Shown here: piece after piece, positions 1 through 64,000 of the stretch
Layout: every line of letters begins with the position of its first letter
Position numbering within the stretch: position 1 is the first letter of the stretch
DNA from: Parabacteroides sp. PF5-9
Lineage (GTDB): Bacteria > Bacteroidota > Bacteroidia > Bacteroidales > Tannerellaceae
NCBI RefSeq assembly: GCF_029893105.1
Contig: NZ_JARXWG010000002.1
Location: 124,001 to 188,000 of the forward strand
DNA length: 64,000 bases
Direction: 5' to 3'
Made by a program: the position numbers and the translations under genes
The notes under the pieces: generated by a model
Databases searched by the model: none
What the model was told of the DNA's origin: nothing
Seen by the model: the letters and a program-made list of their open reading frames with translations, nothing else

Positions 1-162
1 TTTATCGGTTACCGATTATATCTTTCTTTTGCGAATAAGCGGGAAGTGAAAGCGGAATATTCGACGAAGATAATCACTGTTTTTTCCCTCTCCCTGATCG
101 GATATATCTTGTTTTGCGCATTAATCAGTAATGAACTGGTTCGCTGGTTTGGGTATTTCTAA
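1..162 (+). CDS. C-terminal fragment of a membrane protein
   Basis: An open frame enters from the left edge and stops at TAA 160-162, giving the last 53 residues of a protein. The tail contains one hydrophobic stretch (about residues 25-43 of the fragment) and ends in WFGYF. No family can be named from so short a piece. It reads in the same direction as the cation transporter 77 bp downstream. Confidence 0.55.
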   Translation, partial: FIGYRLYLSFANKREVKAEYSTKIITVFSLSLIGYILFCALISNELVRWFGYF

Positions 163-238
163 GATAGATGAGTCTATGTCGGAAAAAGAATAGAATATTT
201 TGAATAGTATTATCTTTGTTCCTTTAAACGGGACAGAT

Positions 239-1183
239 ATGAATAAAAAAACGCTTCCTAAAGAGCAGATATTAATCAAAACTTCCTGGATCAGCACCAT
301 CGGTAACGCTGTATTGTCGGTCGCTAAGATCGTTATTGGAGTGATCTCCGGCAGTATGGCTGTTTTAGGTGACGGGATTGATTCGGCCACAGATGTCATT
401 ATCTCAATCGTCATGATCTTTACTGCCCGTATCATGAACCGCCCTCCAAGTCAAAAGTATGTTTTCGGCTATGAAAAGGCAGAAAGTATCGCCACAAAAG
501 TGCTTTCGCTTGTTATCTTTTATGCCGGGATTCAGATGTTAATCTCTTCCGTTCAACGTATATTCTCTTCGGAAGCCAGAGAATTACCCGGCAAACTGGC
601 AATATATGTCACCTTGTTCTCCATCGTTGGCAAATGGGGATTAGCCTATTACCAAATGCGACAAGGGAAAAAGATCAACAGTTCGATGCTGGTAGCCAAT
701 GCCAAAAATATGCAAAACGATGTGATTATATCGATCGGCGTATTGGCAGGGTTGTTCTTTACCTTTATTCTACACATGCCTATACTGGATACAATTACAG
801 GATTAATTATCAGCTTTTTCATCCTGAAAACATCTATTGGAATCTTCATGGATTCCAATGTAGAATTAATGGATGGAGTAAAAGATGAAACAGTCTATAA
901 TAAAATATTCGAAGCAGTCGATCGTGTTCCCGGAGCACATAATCCGCATCGTGTCCGTTCACGTCAGATTGGGAATATGTATATGATCGACCTCGACATT
1001 GAAGCTAACGGAGAGATCTCACTCCATGAAGCCCACGCCATTGCCGATGAAGTAGAAAACAGTATCAAAAGGTCTATTGAAAATGTGTATGATATTGTCG
1101 TGCACGTCGAGCCGGAAGGGAAATGTCACGCTGAAGAAAAATTCGGTATTGATAAAGAGACCCTGAACAAAGCCTGTCGTTAA
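239..1183 (+). CDS. cation diffusion facilitator (CDF) family transporter
   Basis: This 314-residue inner-membrane protein should export a divalent metal by proton exchange. It has about six membrane helices in the first 210 residues and a soluble CDF C-terminal domain. The TM2 metal motif is D48-SAT-D52, as in FieF/YiiP. The TM5 partner is N157-MQN-D161 instead of the His-xxx-Asp of zinc-type members, and the usual YGH loop reads FGYEK. This Asp/Asn site suggests Mn or Fe rather than Zn, which is inference. The frame is open back to a TTG at 200, but ATG 239 (MNKKTL) is the more natural start. A promoter was not identified. Confidence 0.85.
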   Translation: MNKKTLPKEQILIKTSWISTIGNAVLSVAKIVIGVISGSMAVLGDGIDSATDVIISIVMIFTARIMNRPPSQKYVFGYEKAESIATKVLSLVIFYAGIQMLISSVQRIFSSEARELPGKLAIYVTLFSIVGKWGLAYYQMRQGKKINSSMLVANAKNMQNDVIISIGVLAGLFFTFILHMPILDTITGLIISFFILKTSIGIFMDSNVELMDGVKDETVYNKIFEAVDRVPGAHNPHRVRSRQIGNMYMIDLDIEANGEISLHEAHAIADEVENSIKRSIENVYDIVVHVEPEGKCHAEEKFGIDKETLNKACR

Positions 1184-1348
1184 AGATGTTTATATCTCAT
1201 CCTTTCTTACAGCCTATAAATTGATCGTAAGCGATAACCGAGCATACCTACTTATTGTTTTTCAAGCTGTTTTTTACTTAAAATTAGGTATTGCATCAAA
1301 AGTCTATTTCATGGAACTTTGCTCTTGTAATTAAATAAACAGATCATT

Positions 1349-1858
1349 ATGAGAAAAACAGCTATTTTTTATGGTTCTTCTTCAGGGACAACAGAAGAGA
1401 TTGCCGGCCGTATTGCCGGTAAATTAGGTGTAGATTCGTCCAATGTATATAATGTCGGTGAAGCAAGTGTAGATGATGTGGCGTCTTACGATGTTTTGAT
1501 CCTCGGATCATCGACCTGGGGTGTTGGTGATTTACAAGATGACTGGGAGGGCTTCTTGCCTAAACTGAGAAAAGCGGATCTTTCAGGTAAAGCCGTGGCT
1601 ATTTTTGGAACAGGAGACGGATCCTCATTCGGTGACTCCTTTTGTGATGCCATAGGTACAATCTATAAAGAATTACAAGGAAGCGGTGGCCGTTTTTGCG
1701 GAGCGGTTTCAAAGGATGGGTACTCTTTCGACGACTCAACAGCTTTGGTAAACGGAACATTTGTCGGTCTGCCACTCGACGAGGTCAACGAAGAGAGAGA
1801 AACCGACGGACGTATCGACCGTTGGATCGAACAACTGAAAAAAGAGTGTCTGGATTAA
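1349..1858 (+). CDS. fldA: flavodoxin
   Basis: The protein has 169 residues, the usual length of a long-chain flavodoxin. The N-terminal FMN phosphate loop is GSSSGTTEEIAG after a short beta strand. The later segments STWGVGDLQDDW and FGTGDGSSFGDSFCDA are the two isoalloxazine-binding loops. It would be a cytoplasmic one-electron carrier that replaces ferredoxin when iron is short. It stands alone between the CDF transporter and a terminator hairpin, so it is probably monocistronic. Confidence 0.92.
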   Translation: MRKTAIFYGSSSGTTEEIAGRIAGKLGVDSSNVYNVGEASVDDVASYDVLILGSSTWGVGDLQDDWEGFLPKLRKADLSGKAVAIFGTGDGSSFGDSFCDAIGTIYKELQGSGGRFCGAVSKDGYSFDDSTALVNGTFVGLPLDEVNEERETDGRIDRWIEQLKKECLD

Positions 1859-1870
1859 ATCGTTGAATCT

Positions 1871-1908
1871 ACCCGGGGATACCGAAAGATGCGTAACCCC
1901 GGGTTTTA
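1871..1908 (+). terminator. rho-independent terminator after flavodoxin
   Basis: ACCCGGGG (1871-1878) pairs perfectly with CCCCGGGT (1897-1904) around an 18-nt loop and is followed by TTTTAT. It starts 13 bp after the flavodoxin stop codon. Confidence 0.8.
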
Positions 1909-2093
1909 TCATTCTCTCTTTCTCTGAAAATAAACTAATCTCAGAATAATAGCTATCCTTTACTGAGCCCTCAATTGACTTAAAGCGAATCGTGTCTATC
2001 CGAAGAAATTCAAGTTATTGCACAAACGTAGTAATCACATCTTTTCCTAACTTTGCACTTTCTATGAATGTGATCTATAAACACGCTTTAAAC

Positions 2094-4067
2094 ATGAAAC
2101 AATTCTTCTATTGTATTGCATTAACCCTATGCAGTCTCTCTTTGACAGCACAAAAGAGAGTCGATCTTCAATCTCCGGACAAAAAGGTACAATTCAGTCT
2201 TACTCTGGATAAAAAAGCACCGACATATACGGTCAGTTTCAAAAAGACACCATTGATCGATCAATCTCCTCTGGGGTTTGAATTTGAAGATGGGATATGG
2301 AGTACTGATCTGATCATGCATAAGCCGGTGTATACAACCGGGGATGAAACGTATGAATTGATTGTCGGAAAAACGAAAACGGTTCGGAGTCATTATAAAG
2401 AAGTCACTATCCCTCTGGAGGAAAGCGTTGAAAAAAAGCGGAAGATCAATCTGGTGGTAAGAGCATTTGATGATGGCCTTGCATTCAGATACGAATTCCC
2501 CCAACAAGCCGGTTGGTCTTCTTACATCATGTATCATGAAAACACCCAGTTCAATCCATCCGGTAATCCGGAGATGACAGTCTTACACCTCCCCTCCTAC
2601 CTGACATCCCATGAAGGTTTGTATACCCAAACAACTTATCAAAAACTGAAAGAGAAAGAGTTGATGGATATGCCCGCCCTTTTTCAGTTTCCGAATAATA
2701 TCTATATGGCGATCACCGAAGCGGCTCTCCGCGACTATGCCGGCATGTATTTAATGAAAGAAGGAAATAGTCTTAAAGGGAAATTATCCCCTTCGCTTAC
2801 CGATGAAAAGGTAAAAGTCGTCGCCGATTTACCCCATCAGACCCCATGGAGAGTCTTTATGATCAGCGACAGGATCGGCGCATTGATCGAATCCAATATC
2901 CTGACCAACCTGAATGAACCGTGTCAGATAGAAGATACCTCCTGGATAAAACCTGGAAAAACCACCTTTACATGGTGGAACGGGAATGTCGTGCCGGATA
3001 CGACATTTATGGCAGGCAATAATTTCGAAACCAATAAATATTATATTGATTTTGCAGCCCGGAACGGATTGGAGTATCATTCGATTTACGGATATGCCGA
3101 ACAACCCTGGTATACAGACGATGGTTTCGATTTTGGATCTCCAGGCCAACATGTTGATATCACTCAGCCAATAGCTCCGCTTGATATGAAATACATCTGT
3201 GACTATGCAAAAAATAAAGGAGTAGGCATACACGTCTGGCTGAACTGGAAGGCACTGTACCCCAAGATAGATGAAGCATTTATTTTATTCGAAGAATGGG
3301 GCATCTCTGGTATGATGGTCGATTTTATGGATCGCGACGATCAGCAAATGATCCGTATACAGGAAGAGATTGTTGCTAAAGCAGCCAAACATCATCTATT
3401 TATTCAGTTTCACGGCTCCAGTAAACCCTCCGGATTACACCGAACCTATCCGAATGAGTTCACCCGTGAGGGGACATTGAATTATGAGGTCTATAAGTGG
3501 GACGACAGAATTAATGCCGATCATGATATCTCTATGCCTTTCACCCGTTTACTTGCCGGTCCGGCAGATTATCATCTGGGAGGATTCAGAGCGGTTACGC
3601 GTTCGCAATACAAACCCCGGTTTTCAAACCCTTTAGTGACCAGTACCCGGTGTCATATGTTAGCGATGTATGTGGTTCTGGAAAGTTATTTAGGAATGGT
3701 ATGCGATACGCCACAAGCCTATGAAGGACAGCCCGGATTTGAATTTATCAAACAACTGCCGACTGTGTGGGATGAAACAGTAGTTCCGGATGCATCCGTG
3801 AATGAATTTGTTGTAGTTGCACGGCGAAAAGGCGATGAATGGTTTGTTGGTGCACTGAATAACAGCAAGGCCAGAGATTTATCTATTCCATTAAACTTCC
3901 TTGGAAAGGGAGAATACCATGCGGAGATCTATACAGATGCAAGCGACGCCCATGTGAATCCGAATCACTTGAATAAACAATTCCGAACATTCAGGAAAGG
4001 AGATCTGATTGAAATCCCATTAGCTATAGACGGAGGAGCGGTTGTACGCCTTGTTAAATCAGAATGA
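2094..4067 (+). CDS. glycoside hydrolase family 97, probable alpha-galactosidase-type
   Basis: This is a secreted or periplasmic 657-residue protein with signal peptide MKQFFYCIALTLCSLSLTAQ. It has the GH97 layout: an N-terminal beta-sandwich, a (beta/alpha)8 barrel from about residue 290, and a C-terminal beta domain. The motif MMVDFMDRDDQ (Asp410 in VDF) fits the retaining branch of GH97, typified by alpha-galactosidase BtGH97b, in which this region supplies the nucleophile. Inverting SusB-type enzymes differ here. The frame is open back to 1992, but ATG 2094 begins the signal peptide. TAACTTTG at 2048-2055 matches the Bacteroidota -7 element, although no well-spaced -33 TTG is seen. Substrate is inferred from the motif only. 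Confidence 0.88.
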   Translation: MKQFFYCIALTLCSLSLTAQKRVDLQSPDKKVQFSLTLDKKAPTYTVSFKKTPLIDQSPLGFEFEDGIWSTDLIMHKPVYTTGDETYELIVGKTKTVRSHYKEVTIPLEESVEKKRKINLVVRAFDDGLAFRYEFPQQAGWSSYIMYHENTQFNPSGNPEMTVLHLPSYLTSHEGLYTQTTYQKLKEKELMDMPALFQFPNNIYMAITEAALRDYAGMYLMKEGNSLKGKLSPSLTDEKVKVVADLPHQTPWRVFMISDRIGALIESNILTNLNEPCQIEDTSWIKPGKTTFTWWNGNVVPDTTFMAGNNFETNKYYIDFAARNGLEYHSIYGYAEQPWYTDDGFDFGSPGQHVDITQPIAPLDMKYICDYAKNKGVGIHVWLNWKALYPKIDEAFILFEEWGISGMMVDFMDRDDQQMIRIQEEIVAKAAKHHLFIQFHGSSKPSGLHRTYPNEFTREGTLNYEVYKWDDRINADHDISMPFTRLLAGPADYHLGGFRAVTRSQYKPRFSNPLVTSTRCHMLAMYVVLESYLGMVCDTPQAYEGQPGFEFIKQLPTVWDETVVPDASVNEFVVVARRKGDEWFVGALNNSKARDLSIPLNFLGKGEYHAEIYTDASDAHVNPNHLNKQFRTFRKGDLIEIPLAIDGGAVVRLVKSE

Positions 4068-4214
4068 CGGGAAGAAATTTCTGTTACAACGGGAAGAAAT
4101 TTCTGTTACACCTACCTCTGTTTTCTGTTAGAGGTACCTCTAAATCGATTTAGAGGTAGGTGTAAATTAGTTTAGAGGTACCTCTAAATGATTTTAGACG
4201 TACCTCTAACAGAA
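4061..4214. repeat. tandem 22-bp palindromic repeat array (array A)
   Basis: Two sub-blocks share an exact 22-bp period. The first has two copies with core AGAAATTTCT, centred at 4077/4078 and 4099/4100. The second has five units centred at 4113, 4135, 4157, 4179 and 4201. Units 2 and 4 have the perfect core GAGGTACCTC, and unit 5 has GACGTACCTC. Units 1 (CACCTACCTC) and 3 (GAGGTAGGTG) are not self-palindromic but are reverse complements of each other. The array starts at the GH97 stop codon and ends about 300 bp before the riboswitch promoter. Two more arrays with the same period lie at 11291 and 44749. Confidence 0.85.
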
Positions 4215-4513
4215 AAGTGTTTATAACCGCTCATAAAAAGGAATGGATCATCTATAAAAAACATGCAGAGCTTACACATTATTGACTACTGTAAGTAATC
4301 GATCATTTTACATATAGTTACTCAAACTCTACACTGTATTACACAAAAGCATGACAATTTTTACTTATTTGAAAAACTTTCTCTCAAACATTTTTACAAC
4401 AAAAAACCAAACAATAAATACAATAATCTGAATATCAATATACTAATTCTCATGTTGATAACTTTATATTGTTAAAAAGGAAAACTTATCATCCACATCG
4501 ATTTTCTTTTTTA

Positions 4514-4521
4514 TACTTTTG
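4514..4521 (+). promoter_or_regulatory. promoter -7 element of the riboswitch-nrdDG transcript
   Basis: TACTTTTG matches TAnnTTTG and would start transcription near 4528, exactly at the 5' end of the riboswitch fold. No TTG is found at the ideal 19-21 bp spacing upstream, so only the -7 part is claimed. Confidence 0.45.
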
Positions 4522-4528
4522 CTGGCGT

Positions 4529-4712
4529 ATAAGGTTCCTATTTTTGGATAAAAGGGAACCGGGTGAGAATCCCGGACTATCCCCGTAGCTGTAAGTTTCT
4601 AAAAAAGGGAGAACAGATTGCCACTGGTCAGTATGAGGCGACAATAAAAGAATCGTTATTCATAAGCCGGGAAGGCGTTCTACCCGAAACAAGTCAGAAG
4701 ACCTGCCTTATG
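4529..4712 (+). promoter_or_regulatory. cobalamin (B12) riboswitch upstream of nrdDG
   Basis: The conserved blocks appear in the right order: a GGTTCC...GGGAACC stem, GGGTGAGAATCCCGG, CCCCGTAGCTGTAA, GCCACTG at 4619, GGGAAGGCG at 4669, and the B12-box segment AAGTCAGAAGACCTGCC ending near 4708. About 135 nt separate it from the nrdD start. The region after the box (4715-4760) is GC-rich and could hold the expression platform. By family knowledge, adenosylcobalamin binding lowers expression of the downstream gene. A frame open through this RNA in phase with nrdD is not coding. Confidence 0.93.
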
Positions 4713-4847
4713 CAAACAAAATCCGGGCTTTCGGGCGAAAAGCGACAGGATGAGTATTTGCAAACAGGTACTCCTCTCCGACTATCAACTATCCCCCGTT
4801 TAGTTTCCGACCATTTAAGCATATTATCAGCTAAACAGATTAATAAA

Positions 4848-6941
4848 ATGATGGACTTAGTTATCGTTAAAAGGGATGGAAAAAGAGAACCGTTTTCTCT
4901 TGAGAAAATTCAGAATGCCATAGCCAAAGCATTTTTATCGGTGGGAAGTTTTGCCACGCAGGATGTGATTACGAACATCCTGAGCCGGGTAAGTATAAAG
5001 AACGAAACCACAGTGGAAGAGATTCAAAATCAGGTAGAAATCGCCCTGATGGCCGAACGGTATTATGCAGTTGCCAAAGCGTACATGATTTACCGTCAGA
5101 AACATACCGAAGACAGGGAGGTACGCGATAAATTAAACTTCTTGATGGAATACTGCGATGCAAAAAATGCTGCGACAGGAAGCAAGTACGACTCCAATGC
5201 GAATGTGGAGAATAAGAATATGGCCACACTGATCGGCGAACTACCCAAATCGAATTTTATACGCCTGAATCGGCGTATGCTGACCGATCGCCTGAAAGAA
5301 AAATATGGAAAAGAGGTTGCCGATAAATATATCGAAATGCTTAATGGTCACTATATTTATAAAAACGACGAGACCAGCCTGGCGAACTATTGTGCCAGTA
5401 TTACCATGTATCCCTGGCTGATTAGTGGAACGGCTGCCATCGGAGGCAATTCGAAAGCGCCAACCAACCTGAAATCGTTCTCCGGTGGTTTTATCAATAT
5501 GGTTTTTATGGTATCGAGTATGTTGAGTGGTGCCTGTGCAACTCCTGAGTTTCTGATGTATATGAACTATTTCATCGGACTGGAATATGGTTCGGATTAT
5601 TATTTAGAAGCAGATAAGGTGGTTGACCTGTCGAAAAAACAACGAACCATTGATAAGGTAATTACCGACTATTTTGAACAGATCGTCTATTCGATCAACC
5701 AACCTACCGGAGCTCGTAATTTTCAGGCTGTTTTCTGGAATATATCGTATTACGACCGGTATTATTTCGAAAGCTTGTTCAACGAATTTCGTTTTCCTAA
5801 CGGCGAAGCACCTCATTGGGAGTCACTCAGTTGGCTGCAAAAACGTTTTATGAAATGGTTCAATAAAGAACGAACCCGTTCTATTCTGACTTTTCCGGTT
5901 GAGACAATGGCGCTATTGACTGAAAACGGGGAGCCTAAAGACAAAGAGTATGGAGATTTCACCGCAGAGATGTATGCCGAAGGACACTCTTTTTTTACTT
6001 ATATGAGCGACAACGCCGATTCGTTGAGTAGTTGTTGTCGTCTTCGTAATGAGATCCAAGATAATGGGTTTAGCTATACGCTGGGAGCCGGCGGAGTCTC
6101 TACCGGATCAAAAAGTGTACTTACGATCAACCTGAATCGCTGTATTCAAAGTGCAGTACGGAAAGGATACCCTTATCAGTTTTTCCTCGAAGAGATTGTC
6201 GAACTCGTTCATAAGGTTCAACTGGCCTACAACGACAATCTGAAGTATATGCATGAAAAAGGAATGCTCCCCTTGTTTGATGCCGGATATATCAATATGG
6301 GACGTCAATACCTGACAATCGGCGTGAATGGTTTGGTTGAAGCCGCAGAATTTCTTGGAATAGAGATCAGTGATAATCCGCGTTATCTAAGCTTCGTTCA
6401 AGAGATACTGGGGCTGATTGAAGATTACAACAAAAAATACCGGACAAAAGAGATCATGTTCAACTGCGAAATGATCCCGGCCGAGAATGTCGGAGTGAAA
6501 CATGCCAAATGGGATAAACGGGACGGATACAAAGTCAACCGAGACTGTTACAACAGTTATTTCTATATCGTAGAAGATGAGTCGTTGAATATCATTGATA
6601 AATTCCGCATCCATGGCCGGAAATATATCGAACACCTGACCGGAGGATCAGCGCTTCACCTCAATCTCGACGAACATTTGAGTAAGGAACAATACCGTCA
6701 ACTGCTGCGGGTAGCGACTCAGGAAGGGTGCAACTACTTTACATTCAACATACCCAATACCGTATGCAACGATTGCGGACATATCGACAAACGTCATTTA
6801 CACGAATGTCCTTCCTGTCAAAGCAAGAATATCGACTATCTGACCCGCATTATCGGTTATATGAAACGTATCAGCAACTTCTCTCAACCGCGGCAAAAGG
6901 AGGCCGCTCAGCGCCATTATGCTACGGTTCACCAGCTATGA
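4848..6941 (+). CDS. nrdD: anaerobic (class III) ribonucleoside-triphosphate reductase
   Basis: This 697-residue cytoplasmic enzyme reduces NTPs to dNTPs with a glycyl radical. Residues 3-95 are an ATP-cone allosteric domain. The active-site Cys lies in NYCASITMYP, the C-terminal zinc site is CNDCG...CPSC, and the glycyl-radical residue is Gly670 in RIIGYM, 27 residues from the end. Two adjacent in-frame ATGs (4848, 4851) are possible starts. The upstream B12 riboswitch suggests repression when cobalamin is available, which makes sense if a B12-dependent class II reductase exists elsewhere in the genome (inference). nrdG overlaps the 3' end by 23 bp. Confidence 0.96.
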   Translation: MMDLVIVKRDGKREPFSLEKIQNAIAKAFLSVGSFATQDVITNILSRVSIKNETTVEEIQNQVEIALMAERYYAVAKAYMIYRQKHTEDREVRDKLNFLMEYCDAKNAATGSKYDSNANVENKNMATLIGELPKSNFIRLNRRMLTDRLKEKYGKEVADKYIEMLNGHYIYKNDETSLANYCASITMYPWLISGTAAIGGNSKAPTNLKSFSGGFINMVFMVSSMLSGACATPEFLMYMNYFIGLEYGSDYYLEADKVVDLSKKQRTIDKVITDYFEQIVYSINQPTGARNFQAVFWNISYYDRYYFESLFNEFRFPNGEAPHWESLSWLQKRFMKWFNKERTRSILTFPVETMALLTENGEPKDKEYGDFTAEMYAEGHSFFTYMSDNADSLSSCCRLRNEIQDNGFSYTLGAGGVSTGSKSVLTINLNRCIQSAVRKGYPYQFFLEEIVELVHKVQLAYNDNLKYMHEKGMLPLFDAGYINMGRQYLTIGVNGLVEAAEFLGIEISDNPRYLSFVQEILGLIEDYNKKYRTKEIMFNCEMIPAENVGVKHAKWDKRDGYKVNRDCYNSYFYIVEDESLNIIDKFRIHGRKYIEHLTGGSALHLNLDEHLSKEQYRQLLRVATQEGCNYFTFNIPNTVCNDCGHIDKRHLHECPSCQSKNIDYLTRIIGYMKRISNFSQPRQKEAAQRHYATVHQL

Positions 6942-7407
6942 TATCGTTTTTCAGGAAATCCCGAACGAGGTAACATTGGCGATCAACCTTTCCAACTGCC
7001 CGAACCGTTGTAAAGGATGTCATAGCGCCCATCTGATGAGAGATACCGGTGAAATTCTCAATAGAGATTCGCTTGATGAGTTGTTTGGGAAATATAAAAA
7101 TGCAATTACCTGTATCTGTTTCATGGGGGGCGATGCCGCTCCTCATGAAGTTGAATCCCTCTCCGTTTATTTACGGAAACAGAGTGAAGGAAAAATAAAA
7201 ACCGGTTGGTATTCCGGAAAAAAAGAGTTACCCGAAGGTTGTTCGCTTAACAACTTCAACTACATCAAACTAGGGCCTTATATCGAACGTCTCGGAGGTT
7301 TGGATTCACCCCATACCAATCAACGTTTCTATCGTATCGAAGAGAACAGAATGATTGATATGACCAGTTGTTTTCAGAAACCGAAGAATTTAAGGATTCA
7401 AAATTAG
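6919..7407 (+). CDS. nrdG: anaerobic ribonucleotide reductase activating protein
   Basis: This 162-residue radical-SAM enzyme installs the glycyl radical on NrdD. The 4Fe-4S ligand motif CPNRCKGC is at about residues 29-36, and the SAM-binding MGGD segment follows. It begins inside the nrdD 3' end (23-bp overlap), so the two are translationally coupled. The N-terminus MLRFTSYDIVFQEIP is typical for the family and supports the ATG at 6919. Confidence 0.95.
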   Translation: MLRFTSYDIVFQEIPNEVTLAINLSNCPNRCKGCHSAHLMRDTGEILNRDSLDELFGKYKNAITCICFMGGDAAPHEVESLSVYLRKQSEGKIKTGWYSGKKELPEGCSLNNFNYIKLGPYIERLGGLDSPHTNQRFYRIEENRMIDMTSCFQKPKNLRIQN

Positions 7408-7426
7408 GACTGAATTGTCAGAAAAG

Positions 7427-7468
7427 AACAACAGAGTTCAAGTATACCACCTGAACCCTGTTGTTTTT
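7427..7468 (+). terminator. rho-independent terminator of the nrdDG transcript
   Basis: AACAACAGAGTTCA (7427-7440) pairs with TGAACCCTGTTGTT and runs into TTTTT at about 7464-7468. It is 19 bp after the nrdG stop. Confidence 0.8.
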
Positions 7469-7509
7469 ACATTTACATCCTATGAAAGCACATTCTCTTT
7501 CTATTTTTC

Positions 7510-7537
7510 AATTCACAATTCATAACTCATAATTCAT
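7510..7537. repeat. 7-bp tandem repeat over a gene end
   Basis: There are four consecutive 7-bp units, AATTCAC, AATTCAT, AACTCAT and AATTCAT. The run covers the stop codon of the minus-strand gene that ends at 7527, so the last residues of that protein (YEL) are encoded by repeat sequence. Confidence 0.6.
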
Positions 7538-8162
7538 ATACCCCCTCTATTACATCCGCCCGTGACATTGCACCCGGATTGATTCCGGCTTCACCTTCCG
7601 GAATAGGGAGATTATGTTTATGAAAATAGTCGATCCAACCTACAGTCGTTTCTTCTGTGTCTGGAGATTTAAAAGTCATTTCGTTTAGGCGAAAAACCTC
7701 TTTCCCCTTATTGGCTTGTTTGAGTATCTCATAGACCAACTCTGAACAATAAAATGCATCATTATTCAAAATAAAACCATAATCATACTCCTTTCCAATG
7801 AAAGAGAGTCCAATTGCTAATGCGTGTGGTATAAGCGGCTGATACTCCTCCTTCAACCGGCCTACCACCGACTTAGGGAAACATCCTTCGTCGTCAGGAT
7901 AGAGGTATTCGGAAATTGGAGTCAGAGTAACTTTGGGAGTAGTTGCTTCGAGCACAAAAACAGCCCCCGCGCTATCTATATATACAATCCCGACATGCGT
8001 AAACTGATACGTTCCGATACTGCTTGTGACCTGTTTAATGGTATTTTCCGTATCTCCCGTACAAGCTTCCTGAAAGATAAGATCACCATTCTTTAATTGA
8101 AACACCTCTGCCCGACTATCCACAAAAAGAGATAATAGAATTATTGCCATATAATATTTCAT
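7527..8162 (-). CDS. YiiX/NlpC-P60-like permuted papain-fold hydrolase, secreted
   Basis: This 211-residue protein has a signal peptide (first ~18 residues, ending SRA). The pattern LKNGDLIFQ, then THVGIVY, then FYCSELVYE fits the circularly permuted NlpC/P60 (YiiX/YebB) fold, with a catalytic His in THVG and Cys in YCSE. Such enzymes cleave amide bonds in peptidoglycan or lipids, and the substrate here is unknown. It starts 8 bp after the TonB receptor stop and is almost certainly cotranscribed with it. Its 3' end lies in a 7-bp tandem repeat. Confidence 0.78.
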   Translation of the reverse strand: MKYYMAIILLSLFVDSRAEVFQLKNGDLIFQEACTGDTENTIKQVTSSIGTYQFTHVGIVYIDSAGAVFVLEATTPKVTLTPISEYLYPDDEGCFPKSVVGRLKEEYQPLIPHALAIGLSFIGKEYDYGFILNNDAFYCSELVYEILKQANKGKEVFRLNEMTFKSPDTEETTVGWIDYFHKHNLPIPEGEAGINPGAMSRADVIEGVYEL

Positions 8163-8170
8163 ACCGGTGA

Positions 8171-10204
8171 TTATTTAAAGGTATAACTGACTCCCCCTGT
8201 CAACCAGAAACCCGGTTGCGGAATATTCCCCATATCATTATGCCGAGTATCATACAGGTTGTTTAAATTGAGATGTAATGCGATATCCTGATAATGGTAG
8301 TTCAGTCTTAAATCTAATGTGGAGAAGGCTCGGTAAGGAGTTCGACCGATATCCAACCCATCCTCATAGGCATCATACATTCCCATTCGTTTTTGATACC
8401 TGAAGTACCACCCTGCAGAAAACGCCTTATAGATCCGGTGATTGAATGTCGCAGTAAATTTATCACGAAGATAATTCAGTTTGTACAAGGAGTTTTGTCC
8501 GTTGGTATCACAATCTTGATTCATACGCGCATAATCAAGAGAGAGAGCTGTCTGTTCTCCTAAAACAGGCCATATTTCCGCCAACCTGAAACGTAGACCC
8601 AGTTCAACACCTTGTGTGTTCAATTTGGTATGGTTCCATGAAGCACTCACGGTTCGTCCATCTTCTTTCTCCACCCTGACCCAGTCGATAATATTGCGCC
8701 CCCACATCAAAAAGCCTGTCAGGTAAGCGCTTACAAATGCATCTTTGTATTTAAACCCCAGATCAACAGATTGTGAACGTTCCGGTAGGAGATTATCGTT
8801 ACTGTCGTGTGTCTCTGTTGTATAATACAATTCCGTAAACGACGGCATTCGGGTAGAATTCCCCCAGGTGGTGTAGATATTTATCTTGTAATTGGGCCGG
8901 TAAGCCACACTGGCAGAAGGGTAAAATTTATATTTCCCTTTTTCCAGTGTATTATGATTCATCAATGCGCCTAGGGATAAAACAAAGTGTTCGAGTTTGG
9001 CCGTATGTTCTAAAGTGACGCTGGTATTCAGGCGATCATCGTAATTCTTAAAATGACCGTGTGGTTCAGCCATTGGTTTTCCTAAAACATTACTTATAAT
9101 ATCTTCCCGTCGTATTTCAGTTCCTATACTGGTATGACCAAGTTTCGATTCATACTGCATGATTAGATTGGTACCGTAAGTATCACCCCGGTGGTAATTT
9201 TTTCCATTTTCAGTCCCCCTATTGAGTTCAAAGGTATCATAATGTCTGAACCAGTAAATGATCGGTATAAATTTCAGCTTGGAACCAAACTCTCCTTTCA
9301 ATGTACCCAAATACCGGCTGGTATGATCGTATTGATGGGGAAACTTTGCGGTATAAAAACTATTGGCTCCATATTTCTTGTCATTATAACCAAGATTAAT
9401 ATCTACTTTCGAATTCTCTTTAAACTGAAGACGGGTTTGTCCAAGAAGGTTATACAGGTTATAATCGGTATTATCCGTATATCCGTCGGAGGAGTTATGT
9501 CCTGCCGAGAGAGAGGTCGTGGCTATCCCCCATTTAGCCGCTCCACGTACTTCCAGTGCCCGAAGATTATGCATACCGCCTTCAACACGGGCATATCCTT
9601 TTGAATTGACGTTCTTTTTGGTGATGATATTGATTCCTCCGGCAAATGCACTTGCCCCATAAATCAAAGCGGATGGGCCATGAATAATTTCGATACGTTC
9701 GATGTCGGAAAGGTTGAAAGGAATGTCTAAACTATAAACTCCGGTGTGTGAGTTGGAGAGGTTGACTCCATTAAGTAGTATGGCGGTTTGGTCTTTTGAT
9801 CCTCCTCGGATAGAAATGTCTGATTGTACGCCGTGTCCTGCTCGTTGGACAACATCTATATTGGCGGTATAGATTAATAGGTCTTGAAGGCTTTGGACGG
9901 GCGCCTGCTCAATTTGTTCTTGGGTGACTACTGTGACCAATTTTGCCGTTTGATTGATCGGCATGGCCACCCGTGAGGCTGTAACCATAACTTCTTCAAT
10001 CTCCTGCTCCACCATCTCCGGTGTTTTCTGTTGCTCTTCTGAGGTTTGTGCCCAAACACCCATTGTTGGAACGATGGTAAGCACACATCCTGTGATCACC
10101 CCGATATTCACCACCTTGTGCATACTGTTAAATGCACTGTATGCTTTCCGGGCAAATCGTTTAAACCGGAAAACATCTTTTCCATAAAATCGTTTTTTCT
10201 TCAT
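8171..10204 (-). CDS. TonB-dependent receptor, BtuB-like
   Basis: This 677-residue outer-membrane receptor has a long basic N-terminus (MKKKRFYGKDVFRFKRFARK) before the export signal ending VWAQ. A plug domain follows (about residues 90-205: VVTQEQIEQAPVQSLQDLL, IERIEIIHGPSALIYGASA), then a beta-barrel ending in VSYTFK. This unusual N-terminus resembles that of Bacteroides cobalamin receptors, so vitamin B12 is the favoured ligand. That is a recollection of family features, not a search result. It has no riboswitch of its own; only 65 bp separate it from rarD. The YiiX-like gene follows directly. Confidence 0.85.
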   Translation of the reverse strand: MKKKRFYGKDVFRFKRFARKAYSAFNSMHKVVNIGVITGCVLTIVPTMGVWAQTSEEQQKTPEMVEQEIEEVMVTASRVAMPINQTAKLVTVVTQEQIEQAPVQSLQDLLIYTANIDVVQRAGHGVQSDISIRGGSKDQTAILLNGVNLSNSHTGVYSLDIPFNLSDIERIEIIHGPSALIYGASAFAGGINIITKKNVNSKGYARVEGGMHNLRALEVRGAAKWGIATTSLSAGHNSSDGYTDNTDYNLYNLLGQTRLQFKENSKVDINLGYNDKKYGANSFYTAKFPHQYDHTSRYLGTLKGEFGSKLKFIPIIYWFRHYDTFELNRGTENGKNYHRGDTYGTNLIMQYESKLGHTSIGTEIRREDIISNVLGKPMAEPHGHFKNYDDRLNTSVTLEHTAKLEHFVLSLGALMNHNTLEKGKYKFYPSASVAYRPNYKINIYTTWGNSTRMPSFTELYYTTETHDSNDNLLPERSQSVDLGFKYKDAFVSAYLTGFLMWGRNIIDWVRVEKEDGRTVSASWNHTKLNTQGVELGLRFRLAEIWPVLGEQTALSLDYARMNQDCDTNGQNSLYKLNYLRDKFTATFNHRIYKAFSAGWYFRYQKRMGMYDAYEDGLDIGRTPYRAFSTLDLRLNYHYQDIALHLNLNNLYDTRHNDMGNIPQPGFWLTGGVSYTFK

Positions 10205-10236
10205 TTTTTAATGATATTATTAAATTAAGAAATTAT

Positions 10237-10261
10237 TAAAAAGAGGTTATCAAAAGCCTCT
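10237..10261 (-). terminator. rho-independent terminator of rarD
   Basis: Read on the minus strand, AGAGG (10261-10257) and CCTCT (10246-10242) form a short stem followed by TTTT. It sits between the rarD stop and the receptor start, so the two are separate transcripts. The stem is short. Confidence 0.55.
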
Positions 10262-10269
10262 ATGTTGTT

Positions 10270-11178
10270 TTACGATGTCGCAATTGTCACCTTTTTCCCT
10301 TTCAGAATACTGATCGTATAACACGCCAACCCTGCCCAAACAAAAGCAAAACAGATCAGATACTCTATCCCGAAAGTCTCATTATAAACAAATACGCCAA
10401 GAAGTAGCTGAAGAGTCGGACTTAGATACTGAATAAACCCCATCGTGGAGAGTGGTATGACCTGTGCCGACTTGCCGAACCAAAAAAGCGGAAGGGCTGT
10501 CACAAGGCCACTTGCCACCAACAGCAAACTCGTTAGGGTCGACGCAGGGAAAAAAGAGACCTCTCCACCACTTCTCCCTGTATACAATAAAAACGCCAGA
10601 GCAAACGGAAAAACAACCATTGTTTCTACCGTAAGCGCAGGCATAGACTCCAGTTGAGCTTTCTTTTTCAACAACCCATATAAGCCAAAAGTGACCGCCA
10701 AAACAAGTGATATCCAGGGAAACTGACCATAACTGATTGTAAAATAGGTAACACCGACAAGCGCCAGTACAACAGCTATCTTTTGCATGGTTGCCAAACG
10801 CTCCTTTAGAAAAACATAACCCAAAAATACATTCACCAAAGGATTAATATAGTAACCTAACCCCGCCTCTACAATATGATTACTTGCTACGGCATAGATA
10901 TACATGCCCCAATTTGCCGTAATAACCAATCCGGCTAAGCCGAGCCGGAACAAAATACGAGGCTGTTTGACATAGCTGATAAATGTTTGCCGGTTAGTCA
11001 AAAATACCCAGACCAAGAGCAAAACAAACGACCATACAATCCGATGAGCCAACACATTAGCGGCCGGTATTCCTGTAATTGCTTTCCAGAAAATAGGAAA
11101 AAGCCCCCAGGCAATATAACAGACCACAGCATAAATAATCCCTTGATTATAAGTCAATTTATTCTGATCAGATGACAT
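10270..11178 (-). CDS. rarD: EamA/RarD family permease
   Basis: This 302-residue inner-membrane protein has ten hydrophobic helices and the RarD signature near the N-terminus (YAVVCYIAWGLFPIFWKAI). GFIQYLSPTLQLLLGVF in the second half is typical of the RarD branch of the drug/metabolite transporter superfamily. Substrate is unknown for the family. The gene is transcribed away from aldA; the intergenic region holds a palindrome array. Confidence 0.88.
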   Translation of the reverse strand: MSSDQNKLTYNQGIIYAVVCYIAWGLFPIFWKAITGIPAANVLAHRIVWSFVLLLVWVFLTNRQTFISYVKQPRILFRLGLAGLVITANWGMYIYAVASNHIVEAGLGYYINPLVNVFLGYVFLKERLATMQKIAVVLALVGVTYFTISYGQFPWISLVLAVTFGLYGLLKKKAQLESMPALTVETMVVFPFALAFLLYTGRSGGEVSFFPASTLTSLLLVASGLVTALPLFWFGKSAQVIPLSTMGFIQYLSPTLQLLLGVFVYNETFGIEYLICFAFVWAGLACYTISILKGKKVTIATS

Positions 11179-11290
11179 CGTCTTTTCTATAATTAAGCGG
11201 ACAAAGGTAAAGAATTAATCTAAATGTATTTCATACGATTGGTCGATTGTTTCTTCTGAATATAAATGTGGAAAGATTATAAAGAAAAAA

Positions 11291-11378
11291 TCGTTTGACA
11301 ACTGTCAAATGATCGTTTCACAATTGTGTAATAATCGTTTGATAATTATAGAATGATCGTTTGACAATTGTCAAACGA
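11291..11378. repeat. tandem 22-bp palindromic repeat array (array B), four units
   Basis: Four contiguous 22-bp units start at 11291, 11313, 11335 and 11357, each beginning TCGTTT. Their central cores are GACAACTGTC, CACAATTGTG, GATAATTATA and GACAATTGTC. Unit 4 is a perfect 22-bp palindrome, and the others keep arm pairing despite changed bases. The array lies in the 367-bp gap between the divergent rarD and aldA genes. I see no other clear signal in that gap. Confidence 0.92.
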
Positions 11379-11545
11379 ATCTGTGTTCAGCATAAAATGA
11401 CAATTTTCCTATCTAAAATCCATTCTGGCAAAACGTTAATGTATCATTTTTGACAGAAGTAAAATCAGAATTAGAAACCCGTTGTATAACAGAATAAATA
11501 CTTTAGCAACGCAAAAGCTGCTATTCATACTTAATATAATATACC

Positions 11546-12982
11546 ATGAAAGAATTAAAAAGCTTTATTAACGGTAAGTTTGTCGAAAATACCAGTGGAA
11601 AATGGATTCATGTACTGAATCCTTCAACAGAAGAGGTGATCTCCTTAATGCCTGACGGCACCAGAGAAGAAGCTATCGCAGCCATCGAAGCTGCTGAAAA
11701 AGCGCAGGAGAAATGGGAAAGTACCCCATCATCAGTAAGGGCTTCATATCTTATTAAAATGGCAGCAGGTATTCGTAAGCGTGAAAAAGAACTTACTGAT
11801 ATTATTGTACGCGAAGGCGGTAAAACACAAGGGTTGGCAAATGTAGAGGTATTGTTTACGGCTGATTATCTGGAATACATGGCAGGATGGGCACGTCGTT
11901 ACGAAGGTGAGATCATCCCAAGCGATCGTCCGAAAGAAACGATTATGCTTTTCAAAAAAGCGATCGGTGTAACTACCGGTATACTTCCATGGAACTTTCC
12001 GTTCTTCCTGATAGCACGTAAAGCAGCACCTGCTTTGATTACTGGTAATACAATAGTCGTAAAACCAAGTCAGCAAACCCCCGAAAATGCGTATGTGTTT
12101 GCACAGATTGTAGAAGAGACAGGTCTTCCGGCAGGCGTATTCAACCTGGTAAACGGGCGTGGATCGGTCATCGGCAACGAGTTGGCAGCGAATCCGAAAG
12201 TTGGTATGGTGAGTCTGACAGGTAGTGTTGCTGCCGGCGTTCAGACAATGGCTGCAGCAGCAGCAAACGTGACCAAAGTGTCACTGGAGTTAGGCGGAAA
12301 GGCTCCCGCTATTGTTATGGCAGACGCAGATATCGACTTAGCCGTAAAATCAATCATTGCATCACGCGTGATCAATACCGGTCAGGTTTGTAACTGTGCT
12401 GAGCGTGTCTATGTTGATAAAAAGATAAAAGATGTATTCATGGAGAAACTGATAGCCGGCATGAAAGCTGTCAAAGTCGGTAATCCGAGCGAAACAGCCG
12501 ATCTGGATATGGGTCCCCTTATTGATGCGGCATCGCTGAAATCAATTGAAGATAAAGTTGAGAATGCAATCAAACAAGGAGCAAAACTGTTATGCGGAGG
12601 TAAACGCATCGGCAACAAAGGATACTTCTTTGAAGCTACCGTCCTTGACAATGTTACACAGAAAATGGACATTATTCAGGAAGAAACCTTCGGACCAGTA
12701 TTACCGGTCGTTGAGTATACCGATATGAATGATGCTATTGCATGGGCTAATGATTGCGAATACGGCTTAACATCATCCGTATATACTCAGAACCTTGACA
12801 ATGCTTTTAAACTCATGCGTTCACTGAAGTTTGGTGAAACATACATCAACCGCGAGAACTTCGAAGCAATGCAGGGATTCCACGCGGGCTGGCGTAAGTC
12901 GGGTATCGGTGGTGCAGATGGCAAACATGGTTTGGAAGAATATCTGCAAACACACGTGGTTTATTTAGAAACTCAGATTTAA
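11546..12982 (+). CDS. aldA: lactaldehyde/glycolaldehyde dehydrogenase
   Basis: This 478-residue cytoplasmic NAD-dependent aldehyde dehydrogenase closely matches E. coli AldA in length and pattern. The catalytic Cys motif is GQVCNCAERV (first Cys is residue 282), the general base lies in SLELGGKAP, and cofactor contacts include PWNFP and SLTGSV. It would oxidise L-lactaldehyde from fucose or rhamnose breakdown to lactate. It is first in an operon with lutABC (23-bp gap), which can then oxidise that lactate to pyruvate. Confidence 0.93.
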   Translation: MKELKSFINGKFVENTSGKWIHVLNPSTEEVISLMPDGTREEAIAAIEAAEKAQEKWESTPSSVRASYLIKMAAGIRKREKELTDIIVREGGKTQGLANVEVLFTADYLEYMAGWARRYEGEIIPSDRPKETIMLFKKAIGVTTGILPWNFPFFLIARKAAPALITGNTIVVKPSQQTPENAYVFAQIVEETGLPAGVFNLVNGRGSVIGNELAANPKVGMVSLTGSVAAGVQTMAAAAANVTKVSLELGGKAPAIVMADADIDLAVKSIIASRVINTGQVCNCAERVYVDKKIKDVFMEKLIAGMKAVKVGNPSETADLDMGPLIDAASLKSIEDKVENAIKQGAKLLCGGKRIGNKGYFFEATVLDNVTQKMDIIQEETFGPVLPVVEYTDMNDAIAWANDCEYGLTSSVYTQNLDNAFKLMRSLKFGETYINRENFEAMQGFHAGWRKSGIGGADGKHGLEEYLQTHVVYLETQI

Positions 12983-13005
12983 CAACCGAACATTAGATTA
13001 TCTTT

Positions 13006-13746
13006 ATGAAAATCGGATTATTCATACCTTGTTACGTAAACGCGATCTATCCCGATGTGGGTGTCGCCGCCTACAAACTGTTGACGTATTTGCAACAGGA
13101 TGTGGATTTTCCAATGGATCAGACCTGCTGTGGCCAGCCAATGGCCAACGCAGGTTTTGAAAAAGAAGCCATACCGCTGGCGAAAGCTTTCGAACAGCAG
13201 TTCGAAAAGTATGACTATGTAGTGGCTCCCTCGGCAAGCTGTGCGTCGTTCGTTAAGTTCAACTATCCGCGATTGTTGAAAGACGAAGGGCATCTGTATC
13301 AAACCAACACCAAGATATACGATATCTGCGAATTTATCCACGATATACTAAAGCCAGATGCGCTACCGGGATACTTCCCGCATAAAGTAAGCGTTCATAA
13401 TAGTTGTCATGGTGTACGTGAGTTGAAGTTATCATCGGCAAGCGAACTGAATATTCCTCGTTACAATAAGCTGATCAATCTATTGCGATTGGTTGACGGC
13501 ATAGAGGTGGTTGAACCTGAGAAACCAGACGAATGTTGCGGCTTTGGTGGTATGTTCGCCATTGAAGAACCTGAAGTTTCTACTTGCATGGGCGAAGATA
13601 AAGTCAAGGCACACATAGCAACCGGAGCACGGTATATTACCGGAGCAGACAGTTCCTGCCTGATGCATATGCAAGGTGTCGTGGAAAGGCAGAAACTTCC
13701 TATTGAGTTTATTCACATTGTTCAAATTCTATCTACTGGCTTATGA
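13006..13746 (+). CDS. lutA: L-lactate dehydrogenase complex Fe-S subunit LutA/YkgE
   Basis: This 246-residue protein contains two Cys-rich (CCG-type) domains. The visible ligand motifs are QTCCGQPM, SASCASF, HNSCHGVREL and DECCGFGGMF. It is a subunit of the three-protein iron-sulfur lactate oxidation complex LutABC. Its stop overlaps the start of lutB by 4 bp (ATGA), showing translational coupling. Confidence 0.92.
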   Translation: MKIGLFIPCYVNAIYPDVGVAAYKLLTYLQQDVDFPMDQTCCGQPMANAGFEKEAIPLAKAFEQQFEKYDYVVAPSASCASFVKFNYPRLLKDEGHLYQTNTKIYDICEFIHDILKPDALPGYFPHKVSVHNSCHGVRELKLSSASELNIPRYNKLINLLRLVDGIEVVEPEKPDECCGFGGMFAIEEPEVSTCMGEDKVKAHIATGARYITGADSSCLMHMQGVVERQKLPIEFIHIVQILSTGL

Positions 13747-15125
13747 GCACTATTCATGGTAAAAAGGCCGCAACCTTTATAGCTAACCGTCCACAGGAAC
13801 AATGGCATAATGAGACACTGTGGATGGTGCGAAGCAAACGCGACCGGCTGGCGATGCAAATACCCGAATGGGAACAACTACGTGATCTATCCGACCAGAT
13901 CAAACGGCATGTTGTCAGTCATCTGGATACGTATCTCCTTCAGTTCGCAGAGAAAGCAGAAGCAAACGGGATTATTGTACATTGGGCAAACAACGGCGAA
14001 GCACATAACCAAATTGTGTATGACATTCTTCGGAAAAGGAATGTCAAGAAGTTGGTGAAGAGTAAGTCGATGCTAACCGAAGAATGCGAGTTAAACCCAT
14101 TTTTAGAGAGCAAGGACATCGATGTGGTGGAGAGTGATTTGGGTGAACGCATCCTTCAGCTGATGGATGAGAAGCCCAGTCATATTGTAATGCCTGCTAT
14201 CCATCTGAAACGTCAGGAAGTAGGAAAACTATTCGAAAAAGAGATGCAAACCGAGAAGGACAACAGCGATCCTACCTACCTGACACATACGGCAAGAAGA
14301 TTTCTTCGAAATGAATTCCTGACAGCCGATGCATCCATGACCGGAGCAAACTTCGGAGTAGCCAATACGGGTGAGATAGTCGTTTGTACCAACGAAGGAA
14401 ATGCCGATATGGGAACAGCTCTGGCTCCTGTTCAGATTATTTCGATGGGTATAGAAAAACTGGTTCCCGACAAGAAAGCATTGAGCGTATTCACCCGATT
14501 GCTGGCTCGTTCGGCTACCGGTCAGCCTATCACAACCTACACCTCGCATTACCGTAAACCGAGCGAAGGAAAAGAAATTCATCTTATTATTGTAGACAAT
14601 GGTAGAAGTAAACTATCAGGAAATGCAGAACATTATCAATCACTGAAATGTATTCGTTGTGGGGCTTGTATGAATACTTGTCCGGTTTATCGCCGTAGTG
14701 GCGGATACGCATACACCTATTTCATACCGGGACCTATCGGTATCAATCTGGGAATGGCTAAGGATCCGGTGAAGTATCACGATAATGTGTCTGCTTGTTC
14801 GCTTTGCTATTCGTGCAATAATGTCTGTCCGGCAAAGATCGATCTGGCGGATCAAATCTATCGTTGGAGACAGAATCTGGATAGTTACGGCAAGGCAGAC
14901 CGACTGAAAAAAACAGCATCGTATGGTATGAAGTATATGTTCGGCAGTCCTCCCCTATTCCGCACGGCACTCAAACTGGCACCTGTCGTAAATGTAATGC
15001 CACGCTTCATACTCTACAACGGATTGAACAATTGGGGAAAAGGCAGAGAACTGCCTAAGTTTGCGAAAGAATCGTTCGTTAGTATGTGGAAAAAGGGTAA
15101 AGTACAACAAAGCAAACAAGTATGA
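13743..15125 (+). CDS. lutB: L-lactate dehydrogenase complex Fe-S subunit LutB/YkgF
   Basis: This 460-residue protein has an N-terminal LUD-type domain (about 70-300) and two 4Fe-4S clusters, CIRCGACMNTCPVY and CSLCYSCNNVCPAK (about residues 305-365). A C-terminal region (DUF3390-like) follows. It transfers electrons within the LutABC complex. It overlaps lutA and lutC by 4 bp each. Confidence 0.93.
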   Translation: MSTIHGKKAATFIANRPQEQWHNETLWMVRSKRDRLAMQIPEWEQLRDLSDQIKRHVVSHLDTYLLQFAEKAEANGIIVHWANNGEAHNQIVYDILRKRNVKKLVKSKSMLTEECELNPFLESKDIDVVESDLGERILQLMDEKPSHIVMPAIHLKRQEVGKLFEKEMQTEKDNSDPTYLTHTARRFLRNEFLTADASMTGANFGVANTGEIVVCTNEGNADMGTALAPVQIISMGIEKLVPDKKALSVFTRLLARSATGQPITTYTSHYRKPSEGKEIHLIIVDNGRSKLSGNAEHYQSLKCIRCGACMNTCPVYRRSGGYAYTYFIPGPIGINLGMAKDPVKYHDNVSACSLCYSCNNVCPAKIDLADQIYRWRQNLDSYGKADRLKKTASYGMKYMFGSPPLFRTALKLAPVVNVMPRFILYNGLNNWGKGRELPKFAKESFVSMWKKGKVQQSKQV

Positions 15126-15697
15126 ACACGAAACAAGAAATAATAGACTCTATTCGCAAACAACCTATTGAGAAAATTGATATGCCTGATTTGAGTAGTC
15201 TTCACTTTCCTATCGAAGACAAAGAAACGACATTTATCTCCTCTTGTGAATTCGTGGGTGGCAAAGTTGTTTCATTGAACGAGCAATCATTAGACTCTAT
15301 CATCAAGAAATTATATCCGGAAGCCAAGAGCATTGTGACCAACTTATCTATCGAAGGTATGAATACCATCCATCCTGACGAATTCGACACTCCACATCAA
15401 CTGGCAAATACCGACGTAGCCATCATAGAAGGAACATTTGGAGTTGCCGAGAACGGTGCAGTCTGGATCCCCAAGAACACTAAACACCGTGCCCTCTACT
15501 TCATAGCGGAGAATCTCATCATCCTATTGGATAGAAACAAACTGGTATCGAATATGCACGATGCATACGACGAGATCAGCGACCTGGAATATGAGTTTGG
15601 TGTATTCATCTCCGGCCCATCTAAAACAGCCGATATCGAGCAAGCCCTCGTCATCGGTGCCCATGGTGCCAAAGAGGTCACTATTGTGTTAAGATAG
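15122..15697 (+). CDS. lutC: lactate utilization protein LutC/YkgG (LUD domain)
   Basis: This 191-residue LUD-domain protein completes the lactate oxidation complex. The conserved segment VAIIEGTFGVAENGAVW and the C-terminal HGAKEVTIVLR are typical. It is the last gene of the operon. The 3' flank is the chromosomal side of the mobile-element junction, so any original downstream gene context may lie beyond the element. Confidence 0.9.
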   Translation: MNTKQEIIDSIRKQPIEKIDMPDLSSLHFPIEDKETTFISSCEFVGGKVVSLNEQSLDSIIKKLYPEAKSIVTNLSIEGMNTIHPDEFDTPHQLANTDVAIIEGTFGVAENGAVWIPKNTKHRALYFIAENLIILLDRNKLVSNMHDAYDEISDLEYEFGVFISGPSKTADIEQALVIGAHGAKEVTIVLR

Positions 15698-15820
15698 CCG
15701 AATTGATATACAGCGAAATAATGTCTAAATCGTGGGACTTTTTGAAAAACTAAAAAGTCCCACAATTTGAACATGAAAGATTTACTTTTTCTGTATTTTC
15801 CTGCCGGTTGGCACAAAAAT

Positions 15821-15855
15821 AAGATCCCTAATTCCGTATGGGAATCAGGGATCTT
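15821..15855 (-). terminator. displaced tRNA-Lys terminator
   Basis: AAGATCCCTAATTCC (15821-15835) pairs with GGAATCAGGGATCTT (15841-15855). On the minus strand it is followed by TTATTTTT. It lies at the same distance from the tRNA 3' fragment as the active copy near 29271, so it is the old tRNA terminator left on the far side of the element. Confidence 0.7.
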
Positions 15856-15877
15856 ACATTGAATGGTCTTTTATTTT

Positions 15878-15896
15878 GGTGATTTGCCTGGGGTTC
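15878..15896. other. attachment site, left (tRNA-Lys 3' fragment)
   Basis: GGTGATTTGCCTGGGGTTC is identical to 29348-29366 within the tRNA-Lys gene. It carries the last part of the tRNA (acceptor strand and T-arm). The match ends at 15896, where element sequence begins. Confidence 0.88.
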
Positions 15897-16125
15897 TGAA
15901 CCTGTCAAAACCGACCAGTATATCAATAAGTTATAAATTCAACTTTTTGTAAGTCCCATGATTTACCCATGAGCAACCTTCGCTGTTTTACATCGACATG
16001 CGCACATGTTTGAAGGATGTAATACAAAGGTAGTGATTATTTGGAATTCAGGGGCTTTTCCTATAATAAATATTTTCTCTAACAATAAAAGCGAGCCTTG
16101 AAAACTCGCTTTTATCGTCTTTAGA

Positions 16126-16422
16126 TTATTTTTCCTGCCATGATTCTTGATAATGGCTCTCTAACAGTTTCAGTACATCCGACTGTCGATAAAGAACTTT
16201 ACCCGATATTTGTATATAACTGATTACTCCGTTATCCCGCCAATCCTGCAAAGTGCGTGTACTTAGATTCAGCAACTTACTTACATCATTGTTTGTCAAA
16301 TACTTCTCTCCGTTTAGGTGGGGTGTTCTTCTTTTCAGAGCTTCCCTAATTGCTTCCTGCACTTCATCCAACGTTTGGAATAAAGATACTATTGCTTCCG
16401 ATCTCTTATCTAACATATCCAT
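16126..16422 (-). CDS. helix-turn-helix (excisionase-type) DNA-binding protein
   Basis: This 98-residue protein has an N-terminal helical region and a MerR/excisionase-like HTH_17 domain (YLTNNDVSKLLNLSTRTLQDW, then a wing ending GKVLYRQSDVLKLLE). Such proteins in Bacteroides elements regulate excision and transfer genes. It is the gene nearest the left attachment site and belongs to a run with the DUF3876 gene and a second HTH gene. The exact role is unknown. Confidence 0.75.
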   Translation of the reverse strand: MDMLDKRSEAIVSLFQTLDEVQEAIREALKRRTPHLNGEKYLTNNDVSKLLNLSTRTLQDWRDNGVISYIQISGKVLYRQSDVLKLLESHYQESWQEK

Positions 16423-16454
16423 ATCAAGTTATTTTTAGTTTCGCAAATAATCTC

Positions 16455-16712
16455 CTAACGGAGTAAGGTTAATACATCCTGTTTGCTATCATAACTGATA
16501 GATGCTCTTTTCAGGTTGTAGTTGATAAAGAAACCGTCTTCATCTTCCATAATTTCATAGGTCGCCGGGCTTGCCTGATGGGTAGTCTCGTTTATGTGGA
16601 TTATGCTTAACATATAAAGCCTTCTGTCCCGATAGACAATAATTGTCGGATTCAGATTTACACTTTCCCAATTTCCTGTCAGAGTCTTTAAGTCAAAGAC
16701 CTTCTCTTTCAT
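16455..16712 (-). CDS. DUF3876-like small protein
   Basis: This 85-residue protein has the pattern of DUF3876, a family common on Bacteroidota mobile elements: GNWES near the start, then IIVYRDRRLYMLSI and ISYDSKQDVLTLL at the end. Function is unknown. It overlaps the upstream HTH gene by 4 bp, so the two are coupled. Confidence 0.65.
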   Translation of the reverse strand: MKEKVFDLKTLTGNWESVNLNPTIIVYRDRRLYMLSIIHINETTHQASPATYEIMEDEDGFFINYNLKRASISYDSKQDVLTLLR

Positions 16713-16999
16713 TTTCCATTCTGTTTAGAGATTAGGGAATCCTTGAGTAACGCTTCCACATCGGATGCCTTATAGTAGCATTTGTTGTTGACCTGTGAGA
16801 AGGAAATCTTACCGCTATTCCGGTAATACTGTAATGTACGCTTGGAAATGTTCAAGAGAGTACAAACATCCTGATTGTCGAGCCACTTACTGTCGCTGGC
16901 TTGGTCAACCTCACACCATTGTTTAATCTGTTTGGCAAATACTTCGAACCGTTCCTTTATATGCTCGAAGGCCTTGCCTTCTATCGCTATTACTTCCAT
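16709..16999 (-). CDS. helix-turn-helix (excisionase-type) DNA-binding protein
   Basis: This 96-residue protein is related to those at 16126 and 20766. Its HTH_17 domain is WLDNQDVCTLLNISKRTLQYY with the wing NNKCYYKASDVEALL. It heads the three-gene operon at the left end of the element and is likely an excision or transfer regulator. Confidence 0.75.
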   Translation of the reverse strand: MEVIAIEGKAFEHIKERFEVFAKQIKQWCEVDQASDSKWLDNQDVCTLLNISKRTLQYYRNSGKISFSQVNNKCYYKASDVEALLKDSLISKQNGK

Positions 17000-17206
17000 A
17001 TTAATACTTTTTAATGTTATTACTTAAATCGGTCTCATTGCAATGATTTACCGACAAAGAAAAGTGAAATATGGACTGATTTACAGAAGTTTGATGAAGT
17101 GGCAGAAAGTGGAAGCGGTTGGCATAATCAAGCAACTCTCCACACATATTTTTTCTTTTTTAATTGATATACATTCTATTCATGAAGGGAATAGATAAGA
17201 CAATAC

Positions 17207-17257
17207 TTTTTATAAATTTACTCTTTTCGCAAGCGAAAAGGAAGAAATTTATAAAAA
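17207..17257. repeat. long inverted repeat in a 373-bp gap
   Basis: TTTTTATAAATTT (17207-17219) pairs perfectly with AAATTTATAAAAA (17245-17257). It encloses a second perfect pair, CTTTTCGC (17223-17230) with GCGAAAAG (17233-17240). CCGCTTGCGG follows at 17258. It lies between the left HTH operon and the two-gene cassette. It may be a bidirectional terminator or a protein site. The rest of 17000-17372 holds a plus-strand promoter (17275-17304) and no gene. Confidence 0.75.
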
Positions 17258-17274
17258 CCGCTTGCGGCTTGGTA

Positions 17275-17304
17275 TTGGTGTTCTATTGCCGGAGTGTATC
17301 TTTG
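17275..17304 (+). promoter_or_regulatory. orphan plus-strand promoter facing the two-gene cassette
   Basis: TTG (17275-17277), a 19-bp spacer and TATCTTTG (17297-17304) give a full Bacteroidota promoter match. No plus-strand gene follows it; the next sequence is the 3' end of the minus-strand membrane-protein gene. It could make an antisense RNA or be the leftover promoter of a replaced gene. Confidence 0.5.
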
Positions 17305-17372
17305 TAAATCAAATAAATAATAAACATTATAGCCCTATTTATCACAGCTTATCAAAAGTTTAATTCTAAGCC

Positions 17373-17873
17373 TTATATTGTGTTGTCGTAAAGAGCAAAT
17401 ATTCTCTTTAATATCATTAGTAATGAAAGAAAAGTATGGATTGAAAGAAAAAATATGAAAAAAGATAAAATGTTTGATATATACTCTACTTCTTTCACGT
17501 AGGTAAATATTAGTAATAAAAATAATTCTGCTATACAAACGAGTATAATATATGAAACATTATAAAAGCTCTCTTTCTTTGTTGCGACAAGTATTTTTTT
17601 CTTTTCTTCATCTATGCCATCTGGCGGAGAGTACGAAATAAGCAACATTAACAAGTTTAAAAACAAGCCAATAAATATAGATAAAATGACTCCAAGCAAA
17701 CTTTCTAAGCTATTAGTTATTTCTATCTTTAAACCTAAAAATATCGAAATAATGCAAGGAATAATATAAAATGTCCAAGCATCCGCCTTGTTCAACTTAT
17801 TAATGCTTTTTAAAGTTGAAATATGGCTTTTTATAATTCTTGCTATATTTATTTTGCTTGATATAAATTTCAT
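17373..17873 (-). CDS. small four-helix membrane protein of unknown family
   Basis: This 166-residue, AT-rich gene starts immediately after the stop codon of the upstream gene (TAA directly followed by ATG on the minus strand). Four hydrophobic segments are visible at about residues 33-50, 60-83, 103-124 and 131-152, with a basic N-terminus and a charged loop (PPDGIDEEKKKI). I do not recognise the family. The tight pairing with a larger soluble protein suggests one functional unit, with this as the membrane partner or effector. The size and topology recall KwaA of the Kiwa defence system, but gene order differs and no homology is claimed. Confidence 0.75.
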   Translation of the reverse strand: MKFISSKINIARIIKSHISTLKSINKLNKADAWTFYIIPCIISIFLGLKIEITNSLESLLGVILSIFIGLFLNLLMLLISYSPPDGIDEEKKKILVATKKESFYNVSYIILVCIAELFLLLIFTYVKEVEYISNILSFFIFFLSIHTFLSLLMILKRIFALYDNTI

Positions 17874-18851
17874 TTACACATAATCTACAATATCCTTAAA
17901 TAAACTAACGCATTCATTCTCCATAGATATAAAATCCGCATATCCTTCATCTGTTTTTAAAACTGTTATTATTTGAGATATATTTGGTGTTTTTAACTTT
18001 GAAATTGAAATAGGTCTTTTATTTCCATTTAAAGTCGAATCAATAACAATTTCTGAGTCTTCACTTAAGCCCAATGGTTCTAATTCTTCCATTGTTTTAA
18101 AAGAAGAATATCCATCAGTTCCAATTGCTTTTATTTTCTCAACCAATAACCCTGCTATTTTTTTCTTTTTTGTGCTTATTTTAACTTCAATTGTGCATTC
18201 TTCGTCCTCTTCAATTTTTATATTATATATCCGATCTGCAATATCTGCAGGAACATTTTTTCTCTTAATTTTAATTTGAGAATATTCCCCTTCTTTGATA
18301 TAATCAACTAATTTTTCATGCCCCAAAACTATTTCACTCTTCATCGTGATTTTATCAGTTCCCAAGTGAGCAATGAGACATGATCTAATTGCAGATGTTA
18401 TATCAGAAAAGATATTCTCTGATGCATCATTTTCTGTAATCATGAATAAAGAATTCAATTTCGATGAAAAAAATAGTATAAAAAAGACTGGAGACAATAC
18501 GGCTTCAGAAGGTTTAACTTCTCCTACTAGCTTGTTCTCATTGCTATCTAATATGAATTTACGTTTTCCTGTTATCCCTTTTTCTACTACTCCACATATA
18601 CATTGATTTACTTCTGAACCTTTATATAGTGACTCTATTTCACCTGTATCTTCTTTTGTTTTAATCCTAAGTTGAACTTTCTCTTCTTTATCGGCGTTTG
18701 TATATTTGTGTACATCCAATAAATATTGAGGTAAATTCGTTAAAAAATGATTATATAAATCTCTTGTTATATTGATTGGTTCTGTTTTTCTTCCATTTTT
18801 CACTTTGCCTACCAGATTTACAATCTTAACTTTCTTCTCTAAATCCGCCAT
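17874..18851 (-). CDS. soluble protein of unknown family, partner of the membrane protein
   Basis: This 325-residue protein starts at ATG 18851 (MADLEKKVKIVNLVGKV). The frame stays open 75 bp upstream, but a -7 promoter element lies there. No signal peptide or membrane helix is evident in the chosen form. Visible traits are a basic N-terminal third, a central hydrophobic stretch (SPVFFILFFSSKLNSLFMI, about residues 118-136 of this start), and a Lys/Glu-rich C-terminal half ending FKDIVDYV. I do not recognise the family. Together with the abutting TM gene and its own promoter it forms a two-gene cassette, a layout common among phage-defence and abortive-infection modules. That function is a hypothesis. 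Confidence 0.7.
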   Translation of the reverse strand: MADLEKKVKIVNLVGKVKNGRKTEPINITRDLYNHFLTNLPQYLLDVHKYTNADKEEKVQLRIKTKEDTGEIESLYKGSEVNQCICGVVEKGITGKRKFILDSNENKLVGEVKPSEAVLSPVFFILFFSSKLNSLFMITENDASENIFSDITSAIRSCLIAHLGTDKITMKSEIVLGHEKLVDYIKEGEYSQIKIKRKNVPADIADRIYNIKIEEDEECTIEVKISTKKKKIAGLLVEKIKAIGTDGYSSFKTMEELEPLGLSEDSEIVIDSTLNGNKRPISISKLKTPNISQIITVLKTDEGYADFISMENECVSLFKDIVDYV

Positions 18852-18881
18852 AAAACATTGATTTTGTGATGATACTATTTG

Positions 18882-18889
18882 CAAAAGTA
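18882..18889 (-). promoter_or_regulatory. -7 promoter element of the two-gene cassette
   Basis: On the minus strand TACTTTTG matches TAnnTTTG, 30 bp upstream of ATG 18851. This supports both the chosen start and independent transcription of the cassette from the mobilization genes. No clear -33 TTG is present. Confidence 0.4.
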
Positions 18890-18931
18890 TAAAAATAACA
18901 TAAAAGAAAGAAAAAAAGAGCAACAATTATG

Positions 18932-19873
18932 CTACTTTCTAAAGCCTCGTTTGGGCTTCTTCTTTTCTCTTTTCATCGGAATTTGTTCTTCCTCTTTATT
19001 GTTCACATCAGGAGTAAGCAAGCCTAATACAGAGGATAGAGCAAAATCGGGGAGATTAAAACTTTGCTTATTTTCAGTATTATCTGAAATACTATTGTTT
19101 TGTTTATATGCAACCTTGTTTTCAGTCACTTCCGCCTGCTTATCCGCATACAAGCCTGTTTGCATATCTGTATCTTTTCTTTCATCGGAAATTTGCCGTT
19201 CCTGCATATCGAGTTGTTTGGAAATACTGCCGTTCTTCATCGTGTTATAGTATTCAAAAGATTCGGTTAGTTGCCGTTGATAGCCGAATAACCTGTCAAA
19301 TCCTTGTTCTGCCTGTTGGAACAGGTTCTTCCTGTCAAAACCGCCCTTGACTGTCCCTTTTTGGGTATTCTTGTGGTTAGTAAGCGGAGATAGTTTCTTT
19401 TTGTTGGATTGGTCTTTCCGGCTAACAATCAAATGACAGTGCATATTCAGTTCGTTGTTAGACCTGTCCCGGCTGAAATGTATCTTACCGTAGAATTTTA
19501 TATCTTCTGCTGATAATCCTTTGTTAAAGTTTTTGGCATATTCAGGAATAACCACTTCCCGGATATACTGTTTCATGGCTTCGGCTTGCTCCTGTTCGGT
19601 ATTGCCCATTGACCGGAGTTCCTTTTCTGATGGGCTGACGTGGATAGCGTAAAATTTGGCATCCGTTTTCAGGAGTTGACCGATATTGCTGTCTATATCT
19701 TTTATAACCTGTGATTTGTAGATATTATCGTCTGTCAGATTGAAAAAGCCTTCGGTATAGATTACCTGCTCCATGCGTTCCATATCCTCATGTTCCAGAT
19801 AACGACATAGTCTCCGACTACTACCTGCATTGTTATACGTTCCTTTGGATGGTGGTGGGAAATCTATATTCAT
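18932..19873 (-). CDS. relaxase/mobilization protein (Bacteroides BtgB/DUF5712-like)
   Basis: This 313-residue protein would nick oriT and lead DNA transfer. Residues 1-150 are the relaxase core, with the His motif NMHCHLIVSR (His145, His147) and an upstream KIHFSRD (His132). A candidate catalytic Tyr lies in the N-terminal region (Tyr13 or Tyr25). The C-terminal 100 residues are polar and end in a strongly basic tail (KREKKKPKRGFRK). It starts immediately after the stop of the accessory mobilization gene. Family assignment is from pattern only. Confidence 0.8.
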   Translation of the reverse strand: MNIDFPPPSKGTYNNAGSSRRLCRYLEHEDMERMEQVIYTEGFFNLTDDNIYKSQVIKDIDSNIGQLLKTDAKFYAIHVSPSEKELRSMGNTEQEQAEAMKQYIREVVIPEYAKNFNKGLSAEDIKFYGKIHFSRDRSNNELNMHCHLIVSRKDQSNKKKLSPLTNHKNTQKGTVKGGFDRKNLFQQAEQGFDRLFGYQRQLTESFEYYNTMKNGSISKQLDMQERQISDERKDTDMQTGLYADKQAEVTENKVAYKQNNSISDNTENKQSFNLPDFALSSVLGLLTPDVNNKEEEQIPMKREKKKPKRGFRK

Positions 19874-20488
19874 CTACTTCTCATCTATTAGGTTAATTAT
19901 TTCAGCCTTTAGGTTTTCTTTCCGTTTGCCGTCCATTACTCCGCAAGTGGCCAGTTCCGAATAAAGGGAAATCAGTTGCAAAAATTTCTTATTCTCTTTT
20001 TGTTGCGTTTGAGAAAGATTATTTATTTGCTTGGCTTGGTTGTTAATCACTCCGGCGTGTTGCCCAAATACTTCGTTTACTTTTTTCAGAACATTATCCT
20101 GTAATTCCCGTGAACTACTAATCTCCGAAGATATCAATTCGCATAGTTCTGTTACCACCTTTTCAAACCGGGTAGTTATAGAATGGCTTGCCCGGATCAT
20201 CGGATTGAGTTGTTCTTCTTCGTAGTGGCGAATGAAGCGTATAATATCATCCTGTCGTTTATTTATCTTGGATAGTTCCGATTTAACAGACTCGGGAGCA
20301 TCGGCAGGATTGATATGGGCTTTCTCTAGATACAGAAAAGCCAGTTTTACTATTTCTCCCTTTTTCAGCGAATAGCGTTTACAGAGCTTTTTTATTAGCT
20401 TATCTGTTTCCTGCTCTATGCCTATTGTAGTAAATATGATATTTCTATTCTGTTTGGTCATAGTTATAACTATTTTATAGCTATTCAT
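19874..20488 (-). CDS. BfmA/BtgA-type mobilization accessory protein
   Basis: The reading frame codes for 204 residues from ATG 20488 or 195 from ATG 20461 (MTKQNRN), and both are plausible. The N-terminal ribbon-helix-helix-like part (IGIEQETDKLIKKLCKRYSLKKGEIVKLAF) is followed by a long helical region. This matches BfmA/BtgA proteins that bind oriT and assist the relaxase. The start lies next to the hairpin-rich candidate oriT. Confidence 0.8.
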   Translation of the reverse strand: MNSYKIVITMTKQNRNIIFTTIGIEQETDKLIKKLCKRYSLKKGEIVKLAFLYLEKAHINPADAPESVKSELSKINKRQDDIIRFIRHYEEEQLNPMIRASHSITTRFEKVVTELCELISSEISSSRELQDNVLKKVNEVFGQHAGVINNQAKQINNLSQTQQKENKKFLQLISLYSELATCGVMDGKRKENLKAEIINLIDEK

Positions 20489-20539
20489 ATATCTAACTTG
20501 CTCTGATAGAATTGTATATCAATTCGAGTTATAGCAAGT

Positions 20540-20700
20540 GTTATAACTGTGCTTTATGCTAAAGCACTAAAGCCGAAGGCTTTGCCCCGCAGGGCAAGAG
20601 GAAGAACAGGACGAAGTCCAGTTCCCTCTTGCTTAATTTAGCGAAACGAACAGAGCCGGGAGGCGAGGTTATTTCTGCTAAATGCGGAGCCATTACTTGA
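20540..20700. other. candidate oriT: cluster of GC-rich hairpins
   Basis: Upstream of the mobilization operon is a GC-rich island in an AT-rich element with consecutive inverted repeats. They are GTGCTTTA/TAAAGCAC (20549-20567), AAAGCC/GGCTTT (20569-20583), TGCCC/GGGCA just after, and a larger stem from GCAAGAGG to CCTCTTGC that encloses GGAC/GTCC. Position and structure fit an origin of transfer. The nick site cannot be identified by eye. The stretch 20489-20765 holds no gene. Confidence 0.55.
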
Positions 20701-20765
20701 AGGCGTTAAACAAAACAAGCCTTCACTCATTTGCTCTATTCTGCTTAAAGCGTAAAAAAGCAGAA

Positions 20766-21110
20766 TCATTCAAAGTCTTTGTCCTTTTCCTCCTCCGGGT
20801 GGTTCTTTTCAAAATTGCGATAGGTCTGAAAATCCATATGCTCACGAACGAAAGCCCGGACATCTTTCACTCGGTAATATGTCTTATGAGCTATCATAAA
20901 GAAAGGTAATTTCTTACTGCTTCGGTATCGCTGTAAAGTCCGGTATGATACTTTCAAGAGAAAAGCTAAATCCTGATTGTCGAGCAGTTTCTCGTCTGGC
21001 TCAAATACTTCCTTAGTGTTAATGAGCGATTTCAGATCTTGACCTATATCATTCAATTTCTTGGATAGCTTATCCATCCATTTTTCAAAATCTTCGTTGT
21101 TTATATACAT
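20766..21110 (-). CDS. helix-turn-helix (excisionase-type) DNA-binding protein
   Basis: This 114-residue protein has an N-terminal amphipathic helix and an HTH_17 domain (LLDNQDLAFLLKVSYRTLQRY) with the wing IAHKTYYRVKDVRAFV, then an acidic tail. It is related to the two HTH proteins at 16126 and 16709, so the element carries three paralogues. Its location between oriT and rteC suggests control of mobilization. Confidence 0.75.
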   Translation of the reverse strand: MYINNEDFEKWMDKLSKKLNDIGQDLKSLINTKEVFEPDEKLLDNQDLAFLLKVSYRTLQRYRSSKKLPFFMIAHKTYYRVKDVRAFVREHMDFQTYRNFEKNHPEEEKDKDFE

Positions 21111-21183
21111 GATTTGCTTCGTTTTTCAAATTAATACTACTTATGTCCAATGCATTGACGAAGCAAAGAACGGAAGAACGAAG

Positions 21184-21220
21184 CAAAAAAATAGGGGTAG
21201 TAGTACACCTACTCCCCTAT
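21184..21220 (-). terminator. rho-independent terminator of the rteC-like gene
   Basis: ATAGGGG (21191-21197) pairs with CCCCTAT (21214-21220). Read on the minus strand the stem is followed by TTTTTT. It is about 50 bp beyond the stop of the RteC-like gene. Confidence 0.7.
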
Positions 21221-21267
21221 AAATAATTTACATCTCACTGATATTCAGTATGAAATTTTTCTATTTT

Positions 21268-21912
21268 TCAGGCTTGCCAATAACCCTCATCCTTACTTTT
21301 CTGGATAATGGCAGCTTTCAACCTGTCCAAAAATTCCGTAATTTTAGTTGGTTTGCGCTTAATAACGGCTTCTTCTTTCTTGTATATGTCGCCCAGATTG
21401 GTATTCAACATTTTTTCGAATAGGCGTGTAACATCGATTAAGTGTAATTCTTTGTTGTCAATGCGTTGAAATCCATCTATGAGATAGAAAAAGCCACAAG
21501 CCAATTCCATTATATCAATTAGTTTAATCTCTTCGGGGTTCACACAGATTGGAGATTTCCATTCTGACTCAATATTAATAAAGAACTTTGGATATTCCAT
21601 CTGCCGGTAAAGCAGTTCAAGTTCCTTGTCTATTAGAGTTGTCAGCTTGTCTAAGAAGACAATTTTTAATTTGTTGTTTTCAGTAGGAATAGATTGCTCA
21701 AATGCTTTCATTGTCGCAAACTCTATTTGAGCCGTATTTAGTTTACGGATGATTATCTTATTATCTTTTCCTTCATTCAGATAAACAAATAATTCTTCTA
21801 CAAAATCCAAATATGCAGAAGTCATCTCTTCAACTATCGATTTATCAATCTGATAAGGATGTTTTAGAAGTTGGTATATTCGTTTGTCTGTTAGTTCCAA
21901 AATTGAATTCAA
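21268..21912 (-). CDS. RteC-like regulator
   Basis: This 214-residue protein has the RteC-family C-terminal half: ELACGFFYLIDGF, then FEKMLNTNLGDIYKKEE, then RKPTKITEFLDRLKAAI. In CTnDOT, RteC activates the excision operon. Here no tetracycline-resistance gene or RteAB pair is visible, so the inducing signal must differ or be lost. It is transcribed toward the HTH and mob genes but ends in its own terminator. Confidence 0.72.
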   Translation of the reverse strand: MNSILELTDKRIYQLLKHPYQIDKSIVEEMTSAYLDFVEELFVYLNEGKDNKIIIRKLNTAQIEFATMKAFEQSIPTENNKLKIVFLDKLTTLIDKELELLYRQMEYPKFFINIESEWKSPICVNPEEIKLIDIMELACGFFYLIDGFQRIDNKELHLIDVTRLFEKMLNTNLGDIYKKEEAVIKRKPTKITEFLDRLKAAIIQKSKDEGYWQA

Positions 21913-21941
21913 TTGACAATGATTACTTTTTGATATATGAT

Positions 21942-22058
21942 TTAACAGAAAATCTGTTCGATAAAGTTTCCATAGGCACTTCGCATTTCTTTGTTTATTA
22001 CTCGCAATGAAGGTTCAAACAACAAACTGATCAGCCTCGTTTTAAATAACTCATTCAT
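21942..22058 (-). CDS. possible 38-residue ORF
   Basis: A short frame starts at ATG 22058 (MNELFKTRLISLLFEPS) and stops at TAA 21942-21944, just upstream of the RteC-like gene. Composition is protein-like, but no family or clear ribosome site is visible. It may be a remnant or a leader. Confidence 0.25.
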   Translation of the reverse strand: MNELFKTRLISLLFEPSLRVINKEMRSAYGNFIEQIFC

Positions 22059-22150
22059 AGACATATAATTTAATGTGATATTAAGAATCAGACCGAAGCC
22101 CTGTTTTATACAGAATGATTTACGTTAATTGGAATAAATTATTTATTATT

Positions 22151-23482
22151 TTATTGTAGCTCTTTTGACATTTCAAAAGTCATTCCTAGCTGTTCCAAAA
22201 CCACTTTGTTGTCTTCAGGGACAAATTTCAAAACTAAATCAACTCCCTCACATTGAAATACATTATTACTAATGCATTCCAAGGGTAATTCCTGCTGCCC
22301 AGTTCCTTGGACAATAAGAGTATTCTCCTTCTTTGTTATTGCAAATTTAATAGGTAACGCTGGAGATGAATAAACACCAAGGTATTTATCTAGTTCTTCC
22401 GTATTTATCTCTATAGGATTAGAGAATTGTGGAAGACTGTAATCTCTTCCAAAATAGATGTTCAAACAACCTATAACAATATTATTAAGCATATAAACAA
22501 CACCATTCTCAACTAAAGAAATAGACATATTTTCTTGTGGAAAATAAAAAGCATTTGCCTGAAATCCGTCAATCCCACCCGTATGTCCATAGCCAATATT
22601 ATTATGAAAAGGAACTTGAAATAAACCTAAACCAAAATTATCTTTCAATGAAATCATACGATTAAGACTTTCTTGGTTTACTATTTTTTTCAAAAACAGA
22701 CAATATAGAAATTTGTTTAAATCATAAGCGTTTGATACTATAAAACCAGAACCCAAAGGAACACTCATATCCGTTTCCTTTGCCATTACCCAATTGGCAG
22801 ATAACTTCATGTATGAATAAGCTTCTTCTTTATTTGAATTGATTTTTCCACCTACATAAGTATTATTTAAATTGCATGGGATAATAATGATTTCATTAAG
22901 TAAATCAGAAAAGTTTTTAGAAGAAACATCCTCTGCAATATGTGTTAGTAATACATAGTTTGAGTTTGAATACTCAAACTTATCATTTGGTTCAAAGGAT
23001 GCTTTGCCAGATGTAATACGATTCAGTAATTCTTCTTTTGTTTGCGTTTCTAAACTCCATACCATATAATCCTCCATATCAATGAAGTTTGGGATACCAC
23101 TTCTATGTTGCAATAAGTGTTCTATAGTTATTTTATTCGAATTGTTCACCTGTGGGTAATAGTCAGATAGCTTAGAAGCTAATGTAAGTTTACCTTCTTC
23201 TATCAGTTTCATGATAATAGTAGCCGTGAAAGCTTTACTTATCGAACCAATACGAAATTTTGTGTTAGCATTATTTTTTATTTGATTATCAACATTGGCG
23301 TATCCATAACTCCTTTGATATATTTCTTCGCCATTATGAAAAATTGATATACTTCCCATCCCTTTGTTGTAATTTTCGATAGCAGTAAATAAGCTATCTA
23401 ATTTAAGTATGTTTGAATTTTGGGCTTTCAAACAAGATGTCCAAAGCAATAGTACAAATACTAAAAAAAACAGTCTTTTCAT
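22151..23482 (-). CDS. secreted serine hydrolase (beta-lactamase/PBP class C fold)
   Basis: This 443-residue protein has a signal sequence with a Cys (LLLWTSCLKAQ) that could make it a lipoprotein. The serine hydrolase motifs are S80-I-S-K83 (RIGSISKAF), YSNSNY for the YxN triad, and HTGG near residue 300. This fold covers esterases, D-aminopeptidases and class C beta-lactamases, and substrate cannot be predicted. An extra C-terminal domain (about 350-443) is lipocalin-like in pattern. It follows the PadR/HAAS genes on the same strand by 76 bp. Confidence 0.82.
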   Translation of the reverse strand: MKRLFFLVFVLLLWTSCLKAQNSNILKLDSLFTAIENYNKGMGSISIFHNGEEIYQRSYGYANVDNQIKNNANTKFRIGSISKAFTATIIMKLIEEGKLTLASKLSDYYPQVNNSNKITIEHLLQHRSGIPNFIDMEDYMVWSLETQTKEELLNRITSGKASFEPNDKFEYSNSNYVLLTHIAEDVSSKNFSDLLNEIIIIPCNLNNTYVGGKINSNKEEAYSYMKLSANWVMAKETDMSVPLGSGFIVSNAYDLNKFLYCLFLKKIVNQESLNRMISLKDNFGLGLFQVPFHNNIGYGHTGGIDGFQANAFYFPQENMSISLVENGVVYMLNNIVIGCLNIYFGRDYSLPQFSNPIEINTEELDKYLGVYSSPALPIKFAITKKENTLIVQGTGQQELPLECISNNVFQCEGVDLVLKFVPEDNKVVLEQLGMTFEMSKELQ

Positions 23483-23558
23483 GATTCCTTTGTGTTAATT
23501 TATTATTAATTACCTTAACTCAAAATACATAGCAAACCTATGTATACGAATAAATTTT

Positions 23559-24149
23559 TTATTTTTTATGACTAAATTTATATTTCAATTTCAATAAAAG
23601 CGTTACAATCAGGTAGATAGATACCATTGCAAAAAATACTATTGGAATAAACCAATTACCTAATACTTCAGTTAAAGAGGAGTCTGTTATATTAGCAATG
23701 AAACCAAAATGCGTTTCATTTTCTCCAATAAACAACCCTGTATTATGTGGATATACTATCTCTGCGAAAATCAAAAAAATAAAACAAAATAGGAATAAGT
23801 ATAAAATACTGAATAATATATATATAAATCCATTAGACAAATTTAACGATAAGCCTTTTATTACATGTAATGGATTAAAAGTCCTTGTTGCTTGTAACAG
23901 TTTGCGATCAGCTACTAATGTAGCAAAAGATTTATAAGGGTCACCCAGTTTATCTAACGTTTCTCTTATTTTATCTATTTCAGAATCAGAAGTTTTCCGT
24001 TGCATGGACTCATATATATGGCTATTAATCTCCATAAGTATATCGTCTTGATCTTTTTTCGAGAGTATATTAATTATTCGCTTAACATCTTCTATATATT
24101 TATCATATAATAGAGCTGCATTTTTATCTGACAATTCTATATTTTTCAT
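23559..24149 (-). CDS. HAAS/DUF1700-type membrane protein
   Basis: This 196-residue protein starts at ATG 24149 (MKNIELSDKNAALLYD), whose ATGA overlaps the PadR stop. The frame is open further upstream inside padR. The N-terminal 80 residues are a helical HAAS-like domain (LYDKYIEDVKRIINILSKK, LDKLGDPYKSFATLV). Two membrane segments follow (about 100-125 and 160-182). HAAS proteins are commonly paired with PadR repressors and are thought to transmit signals to them. Confidence 0.7.
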   Translation of the reverse strand: MKNIELSDKNAALLYDKYIEDVKRIINILSKKDQDDILMEINSHIYESMQRKTSDSEIDKIRETLDKLGDPYKSFATLVADRKLLQATRTFNPLHVIKGLSLNLSNGFIYILFSILYLFLFCFIFLIFAEIVYPHNTGLFIGENETHFGFIANITDSSLTEVLGNWFIPIVFFAMVSIYLIVTLLLKLKYKFSHKK

Positions 24150-24481
24150 TTTGATATGCTTTTTATTGATTCTTCCAATTGATTCCAAGAATCTGCCATT
24201 TCTGACAAGGTTGATATGCCTATACTAGTTAGTGTGTAGTATTTACGGGGGATTCCAGAAGATTGTTCTACCCATTTAGAGGAAACAAGTTCTTCAGCTT
24301 TCAACTTATTTAACAATGGGTAAAGAGTCCCTTCAGCAATGTCTATCGAGATAGTCTTTGAAATATGTTCGATGATTTCATACCCATACATTTCTTTGTG
24401 TTTAAGCAAGTTAAGAACGATGAAAGATAGTGTACCTTTCTTCACTTGTGACTTCCATTTTTCTATAAATTCCTTATCCAT
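24146..24481 (-). CDS. PadR family transcriptional regulator
   Basis: This 111-residue winged-helix repressor has the typical segments KKGTLSFIVLNLLKHKEMYGYEI and IAEGTLYPLLNKLKAEELV, then PRKYYTLTSIG. It heads an operon with the HAAS membrane protein (4-bp overlap) and probably the serine hydrolase. By family knowledge it would repress its own operon. Confidence 0.88.
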   Translation of the reverse strand: MDKEFIEKWKSQVKKGTLSFIVLNLLKHKEMYGYEIIEHISKTISIDIAEGTLYPLLNKLKAEELVSSKWVEQSSGIPRKYYTLTSIGISTLSEMADSWNQLEESIKSISK

Positions 24482-24625
24482 GCGGCAAATATAATAAAAT
24501 TATCAATACATCGCAATGCTATGTATTAAATATTTGGACACAGGTCGTTTTTAACATTCTGAATTACTGCTAATTGACTGAAGTTCAGTCAAAAGTGCTG
24601 ATTCTCAGCATAAATTTCTCATGAG

Positions 24626-25438
24626 TTATTCTTCAATTATATAAGTTTCGTAATTTGTTATTCCACCTATATAATACTCTTCACCAGGTGTTTGTGTATG
24701 TAATAAGTTTAATGTGTAAATAGGTACTTCTTCATCTTGCAATATCACTTTCCAAAGATAGTCACCTTCTATATTGTATGGGGTTTCAGCAATCAATTCA
24801 ATAATATAATCACCTGTGGTTTCTTGTTTATAAATACGGTCAAAATGCCCCCACCCAATATTTACACAGCTACTTACATAGCGGATACCTTTCAGACTAT
24901 AAGGTTCTTCAAATGCCAGATTACTATTAAGATAAGTTAGTCGTTTGCTTCTTATTGGGATATTGTATAATCCTCCTTCGGCTGGTATTGTGTATGAATC
25001 TGTTACTTCTGATTCTATTTTATACTCATAGCGTATGTCTGAACCCGCTTGTTTAAGGTCGTCACTTACTTCAAGAGAGAAATAACTGTTTGAAATTGTA
25101 ATACGGAGTTTGTCATTAATAATGTTTTCCGTCAGGTTCTCCGTACACAAAACTTTGAAATTTATGCTATTTCCAATCACAGTATAATCTGAAAACTTAA
25201 AAATTCCATTGTCGGCCCTGAAATCTATACGGGAAGATTTCAAAAGTACCTCCGCATCCTTTTCACTCAGAGCAGGTTTAGCTGCAAATAGGACAAAATA
25301 TTCTTTCTCTTCACCTAGTTTTGAAAAGTTATCTCTGGTATTACCGAATATTGTTAATACATATTCATTTGCTTCTTCATTTTTATCGTCGCAGCTCATA
25401 AAAATGGCAAACGATATTATAATTAACAAGACTCTCAT
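24626..25438 (-). CDS. lipoprotein of unknown function
   Basis: This 270-residue protein has a lipoprotein signal (IISFAIFMSC, Cys16) followed by DDKNEEA, typical of Bacteroidota surface lipoproteins. The rest is beta-rich without a domain I recognise. It is cargo of the element, divergent from the LuxR-type gene. Confidence 0.65.
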   Translation of the reverse strand: MRVLLIIISFAIFMSCDDKNEEANEYVLTIFGNTRDNFSKLGEEKEYFVLFAAKPALSEKDAEVLLKSSRIDFRADNGIFKFSDYTVIGNSINFKVLCTENLTENIINDKLRITISNSYFSLEVSDDLKQAGSDIRYEYKIESEVTDSYTIPAEGGLYNIPIRSKRLTYLNSNLAFEEPYSLKGIRYVSSCVNIGWGHFDRIYKQETTGDYIIELIAETPYNIEGDYLWKVILQDEEVPIYTLNLLHTQTPGEEYYIGGITNYETYIIEE

Positions 25439-25568
25439 TTTAATACACTTGATTTAATGAATAAATTAATGTTTAACCAATATAAACTTAACACTCCCCT
25501 ATTTTGTGCAAAACTACGGAGAATTAAAATCTTAACAAGGAAAACTACACTTATGTGTAGGCTTTTTG

Positions 25569-25576
25569 TATCTTTG
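25569..25576 (+). promoter_or_regulatory. -7 promoter element of the LuxR-type gene
   Basis: TATCTTTG fits TAnnTTTG exactly. A 16-bp inverted repeat, CTACAC/GTGTAG (25545-25560), lies just upstream and could be an operator. Transcription would start near 25583, so translation from ATG 25590 would have a very short leader; ATG 25605 is also in frame. Confidence 0.4.
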
Positions 25577-25589
25577 TGGCTTTAACAAT

Positions 25590-26381
25590 ATGATAAGCAG
25601 AACTATGGAGGGACTTCATTTTATGCAGGAGCATCCCTGCGCAATTTTCACAAACGATGACAAAGGGGATTATTTCATTAGAAATCAATGCTTTATCCAA
25701 AGCTTGAAAACAATGGAGAATTTGATGGATATTAATGCATTTATCATCGACTGTCAAAACAAACAGATACTATATGCAACTCAGGAATGTTTTACCTTCT
25801 TTGGTCTAAAAGCAGCGAAAAACAATCACTTGAAGTTCGACTTCTTGGATAATTATATATGTCCCAAAGAGTTTCATAGGGTTGCAAAAGTAAATTTCAT
25901 GATACTAGACTTTTTTTATTCTCTCCCTGAAGAGAGGCGGAAACACTGCTATAGTACTCATGATTTCAAATTAAAAAAAGAAAATTATACTACCGTAATG
26001 AATCTCAAATTAAGCGTTCTGGATATGACTGAATGCGGAAATTTACGTTTGTCGTTATGTGTTTTAAACCACTACTCAATTCAGAATAAACCGTGCAATA
26101 CTTATATAAAGATGCTTGATACTGGAACTGTTTATGAGTTAATTCCTTCATCATTGAAATTTGTTGAAGTGAAAACTCAAAAACTAACATCAAAGGCAAA
26201 CATGATTATAAAATTAGCAAGTAATGGGAAAACAGAAGCGGAGATTGCAGATAAGCTTAGAATTTCCGTTAATACAGTCAAATATCATAAGAAACAAATT
26301 TTTTATCGAATTGGAGTAAAGAATATGGCAGAAGCCATTCAATGGGCAAATAACCAGAAAAAAATGATCAAAATGACGTAA
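25590..26381 (+). CDS. LuxR-type HTH transcriptional regulator
   Basis: This 263-residue protein ends in a LuxR/GerE HTH (LTSKANMIIKLASNGKTEAE, then ISVNTVKYHKKQIFYRIGV). Residues 40-110 look PAS-like (INAFIIDCQNKQILYATQE). It is the only clearly plus-strand gene of the element's right half. A regulator of the neighbouring lipoprotein gene is plausible. Confidence 0.75.
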   Translation: MISRTMEGLHFMQEHPCAIFTNDDKGDYFIRNQCFIQSLKTMENLMDINAFIIDCQNKQILYATQECFTFFGLKAAKNNHLKFDFLDNYICPKEFHRVAKVNFMILDFFYSLPEERRKHCYSTHDFKLKKENYTTVMNLKLSVLDMTECGNLRLSLCVLNHYSIQNKPCNTYIKMLDTGTVYELIPSSLKFVEVKTQKLTSKANMIIKLASNGKTEAEIADKLRISVNTVKYHKKQIFYRIGVKNMAEAIQWANNQKKMIKMT

Positions 26382-26388
26382 GATAACA

Positions 26389-26485
26389 GGGTTGTCCCAA
26401 AAGTCGAAAATAAAAAAACACCCTCACAGCATACTGTACCGGGTGTTTTTTTATTTTACTAAATCGGTATTTTTTTGGGACAGCC
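26389..26485. mobile_element. MITE-like 97-bp inverted-repeat element with internal terminator
   Basis: The left end GGGTTGTCCCAAAA and right end TTTTTTGGGACAGCC form terminal inverted repeats that resemble insertion-sequence ends. ACA flanks both sides and may be a target duplication. Inside, ACACCC and GGGTGT form a hairpin bounded by A- and T-runs (about 26412-26452), which would terminate transcription from either side, including the LuxR-type gene just upstream. No transposase is present. Confidence 0.5.
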
Positions 26486-26509
26486 ACATTCTTTTGTAAA
26501 TGAAAGCTA

Positions 26510-26602
26510 TTACCCTGTAATCTTTAGAGATTGCAATTTTTCAACCTCTTCCATATCCTTCATTATAGAGCTATCCTATACTCGCATATAGTACTGTGTC
26601 AT
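26510..26602 (-). pseudogene. remnant of an integrase 3' end
   Basis: Read on the minus strand this 93-bp stretch codes for MTQYYMRV, a stop, then DSSIMKDMEEVEKLQS and a final KITG stop. The intact integrase has MTMHYARVL, DSSIMKDMEGVEKLLS and KTTG at its C-terminus. The in-frame TAG replaces the Leu after RV. Its ATG overlaps the KilA-N stop codon by 4 bp. It is a duplicated, decayed piece of the recombinase gene. Confidence 0.85.
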
Positions 26603-27414
26603 TTTAAGAACTTACGACTATCCACTTCATGCAATACTCGCATCTGTTGGATGGCTATCTGATTGAGTTTTAGTAAGCGGTCGGATTGCGGGACTTGCTC
26701 GTTTATCAAAACGGCATTTATGTTCTCCATGTTTGATAAGCAAATAAGTTCATTTATGGTAGTATAGTCACGGATATTACCTTTTTTATCCGGATTTGCG
26801 TCACGCCACTGCTTGGCTGTAACACCGAAAAGAGCCATATTAAGCACATCCGCTTCACTGGCATACACAATGGATATTTGTTGAGCAGTGAGTTCCTCTG
26901 GTATAAGATTGCGCTTTACCGCATCAGTATGGATATGGTAGTTGATTTTCGACAACTCTCTTTTGGCTGACCAGCCAAGTTGCTGCTGCTCATGCTCTTT
27001 GAGGCGTTGAAACTCGGTAATCAGATATAACTTAAATTCAGTATTAACCCATGAAGCAAACTCGAAAGCTATGTCTCTATGTGCATAAGTTCCACCGTTC
27101 GCACCATTTTTGGTGATAATTCCAACTGCATTCGTCAACTCGACCCAACGTGTTGGACTCATTGTAAAAGCGTTTGTACCGGCTTCGTACATAAGGGGGT
27201 CGAATTCGACCCCCTTAAAGCTTGGATTGTTTAATTTTTCCCATAAGCCCAAGAACATCAGCGTATTTTTACTTCGCATCCAGTTCTTTACTACATCTTT
27301 TGGCTCTATTGGATTGCGTATTTTTGCAATGTCGGTAATTGATATGTAATCTGCATTATTGATATGCAGCATCTTAACCTGATTACCTTGCACATCTAAA
27401 TTATTTTTAGCCAT
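26599..27414 (-). CDS. KilA-N domain protein
   Basis: This 271-residue protein starts at ATG 27414 (MAKNNLDVQGNQVKML); the frame is open 36 bp further. The KilA-N DNA-binding domain covers about residues 10-125 (YISITDIAKI, VVKNWMRSKNTLMFLGLWE, AHRDIAFEFASWVNTEFKLYL), followed by a helical C-terminal region. KilA-N proteins are usually phage antirepressors. The gene lies behind the RhuM-like gene and ends on the integrase remnant. A 26-bp perfect DNA palindrome lies inside it (27192-27217). Confidence 0.82.
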   Translation of the reverse strand: MAKNNLDVQGNQVKMLHINNADYISITDIAKIRNPIEPKDVVKNWMRSKNTLMFLGLWEKLNNPSFKGVEFDPLMYEAGTNAFTMSPTRWVELTNAVGIITKNGANGGTYAHRDIAFEFASWVNTEFKLYLITEFQRLKEHEQQQLGWSAKRELSKINYHIHTDAVKRNLIPEELTAQQISIVYASEADVLNMALFGVTAKQWRDANPDKKGNIRDYTTINELICLSNMENINAVLINEQVPQSDRLLKLNQIAIQQMRVLHEVDSRKFLK

Positions 27415-27467
27415 TTTTATTTCTGTTTTTTGTTGTGCCAAAATCTCCACAACTTAGTTCTACAAAT

Positions 27468-27839
27468 TTAGTTTAATTTATTGATATCCTTTATATGAAG
27501 TGGAAGTATAAGGCTTATTGTATCCTCATTTCCTAGAGATTTTTGAACCAAATACTTCCTAAACACTTCCGCATTCCTTGACTTAATCTGGAACGAAAGA
27601 GCAATAATCATTTCCAGATTGTACTGCTCCACGAAATTACTATTCTTATAATGGTAGGTTCGGCAAACGTCCGATTCCCGTAGTACTCCGCTTTTGAGTA
27701 TTGAACGGATATTACTATTTACTTTGGATACAAAACATCCGAAGAGATCAGCTATTTGATGTTGGGTTAGCCATACTGCACCATCCACAGGAGTAATCTC
27801 TACCCCTGTGGAATCTATTTTTATACTTCCCATTTCCAT
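27468..27839 (-). CDS. RhuM-like protein
   Basis: This 123-residue protein has the RhuM-family N-terminal pattern: VWLTQHQIADLFGC, VNSNIRSILKSGVL, then CRTYHYKNSNFVEQYNLEMI and FRKYLVQK. Full RhuM proteins are much longer, so this is a short form. Function is unknown. Its start codon overlaps the integrase stop (TAATG), so the two are coupled. Confidence 0.7.
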   Translation of the reverse strand: MEMGSIKIDSTGVEITPVDGAVWLTQHQIADLFGCFVSKVNSNIRSILKSGVLRESDVCRTYHYKNSNFVEQYNLEMIIALSFQIKSRNAEVFRKYLVQKSLGNEDTISLILPLHIKDINKLN

Positions 27840-29086
27840 TACCCTGTAGTTTTGAATGTTAATGCGCTGTGGGCAGATAATAGTTTCTCCACTCCCTCCA
27901 TATCTTTCATAATGGAACTATCCAATACCCGCGCATAATGCATTGTCATTTTAGTATCAGAATGTCCAAGCATTTTAGCCACATTTTCCATGCTCACACC
28001 ATTAGCCAAGCACACCGAAGTAGCATAGGAATGTCTCGCTACATGCGACGAGACGTGCTTCGTAATTCCACATATATCAGCCACTTCCTTTAAGTATGAA
28101 TTATACTTCTGATTGCTCGGTACAGGGAATAATAACCCGCTTTCAACACATTCAGAATAAGTGCTGTATTTCTCTATTAGCTGCAATGCTATCGGGAGCA
28201 ATGGAATGTTACACATATTATTAGTCTTTTGCCGTGTTTTCCGTATCCAAGTCTTTCCCTCACGATCTTTGACTAAATGCTCTTTGGATAGTTGCTGTAC
28301 ATCGCTGAACGATAACCCGCTGAAACAACAAAAAAGAAAGACATCTCGCACCTGTTCAACCCTTTTGATTGTGATTTCTTTTGCGGCAATTGTTTGTATT
28401 TCATCCATAGTTAGGAACTCTGGGTGAGTTGCTTCCCGTTTGAACTTAACTGAAACAAAAGGGTTCTTCTTTACCCAATCATTCTCCATTGCAATGCGGA
28501 ACATTTTCTTTATGTTTTTCAACCGGGTAGTAGCTGCATTCTGTGCGCATCCTTTTTCGACTTTCAGGAACACTTCAAAATCCTGAATAAAAGAAGGGGT
28601 AACTTCGCTAAGGTAAATATCTGCTATATTATACCGTTTTTGCATAAACTCGCCCAGATACTTGGCTGTCGTTTCGTATCGCTGGACAGTTTTAGCGACA
28701 AAGTCTTTACCTATCAACTGGCGGCATTGAGCATTGTGTTCCGAGAAAATCTGTAATAGGGTCTTCTTGGTATCGTCATTCCCCATGTAGATATTCTTTA
28801 TTCTGTCAGCAGTGATTGCCTTTCCGTTCTCTTCCAGTTCACGGTGTATCTGGAATAGCCTTATCCGAATGGACGTAATGTAGTTATTCAATTCATCTGC
28901 CATCTTTCCTTTGCCAATGACATGCTCTTTGGCTTGATTCCATAGTTCAATAGGCACACTTCGTTTGATTTGGATGTCAGACATTCTACCTTCTACCGTA
29001 ATACGTAGGCAGATAGGGGCTTCTCCGTTCTTCATTAGTTTGTTCTTTCTGATAAAAAACAACACATTGAATGTTTTTCTTTTCAT
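27839..29086 (-). CDS. tyrosine recombinase/integrase of the element
   Basis: This 415-residue integrase has an N-terminal arm-binding domain, a SAM-like core-binding domain (about 110-210) and a catalytic domain. Catalytic residues visible are the HxxR box HVARHSYAT (His348, Arg351), GHSD (His375) and Tyr384 in HYARV. The position of the first catalytic Arg reads CFSGLSFSDV with no Arg, as is known for IntDOT-type integrases of Bacteroides. It lies about 260 bp from tRNA-Lys, transcribed away from it. Confidence 0.93.
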   Translation of the reverse strand: MKRKTFNVLFFIRKNKLMKNGEAPICLRITVEGRMSDIQIKRSVPIELWNQAKEHVIGKGKMADELNNYITSIRIRLFQIHRELEENGKAITADRIKNIYMGNDDTKKTLLQIFSEHNAQCRQLIGKDFVAKTVQRYETTAKYLGEFMQKRYNIADIYLSEVTPSFIQDFEVFLKVEKGCAQNAATTRLKNIKKMFRIAMENDWVKKNPFVSVKFKREATHPEFLTMDEIQTIAAKEITIKRVEQVRDVFLFCCFSGLSFSDVQQLSKEHLVKDREGKTWIRKTRQKTNNMCNIPLLPIALQLIEKYSTYSECVESGLLFPVPSNQKYNSYLKEVADICGITKHVSSHVARHSYATSVCLANGVSMENVAKMLGHSDTKMTMHYARVLDSSIMKDMEGVEKLLSAHSALTFKTTG

Positions 29087-29261
29087 TTTTACATCGTTTT
29101 TAGTGATACAAAGTTATTTTATATCCTCCAAAAATACGCTGTGCAAAAATCTGTAATTCAGCGAAATAGATACTAAATCGTGGGACTTTTTGCAAATCTC
29201 AAAAGTCCCACGATTTGGACATGAAAGACTTGCTTTTTTCTGCATTTTTCTGCCAGTTGGC

Positions 29262-29303
29262 ACAAAAAGAAAATCCCTGACTTCGCATGGAAATCAGGGA
29301 TTT
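29262..29303 (-). terminator. terminator of tRNA-Lys
   Basis: AAATCCCTGACTTC and GGAAATCAGGGATTT (29271-29303) form a stem. On the minus strand it is followed by TTCTTTTTG. It is the counterpart of the displaced terminator at 15821-15855. Confidence 0.7.
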
Positions 29304-29347
29304 ACGTTGAATTTCTTTTTTTCTTGGTGTTTCTTGTGATCCACCTC

Positions 29348-29366
29348 GGTGATTTGCCTGGGGTTC
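29348..29366. other. attachment site, right (within tRNA-Lys)
   Basis: GGTGATTTGCCTGGGGTTC repeats the left attachment core at 15878-15896. It covers the 3' acceptor strand and part of the T-arm of the tRNA. Recombination here keeps the tRNA gene intact. Confidence 0.88.
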
Positions 29367-29422
29367 GAACCCAGGACCCCATCCTTAAAAGGGATGTGCT
29401 CTACCTGCTGAGCTAGCAAATC
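29350..29422 (-). tRNA. tRNA-Lys (anticodon UUU)
   Basis: This is a 73-nt cloverleaf on the minus strand. Acceptor GATTTGC (from 29422) pairs with GCAAATC (to 29351). The D-arm has GCTCAGCAGGTAGAGC, the anticodon stem CATCC/GGATG encloses loop CTTTTAA with anticodon TTT, and the T-arm is CTGGGTTCGAACCCCAG. CCA is not fully encoded (ACC follows). It is the integration target of the element. Confidence 0.96.
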
Positions 29423-29448
29423 TGCCGGTGTATTTTTAAATACGGGTG

Positions 29449-29479
29449 CAAAGATAGACGTTATATTTTTACCATGCAA
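29449..29479 (-). promoter_or_regulatory. promoter of tRNA-Lys
   Basis: On the minus strand TTG (29479-29477), a 20-bp spacer and TATCTTTG (29456-29449) match the Bacteroidota consensus. The start point would be about 20 bp before the tRNA. Its -33 element lies 3 bp from that of the divergent ettA promoter. Confidence 0.65.
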
Positions 29480-29482
29480 GTA

Positions 29483-29511
29483 TTGGTCTCTTTTTTATTT
29501 TCGTATCTTTG
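29483..29511 (+). promoter_or_regulatory. promoter of ettA
   Basis: TTG (29483-29485), an 18-bp spacer and TATCTTTG (29504-29511). It is divergent from the tRNA-Lys promoter and lies about 80 bp upstream of the ettA start. Confidence 0.6.
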
Positions 29512-29592
29512 TACGCAAACATCTAATCAATCACGATCAATTTATTCGTACTCACTACAAAACGACAAACTACCAACTACTATTAAAATATT

Positions 29593-31281
29593 ATGGCTGA
29601 CGATAAAAAAGTTATTTTCTCGATGGTAGGCGTAAGTAAAATCTATCCGCCCCAGAAACAAGTTTTAAAAAATATATATCTCTCATTTTTTTACGGTGCT
29701 AAAATCGGTATTATCGGTTTAAATGGTTCCGGAAAATCGACGCTGCTCAAGATCATTGCAGGAATTGAAAAAGAATATCAAGGCGAAGTGGTCTTCTCTC
29801 CCGGTTATTCCGTAGGCTATCTCGAACAGGATCCGCAGTTGGAATCCGGAAAGACAGTTAAAGAGATTGTACAAGAAGGTGTTCAGGATATCGTTGACAC
29901 CCTAAAAGAGTACGAAGAGGTCAATGAAAAGTTTGGTGACCCGGAAGTACTGGATGATCCGGATAAAATGGATGCATTAATCAATCGTCAAGCGGAGTTG
30001 CAGGATAAGATAGACGCAACGGATGCCTGGAACCTGGACAGCCGCTTGGAACGGGCGATGGACGCATTGCGTTGCCCACCTGAAGAACAGCTTGTTGAAA
30101 CATTATCAGGAGGAGAACGTCGCCGTGTAGCACTCTGCCGTTTGTTGTTACAACAACCGGATGTATTACTACTCGATGAGCCGACCAACCACCTGGATGC
30201 CGAATCGATCGATTGGTTGGAACAACATCTACAACAATACGCCGGTACAGTGATCTGTATCACCCACGACCGCTACTTCCTCGATCATGTTGCCGGTTGG
30301 ATTTTGGAACTCGATCGTGGAGAAGGTATCCCCTGGAAAGGGAACTATACTTCCTGGTTAGATCAGAAAACCAAACGTATGGCGCAGGAAGAGAAACAAG
30401 CCAGCAAACGCCGGAAAACTCTCGAACGTGAGTTGGAATGGATCAGTATGGCTCCCAAAGCACGTCATGCCAAAGGGAAAGCTCGTCTGAATTCATACGA
30501 GAAACTGTTAAATGAAGATCAGAAAGAACGGGAAGAAAAACTGGAAATATTCATTCCGAATGGACCGCGTTTGGGCAACAAAGTAATCGAAGCGCAACAA
30601 GTGGCAAAAGCATTCGGAGACAAATTATTGTTTGACGACCTGAGTTTTATGTTGCCGCCCAATGGTATTGTCGGGGTGATCGGACCAAACGGTGCCGGTA
30701 AAACGACCTTGTTTAAAATGATCATGGGCATGGAAAGTATCGATAAAGGGAACTTTGAAGTTGGTGAAACAGCAGTGATCGGTTATGCTGATCAGACCCA
30801 TAAAGATATCGACCCGAACAAAACGGTTTATCAAGTCATCTCCGGCGGTCAGGAACTCATCAAAGTGGGTAACAAAGAAGTAAATGCACGTGCTTACCTC
30901 TCTAAATTCAATTTTAACGGTGCTGATCAGGAAAAACTTTGTAGTGTTCTTTCCGGAGGAGAAAAAAATAGATTACATTTGGCGCTCACATTGAAAGCCG
31001 GAGGAAATGTGCTCTTATTAGATGAGCCGACCAACGATATCGATGTGAACACGTTACGCGCATTGGAAGAAGGTTTGGAAAGTTTTGCCGGTTGTGCCGT
31101 GGTTATTTCCCACGACCGCTGGTTCCTAGACCGTATCTGTACACATATCCTCTCCTTTGAAGGTGATTCGAATGTGGTCTATTACGAAGGAACCTACTCG
31201 GAATATGAAGAGTATAAACGCAAACAACTGGGAGATGTAGCGCCCAAACGGGTTCGTTATCGTAAATTAATAGTTGATTAA
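29593..31281 (+). CDS. ettA: energy-dependent translational throttle protein EttA (ABC-F)
   Basis: This 562-residue cytoplasmic ABC-F ATPase acts on the ribosomal E site. It has two ATP-binding domains: GLNGSGKST with LSGGERRR and [11 protein letters not shown] in the first, GPNGAGKTT with LSGGEKNR and [11 protein letters not shown] in the second. A charged linker (about 240-310) separates them. Length and the N-terminal [19 protein letters not shown] are typical of EttA. The DUF1080 gene follows 17 bp later. Confidence 0.94.
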
Positions 31282-31298
31282 CCTCATAAAATTCAATC

Positions 31299-31955
31299 AT
31301 GAAACGAAGAATGTTATTATTTGTGGCAGTTATCACTGCATTATGCAGTTTCAACAGCGAAACACAAGCACAAAAAACTGTCAAACTTTTCAATGGAAAA
31401 GATCTGTCGAACTGGAATTTTATTGTTGACAAAAACTCCAAACCAGCCGATCAGGTGTTTTCAATAAAAGATGGAGTGATCCATATTGCCGGAAATCCTT
31501 TCGGTTATATGTACACGAAAGAAAAATACGGTGACTATAAACTCCATGTCGAATGGCGCTATCCGACGGAAGCGACTAACAGTGGAATATTCGTTCTGAT
31601 AGCTGAAGCGCATGATGGAAATCCATTCCCGAATGGTATAGAAGTACAGTTGGCAGCAGGAAAGGCCGGTGACTTCGTTTGCCTAGGCGGATCAGACCTT
31701 TTTGAGTTCCACCAACGTCCGGGAACTGCACGTCCAGCTTTCCCCGTTGTCGAAAGAGCTAACGGCTCGGTCGAAAAACCGGTAGGCGAATGGAATGAAG
31801 CCAACATCTGGGTCAAAGACGGTACTATTTCCGTATATGTCAATGGTATCTATCAAAACACCGGAACAAATAAAGTTAAAAGTGGCTATATCGGTCTTCA
31901 AAGCGAAGGGAAAGATATTCAGTTCCGTAATGTAACAGTCACTGAGTGGAAATAA
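31299..31955 (+). CDS. DUF1080 (3-keto-disaccharide hydrolase-like) secreted protein
   Basis: This 218-residue protein has a signal peptide ending around AQAQK. The DUF1080 lectin-like jelly roll shows FNGKDLSNWNF, YGDYKLHVEWRYP, NSGIFVLI and a C-terminal IQFRNVTVTEWK. Family members bind or cleave glycans, including 3-keto-glucosides. It may share the ettA transcript (17-bp gap) and is followed by a terminator. Confidence 0.85.
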   Translation: MKRRMLLFVAVITALCSFNSETQAQKTVKLFNGKDLSNWNFIVDKNSKPADQVFSIKDGVIHIAGNPFGYMYTKEKYGDYKLHVEWRYPTEATNSGIFVLIAEAHDGNPFPNGIEVQLAAGKAGDFVCLGGSDLFEFHQRPGTARPAFPVVERANGSVEKPVGEWNEANIWVKDGTISVYVNGIYQNTGTNKVKSGYIGLQSEGKDIQFRNVTVTEWK

Positions 31956-31978
31956 CAAACGCTACTTTTTCATTTATA

Positions 31979-32014
31979 AAACACCGGTTGAACTCTTTTG
32001 ACCGGTGTTTTTTT
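31979..32014 (+). terminator. rho-independent terminator
   Basis: ACACCGGTT and TGACCGGTGT (about 31981-32008) form a strong stem followed by eight T. It lies 25 bp after the DUF1080 stop. Confidence 0.85.
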
Positions 32015-32081
32015 TATCTCAGCACGTCTAAGAAGAGACGTTATTACAAGCTATTTCTCTTCATTAGAAAAACTAAAAATG

Positions 32082-32089
32082 TATATTTG
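32082..32089 (+). promoter_or_regulatory. -7 promoter element of the symporter gene
   Basis: TATATTTG fits TAnnTTTG and lies 16 bp before the ATG. No well-placed TTG is seen. Confidence 0.4.
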
Positions 32090-32105
32090 CATAAAGTAAA
32101 AATCT

Positions 32106-33380
32106 ATGCGTATTATAAAAAAACGATTTGCCCTACCACTCTATTTGCAAATATTATTGGGGATGATTTTGGGTATCTTTATAGGTATCATCGCATTACA
32201 ATTAAACGGAGTACAGTTTATCCAAGATTGGGTTCGCCCCTGGGGGCAGTTGTTTATACGGTTATTGCAACTGATAGCCATTCCCCTAGTCTTTATCTCA
32301 TTAGTAAAGGGGGTAACTGGACTGAAAGATATCAGTCGATTTTCACGGTTAGGCGGCCAAACGATTTTAATTTATATCGCTACTACTATTTTTGCCGTCG
32401 TTCTTGGACTCTCTTTAGGACTGATTGTCAAACCAGGAAATCTGGTCGACAAATCACAGATTGTCCATATCCAGGAAAGTTATGAAATGATTGCTGCTGA
32501 AAAGAAATTAGAAGCAGAACAGACACATAATCAAGGGCCTTTAAATTTTTTGAATGATATTGTTCCAAACAATATCACCAGTGCCATGGCCAATAATTCC
32601 AATATGCTACAAATTATCTTCTTTGCTATTTTCTTCGGAATTGCTGCCTTAACAATTGATCAGGAAAAAGTAAAACCGGTTTACAAGTTGTTTGATGGGT
32701 TAAATGATATCATTCTGCGGATGGTTGACTACATTATACGCCTGGCACCATTGGGAGTAGCTGCTTTAATGGCCGGACTTATCGCAGATTTCGGAGGCGA
32801 TCTCAGCATATTCGGTGCACTTGCCGTATACGCCATTACGGTTGCCGGAGGACTGTTTTTCCTTATGTTGATCTTCTATCCTTCAATCATACACTTCTTC
32901 AGTAAACTTCCTGCTAAAAGGTTTATACGATCCATGTACCCTGTTCAGCTTTTTGCTTTCTCTACCAGTAGTAGTGCAGTTACGCTACCATTGAATATGG
33001 AAACTGTTGAAAAGAAACTACATGTATCGCAGGAAACCAGTTCTTTTGTTCTTCCGGTAGGTACTACCATTAATATGGATGGAACCAGTTGTTATCAGGC
33101 TATTTCCATCTTATTTATTGCGCAGGTTTTAGGGATCGATCTCGGATTACAACAACTACTTACCGTGTTATTGATGACTATCCTTTCCTCTATCGGGACA
33201 CCGGCTATACCGGGAGGAAGTTATGTGATACTCACCATGGTATTGACTTCGGTTGGAATCCCCGCTGAAGGTCTGGCTTTAATTCTGGGTATCGACCGAC
33301 CTTTGGATATGCTTCGAACAGCCGTGAATGTAACCGGAGATGCAACGGTCGCCGTTATCGTTGATAAAAATATTTCGTAA
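32106..33380 (+). CDS. dicarboxylate/amino acid:cation symporter (DAACS/SDF)
   Basis: This 424-residue inner-membrane protein has the GltP/DctA pattern: an N-terminal helix series, the serine-rich reentrant loop FSTSSSAVTLPLNM (about 278-291), NMDGTSCYQAI (the Na/substrate motif) and a second reentrant loop SSIGTPAIPGG. It would import glutamate, aspartate or C4-dicarboxylates with Na+ or H+. It converges with dapA. Confidence 0.9.
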   Translation: MRIIKKRFALPLYLQILLGMILGIFIGIIALQLNGVQFIQDWVRPWGQLFIRLLQLIAIPLVFISLVKGVTGLKDISRFSRLGGQTILIYIATTIFAVVLGLSLGLIVKPGNLVDKSQIVHIQESYEMIAAEKKLEAEQTHNQGPLNFLNDIVPNNITSAMANNSNMLQIIFFAIFFGIAALTIDQEKVKPVYKLFDGLNDIILRMVDYIIRLAPLGVAALMAGLIADFGGDLSIFGALAVYAITVAGGLFFLMLIFYPSIIHFFSKLPAKRFIRSMYPVQLFAFSTSSSAVTLPLNMETVEKKLHVSQETSSFVLPVGTTINMDGTSCYQAISILFIAQVLGIDLGLQQLLTVLLMTILSSIGTPAIPGGSYVILTMVLTSVGIPAEGLALILGIDRPLDMLRTAVNVTGDATVAVIVDKNIS

Positions 33381-33416
33381 GGAACAGTTATATTATACTG
33401 ATCGTAAAATAGCAGG

Positions 33417-34310
33417 TCAACATTTAATGTTTAGTTGGCGCAACACTTCGCGAATCTTTTCAAATGTACCGATCCGCGTAGGAACTAAAGGTAAACGTAG
33501 TTTATTCTCAATGAATCCCATCATGTGCAGCATACATTTCACTCCGGCCGGATTACCATCAACAAACAAAAGATTAAACAACTCCGTAAAGCTGTGATGA
33601 ATTGTTCGTGCATTCGTGTAGTCACCGGCTAAGGCCAAACGCACCATACGGCTGAATTCGCGGGGGAAAGCATTTCCTATAACAGAAATAACGCCAACAG
33701 CTCCCAATGTCATCAAAGGAAAAGTAAATCCATCATCCCCTGAAATAACATCAAAATTGGCCGGTTTATTTTTAATAATATCATCCATCTGGGTCATATT
33801 GCCTGATGCTTCTTTTATTGCGACCACATTATCGCATTCGCTAGCAATACGTAAAGTCGTTTCAGCAGACATATTGACTCCGGTACGTCCTGGAACATTA
33901 TATAAAACAATAGGTAGTTTGGTCGCTTTGGCGACTGCTTTATAATGTTGATAGATCCCCTCTTGAGACGGTTTATTATAATAAGGAACAACAGATAAGA
34001 TGGCATCGATACCATCAAAATTATCCTGTTTCAGTTTTTCTACCAACGCTTGCGTACAATTCCCTCCTACTCCCAGGACAATAGGTATTTGTCCACGTAC
34101 ACGAGTAACAACCAAGTCGATGATTTTTTTCTTCTCGTCCTCTGTTAAGGTCGGTGTCTCGGCTGTAGTACCTAATACCACCAAATAATCAGTTCCATTC
34201 TGCACCTGGTAATCCACCAATTTTCCTAATGCATCATAGTCAACACTATCATCTTCTTTAAAAGGGGTTATCAACGCAACCCCCATTCCCTTTAAATTAA
34301 TATCTGCCAT
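33417..34310 (-). CDS. dapA: 4-hydroxy-tetrahydrodipicolinate synthase
   Basis: This 297-residue cytoplasmic enzyme condenses pyruvate with aspartate semialdehyde in lysine/diaminopimelate synthesis. Visible residues are the GTTAETPTL loop, Tyr in VVPYYNKPSQEG and VLYNVPGRTG, and the Schiff-base Lys in VVAIKEASG. ATG 34310 (MADINLKGM) fits the family; the frame is open 111 bp further, which would add a non-family extension. It lies downstream of ligA on the same strand. Confidence 0.95.
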   Translation of the reverse strand: MADINLKGMGVALITPFKEDDSVDYDALGKLVDYQVQNGTDYLVVLGTTAETPTLTEDEKKKIIDLVVTRVRGQIPIVLGVGGNCTQALVEKLKQDNFDGIDAILSVVPYYNKPSQEGIYQHYKAVAKATKLPIVLYNVPGRTGVNMSAETTLRIASECDNVVAIKEASGNMTQMDDIIKNKPANFDVISGDDGFTFPLMTLGAVGVISVIGNAFPREFSRMVRLALAGDYTNARTIHHSFTELFNLLFVDGNPAGVKCMLHMMGFIENKLRLPLVPTRIGTFEKIREVLRQLNIKC

Positions 34311-34362
34311 GGGGAAATAAGTCCTTGTTGTTTTTTCGCTTCGCAAAAATAAACAAATAATA

Positions 34363-36890
<2,528 letters not shown>

Positions 36891-36950
36891 TTATGCACAC
36901 TACGACTATTTCAGATAGCAAATCTACATAAAAAACATCACTTTGAAAAA

Positions 36951-37928
36951 TTAATATATAAGTTTGACATTATCAATCCAAAGAGTATTTCCAGGGGATC
37001 CGATATATGCCCCACCATGGCTTGAGGCAAATTGAATAAATAGATGGGTAGGCGTTTCATCAGGTGAGCCCCATCCTATTTCCTGAATCAATACACTTTC
37101 TCCCTTACTATTCAGGGTATAACGGTCTTCTTCCTGAATACGCATATAGGATTTATATTCCGGTAATGAGGTGATATCACCGTACAGAATGGGGTATGTA
37201 GCCTCATTGATCCAATCGGCAGTAGACTCCGCATAACGCTGAAAAACCGTTCCGATTCGTTTGGCATACACATTGCCGTCTTTATCTTCCCACCGTTTTT
37301 GCAGAAGAAGCATCACCGAGAGTGAGTCTTTACCTTCCACAGTTGTTTCCCGGCTAAAACCGGTACTGCGAACCCGATCTTTTTCCGGTGCAGCCTTTAT
37401 TTTATAATCAAAACATATAGCTTTAGGCTTTTGTGTAAACGGAATACCGCTTTGCAACATACGCTGTGCATTTTTTGTCCCTCTGATCGGTTCATGCATA
37501 GCGCCTAAGAAAGTCGAACCGGCCGCAATAACTTCAATATTGACTAATCCCAACACTTTTACACTCTCATAACGTGTCTCTAAACGGGCACACCATCCCT
37601 CTCCTCTTTTCTCCGGAAATACAGAGTTATTTGTTTTGACAACACCAGATACTTTAGCCATCACATTGGAAGTAGCCCATGGTGACCCACCCTGATTTCG
37701 ATATTCTATATGACCAACGATCGTATCTGTTGGGCCAATGGCATACACATATTTGGTATTGCCACCAATAATTCCAGACTCTTTTATTTCACGAACAATC
37801 CACTGATCCATGTCGCCATAGGGCAAAAGCTTTGCCTCCTGGCAATTGACTATTGACAATTGACAATTGACAATTAAAAGAAATATACACAAAAACAGCC
37901 GGATAATATCTTTTCGATTCATCTTCAC
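36951..37928 (-). CDS. PCMD-type secreted protein
   Basis: This 325-residue protein has an export signal that contains a repeat-encoded segment (VNCQLSIVNCQ). The beta-rich body ends in FASSHGGAYIGSPGNTLWID, typical of the PCMD (putative carbohydrate metabolism domain) family of Bacteroidetes. Role is unknown. It follows the sulfotransferase by 32 bp on the same strand and may be the last gene of the sulfate operon. Confidence 0.72.
   Translation of the reverse strand: MKMNRKDIIRLFLCIFLLIVNCQLSIVNCQEAKLLPYGDMDQWIVREIKESGIIGGNTKYVYAIGPTDTIVGHIEYRNQGGSPWATSNVMAKVSGVVKTNNSVFPEKRGEGWCARLETRYESVKVLGLVNIEVIAAGSTFLGAMHEPIRGTKNAQRMLQSGIPFTQKPKAICFDYKIKAAPEKDRVRSTGFSRETTVEGKDSLSVMLLLQKRWEDKDGNVYAKRIGTVFQRYAESTADWINEATYPILYGDITSLPEYKSYMRIQEEDRYTLNSKGESVLIQEIGWGSPDETPTHLFIQFASSHGGAYIGSPGNTLWIDNVKLIY
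37843..37876. repeat. 7-bp tandem repeat in a signal-peptide region
   Basis: Four 7-bp units (CAATTGA, CTATTGA, CAATTGA, CAATTGA) plus a partial fifth lie in codons about 18-28 of the PCMD-type gene. On the coding strand the unit is TTGTCAA-like and encodes the repeat VNCQLSIVNCQ. Gain or loss of one unit would shift the frame. Confidence 0.75.
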
Positions 37929-37960
37929 ACCATTGATTGATCAGACAAATTAATTGTCAG

Positions 37961-39055
37961 TTAAATACTATATCCCCATTTTTCCAAGGCCATAGCCCAT
38001 TGATCTTCTACCACCTGAATGGTATGAGCATCATATTTATAGGCATTCTTTTTATACCCTTTTTTCTTACTCAGGTATTTTTGGATATGATCCTGTGATT
38101 CAGTGAAACCAGGTATATCTAATTGCTGATAAATATCCCGGGTAATACCAAATGAATCTGCCTCAAAATCTTCAAACTTTAGTTCAAACAGATTTCCTTC
38201 AGGTATCAGATGCTTTTGTCCCTCATACGCATCATACATTTTACGATAAACCGCTACAAAATTTGCTTCGATTTGTTCATTTGTAATATCCTGCACACGA
38301 AGCGGCTGGATCGTATTGGTATAAAAACTATAGGTGCTTTCAAAAACCGTATAGGGATTACGCATCAAATAAATAAACTTGGCATTGGGGAACATCTCCA
38401 ACAACATCTTAATACGCGCAGTATGAGGCGGATTTTTACTTAAAAATTGTTGTCCTTTTGTATTCCAGAGTGAAATCTTGATCAATTTCAAAAACGTTTC
38501 CTTAAATATCCGATATTCCTCTTCTGTCGCTTTCTCAAATGTAAGGAAACGATCACAATATTCCATCGTATATGCCGGGAAAAACCAAAAATTATAATAG
38601 CTGTAAGGCATCATATTGGCTAATGCAAATTCTTCCTCTTGCGGCAGATCGACATCCAGTTCCAGATTGTCTGTCGGACGTTTATGCGGCATACAAAGAT
38701 GTATACATTGCTTAAAAAAAGGTTGGGCGAAAAGCATTATATTGGGGAAGACAGTCTGATAAGTCGTATTATATCCAAAATGCTTATCACAGGCAAAGAC
38801 ATTATGCACAAAGGTTGTTCCGCTTCGCCAATGTCCTATAATAAATACCGGATCCATTTCCAATGGTTTATTCTCCAGTTTACGGTATCTGCGGTCTTCT
38901 ATCGGCTTGGAGATCTGAAGCAGCCAACTGACAAACTTGGTCAGGTTAAACTTATTCCGGAAAGCGGCATCCACTCTTCTACCCGCTGTTATGGCCTTAA
39001 ATGTGTTCCAGTCTGCTCCACAAAAAGTATTGACCGGCAATTTTTGAAAATCCAT
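37961..39055 (-). CDS. PAPS-dependent sulfotransferase
   Basis: This 364-residue protein has the 5'-phosphosulfate loop FIIGHWRSGTTFVHN (about residues 73-87) and the 3'-phosphate motif YLMRNPYTVFESTYSFY (about 230-246), so it should transfer sulfate from PAPS to a hydroxyl acceptor. It follows cysN by 46 bp in a cysQ-SLC13-cysC-cysD-cysN operon. Gut Bacteroides have a similar cluster whose sulfotransferase acts on cholesterol and other sterols. Whether this protein does is inference. Confidence 0.86.
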   Translation of the reverse strand: MDFQKLPVNTFCGADWNTFKAITAGRRVDAAFRNKFNLTKFVSWLLQISKPIEDRRYRKLENKPLEMDPVFIIGHWRSGTTFVHNVFACDKHFGYNTTYQTVFPNIMLFAQPFFKQCIHLCMPHKRPTDNLELDVDLPQEEEFALANMMPYSYYNFWFFPAYTMEYCDRFLTFEKATEEEYRIFKETFLKLIKISLWNTKGQQFLSKNPPHTARIKMLLEMFPNAKFIYLMRNPYTVFESTYSFYTNTIQPLRVQDITNEQIEANFVAVYRKMYDAYEGQKHLIPEGNLFELKFEDFEADSFGITRDIYQQLDIPGFTESQDHIQKYLSKKKGYKKNAYKYDAHTIQVVEDQWAMALEKWGYSI

Positions 39056-39101
39056 TTTCTGATATTTAATACTTAAAACAAGAAGAAACCTTTCTCTTCG
39101 T

Positions 39102-40556
39102 TTATTTAATCAAATGAATCGAAACACCTTGACGTTTCAGTTCCTCACACGCTTTTTCTATTGCCCCATAATATATTTTTTCAATACCTAATGAAGGCAA
39201 ATTCAATATCGCATCAAAATGATCACTCTGCATATCTTTTACATCTACACGATCAACAATCATCCCTACTGCAGAAGTATTATTGGTAATCGGATCAATC
39301 AGAATAAAAGCGCCGGTCTGTTTATTTTTTATATAAGGGTCAAAAAACAATTCTTTACCGGTTGTAAATACAACACTTGCAATCTCATTCAATTGCAAAA
39401 CAACACCCTCATTTGCCTTTTGATCTTCACTCAAAAAGGAACGTTCCATCGTATTTACGTTCACTTTATACCGGATATGATCGATACGTGCACGTGTGGT
39501 ATTTGTGGTATGTTTAATATAGAATTGTTTCGTTTTATCCATTGGTTCTTCATCCATCCAGACCAACATCGCCTCAAAATTTCGTTCTGCGATCGGCAAA
39601 TGACCGGGATGAACAAGCATTTCACCCCGTGAGATATCAATCTCATCTTCCAATGTAATTGTGATACACTGAGGAGGATAAGCCAACTCCAAATCGCCAT
39701 CATAGGTCACAATCCGCTGAACCTTCGATGTTTTTCCGGAAGGAAGCGCCTGAACGATATCTCCTTTACGTATAATTCCACTAGCCACTTTACCACTAAA
39801 ACCCCGAAAATCCTGATTGGGTCTTAACACATATTGCACAGGGAAACGAAAATCTTCAAAATTGCGGTCTTTATCTATCGGCACCGACTCCAGTAAATCA
39901 AGCAAACACGGCCCATCATACCAAGGAGTCCGGTCACTTTTTTCAACCACATTATCTCCATCCAATGCCGATAACGGAATACAAGTAATATCCGGTATAG
40001 CCAATGATTCAACAAAACTATGATAATCGGCTGTTATACGGTCAAATACAGCTTGGTCAAAGTCGACCAGATCCATTTTGTTTACCGCCAGAACAACATG
40101 TTTTATACCCAATAAGGTAACCAGATAAGTATGTCGACGCGTCTGGGTAATCACTCCAGTACGGGCATCCACCAAAATAATTGCCAGATTAGCCGTAGAT
40201 CCACCGGTAATCATATTGCGCGTATACTGCTCATGCCCGGGAGTATCGGCTATAATAAATTTTCGTTTGTTGGTACTGAAATAACGATAAGCCACGTCAA
40301 TTGTAATTCCCTGCTCCCGTTCCGCCTTTAAACCGTCCAATAACAACGCATAATCGATATGCTCACCCGCATTTCCCATCCGCTTACTGTCGCGTTCCAA
40401 AGCCTCCAGTTGATCTTCATAGATCTTTTTACTATCAAACAGTAGACGACCAATCAATGTCGATTTACCATCATCCACAGAACCTGCCGTTAAAAAACGC
40501 AACAGGTCTTTCTGCTCATCCTTATCCAGGTATTCTTTTATATTCAACGCTCCCAT
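39102..40556 (-). CDS. cysN: sulfate adenylyltransferase subunit 1 (GTPase)
   Basis: This 484-residue GTPase drives APS formation by CysD. G motifs are [16 protein letters not shown] and NKMD, with the EF-Tu-like beta-barrels after about residue 235. It is not fused to CysC; a separate cysC lies upstream. The gap to cysD is 22 bp. Confidence 0.95.
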
Positions 40557-40578
40557 ATCCTACTACTTTAATTCTTAA

Positions 40579-41487
40579 TTAAAAATACCCTTCCCGTTTT
40601 TTCTGCTCCATACTCCCTTCCTGATCAAAGTCGATCACCCGGGTTGTACGCTCACTTTTCGTTGTCGTCATCATCTCTTCAACAATCTCTTCGATCGTTT
40701 CAGCCTCACTCTGTACAGCACCCGTTAAAGGATAACATCCCAATGTCCGGAAACGCACCTTCATCATCGTCGCTTTTTCGGCCAACTCCTTTGGCATACG
40801 TTCATCATCCACCATAATCAGATTGCCATCGAGGTTGACTATCGGACGTTCTTTCGCAAAATAAAGCGGTACAATAGGTATATTCTCCAGTCGGATATAT
40901 TGCCACACATCCAACTCTGTCCAGTTAGACAATGGAAAAACACGAATACTTTCTCCTTTATGAATACGGGCATTATAAATATCCCATAACTCCGGACGTT
41001 GGTTTTTAGGATCCCATTGATGAAACTTATCCCTGAAAGAAAAAATACGTTCCTTGGCCCGGCTTTTCTCTTCATCCCGTCGGGCACCACCAAACGCTGC
41101 ATCAAATCGATGTTTATCCAACGCTTGCAATAAAGCCTGCGTCTTCATCAAATCCGTATGCACCTTACTCCCATGCGTAAAAGGCCCTACACCTGCATGA
41201 TAGGCATCCATATTAGATTCAACAATCAGGTTCCAGCCGAATTGCTTCGTATAGGTATCCCTGAATTCTACCATTTCCTTGAATTTCCATTTCGAATCAA
41301 TATGCATCAAAGGAAAAGGCACTTTCCCGGGAGCAAAAGCTTTTTCAGCCAGACGCACCATAACAGACGAATCTTTCCCAATGGAATAAAGCATCACCGG
41401 ATTTTCAAATTCTGCAGCTACTTCACGAATAATATGAATCGCTTCGGCCTCCAGTTCCTGCAAATGGCTTAATTTATACTCAGACAT
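40579..41487 (-). CDS. cysD: sulfate adenylyltransferase subunit 2
   Basis: This 302-residue PP-loop enzyme makes APS from ATP and sulfate. The PP-loop SIGKDSSVM is at about 36-44, and [16 protein letters not shown] and [15 protein letters not shown] are conserved. The C-terminal [11 protein letters not shown] is typical. It lies between cysC (20-bp gap) and cysN in the operon. Confidence 0.96.
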
Positions 41488-41507
41488 ATATTTATTGCTT
41501 GTTTATT

Positions 41508-42116
41508 TTATTCCCACAATATTTTCGGCAGTATGATTTCTAATAAGCGTTGTACCGATTCCTCCACACTTAAAACCGAAGTATCCAGTGATAGATCCGG
41601 CTTGGCAGGTGCTTCAAATGGGGCGGAAACACCTGTAAAATTTTTAATTTCCCCTTTTCTTGCTTTGGCATACAACCCTTTCACATCTCGTCGCTCACAC
41701 TCCATTATCGGCGTATTCACATACACTTCCAGAAAATCAGCTTTACCGATGATTGAAGCCGCCATTTTCCGCAATTCATTATTGGGACTGATAAAGGCGG
41801 CTATAGTGATAATACCACTGTCGATAAACAACCTGCCGACCTCCGCTATCCGACGAATATTCTCAATCCGGTCTTCCTCCGAAAATCCCAGGTTATTATT
41901 AATTCCGGTCCGGATATTATCCCCATCCAGTATCCGGCATAACAATCCGCGTCGATGCAATTCACGCTCCAAAGCGACAGCAATTGTGCTTTTACCCGAG
42001 CCACTCAACCCAGTAAACCAGACCATGACACTTCGTTGCTTCAACAGCCGCTCCTTATCTTCTCGCTGGAGCATTTGATCAAAAATCGGAGTGATATTTA
42101 ATTGTTCTTTATCCAT
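41508..42116 (-). CDS. cysC: adenylylsulfate kinase
   Basis: This 202-residue kinase phosphorylates APS to PAPS. The P-loop is GLSGSGKST (about 34-42), then DGDNIRTGIN and FISPNNELR. Having CysC, CysN and CysD with a sulfotransferase and CysQ, and no sulfite or PAPS reductase in view, points to PAPS made for sulfation. The SLC13 gene is 18 bp upstream. Confidence 0.95.
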   Translation of the reverse strand: MDKEQLNITPIFDQMLQREDKERLLKQRSVMVWFTGLSGSGKSTIAVALERELHRRGLLCRILDGDNIRTGINNNLGFSEEDRIENIRRIAEVGRLFIDSGIITIAAFISPNNELRKMAASIIGKADFLEVYVNTPIMECERRDVKGLYAKARKGEIKNFTGVSAPFEAPAKPDLSLDTSVLSVEESVQRLLEIILPKILWE

Positions 42117-42134
42117 ACTTATAGTGTCAATGCA

Positions 42135-43688
42135 TTAAAAAGGCCAGATGATCGGCGCCAAAAAGATCGCCATCAGAAAAACAATGATGGTAAGTGGTGT
42201 TCCTATCTTTACAAAATCCATAAAGGAATACCCTCCTATTCCCTGAACGATCATATTGGTCTGATAACATATCGGCGTACAAAAGCTTGTCGAAGCAGCC
42301 ACACAAATAACCATAAAAAACGGCATCGGATTGACCCCCAATTGAGTCGCCACAGAAAGAGCCACAGGAAAACCTAATGCCGCCGCCGCATTATTGGTAA
42401 TGAGTTGTGAGAAAAAGGCCGTAATAAGAAATGTCATTGCCAAAAGAATATATGGCCCGAACGTCTCGGATAAACTAATAATATAACGTGCAGCCATAGC
42501 TGCTACACCCGAATTCTCAATGGCCTTACTGATAGCAAAGGCACAAGCAATCGTAATCAATATATCCCAGGAGATATATTTCGTATATTTTCTGGCCGGA
42601 AAAATCCTTGCCCAAGCCATGATAATCGTCGTAATACACACAAAGAAAAACATATCCAACTGAATATCCGGAAAAGCTTCTTTCGTTGCCGGCAATTCAC
42701 CAATAGTCGCCCCTGCAATCATAAAAAGAAACAACCCCAAAGCAAACCATCTCTTTTTAGTCGAAATAGGCTTTGTCTCTTCCTTGCCATTGGCCAAAAT
42801 AAGGAATACACTCGACTCTCCCCAAGTGGGAATAAACGAATCATCGCCCCAAAGAATCAGTGTATCCTTTTCATGCAACCGTATATCATCCAGATTCCCA
42901 GTCAAACGTTGTCCTCCTCTTTTCACCTCCTTGACAATCGCACCGTAATGGCGGGTAAAATTAAATTCGCCCAAAGTCTTATTAATACCCGGGAAACGAG
43001 GACCCAGTACCGCCTCAATCTTATGCCATCCCTCTTTTTCTTCCGCTTCCGACATCTCTTCAGAATGATTAGCAGACGATTCAGGCAATAATTTATTCGA
43101 AAACAGTATCAGAAAAAGAATACCGACTATCGCAATAGGAACACCTATTTTACCAATTTCAAACATCGACAACCCCTTATAACCAGCCTCCATGATCATA
43201 CCATTCACCACAAGATTGGTCGATGTACCGATCAAGGTACAAATCCCTCCTAAACTAACCGCATACGTTAAAGGAATCAGAAATTTTGTCGGAGGTAATT
43301 TGACACCTTCAGCCCATCGTTTGATGATAGGCGCAAAAATAACCACCATAGGCGTATTATTCAAAAAGGCCGACATCCCTGTCAGAATAGGAAGTAAACG
43401 GGCTTGCGAACGTCTAACCGTCGTCTCTCCTTTCGGTAAGAATTTCGTAAAAATCTGACTAAGCGTGCCACTCTGACGAATCCCTTCACTCACCAGAAAA
43501 AGCATAGCCACAGTGATCATCCCTTTATTACTGAAACCTTCCAGCATCTCCCTGGGCGTAAGTATCCCTACACAAAGAAACAAAACCACAACAGAGAAAA
43601 GAATCATGCCCGGACGCATCAAATCTTTAATCAAAGCGATGACCATACCAGCCAGAGCCAGTAACACAAAAAATACCTCAAAATTCAT
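42135..43688 (-). CDS. SLC13/DASS family permease, probable sulfate transporter
   Basis: This 517-residue protein has an anion-transporter core in two halves with an RCK-C-like soluble insert between them (about residues 205-300: HYGAIVKEVKRGGQRL, LHEKDTLILWGDD). Conserved elements include FLNNTPMVVIF, GTSTNLVVNG and ITNNAAAALGFPV. Its place among sulfate activation genes argues for sulfate uptake; the family also moves dicarboxylates. Confidence 0.86.
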   Translation of the reverse strand: MNFEVFFVLLALAGMVIALIKDLMRPGMILFSVVVLFLCVGILTPREMLEGFSNKGMITVAMLFLVSEGIRQSGTLSQIFTKFLPKGETTVRRSQARLLPILTGMSAFLNNTPMVVIFAPIIKRWAEGVKLPPTKFLIPLTYAVSLGGICTLIGTSTNLVVNGMIMEAGYKGLSMFEIGKIGVPIAIVGILFLILFSNKLLPESSANHSEEMSEAEEKEGWHKIEAVLGPRFPGINKTLGEFNFTRHYGAIVKEVKRGGQRLTGNLDDIRLHEKDTLILWGDDSFIPTWGESSVFLILANGKEETKPISTKKRWFALGLFLFMIAGATIGELPATKEAFPDIQLDMFFFVCITTIIMAWARIFPARKYTKYISWDILITIACAFAISKAIENSGVAAMAARYIISLSETFGPYILLAMTFLITAFFSQLITNNAAAALGFPVALSVATQLGVNPMPFFMVICVAASTSFCTPICYQTNMIVQGIGGYSFMDFVKIGTPLTIIVFLMAIFLAPIIWPF

Positions 43689-43819
43689 GTATACCTATCC
43701 TTATGAAATTCGAATGAAACGCAAAAGTAATAAGATTCTCATGACTTGTGAACCCCCGATTCGGTATTTTGCACATTAGGAAGCATACGAACCAAAAAAA
43801 ACAGAAAATAGCCCAATTC

Positions 43820-44626
43820 TTATTTGACAATGAACCAAGGATTATGTAAATCTTCTTTATTATAACTCAACGGAGTCTTTTCATCCAGATGATACATATT
43901 GCATCCGGCCGCCCGTGCTATCGCATGTCCTGCGGCCGTATCCCACTCCATCGTCGGAGCAAAACGCGGATAAATATCGGCAGAACCTTCTGCAACAAGA
44001 CAGATCTTCAAACTACTCCCGCTATTGATCAAAGTCAATGGCTTTCCTTGTTTCTTCAGACTCTCAATAAACCGGAGAGTCTCTTCCGACTGATGCGAAC
44101 GGGAAGCCACCACCACAATGCCCTGATGACCGATTTTCATAGGTAGCCTGATAGCACTCGCTTTTATCTCCTCGATAGATGGTTGATGATTATAATCTAC
44201 TTTGACTACTTTAAACGCACCTGTCGCCTCCGATGCAAAATACAACTCTTTACGTGCCGGAATGTATATCACGCCCAATACCGGCACACCCTGTTCGATC
44301 AACGCTATGTTTACCGTAAACTCACCGTTTCTTTTGATAAACTCTTTCGTCCCGTCCAAAGGATCCACCAGCCAAAAAGTGTGCCATTTCGCACGCTCTT
44401 TATACGGGATCTCTCTCCCCTCCTCGCTTAATATCGGAAAAGGAGTCGTAGACAAAATAGTGGTGATTAATTGATGCGCATCTTTATCTGCCTGTGTCAA
44501 TGGAGATTGATCTGTTTTCTGTTCAATGCCAAAATCGGCAGCCGGATCATTGTAGATGGTCATAATCGATTTCCCTGCATCTACAGCAGCACGAATGGCA
44601 ATATAGAGGTAATTAGAACGATTCAT
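43820..44626 (-). CDS. cysQ: 3'(2'),5'-bisphosphate nucleotidase
   Basis: This 268-residue Mg-dependent phosphatase of the inositol monophosphatase fold hydrolyses PAP, the product inhibitor left by sulfotransferases. Motifs are ILSEEG, DPLDGTKEFIKRNGEFTV and WDTAAGHAI. It is first in the sulfate operon and has a well-formed promoter upstream. Confidence 0.94.
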   Translation of the reverse strand: MNRSNYLYIAIRAAVDAGKSIMTIYNDPAADFGIEQKTDQSPLTQADKDAHQLITTILSTTPFPILSEEGREIPYKERAKWHTFWLVDPLDGTKEFIKRNGEFTVNIALIEQGVPVLGVIYIPARKELYFASEATGAFKVVKVDYNHQPSIEEIKASAIRLPMKIGHQGIVVVASRSHQSEETLRFIESLKKQGKPLTLINSGSSLKICLVAEGSADIYPRFAPTMEWDTAAGHAIARAAGCNMYHLDEKTPLSYNKEDLHNPWFIVK

Positions 44627-44654
44627 AAGGCTACTTTATTTTACTTGTGACAAG

Positions 44655-44686
44655 CAAATATACTGTTAATCTCCGACTATAACCAA
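44655..44686 (-). promoter_or_regulatory. promoter of the cysQ-led sulfate operon
   Basis: On the minus strand TTG (44686-44684), a 21-bp spacer and TATATTTG (44662-44655) match the Bacteroidota consensus. It lies 29 bp upstream of the cysQ ATG. Confidence 0.6.
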
Positions 44687-44748
44687 CACAAAAGCATCTT
44701 TTACCCAAAGCATTGCACCAAGGTTGTCACTTCATGGCTAATATAAAT

Positions 44749-44836
44749 TCGTTTGATAATTATAGAACGATCGTTCTATAATTATCAAACGATCATTCCA
44801 CAATTGTGAAACGATCATTCGACAGTTGTCAAACGA
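44749..44836. repeat. tandem 22-bp palindromic repeat array (array C), four units
   Basis: Units start at 44749, 44771, 44793 and 44815, each 22 bp. Each ends AACGA and begins TCGTT or TCATT. Read on the minus strand the cores are GACAACTGTC, CACAATTGTG, GATAATTATA and CTATAATTATC. The first three are the same, in the same order, as units 1-3 of the array at 11291. The array lies between a terminator (44859-44897) and the cysQ promoter, so it is probably not part of either transcript. Confidence 0.92.
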
Positions 44837-44858
44837 ATTCTTCTTTTCGATCATTTCG

Positions 44859-44897
44859 CAAAAAAACGCGGAACAGTTTCTTATACCGTCCGCGTTT
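44859..44897 (-). terminator. rho-independent terminator
   Basis: AAACGCGG (44864-44871) pairs with CCGCGTTT (44890-44897). On the minus strand the stem runs into TTTTT. It ends the transcript of the small secreted protein at 44924. Confidence 0.8.
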
Positions 44898-44923
44898 CTC
44901 TACACACTTTGTTTGTTATTTTT

Positions 44924-45310
44924 TTACTTGACCTTTTTCATTTCAAGCGGTATCTCCATGACTCCGGCATCTATGGCGCAATGAATCACATCCCCTTCCA
45001 GTTCAAAATAGACATAAAGTTCAAAACCTTCCGCTTCCATTGATGCATAAAATAGCCCTTGACTATTTTTAGACAATTCGGATGTTTTCATTTCTCTCCC
45101 GTCGCCCATCTTAAAAGAAGCAACTGCTCCATCACCTTGTTGGCTTATTTCACAAAGACCTTTGACCTCTGCCATTGACACAGGATCAGCCATAACATAC
45201 TCCCAATTTCCCAATAAATCAGTGACTACAATTTCTTTTTGTTGTGCAAACAGATTAACACTCATAAACACACACACCAAAATACTTAAAACCCGTTCTT
45301 TTATTTTCAT
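44924..45310 (-). CDS. small secreted protein of unknown function
   Basis: This 128-residue protein has a clear signal peptide (first ~22 residues, ending FAQQ). The mature part begins with a lipocalin-like LLGNWEYV and alternates beta strands, ending EIPLEMKKVK. No family is recognised with confidence. It is monocistronic with its own terminator. Confidence 0.7.
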   Translation of the reverse strand: MKIKERVLSILVCVFMSVNLFAQQKEIVVTDLLGNWEYVMADPVSMAEVKGLCEISQQGDGAVASFKMGDGREMKTSELSKNSQGLFYASMEAEGFELYVYFELEGDVIHCAIDAGVMEIPLEMKKVK

Positions 45311-45427
45311 ACGATTACGAATTAAATTAATGTGACAAAACTAAATCTTATAAATCTAATATAGGCATATTTTAGACAAATAGTTCAAATACTTCGACCA
45401 CTTACTGGCTTTTTTCGACAAAACTGT

Positions 45428-46171
45428 TTATTTCTTCCCCAAAAGTCGGGATGAAAGCATAAGATTAAACTTCTCACGATAAGCATCCGACACAGGAATA
45501 TACTCTTTTCCGATAATAACACGGTTGTTTTCTATGGAGTTGATCTTATCTATGGCTACAATATACGAGCGGTGTACACGCACAAAACGATCGGTTGGGA
45601 GTAATTCTTCTGCCGATTTCAGCGTCATAAGTGATATGATCGAACGCGTTGAACCCACTGTATATATTTTTACATAGTCTCTTAACCCACTGATATAAAG
45701 TATATTTTTTAGATCGATCTGGATCAATCGATGGTCAGAGCGAACAAAAATAGTTCCATTTTCTTTATTTGTAACCTCTGCTGTCGTTAAAGAGGATGTT
45801 TGCTTTCGGTTCAATTCAAACCATTGAAGGGCTTTGTTGGACGCTCGTAAAAAAACTTGAAATCCAATTGGTTTCAATAAATAATCAATCGCATTAATCG
45901 CATAGCTTTCAAAAGCATATTGTTTGAATGCCGTAGTAAATACGATACGCGTAGCCGGTGTTATGATTTTCGATAGTTCGAGACCGTTTAATTCAGGCAT
46001 TTGAATATCAAGAAATATCAGATTCACAGGCATGGCCGTATAGGCTTCTAAGGCTTCCAAAGGATTATCATACGAACCGACAAGTCGCAAGAATGGAATT
46101 TTTGCCACATACCCTTCTAATAAGGCTATCGCTAATGGTTCATCGTCTATAATCATACAAGTTATTTCCAT
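45428..46171 (-). CDS. LytTR-family response regulator
   Basis: This 247-residue protein has a receiver domain (phospho-acceptor Asp in LIFLDIQMPELNG, conserved Lys in YLLKPIG) and a C-terminal LytTR DNA-binding domain (about 145-245: IFVRSDHRLIQID, RFVRVHRSYIVAIDKI). It starts 1 bp after the kinase stop and forms a two-component system with it. Targets are unknown; the adjacent receptor gene is a candidate. Confidence 0.92.
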   Translation of the reverse strand: MEITCMIIDDEPLAIALLEGYVAKIPFLRLVGSYDNPLEALEAYTAMPVNLIFLDIQMPELNGLELSKIITPATRIVFTTAFKQYAFESYAINAIDYLLKPIGFQVFLRASNKALQWFELNRKQTSSLTTAEVTNKENGTIFVRSDHRLIQIDLKNILYISGLRDYVKIYTVGSTRSIISLMTLKSAEELLPTDRFVRVHRSYIVAIDKINSIENNRVIIGKEYIPVSDAYREKFNLMLSSRLLGKK

Positions 46172-46172
46172 G

Positions 46173-47207
46173 TCATGATGTTTTAATGGTTAACAGACTC
46201 CGATATTGTTCATCGATTAAACCCGATTCAAACGAATACATTCCGGGATAGCTTAACTCCAAACGCTTTCTGACATTCACCAGTCCAATCCCGGAACCTC
46301 CTTTATCCATTTCATTTTTAGGAAAATAACTATTTACCGTACAAAAAGAGATTTCATCCGGAGTTTGTCGAAAAGCGATCTGAATATAAGAGGGTTTACT
46401 TGCACTTATTCCATGTTTAAATGCATTTTCTACCAATGAGATAAAAAGCAGGGGGATTATCGTCGTATTTGGAGCGGCTTCAGGCAAATCGATCTCCAAT
46501 GTTGTTCGTTTTGATACACGAATACGCATCAGTTCGATATAGTTGCGTATAAACTCCAACTCATTTTCCAGGGGGACAAATTTTTCACTGCTTTCGTAAA
46601 GCATATAACGAAGCATTTCACTCAGTTGTTGAATAGACTCTTTCGCCTGTTCGGCATCAATAGAAACCTGGCTGTATATATTATTCAAGGTATTAAACAA
46701 AAAGTGGGGATTAAGCTGGCTCTTCAACCATTTCAACTCCGACTCGGTGTTTTGTTGCACCAGTTCTAACCGTTCGGCATCAGCCCGATACCAACGAGCA
46801 GTCATCTTCAATGCTACAGCTATGCCAATCACCAGAAAAACCACAAAATAAAAGCCCAAAAATGCCGAGAAACGTGTGCCTCGTTCTAATACTAATGAAG
46901 AAACTCCTAAACTTCTATAGTACAATCCAACGAGCATCTGTACACCGGTAAGCAAGAGCAGATTGGCCAATAGAAAAAAGATATGTTGTTTGCGGAACAA
47001 CATACGATCGATAAAAATAAAATAGTTCACATAGTAGACAATCACCAAAACAGAAGGCAGAAGCCATATATACTTAAACAACTCCAGCGCTTCCTCTAAT
47101 GGACTATCGTTTAGGAATACAACAATAAACGGCATGGAAAAGACCATTAACCAGATAGAAAAATGCAAAAGGATCGTTACAATCTTATTTCTGCGTGAAT
47201 GCTTCAT
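46173..47207 (-). CDS. LytS/YehU-type sensor histidine kinase
   Basis: This 344-residue protein has four N-terminal membrane helices (to about residue 130). The His-kinase motif is LKSQLNPHFLFNTLNNIY (phospho-acceptor His about 167), and the ATPase domain has SLVENAFKHG and GSGIGLVNVRKRL. There is no periplasmic sensor domain, so sensing is likely within the membrane. It pairs with the LytTR regulator downstream. Confidence 0.9.
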   Translation of the reverse strand: MKHSRRNKIVTILLHFSIWLMVFSMPFIVVFLNDSPLEEALELFKYIWLLPSVLVIVYYVNYFIFIDRMLFRKQHIFFLLANLLLLTGVQMLVGLYYRSLGVSSLVLERGTRFSAFLGFYFVVFLVIGIAVALKMTARWYRADAERLELVQQNTESELKWLKSQLNPHFLFNTLNNIYSQVSIDAEQAKESIQQLSEMLRYMLYESSEKFVPLENELEFIRNYIELMRIRVSKRTTLEIDLPEAAPNTTIIPLLFISLVENAFKHGISASKPSYIQIAFRQTPDEISFCTVNSYFPKNEMDKGGSGIGLVNVRKRLELSYPGMYSFESGLIDEQYRSLLTIKTS

Positions 47208-47266
47208 TCCACAAAAATAGAAATTATAACGATCCTTTATGAGAAATAAATAAAAATGTCTGATAT

Positions 47267-49684
47267 TTAATGATTTGTTCCTTCGAACAGATCGTGAGTC
47301 GTTTTACTTTGTGTACTGCGAACTCTGTAATTATTGAATGTATAACTCAGTGTTAATGTGATTAATGGATACTTGGGTTTGATCTTCGTCACCGATTGAA
47401 GGTTAGAAGTCGACAGTGTACTGACATATCTGGCCGAATTGAACACATCTCTGAACGCCAGTGTTGCCGAGAGTTTACGGTTGAACATTTGCTGGCGAAC
47501 AGCCAGATTGACATACCAGAAAGCATCCGTGCGTCCCTGCGTCATGACAGATGGACCAATGAAGTTACCGTCGAACTGAATACGGCTATATTTACCGAGA
47601 TCAAATCCATTGTTCAATGTGATTTCATAATTCGTACTGCTCTGATTCGATCCTAACTCCTGCAATTTGTTTTTTACCTTATAATGGTAAAGACTACCGT
47701 TCAGGTTTATATTCCACCAACGGGTGGCCTGTATTTGTGCATTCAGTTCCAATCCTGTGGAATAATCATTCCCCACATTGGCCATAGAGTCGAGCGTGAC
47801 TCCCGCTTCATAAGGTACACGAAGCCGTTCGATCTTATCCCGGCGATACCGGTGAAAAACAGAAGCGGAAACCGAATGTTCGCCTATATTTTTCTTATAA
47901 TTGACTTCATACGAATTGATGTATTCGGCACGGATATCCGGATTCCCGATCTCTGCCGTATAATAGTCGCGATACGTAATGTATGGTTCCATATAAAACA
48001 GTTGCGGCCTTGTGATACGACGCGAATACGACGCTAACAGATGGTGGTCGTTCGGAAAGGTATAACCCAGATGGGCTGAAGGGAAAAATTCAAACTTATT
48101 GTATTCGCGATCTGCCCCGGGCACCGAACTACGTAAAACACGATGTGTATGTTCTCCGCGTAATCCTACCTGAAAATCAAAAGATTTGTACGTATCAGCC
48201 AGAATAGCATATACCGAATTAATACCATGCATAAAATAAAACGTATTATAGATATCATCACGCCAATAGAATTCATGCTTCGCCGGGTTCCAGAATTCCA
48301 TATTGTAATCACCATCTTCCAGATAGGAGAAATATTGATAACCGGCTTCTATACGTCCTGTCTCACGGTAAGGAAAAACATAATCCAGATTGCCACGGGT
48401 TGTCCACCGGTGTTCATCTTCATAGGCTCTGTGTCCTTGTTGACGTACATTGTTTTTATCGAATAAATCACTTTGGAAATATTCCATGGCATCTCCACCA
48501 TATTTCACGTAAAAACTGGCAGATATTTTATGTCCCTTATCATTGAATTTGTGATCAACCCCTACTGTTCCTTGATAATAGGTTTCATGTAAATCATAAT
48601 AGTCACGGCTGTAAAACTCATTCCCTTCGACGATATTCCCTGCTACAAGTCGTTTTTCCGAATAATCCAGATCGCCCTCACGTTCTGTTCCCCCATAACC
48701 TCCTTCAATATCAACGTTGAAGGTCGTATTGGGTAAGGTATACAACCAACCGGCTTTCAGAGAGTAATTAAATCCTTTACTTTCACGTGGACCATCCGAA
48801 TGTGAGGTGGTTGCCGTATCACCGACAATCGTTGTTTTTTCCTGATTAAAATCGCTCTTTCGCAAACGATCATTCCATGCTCCACCGAAATACCAACGTG
48901 ATTTCTTTTGTTGCTGAGTCAATAAAAAATCGACCCCACGGGATAAAACCGTACTTCCTGTCAGATTAACCATACCACTCAATCCATGTTGAGCATCTTT
49001 TTTCGTGATAATATTAATAATACCCACATCACCTTCCGCATCATGTCGCGCAGAAGGGGTAGTTATGATTTCTATATTATCGATATGCCCGGACGGAATC
49101 TGTTCTAAAGCTTGCGTTCCTGAGAAAACACTTGGTTTACCGTCTACGTATACCGTAAACCCGCTACTTCCCCGAAAAGAAACATTTCCTTCAGCATCCA
49201 CTCGTATGGAAGGTGTATTTTCTAATATATCGATCGCCGAACCTCCGCTCGCTAACATATTTGTGGAAGCTTCGATCACTTTTTTATCCAGTTTATAGAT
49301 AATCTGTCTTTTTTGTGCAAGAACTTCGACCTCGGCCAAACCAATTTCCAGTGGCATCATGCGAATCGTACCCAAGTCTATACTGGTATTGGACGTTGAT
49401 AAAACAATATTTGCCCGATTAAAGACATCGTAACCGACCAACTTAACCAACAGATTATATTCGCCATCTTTGAGATCAGCAAAGGAAAAAGAACCGTCTA
49501 CTCCCGGTAGCGTCTGCATAACCGGCTGGTCTTTGCCTTGTTGAAACAGAAGTACATCTGCAAAATCAATGGGTGCATTACTATTGGCATCTACAATTTT
49601 ACCTTTTATACGAGTAGAAGATGCTGCATTGGCAGTCAGAACAAAACACAATACGGTCAGCGCGAGAATAAAACACTTTTTCAT
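47267..49684 (-). CDS. outer-membrane receptor with N-terminal CarboxypepD_reg domain
   Basis: This protein of about 805 residues is read from ATG 49684 (MKKCFILALTVLCFVLTANA). The promoter at 49719-49750 rules out the longer frame from 49729. A carboxypeptidase-regulatory-like domain (about 25-105) precedes a TonB plug (about 125-220: GGSAIDILENTPSIRVD, GFTVYVDGKPSVF) and a large barrel of the OMP_b-brl_3 type. Ligand is unknown. It lies 60 bp upstream of the two-component pair, on the same strand. Confidence 0.87.
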   Translation of the reverse strand: MKKCFILALTVLCFVLTANAASSTRIKGKIVDANSNAPIDFADVLLFQQGKDQPVMQTLPGVDGSFSFADLKDGEYNLLVKLVGYDVFNRANIVLSTSNTSIDLGTIRMMPLEIGLAEVEVLAQKRQIIYKLDKKVIEASTNMLASGGSAIDILENTPSIRVDAEGNVSFRGSSGFTVYVDGKPSVFSGTQALEQIPSGHIDNIEIITTPSARHDAEGDVGIINIITKKDAQHGLSGMVNLTGSTVLSRGVDFLLTQQQKKSRWYFGGAWNDRLRKSDFNQEKTTIVGDTATTSHSDGPRESKGFNYSLKAGWLYTLPNTTFNVDIEGGYGGTEREGDLDYSEKRLVAGNIVEGNEFYSRDYYDLHETYYQGTVGVDHKFNDKGHKISASFYVKYGGDAMEYFQSDLFDKNNVRQQGHRAYEDEHRWTTRGNLDYVFPYRETGRIEAGYQYFSYLEDGDYNMEFWNPAKHEFYWRDDIYNTFYFMHGINSVYAILADTYKSFDFQVGLRGEHTHRVLRSSVPGADREYNKFEFFPSAHLGYTFPNDHHLLASYSRRITRPQLFYMEPYITYRDYYTAEIGNPDIRAEYINSYEVNYKKNIGEHSVSASVFHRYRRDKIERLRVPYEAGVTLDSMANVGNDYSTGLELNAQIQATRWWNINLNGSLYHYKVKNKLQELGSNQSSTNYEITLNNGFDLGKYSRIQFDGNFIGPSVMTQGRTDAFWYVNLAVRQQMFNRKLSATLAFRDVFNSARYVSTLSTSNLQSVTKIKPKYPLITLTLSYTFNNYRVRSTQSKTTHDLFEGTNH

Positions 49685-49718
49685 TACTATTAGATATAAG
49701 AGCTTGTTAACAATTTCG

Positions 49719-49750
49719 CGAAAGTACAACTTTATATGTAACTATACAAA
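49719..49750 (-). promoter_or_regulatory. promoter of the outer-membrane receptor gene
   Basis: On the minus strand TTTG (49750-49747), a 20-bp spacer and TACTTTCG (49726-49719), which is 7 of 8 to consensus. It lies 35 bp upstream of ATG 49684. Confidence 0.5.
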
Positions 49751-49790
49751 TCAGCCTTTGTAATAGCACGATTCGATTCACCGATCAACC

Positions 49791-49814
49791 GATTACCCCG
49801 TAATAGGGGTAATC
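49791..49814 (-). terminator. hairpin after the DUF3078 gene
   Basis: GATTACCCC (49791-49799) and GGGGTAATC (49806-49814) form a perfect 9-bp stem with a 6-nt loop, 15 bp beyond the DUF3078 stop. It has no T-run, so terminator function is uncertain. Confidence 0.45.
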
Positions 49815-49828
49815 AGTTATGACTTGAA

Positions 49829-50710
49829 TCAGAAATTATATGCCAATCCGACTCCTAATACTTCTTTGAACTGTACCTTGGCTCCTCTTATGGTACCGTC
49901 AGCATCAGCTGTTTTGATATCATTGTCATATTTGAGTGTCGTATTCAGCGTAGCCGAGAGATACTTATTAATCTTCATACTGATCAATACATCCCAATTG
50001 ACATCGATATTACCAAACGATTTATCATAAGGGGTAAAGAAATCGACTGTTGATACCAGATGTACATTCTCCATAAGATCCTGTTCGGCACGTGCTTTTA
50101 GAAATGCTCCGACTTCCGCTTTAATGCGATCTCCGGGATCAACACCAAACGCACCTAACTCTGACAAATAATCATCGGCAACAATTGTCAGCTTAGCCGA
50201 AACCGGAGAGAGATAAAATGAATAACGGGCATTCGGCCGATACTCCATCCCTAAAGAGATATTCGAATAAGCCGGAGCGAGAAGGTTAGAGATATAGTTT
50301 GTCTTATCCGGATATTTATACCCTTTATAAAATTGTGTCTTAAAATCGGCCATCGCCGTATAAAACCAACTGTTGTTGACGGTATACCCTAATTGAGTCG
50401 CAAAATTGATATTATCATTGGTTTTCTGAACACCATTCGTTTTGGTTTTAGACAAACCATAATCTAAAACAAGCGTGTTTTGCCATAACCAATTTCCACT
50501 TTTGCGTGTAAGAGATCCATTTAAATAGGCATTCCCAGCAAATGAATTTTCGCCCCCGGCCGACCAGTTGCTCAATGCTGTCTGTGAAAGATTTATACCG
50601 GTAACTCCTTTGACTACCCAAGCACCATCTACATAACCTTTATCATCCTCTTGGGCATATATCGCCACTGTCATCAATAACATAATCACTGAAAAAAATA
50701 GTCGTTTCAT
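49829..50710 (-). CDS. DUF3078 family protein
   Basis: This 293-residue protein has a signal peptide (ending IYAQ). The family signature GINLSQTALSNWSAGGENS follows at about residues 37-55. Beta-strand repeats to the C-terminal VGLAYNF suggest an outer-membrane barrel. Function is unknown. It follows the GH92 genes on the same strand. Confidence 0.85.
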   Translation of the reverse strand: MKRLFFSVIMLLMTVAIYAQEDDKGYVDGAWVVKGVTGINLSQTALSNWSAGGENSFAGNAYLNGSLTRKSGNWLWQNTLVLDYGLSKTKTNGVQKTNDNINFATQLGYTVNNSWFYTAMADFKTQFYKGYKYPDKTNYISNLLAPAYSNISLGMEYRPNARYSFYLSPVSAKLTIVADDYLSELGAFGVDPGDRIKAEVGAFLKARAEQDLMENVHLVSTVDFFTPYDKSFGNIDVNWDVLISMKINKYLSATLNTTLKYDNDIKTADADGTIRGAKVQFKEVLGVGLAYNF

Positions 50711-50742
50711 ACTTTTCTATATTTTAATTAAAAACTCTATTC

Positions 50743-53016
50743 TCAATACACCATCGGATCTGCGGATGGCGGAGGAGTAGAAATACCCCAAATTTTATTT
50801 GCTTTCGGACCCATTTCAAATTCCAATAAACCACCGGCTGCAATATCGTGATGATTAAACCAGGCTTGATCTAATATTTCTCCGTTTAATTGGGCCGACT
50901 GGATATATTTATTCTCCGGTGAGACATTCCGGGCTTTTATCTCTAACGTGTGACCATTGCCTAAATCCATTTTAACCGAATCGAAAACCGGACTACCTAT
51001 GTTATAGGAAGGAGATCCGGGCGTCACCGGATAGAAACCCATTTGACTAAACACCACAAAAGCTGACATGCCTCCACCGTCTTCATCTCCGGGTACTCCC
51101 ATTAAGTCATCACGAAACCATTGATCCAGAAGTGTACGAATCCGTTTCTGTGTTTTCCATGGAGCACCCGCATAATTATATAGATACGGGATATGCAAAC
51201 TCGGTTCGTTGGCCATGGAAAACTGTCCGACATTTCCAGTATGATCGGGTAGCTGGGCATAAAATTCCCATTTGGATTTGCCCAGTGGCGTATTAAACAT
51301 ATCATCCAAGGCCTTGACAAAAGCGTCATTCCCTCCGATCAGTGCTACCAGATCGCCTATATTATGTTGTACATCCCACCGGTAGACATAGCCATTATTT
51401 TCATCATAATAATCACGGGCACCTAAACCTCCGGAATAACGATAATCAACCCCTTCTATAAATTTCCCATCACGATCTTTGGGATGAAAGAATCCGGTTT
51501 CCGGATTAAATACATTTCGATAGTTATAAGCGCATTTCAAATAGAAATCTGCCTCTTCTTTTTTTCCTAACTCTTTCGCTATTTCAGAAAGACACCATTG
51601 ATCATAGGCTGTGCCTAAAGTAACAGCAATGGGTTGTCGTTTTTCCCAGCTCGAGACATCCTGAACAGTCTCTTTCTCCCCAGGTTTTAATGCCGGAAAA
51701 TAACCATATTTCTTATAGAAATCATCTAATTCTCCAGCAGCAGTTCCAGTCCAAGGTATCAATGTCTTCTCTTCAATACCCTGTTTACAAGCCTGATACG
51801 CTTTCGCCAGATCAAAGGTCGTCACCCCTTTTCGATAGGAGTCGATCACGGCGGCAACTCCATGATTCGAATTCATTCCTCTAGAATCTCCTGTTACTCC
51901 AGGAAATGTAGGCATCCAATTCGTACCCATTTGCTCTGCCGACAACAAAAACGAATGGATAATATCGCCTTCAACCTCCTTGTCGATCATGGCGCGTAGC
52001 GGATGAGTGGCACGATAAGTATCCCAAAGCCAGTCATCTGTATAAAAAGAACGGCCTTCATCCGAATGTACTTTCCCATCAAAACCGCTGTAATAACGTC
52101 CATCTTCACTCATATTGACAGGACGTTCATAACAACGATAAAGCGAAGTGTAAAAAACTGTTCGATCCTCTTCACTTCCCCCTATCACACGAATTTTATT
52201 TAACACATTATTCCATTCAGAACGTCCGGCTTTGGCTACAACATCAACCTCATAACCGGAAATCTCCCGTTGCAGATTCTTTTTTGCTTGTTCTATATCA
52301 ATGAAAGATATCCCATAACGGATGTTAATTGTTTGTGTCCCTTCCGGATAAGCCAGTACCAATGCGGCATTGTTCCGATCAACAGAAGTAGTGAAATAAT
52401 CAATCGTAGAATCACTGACCAGTCCTGCTTTTTCAGGTTTCACATCGGTTTCTGCATAAAAAAATACCCGGGTTTGCTGATCGATATATTGCGAACCGCA
52501 GATCGTATGACCCTCGCTTCTCAATGCGCCCCGCCGACTGCGAAATATCAGATAAGGAGGAGTCTTTTTTTCAAAGGTCAGATTATATATTGCACTCTGA
52601 TGAGAAGGTGCAAAATCAACTTGTATATTGGCTTCATCCAAATAGACCTGATACCGATAAGGTTTAATCTTTTCCTGATCATAGCTGTATAGAAGTACCG
52701 GCTTCACTGCACTTTCATCCCCTTGATAGGGACTAAGGCTGAATGCTGAATTTCCCCGATGACTGGTAACGACCAATGGTAATCCATTCAACCGGTCACC
52801 GGTATAATCTCCACGTTCGGGATATACCCGAAGCATACTATTGGGCAGATGAACAGTCGGATAGGTGGGTACCAATAAATGACTGATATTTCCCATATAA
52901 GGATTCACATAGTCGACAGGATCTAAAGTCTCATGACTACTCGTGGAGGTACATGCGGTCAATATCCCCCACAATATTCCCAAAAACAAGGTTGAAATTT
53001 TACCAGATACTTTCAT
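50743..53016 (-). CDS. GH92 alpha-mannosidase (lipoprotein)
   Basis: This 757-residue protein has a lipoprotein signal (GILWGILTAC). It has the two GH92 domains: an N-terminal beta-sandwich and a C-terminal alpha-barrel. The expected catalytic acid is Glu604 in ANEPSLHIPYLYNYAG, and the base region is GDEDGGGMSAFVVFSQMGF. Exo-acting alpha-mannosidases of this family trim N-glycans or yeast mannan using Ca2+. It starts 2 bp after the stop of the next GH92 gene and is cotranscribed. Confidence 0.93.
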   Translation of the reverse strand: MKVSGKISTLFLGILWGILTACTSTSSHETLDPVDYVNPYMGNISHLLVPTYPTVHLPNSMLRVYPERGDYTGDRLNGLPLVVTSHRGNSAFSLSPYQGDESAVKPVLLYSYDQEKIKPYRYQVYLDEANIQVDFAPSHQSAIYNLTFEKKTPPYLIFRSRRGALRSEGHTICGSQYIDQQTRVFFYAETDVKPEKAGLVSDSTIDYFTTSVDRNNAALVLAYPEGTQTINIRYGISFIDIEQAKKNLQREISGYEVDVVAKAGRSEWNNVLNKIRVIGGSEEDRTVFYTSLYRCYERPVNMSEDGRYYSGFDGKVHSDEGRSFYTDDWLWDTYRATHPLRAMIDKEVEGDIIHSFLLSAEQMGTNWMPTFPGVTGDSRGMNSNHGVAAVIDSYRKGVTTFDLAKAYQACKQGIEEKTLIPWTGTAAGELDDFYKKYGYFPALKPGEKETVQDVSSWEKRQPIAVTLGTAYDQWCLSEIAKELGKKEEADFYLKCAYNYRNVFNPETGFFHPKDRDGKFIEGVDYRYSGGLGARDYYDENNGYVYRWDVQHNIGDLVALIGGNDAFVKALDDMFNTPLGKSKWEFYAQLPDHTGNVGQFSMANEPSLHIPYLYNYAGAPWKTQKRIRTLLDQWFRDDLMGVPGDEDGGGMSAFVVFSQMGFYPVTPGSPSYNIGSPVFDSVKMDLGNGHTLEIKARNVSPENKYIQSAQLNGEILDQAWFNHHDIAAGGLLEFEMGPKANKIWGISTPPPSADPMVY

Positions 53017-53018
53017 CT

Positions 53019-55376
53019 TTATTTTCTTTTTTCATTGACAGAAAACGAATAAGGGAGATCGGCAGCTTGAATACCACGGCTTGTATTCGGACGATCACTC
53101 ATTTTTAACTGAATAGTTGCTCCTTTCATCAGATCGCCATGTTTCAGATAGTTTCTCGTCCAGTTCTGACCATTTAAAGTCATTGCTTCGATATATTTAT
53201 TCCTACTATCATTTTCCGGCGCATCGATTTCCAGCTTATTGCCATTTTCAAGATGAAGTGTCGCTTTCTTAAAGAGTGGAGCGCCCATAATATATTCATC
53301 CGTTCCGGGACAAACAGGGTAAAAACCCAATGCAGAAAAGACATACCATGCTGATGTTTGTCCATTATCCTCATCTCCACAATAGCCATCCGGTCCCGAT
53401 GTATACATCCGATTCATGACTTCTCTTAGCCAATACTGTGCTTTCCAAGGTGCTCCGGCATAATTATACATATAGATCATATGTTGTATCGGTTGATTTC
53501 CATGTGCATAATTCCCCATATTCATCACTGTCATTTCCCGGATCTCATGAATCGGAAAACCATAGTAACTGTCATCAAACAGTGGCGGTACAGCAAATAC
53601 CGAATCCAACATAGTCACAAAATTATTTTTTCCACCCATCAAATCAATCAGTCCTTGCGGATCATGGAATACAGACCATGAATAATGCCAGCTATTTCCT
53701 TCAGTAAATGCATCACCCCACTTCAACGGAGAAAAAGGAGACTGAAATGTGCCATCTTCATTTTTCCCACGCATCAAACTACTTTCTTTATCATATAGGT
53801 TTTTATAATTCATGGCTCGTTGAGCATACAAATCCAGTTCCTTTTTTGGACGTTTTAACTCTTTTGCTAACTGATAAATACACCAGTCGTTATAGGCATA
53901 TTCCAGTGTGCGTGCTGCATTCTCTTTGATCTTTACATCATAAGGCACATATCCCAGTTTGTTATAATATTCATGTCCTAAACGTCCTGTAGATCTTACT
54001 TTGGGATGAACATTTTCGGTTCCATGAATTAATCCTTTATATAACACCTCTGCATCTTCCACACGTACTCCTTTCAAATAGGCATCCACCAATACCGACG
54101 CGGAATTGTTGCCAACCATACAGTTACGATGTCCCGGACTCGCCCATTCAGGGAAAAAGCCACTTTCTTTATAGGTATTGATCAACCCCTCCTGCATCTC
54201 TTTATTCATGGAAGGATACATCAGATTAAGAAATGGAAAAAGGCAACGAAATGTATCCCAAAAACCAGTATCTGTATACATATAACCCGGTAGAATTTCT
54301 CCATTATACGGACTATAGTGTACCACTTTTCCCAACGCATCAATTTCATACAATTTCCGGGGGAATAAGACAGAGCGGTACAAACAGGAATAGAATGTAC
54401 GATATTGATCCAGGTCACCCCCTTCGACTTCTATCTTCCCTAACACCTCATTCCAAACATCTTTACCTTTAGTCACAAGCGTATCAAAACTATCTGACCC
54501 TAATTCTTTCATGTTAATTTCTGCCTGTTCAAAACTGATAAAAGAAGAAGCGATTTTTGCATGAACGACTTCCCCTTTCTGTGTACTGAATCCGATAACT
54601 GCTCCAACGTGTTCATCAGTCCGGGTCAGTTCGTCTTCCATCAAATTTGTGTGATAGACTTTTTTCGTATCAGGCTTTGAATCGGGCAAAGTCCCCACTC
54701 GATTGAATATGGCATTATAAGTAAACGGTTTATCAAAAACGACCACAAAATAATTTTTGAAATTATCCGGAACTCCTCCACTATTTTTAGTGGTATACCC
54801 TATAATCTTACGCTCTTCCGGAATAATCCGGATATAGGATCCTTTATCAAATGCATCCACCACCACAAAAGAACTGTCATTTTCAGGAAATGTAAAACGA
54901 AAAGCCACAGCCCGATCTGTTGGAGTAAACTCAGTAACAACATCATGTTCTGCCAGATATACACTATAATAATAAGGTTTGGCCACTTCCGATTTATGAG
55001 AAAACCAGCTGGCTCGTTCTTCCTCATCAACCAGCGGTTTACCTGTTACCGGCATGATAGCAAATTGTCCGTAATCATTAATCCATGGACTGGGTTGGTG
55101 TGTCTGTTTAAATCCTCTGATTTTATTGGCTGTATATACATACTGCCAGCCATTCCCCATGACTCCGGTCTGAGGAGTCCAGAAATTCATACCCCATGGG
55201 CGGGCAATAGCCGGATAGGTATTCCCGGTTGAAAGTTCAAAGGTCGACTGCGTGCCCATCAAAGGGTTTACATATTCTACTGGATCAAAAGATTCGGTAG
55301 CAGCTGTAGCAGAGAAAAGGCTGAGTATTGTGAAAAGAATAAAGAAGCCAGTCTGCTTAAATAGGTTCGTTTTCAT
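53019..55376 (-). CDS. GH92 family protein with Gln at the catalytic-acid position
   Basis: This 785-residue protein is read from ATG 55376 (MKTNLFKQTGFFILF, signal peptide); the frame is open 60 bp further. The family signature CGDEDNGQTSAWYVFSALGF is intact. The acid motif reads HGNQPIQHMIYMYNYAG, with Gln628 where Glu is usual (compare NEP in the neighbouring gene). From memory, a GH92 enzyme with this change (CcMan5) cleaves mannose-1-phospho-6-mannose, where the leaving group needs no acid. The same activity is possible here. Confidence 0.9.
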   Translation of the reverse strand: MKTNLFKQTGFFILFTILSLFSATAATESFDPVEYVNPLMGTQSTFELSTGNTYPAIARPWGMNFWTPQTGVMGNGWQYVYTANKIRGFKQTHQPSPWINDYGQFAIMPVTGKPLVDEEERASWFSHKSEVAKPYYYSVYLAEHDVVTEFTPTDRAVAFRFTFPENDSSFVVVDAFDKGSYIRIIPEERKIIGYTTKNSGGVPDNFKNYFVVVFDKPFTYNAIFNRVGTLPDSKPDTKKVYHTNLMEDELTRTDEHVGAVIGFSTQKGEVVHAKIASSFISFEQAEINMKELGSDSFDTLVTKGKDVWNEVLGKIEVEGGDLDQYRTFYSCLYRSVLFPRKLYEIDALGKVVHYSPYNGEILPGYMYTDTGFWDTFRCLFPFLNLMYPSMNKEMQEGLINTYKESGFFPEWASPGHRNCMVGNNSASVLVDAYLKGVRVEDAEVLYKGLIHGTENVHPKVRSTGRLGHEYYNKLGYVPYDVKIKENAARTLEYAYNDWCIYQLAKELKRPKKELDLYAQRAMNYKNLYDKESSLMRGKNEDGTFQSPFSPLKWGDAFTEGNSWHYSWSVFHDPQGLIDLMGGKNNFVTMLDSVFAVPPLFDDSYYGFPIHEIREMTVMNMGNYAHGNQPIQHMIYMYNYAGAPWKAQYWLREVMNRMYTSGPDGYCGDEDNGQTSAWYVFSALGFYPVCPGTDEYIMGAPLFKKATLHLENGNKLEIDAPENDSRNKYIEAMTLNGQNWTRNYLKHGDLMKGATIQLKMSDRPNTSRGIQAADLPYSFSVNEKRK

Positions 55377-55616
55377 AAAAGAGTTCGTTTTAATTATTTG
55401 TTTTCCGTCTGCAAAGAAAACAAAACAATTCTTCAATAAGATCAGACAAGCTTAGTTTTTTCGAATGACAGATCGTATTTTTAGATAAAGTATTGATCCG
55501 GAAATTTTATTTTTTAAGTTCTATCTTGGCACTATTTTCAAAAGCATTATGTAACTTGCACCAAAATTAGAGATCATATACGTTCTATAATCCACCATAA
55601 AGCCCTGATAGTAAAG

Positions 55617-56315
55617 ATGTATAATGCACTTCCCCGTAGATTTAATATTCATTCTTTTTTATATTTCATACCATTATTCACTTTCCTATGGTTAATGTAT
55701 GGTTGCAAAAACGATGAGGATCCAGAAACAGTTATAAGCATCCCCAATACGTGTCTTATAGAGAATGAAATTATAATTTCAGAAATTGCAGGTATACCCG
55801 AAAATGTAAGCTTTAACAAAGTCAAAATAGAAATAACGGGATCTTGTTGGGAGGTTATAGACCTTATCGAAGCAAACTACAGCGAAGGAGTAGCGATCGT
55901 CTCGCTTCCGGCTCACCTTCCGGAGGAAAAACTTCAACTGGTCGTTCGCCTCAATAACAACATGTGCGGTTTTTGGGATGCTACATCTGATAATACAGAT
56001 GCACGTGTAGCCGCACTTGGAGACATTATTGCATACAATAACAATGAACAGGTAGGCAGAATATACCTTTCCGACTGGTCCGGAGAAGGATCGGCTGCAC
56101 ACAAATCATTTGTTTATTACCATTATGCCGACCGTCCTTTTACATTATCCGGTAAAAATGCGACTTACAACTATTCTGCTTCGTTCAAGGAAGGATGGAA
56201 TGCCTATGCCAATATTAACCCGGCAGAATCGCATGGACCCGGAGGTGTTTTTTGTACGACTACCATTACCGAAAAGACACCTCTTAGCTGGCATTTTGAA
56301 TCGTGGGTCTATTAA
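55617..56315 (+). CDS. lipoprotein of unknown function
   Basis: This 232-residue protein has a lipobox (FLWLMYGC, Cys30) followed by KNDEDPE. The mature region is beta-rich with Gly/Asn-rich stretches and ends HFESWVY. No family is recognised. Its TAA stop shares the TTAA sequence with the stop of the convergent DUF4925-like gene. Confidence 0.65.
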   Translation: MYNALPRRFNIHSFLYFIPLFTFLWLMYGCKNDEDPETVISIPNTCLIENEIIISEIAGIPENVSFNKVKIEITGSCWEVIDLIEANYSEGVAIVSLPAHLPEEKLQLVVRLNNNMCGFWDATSDNTDARVAALGDIIAYNNNEQVGRIYLSDWSGEGSAAHKSFVYYHYADRPFTLSGKNATYNYSASFKEGWNAYANINPAESHGPGGVFCTTTITEKTPLSWHFESWVY

Positions 56316-57337
56316 TTTTTTTGAAAAACCAACCCGACATCGAGTTTTTCCGCGGTTGGCAGTAAACCCAATAACGACTCTACAAGCGGAGTCAAATTTT
56401 CCGGTAAAGAAGAAACAAGAAACGGAATGAGTAAATCAATCACAGGAATCACCACCTCTTTTGAAAGATAAAAGGTCATATGTCCCCCGTCTTCTTTGAG
56501 ATTGAAAGGAATTGCATAATAACCTCCCAGGTAACTTAAGGAGGTTATAACATCCTCGACACGAATACCCAAATCCAACAGCGGAACAACAAACTCAGCC
56601 AATGTGATCAGATTCCGATCGACAGCCAACATCAACTGATCATCAACCATTGTATATTGAATATTAAGCATCTGCATTATATATTCAGGCAGATAGGTAT
56701 CCTCATTTTCACCCTGTTTTCGCCAAGAAACATTGAAAAAACCATCTTCACCCAGCGAGATATTGACCATCGAAACCTTACCGGCTATAAGTTGTCCTAC
56801 AGCAGGACCCGCGACCATGTTTATCACATCATCAAGAGCCGGATTGGCGGTTTGAACTGCAACATAGACATCCGCAGAAGACCCACTGTCCCCTGTATGA
56901 AAATTTAAACGCCAGTTGCCCGTGACAGGTAAGTTCATCTTACGGGTTAAATCGATATTCAGTATACCATATTTATCAAAAAAACCATTCACAATAAGTG
57001 TGACACCATTTTCAATAAACTCTCCTGAAATGGTATATTGTCCATCTGTTAATTTCAAATCAACATCAAAAGCGACAGTCGTAAAATCTGGAATAAAATG
57101 AAACAACGTCAATGTTGCTTTATCCGCAGAAGTAACCTGAACATCAACCGATTTTCCTTCAACAATCAGTATCCGGTTATTCAACTTGGGATTAAGCATC
57201 TTCTCCTGATAAGTTCCGGATAATTCATTCCAACTATTCGTCGGATCTTTATCGTCGTCGCTACAAGCCACAAAGAGGAATATATTTAAAGTAAAAACTA
57301 TTCCCCATAAGAGAGATATACCTGTTCTTTTCATCAT
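56312..57337 (-). CDS. DUF4925-like lipoprotein
   Basis: This protein has 341 residues (340 if the second Met is used). Its lipoprotein signal is IFLFVAC followed by SDDDKDP. Repeated beta segments (LSGTYQEKML, GNWRLNFHTG) and the C-terminal half fit the DUF4925 family of Bacteroidetes surface proteins. Function is unknown. Confidence 0.68.
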   Translation of the reverse strand: MMKRTGISLLWGIVFTLNIFLFVACSDDDKDPTNSWNELSGTYQEKMLNPKLNNRILIVEGKSVDVQVTSADKATLTLFHFIPDFTTVAFDVDLKLTDGQYTISGEFIENGVTLIVNGFFDKYGILNIDLTRKMNLPVTGNWRLNFHTGDSGSSADVYVAVQTANPALDDVINMVAGPAVGQLIAGKVSMVNISLGEDGFFNVSWRKQGENEDTYLPEYIMQMLNIQYTMVDDQLMLAVDRNLITLAEFVVPLLDLGIRVEDVITSLSYLGGYYAIPFNLKEDGGHMTFYLSKEVVIPVIDLLIPFLVSSLPENLTPLVESLLGLLPTAEKLDVGLVFQKN

Positions 57338-57428
57338 TTATTTTTATTATGAATCACAATCTCCATTCACATACAAATAGCTAAGGTAAAGATTCTCTTT
57401 GAAAAAGAAAACATATCGGATTAGTTTC

Positions 57429-57436
57429 TATATTTG
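57429..57436 (+). promoter_or_regulatory. -7 promoter element of the ABM-domain gene
   Basis: TATATTTG fits TAnnTTTG exactly and lies 34 bp upstream of the ATG. No correctly spaced TTG is seen. Confidence 0.4.
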
Positions 57437-57470
57437 CAAACGAACATTCTAACAATATATCCAAACTATT

Positions 57471-57887
57471 ATGAAACATCTATTCTTTTCTGCAGCATGC
57501 TGTCTGATGCTTTTATCCGGTTGTAACTCATCGTCCAACCAAACAACATCGCAAACTTGTGAAGCCGACAAGGCATCCATGAAATATGTGATGAATATGC
57601 ACCGCAAAATATTGCCTGAACATATAGAGGCATACAAAGCATCATTTGAAAAATGTAGAGTGGAAACGCTCAAAGAACCGGGTTGTATATCGTATGCCAT
57701 GTATCAATCCTATACGGATAATACCGAATTCTTCATTTTTGAAGTATGGGTTAACAAAGGAGCGCATAACGAACATGGACAAACAGCGCATCTCAAACAA
57801 CATATTGAAGAGATCAAGGGTATGTCAGATCCTTCATTTAAAGCAGATAATGTATTAGTGTATGTGTGTCCGAATGTAAATGATTAA
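57471..57887 (+). CDS. ABM-domain (quinol monooxygenase-like) lipoprotein
   Basis: This 138-residue protein has a lipobox (MLLSGC, Cys18). The antibiotic-biosynthesis-monooxygenase domain covers about residues 38-125 (EAYKASFEKCRVETLKEPGC, FFIFEVWVNKGAHNEH). ABM proteins are usually cytoplasmic; a lipoprotein form suggests a cell-envelope role. It converges with the cysteine desulfidase-like gene and shares its TTAA stop. Confidence 0.78.
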   Translation: MKHLFFSAACCLMLLSGCNSSSNQTTSQTCEADKASMKYVMNMHRKILPEHIEAYKASFEKCRVETLKEPGCISYAMYQSYTDNTEFFIFEVWVNKGAHNEHGQTAHLKQHIEEIKGMSDPSFKADNVLVYVCPNVND

Positions 57888-59182
57888 CACGTTTTACCCG
57901 TCATTATATCCAATACCAGCCTGTCGGTAGCTTCCATCCCTTTGGAACCGATCGTCGTCAGGTTGGTAATGGTTTTATCAACATCTTCGTCTATAATTCC
58001 TTCAACCCCTGTTACCACTTTATCTTCCATGGCCATTAATGCTGAAAGCATGGCTGTCGAAACACCACTGGAAACTTTCATCGCACAACTTGGTTTTGCT
58101 CCGTCACAAATCATACCGGTCAGATTGCCAATCATATTTTTTACGGCATAAGAGACCTGTTTCTTATCTCCCCCCATCAGATAAGTAATTCCACAACTGG
58201 CTCCGGTTGCTGCGACTACACAACCGCATAAGGCCGATAATCGCCCAAGACTTTGTTTGATATAAATCACCATCAAATGACTTAACATCAGGGCACGAAT
58301 CAACTCCTCTTCCGAACTCTGCTGATCCCTGGCAAAAGAGACAACTGGTAATGTAGCTGCTATCCCCTGATTTCCACTGCCCGAATTACTGAATACAGGA
58401 ATCATCGCCCCGTCCATACGGGCATCACACGCTGCTGCCGTCATGGCCAACATATGCGTATAGGGTGATTCACCCATATATTTTTTCCCGATCGGTCCGG
58501 CTACCGTTTTGGCTACCGTATGACCATAATGGCCACAGAGCGATTCCTCTGCCGCCTTTACATTGGTTTCGGCTGTCTCTAAAATAAAACGGATTTCATC
58601 GGCCTCCATCTGCATCGCAAAATCATGTACAAGCGAGAAAGACAAACAACATTCCGTTTCAGACTCTTCCCCTTTACAATTCTTCCCGATTGATAGACGA
58701 TCTTCTACAACAACTCCATTTTTTTCAATATAACTGATATCGGTATGGCAACAGGCTATTATCACACGTGCCGATTCTTCACCCGCCGTACTATAGACTT
58801 CAACGTAAAGTTTGTCGACATTTTCTTTTAACGTAATACTGATCATTTTCAGATCAATCATCTTTTTCCCCTCTGATAAGGCTTCCGGGGTCAGATCACG
58901 CAAAACCTCCAGCCCATAAGCCGATTTACCAATCAAAACACCTAGTGCAATTGCAATCGGTAAACCAACCATCCCTGTTCCAGGAATCCCGACCCCCATC
59001 GCATTTTTCAATACATTGGCGCTGAGAGATACCTCTATCTTTTCAGGACGTTTACCCAATACCTCTGCCGACTTTGCTGCTGCAAGCGCTACAGCCATTG
59101 GCTCTGTGCATCCGATAGCCGGTACAATTTCTTTATGGATTAACTGTAATATCTCTGTTTTTGTCGTCACATCAATAGCCAT
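57884..59182 (-). CDS. UPF0597/CyuA family L-cysteine desulfidase-like enzyme
   Basis: This 432-residue protein is read from ATG 59182 (MAIDVTTKTEILQLI). The family segments are IGCTEPMAVALAAA, GIPGTGMVGLPIAIALG and SGSGNQGIAATLPV, and the iron-sulfur Cys residues are spread over the chain (GCVVAATGASCGIT, MICDGAKPSCAMKV). By homology to CyuA/YhaM it would break L-cysteine (or D-serine/L-serine) down to pyruvate and sulfide or ammonia. Confidence 0.86.
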   Translation of the reverse strand: MAIDVTTKTEILQLIHKEIVPAIGCTEPMAVALAAAKSAEVLGKRPEKIEVSLSANVLKNAMGVGIPGTGMVGLPIAIALGVLIGKSAYGLEVLRDLTPEALSEGKKMIDLKMISITLKENVDKLYVEVYSTAGEESARVIIACCHTDISYIEKNGVVVEDRLSIGKNCKGEESETECCLSFSLVHDFAMQMEADEIRFILETAETNVKAAEESLCGHYGHTVAKTVAGPIGKKYMGESPYTHMLAMTAAACDARMDGAMIPVFSNSGSGNQGIAATLPVVSFARDQQSSEEELIRALMLSHLMVIYIKQSLGRLSALCGCVVAATGASCGITYLMGGDKKQVSYAVKNMIGNLTGMICDGAKPSCAMKVSSGVSTAMLSALMAMEDKVVTGVEGIIDEDVDKTITNLTTIGSKGMEATDRLVLDIMTGKTC

Positions 59183-59305
59183 GCCAGCAAGATTTAGTAT
59201 AAAATAATGTCGCAAATATACAGATTTCAAAGCAGTGTTGATCTACTTTATTCCAATCAAAACAAAACAGTTCTGAACTTGTTCTATTAAAAAACATATA
59301 CAGTT

Positions 59306-60364
59306 ATGGATACGAATAAAATAATTGATTTATTAGGTGACAAAAGTGATTATTATTTGAATCACCATTGCAAAACAGTCGACAAATCGCTGATACACCT
59401 CCCCTCACCCACTTTTGTGGATGATATATGGATGCAGTCCGACCGGAATATCCAAACATTAAATAATTTACAACGAATTCTGGGACACGGACGATTAGCG
59501 AATACAGGATATGTCTCTATTCTTCCTGTCGACCAGGGGATAGAACATACGGCAGGAGCCTCTTTTGCTCCGAATCCACTCTATTTTGATCCGGAAAACA
59601 TTGTCAAATTGGCTATCGAAGGAGGTTGTAATGCCGTTGCGTCAACCTTTGGTGTATTAGGAACCGTTGCCCGTAAATATGCGCACAAAATACCATTCCT
59701 GGTAAAGATCAATCACAATGAATTATTAAGTTACCCCAATTCTTATGATCAGATTCTTTTCGGAACGATCAAAGAAGCCTGGAATATGGGTGCTGTAGCT
59801 GTGGGCGCAACGATCTATTTCGGTTCTGCCGAAAGCCGTCGCCAGCTTGTAGAGATCGCTGAAGCATTCGAATATGCGCACGAATTGGGAATGGCTACTG
59901 TTTTATGGTGTTACCTCAGAAACAACGATTTCAAAAAAGACGGAGTCGATTATCATGCTGCCGCCGACCTGACAGGTCAGGCGAATCATTTGGGGGCAAC
60001 CATTCAGGCAGATATTGTCAAGCAAAAACTGCCAACCAATAACGGTGGCTTTCCGGCTATCAATTTCGGAAAAATAGATAAAAAGATGTATACCGAATTA
60101 ACAACCGAACACCCGATCGACCTCTGTCGCTATCAGGTAGCCAACAGCTATATGGGCCGTATCGGCCTGATTAACTCAGGGGGTGAATCTCATGGTGCAT
60201 CCGATTTACAGGAAGCTGTTATTACAGCAGTTGTCAACAAACGTGCCGGAGGAATGGGACTGATCAGCGGTCGTAAAGCTTTCCAAAAACCGATGAAAGA
60301 CGGAGTCGAATTATTGCACACGATTCAGGAGGTATATCTGAATCAGGAGGTTACTATAGCATAA
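59306..60364 (+). CDS. fbaB: class I fructose-bisphosphate aldolase
   Basis: This 352-residue cytoplasmic enzyme of the DhnA/FbaB type cleaves fructose 1,6-bisphosphate. Characteristic segments are [43 protein letters not shown] and [12 protein letters not shown]; the Schiff-base Lys is in the KINH region by family alignment. It ends 16 bp from the stop of the convergent large envelope protein. Confidence 0.92.
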
Positions 60365-60380
60365 TATACATACCTTTAAG

Positions 60381-63300
60381 TTATTTTACAACGATCTGTT
60401 TTACTTCATGCACGATTTGCCCATTAGCAGTAATTCCTTCAATAACAACCGAATAATGCGTACTAAAATCAGAAGTATAAAAATCAAATGAAGTTTTACC
60501 ATTTACGTCTGTCACAATATCTGGTTTCCAGAAAATAGTCGTTCGTAAATCCGGTTTAATATTAAACTTCTGTTCCTGTGTTTCATAACGAGGCGAATAG
60601 AACTCTACAGGTTGTTGATATCCTAAAGGAGTTATTGTTTTTTGATTAAAAGCATTCTTCTTATTTTGGGGTATACCAGTTCCTGTTTTTGTTGTGATAT
60701 TCACTACTCCATAGACTCCCAACAAACCATACACACCACTTTCTGAGCCAGGTCTGAATACATCTACACGTTCAATATCCTGACTACTAATCATCTCCAA
60801 AGGAGATCCCATATCCGGATCCATAAAAACGTCGTTAATGAAAATCGCTGGTTGCGTATTTTGCTGACTATTTTCACTCATATACATATTATTGATTCCA
60901 CTAAATTGCAAGGATATATCATTAGGGCCTTCCCTTGCAATAACCGTAAGACCCGGAATAGAATTGAACACATCCAGCAATGTTGCTGGTTTTTTCTCTT
61001 CTAATTCAGTTTGTCCTATTGAAAAATTAGCTATTTTCGAATATACAGAAAACGGTTCTGGATCCTTATTCTGTTTACGAGCGATAATTTCTACATCCTG
61101 TAAATGCACAATGCGCATCTCATCATCAAATTTAGAACGTTCAGATGCTTTTTCTATAAAAGTGCCATTGGTTATACCTGATGTATCAGTCGCTTGTTGA
61201 ATAATCCTTATTGGCTGTTTGTCTGCTAAAAATTTCGGTGTCGGAAAATAGACCTCATCAACATGTAGTTCAACCAAAGAATGATCTTTTTCTTTTTTAG
61301 ACTGAAGAAAAAATTTGGTATCATTTGGGAATTCAAACTCCGTAAATATAAAACGCCCATCTTTGGCCGTCTCTGTACTAAAGGCCTCTCCTGTACTCAT
61401 TACCATCATATTAACTGGTCTGTTTTTTAGAGGCCTGCCTGTTAATTGATTGACAACTTTTCCTGTAACAGCCAGACTTCTTTCAACTTGTTTTTGGGGT
61501 TGTTCAATCTTTCCTTTTATAACCTCTGGTATATGATAGCGTCTCCAACCATGTGTCAGCATCAGACAATCTAAAGCCTGTTGTGATTCTTCCGACTGAT
61601 TCATCAGATAATAGGCCGGAGATTCAATATATCCTTTCAACTCTGATGTCAACAATAATGTAGAAAGTATAGATACCGTATGATCAACCGCTTGATCTTT
61701 ATCATCTGTCACAGATACAGAAAAATCTCCGACTAAAGGCAATCCGTCAAGGTCTGTAAGTTCCATATCAGCTATGACACGATCTCTAATCTCATAATGT
61801 TTTTTATCTGTCGTAAATTCCAATTCGGTCTTTTTTTCATTACGGCAAAAGACTAACCGTTCACTCAGCGGATTCATTTGCCTATCAAACAAGACTATTT
61901 GTACAATACCGGAAGGAAATTCTTCTTTTGGGAATGTCATAAAAGTACTCGAATTATCCCATTGATTAAAATAAAGAACTTGTCCGCGACATTGGAGCAG
62001 AATATAGGCCGGAGAATAAACAGAAATATCTGCAGATTTTAAACGTTCTATGACCAATTGATCATCCTTATCATAAGTTACCGCAATAGAATAAGTTCCT
62101 CCCACTGCCAAAGGAAGGGCAAACCGTTTTTTATTCCCGTTTGCATCTATACAGTCGGCATAATAAATCTTTCCTTTTTCCGGTATAAAATCAAAAACTC
62201 CCATACCAGCATGATGTGTTTTCAGTGATGCCTGTATATTTCCATCAGTATCAACAATCACTCCGGAAATAGCCGTAGATATTCCCGTTTCATTTAGTGC
62301 TTTAAATGCTATTTTACAAGACACACCACAAAGTAAATGTCCACCCTCGGGGAAAAAAGAGACATCGTAATCCACCTTTTCTGACAACTCATTTTCATTA
62401 GCTGTTTGCTGTTGTTTTATGGAGATATCTCCAATGCGGATATGCTTTTTAAAAAAATAATCAGCATCAGGATTATCCATATAACGTGTATAGGCACGTA
62501 AAGTATAATAACCTTCAGACATCATTTCTGAAAGAAATATAGAGCCTTGATATAACCCGTTTTCCGGACGTATCAAAGAGCGATTTACTAACGTTCCTGA
62601 TGAGTTGATTAATTCAACATATACATATCTGCTAAGAGATGAAGGCTGGTGAGTGGTAGCATCTGTTAGGTATGCTTTAAACCAAATACGTTCGCCTGAT
62701 ACATAATAGTCTCGATCTGTATGTAAATGTATTTTTTCCTGCGGATATGCTTGTAATTGATCGCTAAAATGGGTGAGCACTTTCTTTTCGAGTCGTGAAT
62801 TAATCTGTGTAAACTCTGCTGTGTGGTTGGAATTATAGTCTATCGGTAATAGATAGTCAACCGGTAACATATTCCCGACCCGTTGTCCTCCCATGCTTCC
62901 TGCAAAAGCGACCTTATCTATCGGACTAATAATATGATAATGATCAACAAAAAAAGAGTCCGTATAAAAAAAGACTTGCGAATAATCATTACCATAAGTA
63001 ATATCTAGAAAAGGAACCATCGGATTATCCTCATTGTTTTGTCTAACAGTTAACATCTCCTTCACACTTTTAAAATTAAGTGTAGTGTTATATTCTTTCG
63101 GATAAAGTTTTTGGTTTAAATGTATTAAAGCAGTATCTGTATTGTGATCAATCATAAAACAGTCATTCAAAAGCAACCGTTGTCCATTCATTTCCACTGT
63201 AAAACCAGATTCATCCAATGTACCCTCATAAAGATGTCTGATAAAATTATTAACAGATGATTCGTATGTTTTTATCCGATTTTGAATTATTCGGGGGGTA

Positions 63301-63938
63301 TTCTCTCCCGTGTCTTTAAAAAAAGAAGTACCTAAATAATAGGAACGTCTCATTTTGGAATTTCCCAAGCTATTATCAGAATACCAAACTGAAAACTCTT
63401 TTAGGTCATAAGTCAGTTCATATCCTAAATAATTGTTTTTTATCACAATAGGCACATTAGATGTTGCTGTCAATTGTCTTGATTCTGAGTCATAAATAAT
63501 ACGGATATCATCCTCATTGAGGATCTGGCAATTTTTGCCACTCACATTAGTTCCTAAAAACTGATTACGGAAGGCTTTAAGCTTTTTCTCTCTACTATAT
63601 TTTTCTGCTTTTCCTCTTATTACTATTTCATCTATTCTCTCTATCCGTTCTTGCAAATAAATAGTATCAGGTAATTGTTGAAAAGGCGACTCAATCACTA
63701 TTTTTTCATACTTGAGGTAGCTAACGACTAAAGATGTATTGATCTCTTGTCCAATATGTAATTCAAATCGACCATCTATATCAGTAATGGTATTGTAGGA
63801 AGTCCCATTCAAATAAACTGTAGCATTCCATACTGGTTCTTTCAATACTTTATCAAAGACATAGCCCGTTAGAGTCTGCGCTTTTAATAATGTATTACAA
63901 AAGAAAAAAAAGAGAATAAAAAAAATACATTTTTTCAT
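60381..63938 (-). CDS. MG2-domain/TonB-plug fusion protein without a barrel
   Basis: This 1185-residue secreted protein has a signal peptide (ending LLKAQ). A CarboxypepD_reg domain is at about 22-100, a macroglobulin MG2-like domain at about 395-500 (EKIHLHTDRDYYVSGERIW), and a TonB plug-like region at about 970-1085 (LLDVFNSIPGLTVIA, IFINDVFMDPDMG, IERVDVFRPGSESGVYG). It then ends in one more beta domain (TTIFWKPDIVTDVNGKT) and no 22-strand barrel. It is probably a periplasmic or outer-membrane-associated protein of unknown role. Its start codon region lies in a 13-bp repeat. Confidence 0.82.
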   Translation of the reverse strand: MKKCIFFILFFFFCNTLLKAQTLTGYVFDKVLKEPVWNATVYLNGTSYNTITDIDGRFELHIGQEINTSLVVSYLKYEKIVIESPFQQLPDTIYLQERIERIDEIVIRGKAEKYSREKKLKAFRNQFLGTNVSGKNCQILNEDDIRIIYDSESRQLTATSNVPIVIKNNYLGYELTYDLKEFSVWYSDNSLGNSKMRRSYYLGTSFFKDTGENTPRIIQNRIKTYESSVNNFIRHLYEGTLDESGFTVEMNGQRLLLNDCFMIDHNTDTALIHLNQKLYPKEYNTTLNFKSVKEMLTVRQNNEDNPMVPFLDITYGNDYSQVFFYTDSFFVDHYHIISPIDKVAFAGSMGGQRVGNMLPVDYLLPIDYNSNHTAEFTQINSRLEKKVLTHFSDQLQAYPQEKIHLHTDRDYYVSGERIWFKAYLTDATTHQPSSLSRYVYVELINSSGTLVNRSLIRPENGLYQGSIFLSEMMSEGYYTLRAYTRYMDNPDADYFFKKHIRIGDISIKQQQTANENELSEKVDYDVSFFPEGGHLLCGVSCKIAFKALNETGISTAISGVIVDTDGNIQASLKTHHAGMGVFDFIPEKGKIYYADCIDANGNKKRFALPLAVGGTYSIAVTYDKDDQLVIERLKSADISVYSPAYILLQCRGQVLYFNQWDNSSTFMTFPKEEFPSGIVQIVLFDRQMNPLSERLVFCRNEKKTELEFTTDKKHYEIRDRVIADMELTDLDGLPLVGDFSVSVTDDKDQAVDHTVSILSTLLLTSELKGYIESPAYYLMNQSEESQQALDCLMLTHGWRRYHIPEVIKGKIEQPQKQVERSLAVTGKVVNQLTGRPLKNRPVNMMVMSTGEAFSTETAKDGRFIFTEFEFPNDTKFFLQSKKEKDHSLVELHVDEVYFPTPKFLADKQPIRIIQQATDTSGITNGTFIEKASERSKFDDEMRIVHLQDVEIIARKQNKDPEPFSVYSKIANFSIGQTELEEKKPATLLDVFNSIPGLTVIAREGPNDISLQFSGINNMYMSENSQQNTQPAIFINDVFMDPDMGSPLEMISSQDIERVDVFRPGSESGVYGLLGVYGVVNITTKTGTGIPQNKKNAFNQKTITPLGYQQPVEFYSPRYETQEQKFNIKPDLRTTIFWKPDIVTDVNGKTSFDFYTSDFSTHYSVVIEGITANGQIVHEVKQIVVK

Positions 63939-63966
63939 ATTATTTTTTCATATTACTTTTTCATGT
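63933..63966 (-). repeat. 13-bp tandem repeat of the start-codon region
   Basis: On the minus strand ATGAAAAA occurs at 63964, 63951 and 63938, exactly 13 bp apart. The first two are followed by a stop after Met-Lys-Lys, and the third opens the 1185-residue protein. The remaining 34 bases to the window edge contain the pair GGACTG/CAGTCC (63979-64000), a possible hairpin. Confidence 0.7.
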
Positions 63967-64000
63967 TACTTATTTGTAGGACTGACTTTTCAGCCAGTCC

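Follow-up and report, generated by a model that had tools for sequence, protein, structure and literature searches.

Dispersed arrays of four 22-bp palindromes in a Parabacteroides genome as probable sites of HU-HIG nucleoid proteins

The window, a stretch of 64,000 nucleotides, corresponds to positions 124001-188000 of contig C2 in a genome of 3.69 Mb and 46 contigs (G000, in the following the own genome). An array of four imperfect palindromes of 22 bp, which abut without spacers and have the consensus TCGTTTGACAATTGTCAAACGA, is located at positions 11291-11378 between two divergently oriented genes. Arrays of this sequence are termed class 1. The window contains a second class-1 array and one array of a different sequence (class 2), which is preceded by a periodic wing (Table 1). 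A cobalamin riboswitch (Rfam, 99.7 bits) was found at 4515-4724, with the class-2 array on one side and the next large ORF on the other. The first-pass annotation of this DNA had given the coordinates, the unit length of 22 bp, the absence of spacers and the four cores, and all of these could be confirmed on the sequence. It had also excluded a CRISPR, and rightly so, as the units abut directly and do not enclose unique spacers.

Table 1. Arrays and neighbouring genes within the window.
Feature	Position	Strand	Remarks
Unit 1 of class-1 array	11291..11312		TCGTTTGACAACTGTCAAATGA
Unit 2 of class-1 array	11313..11334		TCGTTTCACAATTGTGTAATAA
Unit 3 of class-1 array	11335..11356		TCGTTTGATAATTATAGAATGA
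Unit 4 of class-1 array	11357..11378		TCGTTTGACAATTGTCAAACGA; perfect 22-bp palindrome; 0 mismatches to consensus
Second class-1 array	44749..44836		four units
Class-2 array (L034)	4125..4212		four 22-bp units of the TTTAGAGGTACCTCTAAA kind
Left wing of class-2 array	4067..4124		22-bp periodic
Left neighbour ORF, 302 aa	10270..11178	-	RarD-like by eye (no profile); start codon 112 bp from array
Right neighbour ORF, 478 aa	11546..12982	+	aldehyde-dehydrogenase-like by eye (no profile); start codon 167 bp from array

For a quantitative description, four consecutive 22-bp dyads were given a score T, which is the sum of the dyad pairs and half the identity of adjacent units. The array at 11291-11378 reached T = 61; the maximum in mononucleotide-shuffled stretches of up to 3 kb was 39. 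At T>=44 three Markov shuffles of the window yielded no match, compared with the three real arrays. The ends of the array are well defined: the 22-mers on either side agree with the consensus of the unit at 10 of 22 positions, and for the 42 class-1 arrays described below the outside 22-mers scored 1-11 and the units inside (41 complete arrays) at least 12. The unit length was analyzed over larger regions. In 300 kb of contig C1 ten four-unit dyad arrays with a unit length of 22 were detected and none with any other length from 16 to 30. The corresponding analysis of 400 kb of Parabacteroides sp. PF5-6 (G008) revealed 21 arrays at 22 bp, 10 at 21, 3 at 20, 3 at 30 and 1 at 18 bp. The first-pass annotation would have been refuted by a period unique to this locus, which is not the case, since 22-bp dyad arrays recur in C1 and G008.

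Well over a hundred four-palindrome sites are dispersed in the own genome, and the array at 11291-11378 is one of these. A search with the class-1 unit at <=3 mismatches gave 113 forward matches and none for the reversed pattern. These matches led to 42 arrays, and all 41 that are not cut by a contig start consist of four units. Outer units and inner units each have variants of their own and are thus not interchangeable. Class 2 is more abundant: its unit gave 359 forward matches (1 in the control), and the number of distinct arrays is at least 86; 15 of the 16 arrays read contain four units and one (L042) contains five. Class 3 was predicted from a gene on contig C39 coding for an HU-HIG protein and was then found, with 41 forward unit matches and none for the reversed control; of the 20 loci read, 18 have four units and two have three. 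The three classes have the 4x22 architecture in common and are unrelated in sequence. An unbiased scan of 1,125,527 bp of the own genome revealed 48 arrays: 23 of class 2, 16 of class 1, 6 of class 3 and three out of register. As the latter coincide with class-2 places, all 48 fall into the three classes. No overlap with an ORF of at least 70 aa was found for 38 of the 42 class-1 arrays using a crude caller, and 45 of the 48 scanned arrays show no overlap of more than 30% with an ORF of at least 80 aa.

The flanks contain additional periodic signals. In 54 class-2 flanks read outward from the array, A-tracts begin at +1 (100%), +23 (57%), +45 (30%) and +67 (26%); outward from class 3 they are located near +16, +38 and +60, and class 1 shows only a weak A-tract near +15. 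Phased A-tracts two helical turns apart mean curved DNA. At contig ends of the own genome an insertion sequence (IS) end (..CCAATTTTAGGATAAGTCA) abuts nine class-1 arrays (L057, L008, L055, L030, L219, L066, L218, L065 and L071). Its distance from the array is 17-18 bp in six cases and 28 bp in one; in the remaining two, L065 and L218, it reaches 3 and 5 bp into the outer unit and replaces these base pairs. Insertion 17 bp before the array and 5 bp inside it corresponds to an equal phase of the 22-bp period. At L224 a different sequence ends 17 bp from the array.

The first-pass annotation had assumed that dyad symmetry is under selection rather than the sequence itself, and had suggested a check for compensatory changes. 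We compared 29 arrays from many genera and counted only arm positions outside the search pattern. Pairing was observed in 69.5% of the arm cells, compared with 47.7% after shuffling and 31-48% with slid partners. The whole 88 bp form an even better dyad (76.2% versus 48.2%, 29 diverse arrays). Scores of this kind are inflated by related sequences. The symmetry is kept as the sequence changes, and the arms covary within units and more strongly across the 88 bp.

Every unit is able to pair with itself and some class-1 arrays are located directly after stop codons, which would fit a transcribed chain of hairpins that acts as terminator, attenuator or RNA-stability element. This second proposal of the first-pass annotation found no support in the analysis. 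The 48 scanned arrays show no orientation preference: 20 lie in tandem, 19 in divergent and 9 in convergent gaps, close to the distribution of all gaps of at least 130 bp (157, 92 and 38). The Rfam search of the window returned the riboswitch and a tRNA only. The outer tracts of class 2 are T before and A after the array, which is the opposite of terminators, and two classes with wholly different sequences share an identical 22-bp phase. We therefore regard a hairpin chain as very improbable.

Arrays of the same type are present in other genomes. The class-1 sequence model has matches in 14 of 39 relatives. The loci read in relatives mostly show the 4x22 architecture with other unit sequences; L085 and L086 do not show it. 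A generic four-unit pattern matched at least 113 stretches in named genomes, and among the matches listed 106 belong by title to Bacteroidota and six to other phyla. Among the runs with diverged units and good dyads, 71 in total, 53 consist of four units, 12 of five, 4 of six and 2 of seven, so that four units are the rule but not a law. By dyad score, 51 arrays were detected in 800 kb of G008 and none in shuffles. These arrays fall into at least six sequence classes, and some two-unit versions are present. One G008 class with a CTACCGGTAG core is found on C1, C2 and C3 (e.g. C1:263929) with 15 arrays in 800 kb and long conserved left flanks; no HU-HIG partner was found for this class. In Parabacteroides sp. 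An277 a 22-bp array with the different core GTTTCCTCCCGGGGAAAC (L121:1892) adjoins a homologue of the gene that flanks the own class-1 array L064. A generic structure model (R3) was run on 149 genomes and matched the own genome alone at E<=1e-6. Only 29 candidates were scored per genome, and this result therefore says nothing about absence.

A comparison of the genes next to the arrays, from which eight loci (L085, L096 and six of other phyla) and stretches with long N runs were left out, identified one gene that recurs in four genomes. It starts 37-70 bp from the array and its products share 29-38% identity. The protein belongs to the HU-HIG family of HU/IHF-like, DNA-bending proteins (PF18291; NCBIfam HU_rel). 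Three of the proteins gave E-values of 4.9e-30, 9.2e-37 and 6.2e-17, and with 104.6, 126.3 and 62.2 bits they clearly met the curated cut-off of 26.2. The HU part (query residues 29-120) matches solved HU and IHF chains. By eye a C-terminal winged helix is usual in these proteins; the only Pfam match for it was weak (PF22168, 19.7 bits, below the cut-off of 27). A structure prediction from a single sequence was poor (pLDDT 39). HU/IHF-like proteins are dimeric. The founding paper of the HU-HIG family is reportedly that of Burroughs and co-workers in Cell Cycle in 2017. A profile search revealed two full-length members in the own genome and many more in G008, G010 and G002.

The association was then counted from the side of the genes. 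An array of T>=43 within 320 bp upstream was present in 22 of 28 full-length HU-HIG rows, and none was present downstream. Without the four discovery genes the numbers are 18 of 24 upstream versus 0 of 24 downstream. By score six of the 24 genes lack an array; one of them has only N upstream, and in three of the misses palindromes are visible by eye. In this count genes with identical first 60 bases were merged (L323 with L083, L338 with L326 and L344 with L340; L344 had an array), and two rows from L340, whose upstream reads N, were kept. When 15 new genomes of the bacterial family were examined, 21 of 26 HU-HIG genes had an upstream array. For five genomes belonging to other families within the order the number was 6 of 16, all six from two genomes; a downstream array was found in neither set. 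This second count left out L372 (discovery), L377 (<200 bp upstream) and L385 and L396 (no full-length row). In the AT-rich upstream stretch of L379, T reached 46 in 200 shuffles. The best unit length was 22 in 28 of the 29 arrays scored upstream of HU-HIG genes. Genes coding for HU only have an upstream array in three of 12 cases and a downstream array in none; nine of 12 have no upstream array. At L143, an HU-only gene, the array is located downstream instead, and further HU-only cases exist outside the 12-gene count. Because the dyads are kept despite sequence change and arrays of the same architecture lie upstream of HU-HIG genes, the multi-site platform for a dimeric protein proposed in the first-pass annotation gains support, with binding itself inferred.

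The array classes can also be matched to individual genes. Of the five HU-HIG matches in the own genome, three are preceded by an array, which is of class 1 at C30, class 3 at C39 and class 2 at the HU-only gene on C34. For the own dispersed arrays on C1 and C39 the best match was an HU-HIG array of the same genome in 11 of 11 cases. Of 56 dispersed arrays in G008, 27 matched an HU-HIG array of the same genome best, four that of another genome and 25 had no clear match; most of these 25 belong to the CTACCGGTAG class without known gene. For the array at 11291-11378 the C30 array (L322) ranked first of 49, although narrowly (0.742 versus 0.705), and for the second class-1 array of the window (44749-44836) L322 and L083 tied. 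The cognate protein of the array at 11291-11378 would be the HU-HIG protein encoded at G000:C30:42630-43220. The similarities of arrays and proteins are weakly correlated (Spearman 0.16-0.24), and a correlation is expected from common descent.

The spacing of the sites was taken from the unbiased scan of 1.13 Mb and not from array lists. The minimum gap between the 48 arrays is 5725 bp, compared with a mean of 1207 for random intergenic positions, and gaps below 8 kb occur three times instead of the 12.4 expected (0 of 2000 simulations in both cases). The gaps are also more even than expected (CV 0.66 versus 0.90, P 0.003). Pairs of different class keep apart as well, with the same minimum of 5725 bp. 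In G008 the 31 HU-assigned arrays replicate this finding: their smallest gap measures 7263 bp (1724 expected, P 0.001), and one gap is shorter than 8 kb (7.2 expected, P 0.001). Arrays of the CTACCGGTAG class of G008 do not avoid the HU-assigned arrays, and for all 51 arrays together the effect is weak (P 0.035).

The position of arrays was compared between the two genomes using 22 orthologue-like G008 genes (800 kb) of genes that adjoin arrays in the own genome. The G008 gene had an array at the same end in six of the 22 cases and at the opposite end in one. The background is 64 of 596 5' ends (10.7%) and 38 of 596 3' ends (6.4%). Five G008 arrays underlie the six cases, and some of these arrays belong to a different class; the data are only suggestive of a position kept over time. 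A count from array-centred loci (59 of 133 at the same end, 14 of 100 at the opposite end) was set aside as redundant and ascertained.

An array upstream of a regulator's own gene is what ordinary operators would look like, with the HU-HIG proteins as local transcription regulators and the arrays near target promoters of their regulon. The position of the array at 11291-11378 between divergent starts also fits, and none of the 14 class-2 arrays with both neighbours is convergent. Over the whole scan convergent sites are not depleted (9 of 48, versus 38 gaps next to 157 tandem and 92 divergent ones), and mutual spacing between classes would not be expected from a regulon. We consider a plain regulon unlikely, but it cannot be dismissed as easily as the hairpins.

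Some arrays show signs of dispersal. In two G008 classes near-identical arrays with short inverted ends are found in unrelated outer flanks, which means that sites move or are copied. The own arrays L046 and L047 are alike at all but a few positions and have 14 bp in common on one flank, and TTAA-like tetramers flank class 3 on both sides. The arrays could hence be a non-autonomous mobile element of the MITE or REP type with short inverted ends, copied by an unknown transposase, and the HU-HIG genes would have captured copies; the BrickBuilt repeats of Porphyromonas gingivalis, with 23-nt units, are described as a MITE (PMC4596501). Such an origin does not account for one exact architecture common to three unrelated sequences, nor for the pairing of every private class with an HU-HIG gene. 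Arrays of different classes also avoid each other, an effect not expected from target immunity that is specific to a family, and the six of 22 genes with an array at the same end in G008 speak, suggestively, in the same direction. Plasmids and exact-pattern viral scans contained no match for the class-1 and class-2 queries, and phages none for class 1, the only class queried there. A Y1 transposase (PF01797) is absent from the own genome and from the array-bearing genomes G010, G015 and G019. A mobile element as the whole explanation appears improbable to us, more so than a regulon; dispersal of copies and a role as protein site can hold together. A RAYT transposase as motor was rejected for the own genome (0 matches to PF01797). 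Y1 transposase genes in G008 and G018 (L239:2119, L241:1203) carry a 22-bp dyad array near the 5' end, and five viral contigs match the generic four-unit pattern.

Taken together, we think that the array is probably a specific binding site of a chromosomal HU-HIG nucleoid protein; binding is inferred and no binding data are available. Each 22-bp dyad, two helical turns in length, would take one HU-HIG dimer, and four dimers would stack on one face of an 88-bp site which is itself symmetric. Such a stack of four would account for the 22-bp phase and the dyads, for the constant number of units and for the private sequences in front of HU-HIG genes. On both sides of class-2 and class-3 arrays, the A-tracts with their 22-bp phase suggest that the DNA may bend or wrap around the complex. 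Every HU-HIG paralogue would have its own site sequence, with one copy upstream of its own gene, probably for autoregulation, and the others dispersed over the chromosome. Sites would multiply by an unknown copying route and be retained where spacing allows. The spacing across classes favours an architectural role, in nucleoid or domain formation, over a plain regulon or a selfish repeat, although chromosome organisation likewise remains an inference from sequence.

The findings point to a mechanism, not described so far, by which the chromosome would be organised or regulated in a sequence-specific manner. HU-type proteins are generally regarded as binding DNA without much preference for particular sequences, and to our knowledge sequence-specific dispersed sites are not known for the HU-HIG family. 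No description of such sites was found in literature titles and the beginnings of abstracts, a search that did not cover most subscription journals. It is, as far as we know, an open question what determines the boundaries of topological domains in bacteria. It is conceivable, though we would not yet favour it, that the paralogous HU-HIG proteins jointly lay a chromosome-wide lattice of sites about 16-20 kb apart which bounds the topological domains of Bacteroidales, and that each new paralogue arises with a new site sequence, which displaces earlier ones or is added to them. If HU-like proteins have private, mutually spaced sites of fixed architecture, a major gut order would have a directly testable layer of chromosome organisation that can be read from sequence, the abundant 22-23-bp repeats of the Bacteroidales group would be explained, and many natural protein-site pairs would be available for working out recognition.

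The candidate partner is a clear member of HU-HIG (PF18291) within the HU/IHF superfamily, and the proposed system can be compared with several known ones. MatP/matS, Noc/NBS, SlmA/SBS and ParB/parS are dispersed-site chromosome organisers with single short sites and one protein. The proposal resembles them in that a DNA-binding protein is dedicated to many specific sites on the chromosome, and differs in the fixed four-dyad site of 88 bp and in several paralogue-site pairs per genome. REP/BIME elements with their RAYT transposases are palindromic, intergenic and multi-copy. The arrays share these properties and have IS inserted beside them; in contrast to REP/BIME their architecture is fixed at 4x22, and the own genome lacks PF01797. 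BrickBuilt consists likewise of intergenic tandem repeats, of nearly equal period, in a Bacteroidales genome (PMC4596501). According to Table 1 of that paper, BrickBuilt_14 (84 nt) lies between PGN_0871 (-) and PGN_0872 (+), the latter listed as 'DNA-binding protein (PF00216)'; a link of BrickBuilt to HU proteins was not found in the parts of the paper that were available. About 90 bp to the right of the own array L020 (C1 near 247.9 kb) the sequence AACGTGAGTTCGATATAAG resembles the end of the P. gingivalis MITE239 in Table 2 of the same paper. BrickBuilt differs from the arrays in a repeat number of 1 to 22.8, in a leader and tail and in IS5-like ends, whereas the unit of the arrays is 22 bp instead of 23 nt and the number of units in class 1 is fixed at four.
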